Assembly (NCBI GenBank): GCA_903821905.1
Contig: CAIJMQ010000006.1
Span: 1 to 11,664 of the forward strand
DNA length: 11,664 nucleotides
Direction: 5' to 3'
Source: an uncultured bacterium
GTDB taxonomy: Bacteria; CAIJMQ01
A program made the position numbers and the translations under genes. Below, in pieces: positions 1-11,664 of the stretch; position 1 is the stretch's first letter; the number at the start of each line of letters is the position of its first letter. A model generated the notes under the pieces. It made no database searches and was not told where the DNA came from. It saw only the letters and a program-made list of their open reading frames with translations.

Positions 1-25
1 AGAGGATAATAAAAGAATGGATTTT

Positions 26-838
26 TTATTTGTTTTCATTTTGAGTAGAGTATCTATCTTTATTTTGTTCCCACCATTTTTGCCATTTCTCTGGGCTTCT
101 CCCAAAGTATTCTCCTGTTATATTCTTTAAAATTACTGCTGTTCGCCACTTCCCAAATTCATCCTCATTTTTAAAACCCATAATAAGCGGTTCTACTGCT
201 GGCTCACCTATTTCAATTATAGCTTTTGCAGCCTCCATTCTAACTTGATTATCTTCGTCCTTTAATGCAACGATAAGTGGTTTAGCTGCACGCTCGTCGC
301 CTATCTCTCCTAATATTTCTGCAGCTTTTATTCGAATGTAATTATTATCCTTATTATCTAATATTGAAATCAGTGACTTTACAGCAGGTTTACCTATTTT
401 AATTAAAGCTCTTACTGCTTTTTCTATAATATCTATATCATCATCTTTCAATGCAAAAATAAGGGGTTTTATTACTTGGTCACCACCTATTACATCTAAA
501 GCCTGTACTGCCCTATATCTAACTCGTTTATCTTCATCTTTTACTGAAAGACCAAGCGGTTCTATAGCGCGGTTGTCCTTTGTTTTGCCTAAAGCTCTTG
601 CTGCTCGCCAGCGTATTTCCGGATCCTTATCCTTTAGCGCGGCAATTAGAGGACCTACTGCAAGTTTGCCGAGTTTGGTTAAGTCCTTTGTCGCTTGTTC
701 CTTTACCCGCCAATCATCACTTTTTAATTGATCAATTGTTTTATTTACCTTATACATAGAAAATACCCAATAGCCAGTACCTATAAAAACCACCAGAGCC
801 AAAATCAGCAAGATTAAATTCCTTTTCTTAATTTTCAT
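26..838 (-). CDS. Membrane-anchored HEAT-repeat protein
   Basis: The protein has 270 residues. A basic N-terminus (KIKKR) is followed by one hydrophobic segment at about residues 7-26, read as an uncleaved signal anchor; by the positive-inside rule the rest would face the periplasm. Residues 33-240 are about six or seven HEAT (PBS-lyase-type) repeats of roughly 31 residues, with recurring PLI.ALKD.D..VR..AA.AL cores. Such alpha-solenoids bind other proteins; no catalytic residues are visible. The tail at about 239-262 (ITGEYFGRSPEKWQKWWEQN) is an aromatic cap motif seen after HEAT repeats in some uncultured Gram-negative lineages. It is the last visible gene of the run, 3 nt after the MarC-family stop, and has no clear Shine-Dalgarno, so it may depend on translation of the upstream gene. 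A scaffold role for the neighbouring membrane system is inference. The repeat-family call is firm; the function is unknown. Confidence 0.88.
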   Translation of the reverse strand: MKIKKRNLILLILALVVFIGTGYWVFSMYKVNKTIDQLKSDDWRVKEQATKDLTKLGKLAVGPLIAALKDKDPEIRWRAARALGKTKDNRAIEPLGLSVKDEDKRVRYRAVQALDVIGGDQVIKPLIFALKDDDIDIIEKAVRALIKIGKPAVKSLISILDNKDNNYIRIKAAEILGEIGDERAAKPLIVALKDEDNQVRMEAAKAIIEIGEPAVEPLIMGFKNEDEFGKWRTAVILKNITGEYFGRSPEKWQKWWEQNKDRYSTQNENK

Positions 839-841
839 AAT

Positions 842-1441
842 TTACTTAGATAGCATGACGTTTGTTGTAATGAACATCATTATTCCTTTTCTTATTATCA
901 TAATTGCTATTGCAGCAAGAAGAAGACTTGCTAATTTAGAAATGGTTTTTGAACCGGACTTACCAAGAACTTTATAAATAGAATCTGATAGCAAGAATAC
1001 GAAGCCTGCGATTAAAATGTTAACCATAGCTGCAGAGACGGTGGGAATGGGCCCATATTGACCTACCAAAAGAAGTATAGTTGTAAGAACTGCGGGACCT
1101 ACAATTAGAGGAACTCCTATGGGAACTGCACCTAAACTTTCGTGGTCTATTTCACGCTGTTTCTTTTCTCCCGTAATGATATCGATTATAGATATTATAA
1201 ACAGGAGCATTCCGCCTGCAACCATGAAATCGGCTACAGTAATGCCGAGTAAGTTAAAGAGGGATTTTCCAACTACAAGGAATACAAGTGATACTATTGT
1301 TGCCGTAATAATGGACTGTACTATGACACGGCGTCTCTGGGAATGGCTAAACTTTCCCGTCAAATTCATGAATACAGGCAATACTCCAAATGCATCTACC
1401 GCTACAAAAAGCGGAATAAAACAAAGCCAAAAATTAGCCAT
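842..1441 (-). CDS. MarC family integral membrane protein
   Basis: The protein has 199 residues, the usual family length (about 200), with about six membrane segments (roughly 4-26, 38-60, 66-89, 106-127, 134-153, 168-190). Family signatures are VAVDAFGVLPVF (13-24), VAGGMLLFI (74-82) and VPIGVPLIVGPAVLTT (106-121). Members were once linked to multiple antibiotic resistance through the mar locus, but that role is not supported and the transported substrate, if any, is unknown. The start is well fixed: AAGGAG lies 5 nt before the ATG, the best ribosome binding site in the window. It follows the ATP-grasp gene after 19 nt and precedes the HEAT-repeat gene by 3 nt, which argues for co-expression with the ligase group. 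The family call is confident, and it could as well be a general transporter-like protein unrelated to the ligases. Confidence 0.9.
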   Translation of the reverse strand: MANFWLCFIPLFVAVDAFGVLPVFMNLTGKFSHSQRRRVIVQSIITATIVSLVFLVVGKSLFNLLGITVADFMVAGGMLLFIISIIDIITGEKKQREIDHESLGAVPIGVPLIVGPAVLTTILLLVGQYGPIPTVSAAMVNILIAGFVFLLSDSIYKVLGKSGSKTISKLASLLLAAIAIMIIRKGIMMFITTNVMLSK

Positions 1442-1446
1442 ATGGT

Positions 1447-1452
1447 CTCCTT
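1447..1452 (-). promoter_or_regulatory. Shine-Dalgarno of the MarC-family gene
   Basis: AAGGAG on the minus strand, 5 nt before the ATG. It stands out because most other starts in this run have no recognisable ribosome binding site, so this gene may be translated independently of the gene before it. Confidence 0.75.
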
Positions 1453-1460
1453 TTTAAAAA

Positions 1461-2324
1461 CTACAATGTATCGATTATCGCTTCTATTATTTCTTCTACC
1501 ACCGAGTCAGGGTTTCCGTCCGGAGAATCGGACTGGAAACGCATATCACACTGGTCGTTCACATAATCGATTACAAAAAAATTGCCGTTATCCAACTGGG
1601 TAATTTCTGTAGAAAAGAACTCGAGTTCCGCGAACTTGCTTATCTTTCTGGTTATTCTCGTAAGTTCCCGGGAAAGTTTTCCTTCTGAAGAAGAAAGCCG
1701 ACGGGAAATATGCGTGATGTCATCCCAGAAACAGGGAATAACTTTACCGCAGACAAAAAAGACCCTGAACCAATATCTTTCGCCGTTAACTATGCGCGGG
1801 GTAATTTTCTTTTGGATAATAAGAACCCCATTGGGATTTTTGCTTCTGGCATTCATTATATCGGACACGGAAAAAGCTTCGGTAACTACTCCTTCTCCCC
1901 CACCCCCGACTTCCGGCTTTATAACAAAAGGTCTGCCTATAGGATTGAGCATTTCTTCTGTTATTTCATCGCTTGGGAAAAGTATTATGCTTTCGGGAAC
2001 ATTCAAGCCATTCCTCAAACATTCGATATGCATTATGGTCTTATCGTTACTGTGAAGGGTTTTGGCTGGTTCGTCTATTATTCTACAACCTTGTTTTTGA
2101 AGAAGATGGATAAGAGGCAGAAAAGCAGTATTGCAGTCTGTCGCTCTGTCGAATACTGTCCTGAATTTCAGAGAACCGTTTATGATTTTATCCATAGTCT
2201 CGCGGAGATTATAATTAGAAACCAGATAACTTTTTTTACCTCTTTTGTAACAAAGGGAATCCATGAGTTTTATAAATCTCTCATCATAATACCACTCCCA
2301 TAAAATACCGATATCCCAAATCAT
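1461..2324 (-). CDS. ATP-grasp family protein of unknown substrate
   Basis: The protein has 287 residues. An N-terminal pre-ATP-grasp-like part (1-90) starts DIGILWEWYYDERF. The ATP-grasp core follows: NDKTIMHIECLRNGLNVPES (93-112), the strand and glycine-rich loop FVIKPEVGGGGEGVV (133-147, K136 likely contacts ATP), the IIQKKI strand (169-174), RYWFRVFFVCGKVIPCFW (183-200), and the metal-binding end EFFSTEI (235-241) with VIDYVNDQCDMRFQS (251-265). E240, D253 and N256 are the likely Mg2+ ligands. Family enzymes form acyl phosphates and join them to an amine or thiol; the substrate here cannot be read. It starts 4 nt after the fused methyltransferase/ligase gene with no good Shine-Dalgarno, suggesting coupling. 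It is quite different in sequence from the two upstream ATP-grasp proteins, so it is not a recent duplicate. The fold call is firm; the function is unassigned. Confidence 0.82.
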   Translation of the reverse strand: MIWDIGILWEWYYDERFIKLMDSLCYKRGKKSYLVSNYNLRETMDKIINGSLKFRTVFDRATDCNTAFLPLIHLLQKQGCRIIDEPAKTLHSNDKTIMHIECLRNGLNVPESIILFPSDEITEEMLNPIGRPFVIKPEVGGGGEGVVTEAFSVSDIMNARSKNPNGVLIIQKKITPRIVNGERYWFRVFFVCGKVIPCFWDDITHISRRLSSSEGKLSRELTRITRKISKFAELEFFSTEITQLDNGNFFVIDYVNDQCDMRFQSDSPDGNPDSVVEEIIEAIIDTL

Positions 2325-2328
2325 ATGT

Positions 2329-4257
2329 TTATAATTTTAACCTTTTTTCAACCGAATCAAGAATCATTTTAAGCATTTCCGTATATGAAATGCCTGCAAA
2401 CTTTGCCATTTTTGCAAGATGCCCGTCCCAACACCAGCCGGGGTTGGGATTAACTTCCAAAAGCTTGGGACTGCCTTTACAGTCCAGCCTCCAATCAAAC
2501 CTGCAATAATCCCGGCACTGTAATCTCTCGAATAATTTAAGACAGCATTCTACAATAAATTTTTCCGTTTCCTGCGATAACCTTGCGGGAATAGTTTTTA
2601 TATTCCAATATGGTGAATCAGCAATCCATTTTGCTTCGTACCCGCATATTTTGGGAAGTCCTTTAGGCAATGCAGAATAATCTTCTTCGACTATAGGAAG
2701 AACTTTATATATTTCAGGCGGATTGCCTATTATTCCTACGCTCAAGTCTTTGCCGCCGAGAAACTCTTCCATAAGGATGGGTTTATCATATCCAAATGTT
2801 TCTCTTATTTCGGAAATAGCATTGACCAACTCTTCGGCGGTATTCGCCACATTTTTCTGTGTAATGCCGAAACTGCCGTCTCCAAAATTGGGTTTAACGA
2901 TTACAGGGAAACCAAAACCAAGTTCAAAAGTATTGTCTTCAGGTTTAACAAATAAAGCTTTAGGTACAGGAATTCCCATCTCTTTAGCAACTCCCCGTAC
3001 AATTGACTTATCGTAACAGGATGCAAGACACTGCGGTCCTGCACCGGTATAATGTATACCTATAATTTCGAGTAAAGCGGGGACATGAAGTTCTTGAGTG
3101 GCTTCATTATTGAAACCCTCATCACATAAATTTAAGACATAATCAATATTCCCTTTCAATTTCATTAATTCTTTAGCCAAAGTATCGTGATTATTAATAT
3201 ATGTAAATTGATATCCTTTTAAGTCTTTTAACACCGATTTTAATTGGTTAATAGTATATATGTCATCTTCATCAAAGACGGTACTAGGTTTCAAGATATC
3301 TTTTTTGTTGGGATCTCCGAAAACAACAGCTACTTTTCCTACTATATTTTTTGTTTCTCGTTTGACAGGTGCCCATTCTCTACCATTACGAGCCGAAACT
3401 ATGAGACGACGCTCCATCATGCCCAAATCCTGATTTCTCTTGGAATCTGTGGCAATTTCGCAATGAAAAGTTATATCATTAAATCCGGCAATCTCAAATA
3501 GATGAGCTAAAGTCTCTTTTGTATATAATCTTTCAGCATAAAACTGATCCGCTAGCACACCTTTCTCCACATGGGAAATAATTTCTCTTGAAATAAGGCG
3601 TTCTCTATCAGCAGAGAGTGAACGTTCCCGACAGACAAAATGTTTTTTGTCTATCCACTCCCAAGTACGACTTTGAAAATTATTCCTCACAAATTCTCCA
3701 TCAGCTACATCGATAATTACATTACCATTAGGTTTTAAAACCTTAAAAACTTCTCTCAAGACCCTCAAGTCATCATTCATAGTCTCAAAATATCCAAAAC
3801 TATTGCCAAGGATCATTACTACATCAAATATGTCGGGGGAATAAGGTAATTTTCTGGCATCTCCTTCCCTAAACTTAACATTCAAATTATCTTTCCTGGC
3901 ACATCCCTTAGCTTTCTGTACAAGATAATGAGAACGGTCTAATCCTTCTACATATTGAAACTTTCTTCTTGAAAGTTCCAGGGAATGTCTACCTTGGCCA
4001 CAGCATAAATCCAAAATTTTATTTTCTGTAGAAAGATTAAGAATTTGGGAGAATAGGTCAACTTCTTGATTGGTAATACTCTGGTCATCTACTACATCTG
4101 CATCAGTTTTGAGGTAAAGAGAATTAAAAATACTTCTCCACCAGTCAGGCTGAACATGTTCTTCGAGATTTGGAACAGGCCCTAATGTTTTCCTTCTGTG
4201 TCTTACGTTTTTATCTTTTTGAGATAGTTTTTCCTCAACGGATTTCTTATCATTCAT
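2329..4257 (-). CDS. Fused SAM methyltransferase and D-Ala-D-Ala-ligase-like ATP-grasp protein
   Basis: The protein has 642 residues in two domains. Residues about 27-290 are a class I SAM-dependent methyltransferase: motif I ILDLCCGQGRHSLEL (81-95), an acidic post-I loop EGLDRS (104-109), and motif IV DVVMILGNSFGYF (145-157). Residues about 305-640 are ATP-grasp, most like D-Ala-D-Ala ligases: VAVVFGD (309-315), NLCDEGFNNEA (376-386), HYTGAGPQCLASCYDKSIVR (402-421), FPVIVKPNFGDGSFGI (450-465), ILMEEFLGGKDLSVGI (494-509), and CRFDWR with LLEVNPNPG (585-590, 599-607). D588, E601 and N603 are likely metal ligands. A typical Ddl has about 300-370 residues and no methyltransferase. True cell-wall Ddl activity is possible but unlikely in this setting. 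The gene lies 19 nt after the RimK-like ligase and 4 nt before another ATP-grasp gene. I infer that it methylates and ligates the same or successive intermediates; the substrates are unknown. No Shine-Dalgarno is seen, but TATAAT lies 13 nt before the ATG. Confidence 0.87.
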   Translation of the reverse strand: MNDKKSVEEKLSQKDKNVRHRRKTLGPVPNLEEHVQPDWWRSIFNSLYLKTDADVVDDQSITNQEVDLFSQILNLSTENKILDLCCGQGRHSLELSRRKFQYVEGLDRSHYLVQKAKGCARKDNLNVKFREGDARKLPYSPDIFDVVMILGNSFGYFETMNDDLRVLREVFKVLKPNGNVIIDVADGEFVRNNFQSRTWEWIDKKHFVCRERSLSADRERLISREIISHVEKGVLADQFYAERLYTKETLAHLFEIAGFNDITFHCEIATDSKRNQDLGMMERRLIVSARNGREWAPVKRETKNIVGKVAVVFGDPNKKDILKPSTVFDEDDIYTINQLKSVLKDLKGYQFTYINNHDTLAKELMKLKGNIDYVLNLCDEGFNNEATQELHVPALLEIIGIHYTGAGPQCLASCYDKSIVRGVAKEMGIPVPKALFVKPEDNTFELGFGFPVIVKPNFGDGSFGITQKNVANTAEELVNAISEIRETFGYDKPILMEEFLGGKDLSVGIIGNPPEIYKVLPIVEEDYSALPKGLPKICGYEAKWIADSPYWNIKTIPARLSQETEKFIVECCLKLFERLQCRDYCRFDWRLDCKGSPKLLEVNPNPGWCWDGHLAKMAKFAGISYTEMLKMILDSVEKRLKL

Positions 4258-4276
4258 AAATTTTTAGTACATTATA

Positions 4277-5170
4277 TTAGGCTTTCCCTTTTATTTGGTC
4301 AATTGCTCTAAGTTTGGGGAGCAATCCCCGGGAATTAACTATTTGTATAGATAGACCTGGTCTAGCATTCAGTTCCATAACAAGAGGACCTCTGCCTTTA
4401 TGTAAAACAATATCCACTCCAACATATCCTAAACCCGTTATACTTGATGCTTTAACAGCCATTTTTAGGATTCTTCTCCAGTAAGGAATAAGAATATTGT
4501 TAATTGTGAAACCTGTATCTGGATGAATATTGGTTATTTTGTTCTTATAAACACCGGACAATGTCTTGCCGGTTTCCATATCTATTCCTACTCCTATAGC
4601 CCCAGCGTGAATATTGGCGCATCCTTTAGAAACAACTGTAGGAAGTCTAAGCATAGCCATTGCCGATACTCCTTTATATACAATTATTCTAATATCTGGA
4701 AGACCATTGAGGGCAATTGAACGGAAAATATTGTGTGATTCAACCTTCTCCTCGATAAAAGCTATGTCTGGTTTAGAACCCAAAGAAAAGGTACCGGACA
4801 ATATCGAAGATATATGTAACGAAATATCTTTTAAACCCAATATATTTCCCTCCTGGTCTGTCCAAAGGTTTTCTTTTTTCTTACTAAGAATAAGAATACC
4901 GTAGCCACGAGCACCTCTATCAGGTTTGATTACAAATGAACTAAAAGAATTAATTCTTTCCCTTAGATATTTTAATTCGCAGTGAGTATTGAATACGGCA
5001 TAAATTTCAGGAACAGGAATATTATTGGAAGTTAACAGTTTTTTAGTAAGAAGTTTATTGTCAACAAGTGGATACTTATTTCTATCATTTACTTTAAATA
5101 AATAATCCAGATTTCTGCGGTTAATACCAAGGATTTCGTTTTGGGGAATTTTAGTGAAAGAATGGAACAT
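4277..5170 (-). CDS. RimK-related ATP-grasp ligase (alpha-L-glutamate ligase-like)
   Basis: The protein has 297 residues and matches end to end the ATP-grasp family named alpha-L-glutamate ligase-like, a relative of RimK. Visible blocks are LGINRRN (14-20), KYPLVDNKLLTKKLL (32-46), FVIKPDRGARGYGIL (79-93), LSGTFSLGSKPDIAFIEEKV (124-143), GLPDIRIIVYKG (156-167), MAMLRLPT (171-178), ANIHAGAIGVGIDMETG (185-201), HPDTG (216-220), and GLGYVGVDIVL with GPLVMELNARPGLSIQI (247-257, 261-277). D253, E266 and N268 are the expected metal ligands, so the enzyme looks intact. The family is usually encoded beside a 7TM/transglutaminase-like membrane protein, and here the 7TM gene ends 1 nt before this ATG (TAATATG), which suggests coupled translation. 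Predicted reaction: ATP-dependent addition of an amino acid, possibly glutamate, to a carboxyl acceptor. The acceptor is unknown, and the glutamate specificity is only the family label. Confidence 0.9.
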   Translation of the reverse strand: MFHSFTKIPQNEILGINRRNLDYLFKVNDRNKYPLVDNKLLTKKLLTSNNIPVPEIYAVFNTHCELKYLRERINSFSSFVIKPDRGARGYGILILSKKKENLWTDQEGNILGLKDISLHISSILSGTFSLGSKPDIAFIEEKVESHNIFRSIALNGLPDIRIIVYKGVSAMAMLRLPTVVSKGCANIHAGAIGVGIDMETGKTLSGVYKNKITNIHPDTGFTINNILIPYWRRILKMAVKASSITGLGYVGVDIVLHKGRGPLVMELNARPGLSIQIVNSRGLLPKLRAIDQIKGKA

Positions 5171-5171
5171 A

Positions 5172-5885
5172 TTATAATCTGTTTATATGTCTAAATCTTA
5201 ATAACTCTGTCCATCGCAAGCCTGTATAGCACCCAATAACAATCAATAATCCCAGAACAGCCAATAGGAGTTCAGGAAATAAAGACATGAAAAGTTGAAT
5301 AACTTCAAAAGAGATAATCCAGTATACTAAACACGCAACCATAATTGTTCCAAGAGATACAATAAGAGAATATTGGGTCCCGCTTTCTAATTGAGTGATA
5401 GAAAAACGCTCTACAACCATAATCATAATAATCAAAGGTAAAAGATTGAAGCAGGAAATAGTTCTTACCCCTGCCTGATAACTGACGATAATTAAAGCAA
5501 CAAGAACAACAATAACAAAAGTGATGGTAAATGAAAGCCGAGAAATAAACAACAACTTAAATTTATCTAATATTAACTTTGCAAAAATACTTATTATTAT
5601 CACAAAAAAGAAAAGCACTAACCCCCAGATTAAACGCGTTTCCATTAAAACAATAGCCAGTAGCACAGGAATGAATGTACCAAAAGTATTTACGCCAATA
5701 ACATTGCGGAATATAGCTACAATTAATAAACCCAGCGGCACTACCAGAAGTAAACTAACTGTTTGTTGTATATTAAAAGGCAAAGATAAAACAGTCCATC
5801 CCCTCTTTAAAAAAATTATTCTATAAATTACGATTAAACAAGAAAGAATTATCAGAGAGAGCGCAAAATTAATTGATTTTTTCAT
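5172..5885 (-). CDS. 7TM membrane protein of the transglutaminase-7TM family, lacking the soluble domain
   Basis: The protein has 237 mostly hydrophobic residues. From about residue 36 it follows the 7TM domain normally found at the C-terminus of inactive-transglutaminase membrane proteins (UUP1 type): VVPLGLLIVAIFRNVIGVNT (48-67), FGTFIPVLLAIVLMETRLIW (68-87), FISRLSFTITFVIV (113-126), MIMVVERFSITQLESG (154-169), SLFPELLLAVLGLL (201-214), and CYTGLRWTELLRFR (219-232). The full-length family has about 500 residues: an N-terminal membrane segment, a periplasmic transglutaminase-like domain, then 7TM. Here one hydrophobic segment (about 7-26) is followed almost at once by the 7TM part, so the soluble domain is absent with no trace of a frameshift. 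It is paired with the RimK-like ligase 1 nt downstream, the usual partnership. The start is the first ATG; there is no Shine-Dalgarno, but a promoter-like sequence lies just upstream. Confidence 0.85.
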   Translation of the reverse strand: MKKSINFALSLIILSCLIVIYRIIFLKRGWTVLSLPFNIQQTVSLLLVVPLGLLIVAIFRNVIGVNTFGTFIPVLLAIVLMETRLIWGLVLFFFVIIISIFAKLILDKFKLLFISRLSFTITFVIVVLVALIIVSYQAGVRTISCFNLLPLIIMIMVVERFSITQLESGTQYSLIVSLGTIMVACLVYWIISFEVIQLFMSLFPELLLAVLGLLIVIGCYTGLRWTELLRFRHINRL

Positions 5886-5896
5886 TGTTACGAGTA

Positions 5897-5925
5897 TTTA
5901 TAACCAAGGGGATAAAATTTAGCAA
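5897..5925 (-). promoter_or_regulatory. Candidate promoter of the 7TM/ligase group
   Basis: On the minus strand, TTGCTA (5925-5920, 4 of 6 matches to the -35 consensus), a 17-nt spacer, and TATAAA (5902-5897, 5 of 6). The TATAAA ends 11 nt before the ATG, so the expected transcript start leaves a leader of about 5 nt and no room for a ribosome binding site. It sits in the 50-nt gap after purA, the largest gap in the eight-gene run. It could separate expression of the ligase group from the dehydrogenase and purA. AT-rich DNA makes chance matches common. Confidence 0.45.
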
Positions 5926-5935
5926 TATAAACTTC

Positions 5936-8271
<2,336 letters not shown>

Positions 8272-8283
8272 AGCAACGGCAAT

Positions 8284-8311
8284 TTTATAGTAATGGGCAT
8301 TTCCTTGTCAA
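8284..8311 (-). promoter_or_regulatory. Sigma-70-type promoter of the dehydrogenase-purA operon
   Basis: On the minus strand, a perfect TTGACA (8311-8306), a 16-nt spacer, and TATAAA (8289-8284). The predicted transcript start, near 8277, leaves about 6 nt before the ATG and no Shine-Dalgarno, so the message would be nearly leaderless. It is the best promoter match in the window and may drive all eight genes down to position 26. Confidence 0.7.
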
Positions 8312-8320
8312 ACTACTAGT

Positions 8321-8337
8321 TAATAATACGATTATTA
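8321..8337. repeat. Perfect 7-bp AT inverted repeat upstream of the promoter
   Basis: TAATAAT-ACG-ATTATTA. Its centre is about 52 nt upstream of the predicted transcript start and 18 nt before the -35 box, a plausible regulator site. With only A-T pairs it is too weak for a terminator. A chance palindrome in AT-rich DNA is quite possible. Confidence 0.3.
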
Positions 8338-8378
8338 TGATGAAGATTTAGAATTGGCAGGAAATTATAGAAAGGATT

Positions 8379-9404
8379 TTAGGACCTTTTTTCACATTTT
8401 TCCAATTTTCTGGAAAGCTCCTGAACTTTCTTTAAAAGAGAAGGAAGACGAGAAATTGATGCTTTGATTCTTTTTTCTTCATTATGGTCCCTGGCAGGAT
8501 ATCCGGATACAAACTTCCCAGCTGGGACACTCTTTGTTACAACAGATTTAGCTGCAACCTTTGCTCCATCACCTATAGTGAGATGTTCTACTATACCTAC
8601 CTGTCCAGCAAGAATTACATTGTCCCCTATCTTAACTGAACCACAGATACCAACTTGAGCTACAATTATACAATTTTTTCCGATTTCCACATTATGAGCA
8701 ATCTGTACAAGATTATCTATCTTAGTTCCATCTTTTATCCATGTCTTTCCAAAAGTCGCTCTATCAATGGTTACATTAGCACCTATTTGCACATTATTAC
8801 CTATAATTACTTTACCAATCTGGGGGATCTTACGATAAGTTCCATTTTCTCCCGCAAATCCAAAACCATCAGAACCAATCACCGCACCTGAATGTATTAT
8901 GACATTGTTTCCTATCTCTATATTTTCAGCAATTGTAATTCTGGGGTGGATATGACAATCTTTACCCACTTTACTATTCTCACCTATAAATGTGTGAGGT
9001 CTTATTATTGTTCCCTCCCCAATTTCTACGCGGTCGTCTATAACTACATAAGCTCCAATTGAAACATTATCTCCTAATTTTACCTGTTCACCCAGAACAG
9101 CAGTCGGATGAATTCCTAATGAATAATTCTTAGCAGTAACCCATAGTTCCATAATCCTACTGAAAGCTGCATAAGGATTGTTTATTCTAATTAATGGTTT
9201 GCCATTACCAGGTGTCTGGCAATCTACAATTACAGCAGAAGCTTGGGTCTTCTTTAAGAAATGAGACAACTTAGAATTTGCAAAGAATGTAATATCTCCG
9301 TCTTTGGCTTCTTCAAGAGGAGCTACGCCTTTTATTAATACTAGGGGATCTCCAATTATTTCCCCTCCTACCATTTCGGAGAGTTCTCTAAGTGTTTTTC
9401 TCAT
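8379..9404 (-). CDS. lpxD: UDP-3-O-acylglucosamine N-acyltransferase
   Basis: The protein has 341 residues, the usual length. It transfers a 3-hydroxyacyl chain from acyl carrier protein to the amine of UDP-3-O-acylglucosamine, the third step of lipid A synthesis, in the cytoplasm. The N-terminal uridine-binding domain covers about 1-95 (TLRELSEMVGG, GVAPLEEAKDGDITFF). It is followed by a left-handed beta-helix of hexapeptide repeats (about 98-290). Signature stretches are GSDGFGFA (177-184), IPQIGKVIIGNNVQIGAN (193-210), and VTIDRATFGKTWIKDGTKID (211-230). H237 in QIAHNVEIG is the expected catalytic base. The C-terminal helix (about 311-337) is rich in charged residues and leucines. It stands alone here: no other lpx gene is visible. 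There is no Shine-Dalgarno; TATAAA lies 10 nt before the ATG. It implies an outer membrane with lipid A. Confidence 0.97.
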   Translation of the reverse strand: MRKTLRELSEMVGGEIIGDPLVLIKGVAPLEEAKDGDITFFANSKLSHFLKKTQASAVIVDCQTPGNGKPLIRINNPYAAFSRIMELWVTAKNYSLGIHPTAVLGEQVKLGDNVSIGAYVVIDDRVEIGEGTIIRPHTFIGENSKVGKDCHIHPRITIAENIEIGNNVIIHSGAVIGSDGFGFAGENGTYRKIPQIGKVIIGNNVQIGANVTIDRATFGKTWIKDGTKIDNLVQIAHNVEIGKNCIIVAQVGICGSVKIGDNVILAGQVGIVEHLTIGDGAKVAAKSVVTKSVPAGKFVSGYPARDHNEEKRIKASISRLPSLLKKVQELSRKLEKCEKRS

Positions 9405-9414
9405 TTTATAATTT

Positions 9415-9420
9415 TTTATA
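9415..9420 (-). promoter_or_regulatory. TATAAA box 10 nt before the lpxD start
   Basis: A minus-strand TATAAA ends 10 nt before the lpxD ATG, with no Shine-Dalgarno between them. The matching -35 position falls in the T-run after the upstream hairpin and is a poor match, so this is weak as a stand-alone promoter. Its spacing resembles that seen at the dehydrogenase and 7TM starts. Confidence 0.35.
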
Positions 9421-9437
9421 CCCCATTTATTTTAATG

Positions 9438-9486
9438 AAAAACCGGGCAGAGAGAAGAAGGAAAGGGGAAAGAAGGCTCTGCCCGG
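9438..9486 (-). terminator. Probable rho-independent terminator of the two-component operon
   Basis: On the minus strand a perfect 10-bp stem CCGGGCAGAG / CTCTGCCCGG (arms 9486-9477 and 9452-9443) is followed directly by TTTTT (9442-9438). Eight of the ten pairs are G-C. On the plus strand no T-run follows, so it works only for minus-strand transcripts, that is, those from the response regulator gene. Two things are odd. The loop is 24 nt long and entirely pyrimidine, and the hairpin lies 166 nt after the regulator stop, only 38 nt before lpxD. It could also be the 3' end of a small RNA. Confidence 0.72.
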
Positions 9487-9651
9487 AATGCTCGCATAAC
9501 TATATGATAACAAATTACATGCCAACACTAGCATATTCCGAACTAAACATCCCCAAGCAACCTTATTTTGTATATTCTGCTTCTTCACTCTAAAATGGAA
9601 ATAAACTCTTAAATGTGGTATTTCACCTACAATATAGTAGTGTTTTCACCT
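9487..9651. other. Non-coding stretch between the response regulator gene and the hairpin
   Basis: This 165-nt AT-rich part of the regulator-lpxD gap has no credible open reading frame on either strand. It contains a sigma-54-like site (9509-9525) and a TTTCACCT direct repeat (9621-9628 and 9644-9651, starts 23 nt apart). A short inverted repeat, CTAC-N6-GTAG (9627-9640), lies between the repeat copies. No other structure was recognised. Confidence 0.6.
9509..9525 (-). promoter_or_regulatory. Weak sigma-54-like promoter match
   Basis: Minus strand TTGGCATGTAATTTGTT. The GG at -24 and the following CA are right and the 10-nt spacing to the -12 element is correct, but the -12 dinucleotide is GT instead of the near-invariant GC. 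It lies next to a gene for a sigma-54 activator, which makes it worth noting. A transcript from it would start near 9498 and run straight into the hairpin at 9486-9443. Confidence 0.25.
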
Positions 9652-11073
9652 CTACTTATATTTGAACTCTTTAGGGTCTATATTTAAACTTTTAATTTTA
9701 CGATATAAGTTTTTTCTATCTATGCCTGAAATCTTAGCTGCCATTGTAATATTGCCTTTTGTTTCTCTTATGATTTTTATTATAAAATTGCTATCAAAGG
9801 CCGCAAGTAATTTCTTTTTTGATTCCGAGTAATTACCACTATTTTGATAACAAGAAAAATCCTCCGAATGTTTGGTATTTAAAAGAGGTAGTTGTCTTTC
9901 TGCATTTTTCCCTTCTAACATACTAAACAAGTCAGCTGTCAACGTATCTGTCTCACAAAGAACAATTGCTCTCTCCATAACATTTTCAAGTTCTCTAACA
10001 TTCCCGGGCCAAGAATAGGAGATTAAGATATCTAAAGCCTGTTTTTCAATGCCCTTGATCACCTTTTTTAACTCATTACTGTACATTTTAATAAAATGGT
10101 CTATAAGATATGGGATATCTTCCACTCTTTGGCGTAATGGTGGTAGATATATAGGAAAAACATTAAGTCTATAGTACAAGTCTTCTCGGAAATTATCTTT
10201 TTCAATAGCTTTCTTCAAATCAACATTAGTAGCCGCAATAATTCTTACATCGCATAATATGGTTTTCGTACTACCTATAGGTTCAAACTGTTGATTTTCA
10301 ATAACTCTTAGGAGTTTTGATTGAAGATTAATTGGAATTGCTCCAATTTCATCCAGGAAAATAGTTCCAGAATCTGCTACTGCAAATTTCCCTTTTTTAT
10401 CTTCATATGCCCCAGTGAAAGCACCTTTAACATGTCCGAACAATTCTGATTCCAATAAGTTTTCAGGCAATGCAGCACAATTTACCACAACTAAAGGTGC
10501 ATTTTTTCTGGGAGAATTATAATGAATAGCATTGGCTACAAGTTCTTTACCTGTTCCAGTTTCTCCACCTATGAGAATAGTAGATTTAGTTTTAGCTACC
10601 TTTTCAATTAAGTCCATAACTTTCTTAAATGTAATACTTTTACCAACTATTAATTCCCCTGTTTTGCGTGATAGTTCTTTCCTAAGGTAAACATTTTCCT
10701 CTTCTAACCTCTTCATCCTAAAAACCTTACCAATAATTTGTACTAAATCCTCCAAATCAATTGGCTTTTTGACGTAGTCATAAGCTCCTTTTTTCATGGC
10801 CTTAACTGCTGATTCTACTTCCGCATACGCAGTAAGCACAATAACTGGTAGTTCTCTATCTCTTTCTTTGATCCAATCAAGAAGTTGCAAGCCATCCAGC
10901 TGAGGCATTCTTATATCTGTAAGAATAAGGTTATAACTTTCTTTTAACATTTTATCGCAGGCTTCCTTACCGTTTTCAGCCAAATCTACTTTATAACCTT
11001 CATGCTCAAGCTTCGTCATCCACAATTTTGCTTGCCTGGACTCATCTTCTACAATCAGAATTCTCTTTTTCAT
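9652..11073 (-). CDS. NtrC-family sigma-54-dependent response regulator
   Basis: The protein has 473 residues with the full three-domain layout. The receiver domain (about 1-120) has E9/D10, phospho-acceptor D53 in LTDIRMP, T81 and K103. A short linker helix follows. The AAA+ activator domain (about 141-375) has Walker A GGETGTGKE (169-177), the sigma-54-contacting GAFTGA (217-222), Walker B IFLDE (238-242), FREDLYYRLNVFPIYLPPLR (295-314) and WPGNVRELEN (355-364). The Fis-type helix-turn-helix is at about 428-462 (GNITMAAKISGIDRKNLYRK). All key residues are present, so it should hydrolyse ATP and open sigma-54 promoters when phosphorylated. It starts 3 nt after the kinase stop, with a weak GGAA 6 nt upstream, and is surely its partner. 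The signal and target genes are unknown. Confidence 0.96.
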   Translation of the reverse strand: MKKRILIVEDESRQAKLWMTKLEHEGYKVDLAENGKEACDKMLKESYNLILTDIRMPQLDGLQLLDWIKERDRELPVIVLTAYAEVESAVKAMKKGAYDYVKKPIDLEDLVQIIGKVFRMKRLEEENVYLRKELSRKTGELIVGKSITFKKVMDLIEKVAKTKSTILIGGETGTGKELVANAIHYNSPRKNAPLVVVNCAALPENLLESELFGHVKGAFTGAYEDKKGKFAVADSGTIFLDEIGAIPINLQSKLLRVIENQQFEPIGSTKTILCDVRIIAATNVDLKKAIEKDNFREDLYYRLNVFPIYLPPLRQRVEDIPYLIDHFIKMYSNELKKVIKGIEKQALDILISYSWPGNVRELENVMERAIVLCETDTLTADLFSMLEGKNAERQLPLLNTKHSEDFSCYQNSGNYSESKKKLLAAFDSNFIIKIIRETKGNITMAAKISGIDRKNLYRKIKSLNIDPKEFKYK

Positions 11074-11076
11074 TTT

Positions 11077-11664
11077 TTATTCCATAGGAAATAAAATTTC
11101 AAAATTAGAACCTTTACCTATTTTAGATTCCAAGGTAATTTTTCCTCCATGATTTTCAACAATTTTCTGTGCAATAGATAACCCTAATCCTGTTCCATGC
11201 TCACGCGTAGTATAAAAAGGTTCGAAAATCTTCTTTTGAAGATTTTGTGGCACTCCACCCCCTGTATCTGAAAAAACAATTTTTATCGACTTATATTCCT
11301 TTTGGTCTTCAAACTGAATAGAGATCCCCAATTTTCCACCTTTAGGCATTGCTTCTATCGCATTAAGTATTAAATTCAAGAAAAGTTGTTGTAATTGGTA
11401 AGAATCAGCACGAATTAATAAGATTGAATCAGTATAATTTTTAATAACTTCAATGTTGTTTTTTGTTAGCGTATCGCTTACAAGTTGTACTGTTCTATTC
11501 ACTACATCTATTATATTAGTTTTCTGCTTTTTCATTTTTCTTAACAGCATATAGAAGAAGAACATGATTTTAAATGGAATGGATTTAATCTTTCTTTTGC
11601 TGAATTCATTAAATTCCACTTTTCTGGAATCAGCTTCATGCATTGCAACTTTTATATTATATCT
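11077..11664 (-). CDS. Sensor histidine kinase, C-terminal part (cut by the window edge)
   Basis: The reading frame is open to the window edge. An ATG at 11643 exists, but seven more sense codons precede it, so the gene very likely starts outside. From that ATG there are 188 residues. The ATP-binding domain is complete: N-box FLNLILNAIEAMPKGG (88-103), G1 SDTGGGVP (125-132), F-box IFEPFYTTR (139-147) and G2 GTGLGLSIAQKIV (150-162). The phospho-accepting histidine (H-box) is not seen; it would be expected about 110 residues before the N-box, outside the window. The stretch at residues 10-40 is unlike a normal dimerisation helix (it contains KIMFFFYMLLRKM), and a short disrupted reading frame there cannot be excluded. 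NtrB-like family; it would phosphorylate the downstream response regulator. Confidence 0.88.
   Translation of the reverse strand, partial: RYNIKVAMHEADSRKVEFNEFSKRKIKSIPFKIMFFFYMLLRKMKKQKTNIIDVVNRTVQLVSDTLTKNNIEVIKNYTDSILLIRADSYQLQQLFLNLILNAIEAMPKGGKLGISIQFEDQKEYKSIKIVFSDTGGGVPQNLQKKIFEPFYTTREHGTGLGLSIAQKIVENHGGKITLESKIGKGSNFEILFPME

Follow-up and report, generated by a model that had tools for sequence, protein, structure and literature searches.

The operon described here joins parts of three amide-bond-making systems that are otherwise separate: a 7TM/ligase pair, a methyltransferase–ligase fusion and a third ATP-grasp ligase, referred to as G3. It lies in an 11,664-nucleotide stretch of DNA (the window), on a contig from a MAG that is 84% complete, and its product is probably a modified short peptide or poly-amino-acid made at the inner membrane. 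The genes of the run and its upstream flank are:

5936..7237, minus strand: purA, conserved upstream flank (NF002223, 610 bits)
5172..5885, minus strand: RloB-type 7TM integral membrane protein, 237 aa, without the periplasmic inactive-transglutaminase (TG) domain (PF14402 and partial NF052267)
4277..5170, minus strand: RloC-type ATP-grasp ligase (alpha-L-glutamate ligase-like), 297 aa (TIGR02291 and PF14397)
2329..4257, minus strand: fusion of a SAM methyltransferase and a non-canonical Ddl-like ATP-grasp ligase, 642 aa (Pfam domains, clade and motifs)
1461..2324, minus strand: G3, RimK/LysX-fold ATP-grasp ligase, 287 aa (AF2 fold and 14-member alignment)
842..1441, minus strand: MarC-family membrane protein (PF01914, 126 bits)
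26..838, minus strand: HEAT-repeat protein with an N-terminal hydrophobic segment (PF13646, 130 bits)

An earlier note on this DNA had described a four-gene cassette, from the 7TM gene to G3. Open reading frames and profile matches agree that these genes are real and lie on one strand, with gaps of 1 (7TM–RloC), 19 (RloC–fusion) and 4 nt (fusion–G3); all four ORFs are intact and start with ATG. The cassette does not end there, however: the co-directional run continues 19 nt after G3 into the MarC gene, which has an AAGGAGA ribosome-binding-like site and is probably on one transcript with G3, and after another 3 nt into the HEAT-repeat gene, so that ‘four genes’ is an arbitrary cut. The lineage-specific block starts 50 nt after purA. 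The sister genomes keep purA–idh–lpxD–RR at 79–88% identity and do not have the block; in the sister genus purA is 83% identical and syntenic with idh–lpxD–RR, and no block follows it.

Concerning the 7TM protein, its match to 7TM_transglut (PF14402) is 166 bits against a Pfam cut-off of 25, and only the C-terminal part of the RloB model NF052267 (301–504 of 508) is matched; 7TM-only relatives exist in another phylum. The AF2 model has a pLDDT of 89.7. There was no match in the PDB sequence search and none in Foldseek at E<=0.001, therefore a transport fold cannot be claimed; the best rows for an RnfA/NqrD-type fold (Z 7.5–9.4, ~125 residues) are below the telling level for helical bundles. 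The adjacent ligase scores 352.6 bits with TIGR02291 (NCBIfam cut-off 314.2) and 265 bits with PF14397 (Pfam), and is 44.5% identical to the protein annotated as RloC in a rloABC operon from Legionella. The description of this protein as RimK-like thus holds as far as it is an ATP-grasp ligase, but it is of the RloC type (PF14397, no RimK N-domain) and not RimK itself. No retropepsin RloA is found in the window, and the best PF05618 (RloA) match in the 84% complete MAG is 13.9 bits (cut-off 27); its ORF resembles quinolinate synthase by eye. A 7TM–RloC fusion that overlapping frames had suggested in another genome (G054) was dropped, as the two matches sit in different reading frames. The 7TM/ligase association is said to have been first described, in all likelihood, by Iyer et al. 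2009. Its recurrence was correctly recognised in the earlier note, but the pair is better known than was claimed there: it corresponds to rloB/rloC of Pseudomonas aeruginosa, for which phenotypes are published, with effects of the rlo genes on osmotic tolerance, antibiotic resistance and biofilm (PMC12239564). RloA cuts poly-Glu chains that have at least 8 residues, and rloA mutants are rescued by rloB or rloC deletion (PMC12239564); this agrees with RloBC being the source of what RloA removes.

The fusion contains Methyltransf_31 (aa 77–186, 1e-19), also matched by Methyltransf_25, and Dala_Dala_lig_C (aa 425–633, 1e-26, 94 bits), which bears out the proposed architecture. The SAM motif (aa 81–91) is retained and the metal-site motif is EVNPNPGWCWDGHL. 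The nearest solved relatives of the Ddl-like domain are VanA and Ddl. The fusion departs from canonical D-Ala-D-Ala ligases: Trp544 (in YEAKW) and Gly612 align to Ddl Tyr216 and Ser281 (E. coli DdlB numbering), so both examined positions are changed, and the family forms a separate 25-member clade (support 100/100) apart from Ddl. In all 24 other loci inspected the fusion is alone, with no shared neighbours, and therefore it can work without the 7TM protein, RloC or G3. It is the only Ddl-like ligase of its kind found in its own MAG; one match there (L002) was dropped as a Ddl, its sequence being by eye carbamoyl-phosphate synthase. The plasmid search for the fusion gave only separate Ddl-like or Van ligases.

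G3 has no Pfam match above cut-off and a sub-threshold one to TIGR00768 rimK (42 bits, cut-off 143, 6.5e-11). Its AF2 model (pLDDT 92.4) has the full RimK/LysX-like ATP-grasp fold; the best structural match is RimK 5zct (Z 22.2), and among solved structures RimK poly-Glu synthetase and LysX/ArgX come closest in fold, followed at a short distance by Ddl. The alignment of 14 members has 43 invariant columns, including an invariant N-terminal WEWxYD motif. As previously noted, each of the three ATP-grasp proteins has glycine-rich/Lys and acidic-Asn motifs, and they are distinct families and not recent duplicates; G3 is unusual in having D-x-x-N (D253, N256) and not E-x-N. G3 is present in 13 genomes elsewhere, usually beside KamA, GNAT and tandem Ddl-like ligases, and the plasmid search gave no match. 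All 12 database G3 genomes also have Ddl-like ligases nearer to the fusion than canonical Ddl is, and those aligned share its YEAKW motif. For G3 together with tandem Ddl-like genes, the Fisher test gives p about 5e-11, a value that is indicative only, because the background count is approximate (about 10/96) and the genomes are related. KamA, GNAT and the two stand-alone Ddl-like ligases are absent from the window (Pfam); in the MAG, neither KamA (searched without a positive control) nor a second Ddl-like gene was found. G3 has been taken over from a cluster of the beta-lysine type.

This precise combination of four genes did not turn up in any further genome that was examined, and co-occurrence does not support the proposal of one conserved system: the fusion is alone in its other inspected loci, G3 lies with KamA, GNAT and tandem Ddl-like ligases, and the fusion is in 0 of the 12 database G3 genomes. 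RloB is found in 8 of 386 genomes and the fusion in 28, with an overlap of only G000 and G315 (in G315 on different contigs). Additional ATP-grasp ligases behind the 7TM/ligase pair do recur in another phylum, of small-genome bacteria, where 12 of 15 inspected TG-less 7TM–RloC operons have one or two further ATP-grasp genes. RloC is often fused there to a retropepsin-like domain, and MATCAP-type carboxypeptidases lie within the examined region of 7 loci; the MATCAP family has deglutamylases among its members (PMC10499314).

We tentatively favour, with rather less than even confidence, an RloBC-type membrane-linked pathway for a non-ribosomal acidic poly- or oligo-amino-acid, which would have recruited two ligases and a methyltransferase. 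In the order of steps that we infer, the 7TM protein would hold RloC at the inner membrane and RloC would link amino acids, probably glutamate, without the ribosome into a short acidic chain (both by extension from Pseudomonas rlo genetics); the chain would work at the membrane or cross it. The fusion would couple an activated carboxylate, from one amino acid or peptide, to a second amine and methylate the substrate or the product, and G3 would attach a further residue or a cap. Extra ligases behind a TG-less 7TM–RloC pair are seen again in small-genome bacteria, where the ligases are other ones. This recruitment model is supported by the family assignments, the tight spacing, the published RloA cleavage and rlo deletion results, and the presence of the block as a unit behind purA and its absence in sisters. 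By analogy, the small-genome operons with their further ATP-grasp genes, retropepsin-like fusions and nearby carboxypeptidases point the same way; the predicted G3 fold, near RimK poly-Glu synthetase and LysX/ArgX, is consistent with it, as are the fusion-like ligases of G3 genomes, the fusion being the sole such ligase in the MAG. Against it, the fusion stands alone in the 24 other loci, the operon is without KamA and GNAT, which usually accompany G3, and the set is in no other genome examined; the contig itself is from a MAG that is 84% complete. Also, as RloA is undetected and the TG domain absent, what holds for Pseudomonas may not apply here. It is rather unlikely that all the genes form one pathway of a new class, making a membrane-handled, methylated, mixed-composition non-ribosomal peptide, in which RloC would build the chain, the fusion and G3 would give it branches, caps or methyl groups, and export or anchoring would fall to the 7TM protein; if true, TG-less 7TM–RloC operons would be a general, exchangeable platform for such polymers.

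The main rival, nearly as likely in our view, is that two unrelated pathways share one transcript: RloBC would have an envelope job, and the fusion and/or G3 would make a soluble peptide-like metabolite, e.g. a methylated dipeptide osmolyte or cofactor. The solitary fusion loci, the wide distribution of the fusion without RloB, the KamA/GNAT/Ddl-like surroundings of G3 without a 7TM gene and the continuation of the run into the unrelated MarC and HEAT-repeat genes all agree with this, whereas the 1–19 nt gaps, the absence of a single block from sister genomes and the extra ligases behind other 7TM–RloC pairs argue for a connection.

Improbable in our view is a role of the fusion and G3 in tailoring peptidoglycan precursors (a D-Ala-X or X-D-Ala ligase branch) beside 7TM–RloC envelope machinery. 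The Ddl-like domain with its VanA and Ddl relatives and the cell-shape and ampicillin phenotypes of rlo mutants (PMC12239564) suggest it, but the changed Trp544 and Gly612, the separate clade and a separate canonical ddl in a sister genome speak against it. An assembly or binning artefact, with the block wrongly joined to purA, is very unlikely: the contig is from a MAG, G3 has a GC3 of 0.41 (core genes 0.22–0.29) and the core codon-use correlation is weaker for MarC and HEAT, but the 7TM, RloC and fusion genes match the core (GC3 0.26–0.30) and the composition does not change sharply at the join, within the 50-nt gap (5886–5935). Least credible of all is a graspetide-like RiPP cluster whose ligases would act on a genetically encoded peptide, to cyclise or lengthen it: the G3 model is also like the macrocyclases PsnB and AMdnB, but RimK and LysX score above graspetide enzymes against it, and gaps of 1–50 nt leave no room for a same-strand precursor gene, so that an embedded precursor was rejected.

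Two ligase families are described here, the solitary methyltransferase–Ddl-like fusion and G3. Around the 7TM–RloC core, ligases are added, exchanged or fused in natural variants, which offer minimal systems to express and analyse, and the retropepsin-like domain and nearby MATCAP-type carboxypeptidase of other bacteria point to an amino-acid chain that is made and trimmed.

Compared with known systems, the 7TM protein followed directly by an RloC-type ligase is shared with rloABC of Pseudomonas aeruginosa (PMC12239564) and with the Legionella adelaidensis plasmid copy (L201); unlike rloABC operons, the present one is without RloA and the inactive-transglutaminase domain and adds two ligases and a methyltransferase. 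The small-genome operons share the order of 7TM-only protein, RloC and one or two further ATP-grasp genes, but the ligases added there belong to different types (RimK or ATP-grasp_3), their RloC often has the fused retropepsin-like domain, and no methyltransferase was seen in them. The solitary fusion family shares 49–71% identity, the architecture and the NPNPGWC motif, whereas its members stand alone. The KamA–GNAT–G3 clusters (Auribacterota, Chlamydiae, KSB1 and others; L038, L060, L062, L064, L067, L069) share a G3 orthologue (33–44% identity) and a non-canonical Ddl-like ligase; next to a GNAT and a lysine 2,3-aminomutase-type KamA they usually have a pair of stand-alone Ddl-like ligases, and they are without 7TM, RloC or methyltransferase. 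With the amino-acid ligases RimK, LysX and ArgX, G3 shares the fold (Z about 22) and the general chemistry at ~13–18% identity, D-x-x-N and WEWxYD being features of G3. The 7TM–RloC pair is the core of Pseudomonas rloABC.

The minus-strand gene order in the window is HK, RR, lpxD, idh, purA, 7TM, RloC, fusion, G3, MarC and HEAT, with intergenic gaps of 1, 19, 4, 19 and 3 nt from the 7TM gene through HEAT and of 50 nt between purA and the 7TM gene. The four genes of the earlier note head the block that follows purA:

5172-5885, minus strand, RloB-type 7TM membrane protein
4277-5170, minus strand, RloC-type ATP-grasp ligase
2329-4257, minus strand, fusion of a SAM methyltransferase and a Ddl-like ATP-grasp ligase
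1461-2324, minus strand, G3, an ATP-grasp ligase of RimK/LysX fold

All four ORFs are intact, and one transcription-like unit holds a methyltransferase, a membrane protein and three different ATP-grasp ligases; ORFs, families and gaps thus confirm the tight same-strand cassette described in the earlier note. The assignments of the 7TM protein (curated family PF14402), RloC (TIGR02291, score above cut-off) and the fusion (methyltransferase and Dala_Dala_lig_C domain matches in the family search) are solid. Pfam gave no match above cut-off for G3; its model, which used 14 homologues and has a pLDDT of 92, is that of an entire ATP-grasp protein, and the nearest folds are RimK and LysX/ArgX, followed by Ddl (Z 20-22). 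The model of the 7TM protein (window 5172-5885) has RnfA/NqrD subunits as its consistent top matches, a weak likeness (Z 7.5-9.4 over about 125 residues) below the telling level.

The four-gene set is known from one genome and one contig; the source MAG is 1.30 Mb and 84% complete. In the sister genus, three genomes have purA, idh, lpxD and the response-regulator gene in the same order, at 79-88% identity, and in the two whose contig extends beyond purA other transporter-like genes, not the block, are found there. Neither these genomes nor three others of the same class contain the fusion, G3 or the 7TM gene anywhere in the genome, which makes the block lineage-specific, by gain here or by loss in the sisters. 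Codon composition has no sharp break at the 7TM, RloC and fusion genes, and G3 has a somewhat higher GC3 (0.41).

The fusion is found in 28 of 386 sampled genomes (~7%), nearly always at full length. Members of its family (window 2329-4257, L106-L127) have the NPNPGWC motif in common; at every non-window locus inspected the gene is solitary, with no neighbouring gene family shared among 24 loci (one truncated at the end of its contig). The ligase domain falls in a clade of its own (100/100), separate from canonical Ddl and the tandem Ddl-like ligases. By alignment, Tyr216 and Ser281 of Ddl are replaced by Trp and Gly, while YEAKW is common to the fusion and the aligned Ddl-like ligases of G3 clusters. 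Both halves of the fusion look active, because the metal-site residues and most of the SAM motif are invariant in the family.

G3 is rare (2 of 98 genomes, the window's included); a search of the GTDB contig collection by two peptide patterns only gave 12 loci. A cluster of the order Ddl-like, (Ddl-like), GNAT, KamA, G3, with G3 last, recurs across several phyla:

L038:6519-10256, Ddl-like/GNAT/KamA/G3 cluster
L060:7006-10903, Ddl-like/GNAT/KamA/G3 cluster
L062:5960-10888, Ddl-like/GNAT/KamA/G3 cluster
L064:6254-10879, Ddl-like/GNAT/KamA/G3 cluster
L067:6258-10888, Ddl-like/GNAT/KamA/G3 cluster
L069:6244-10882, Ddl-like/GNAT/KamA/G3 cluster

Beta-lysine is the likely building block at L038, since the two aspartates that bind lysine in lysine 2,3-aminomutase (D293, D330) are conserved in its KamA. 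The KamA-GNAT-Ddl-like-G3 cluster has the appearance of a beta-lysine peptide pathway not described before. At L061, G3 comes first in a cluster without KamA; there (6040-13465) G3, two Ddl-like ligases and GNAT stand beside genes resembling, by eye, arginine decarboxylase, agmatinase and deoxyhypusine synthase, a hint of a polyamine substrate. Agmatinase-, arginine-decarboxylase- and carbamoyl-phosphate-synthase-like names outside the window come from reading sequences by eye. On the Thioflavicoccus mobilis plasmid pTHIMO01 (L073:4479-9960), a Ddl-like ligase adjoins a diaminobutyrate aminotransferase, SbnA, an ornithine-cyclodeaminase-like gene and KamA, probably a diamino-acid peptide cluster. 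Ddl-like ligases are present in all 12 database G3 genomes. As neither KamA nor a second Ddl-like gene was detected in the window's MAG (84% complete), the fusion could stand in for G3's usual Ddl-like partner.

ATP-grasp ligases convert a carboxylate to an acyl-phosphate, which is then joined to an amine. RloC, which lacks the RimK N-domain, would team up at the inner membrane with the 7TM protein to act on an acidic chain of amino acids, to which the fusion and G3 would add more residues, possibly methylated. That all four proteins serve one such joint pathway is a tentative reading, to which we give a little less than an even chance; that unrelated pathways share one transcript is nearly as likely, and the data do not separate the two. 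A conserved four-gene system is not supported: the 24 other fusion loci share no neighbours, and the methyltransferase fusion occurs in 0 of the 12 database G3 genomes.

7TM proteins that lack the transglutaminase domain are frequent in other lineages, and additions to the 7TM-RloC pair are also seen in the small-genome phylum of G065 (mostly 0.5-1.4 Mb; probably Patescibacteria), where PF14402 is present in 57 of 192 genomes, many frames being only ~215-325 aa. Among 7TM-RloC loci picked there for short frames, not at random, 12 of 15 judgeable ones have another ATP-grasp protein, sometimes two, after RloC or as a fused RloC extension. Five loci that carry the long form of RloB (L103, L167-L169, L201) showed no additional ATP-grasp gene. 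Ligase addition to a 7TM-RloC pair without the inactive-transglutaminase domain is therefore a recurrent tactic, although the extra ligases differ from those of the window. In L171-L186 a C-terminal retropepsin-like domain is often fused to the RloC-type ligase, directly after a 7TM gene without the inactive-transglutaminase domain. At L105:4915-6079 (G065), two short ATP-grasp-like fragments, read by eye, follow 7TM-RloC-retropepsin; in its congeners G390 and G506 the genes are intact, and the fragments would reflect decay or sequencing error. The fetched regions of seven loci contain MATCAP-type proteins (tubulin carboxypeptidase family):

L171:2407-3579, MATCAP-type protein
L173:4043-5002, MATCAP-type protein
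L174:1925-3349, MATCAP-type protein
L180:7657-9042, MATCAP-type protein
L182:9758-10987, MATCAP-type protein
L184:1-840, MATCAP-type protein
L185:11717-12001, MATCAP-type protein

By analogy with tubulin tail modification, their position near 7TM-RloC-ATP-grasp operons may represent a ligase/carboxypeptidase pair.

At the heart of the rloABC operon lies the 7TM-RloC pair. The Pseudomonas aeruginosa operon encodes a secreted retropepsin, RloA, which cuts glutamate runs of at least 8; RloB, in which an inactive transglutaminase is joined to a 7TM; and the ATP-grasp protein RloC. In that species, the hypo-osmotic defect of a triple rloA mutant is rescued by deleting rloB or rloC (PMC12239564). 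In Shewanella, a hypervesiculation locus is an inactive-transglutaminase gene with a 7TM (PMC12096838). Compared with the rloABC operon, both RloA and the transglutaminase domain are missing from the window, and the block is a new RloBC-type variant of composite make-up.
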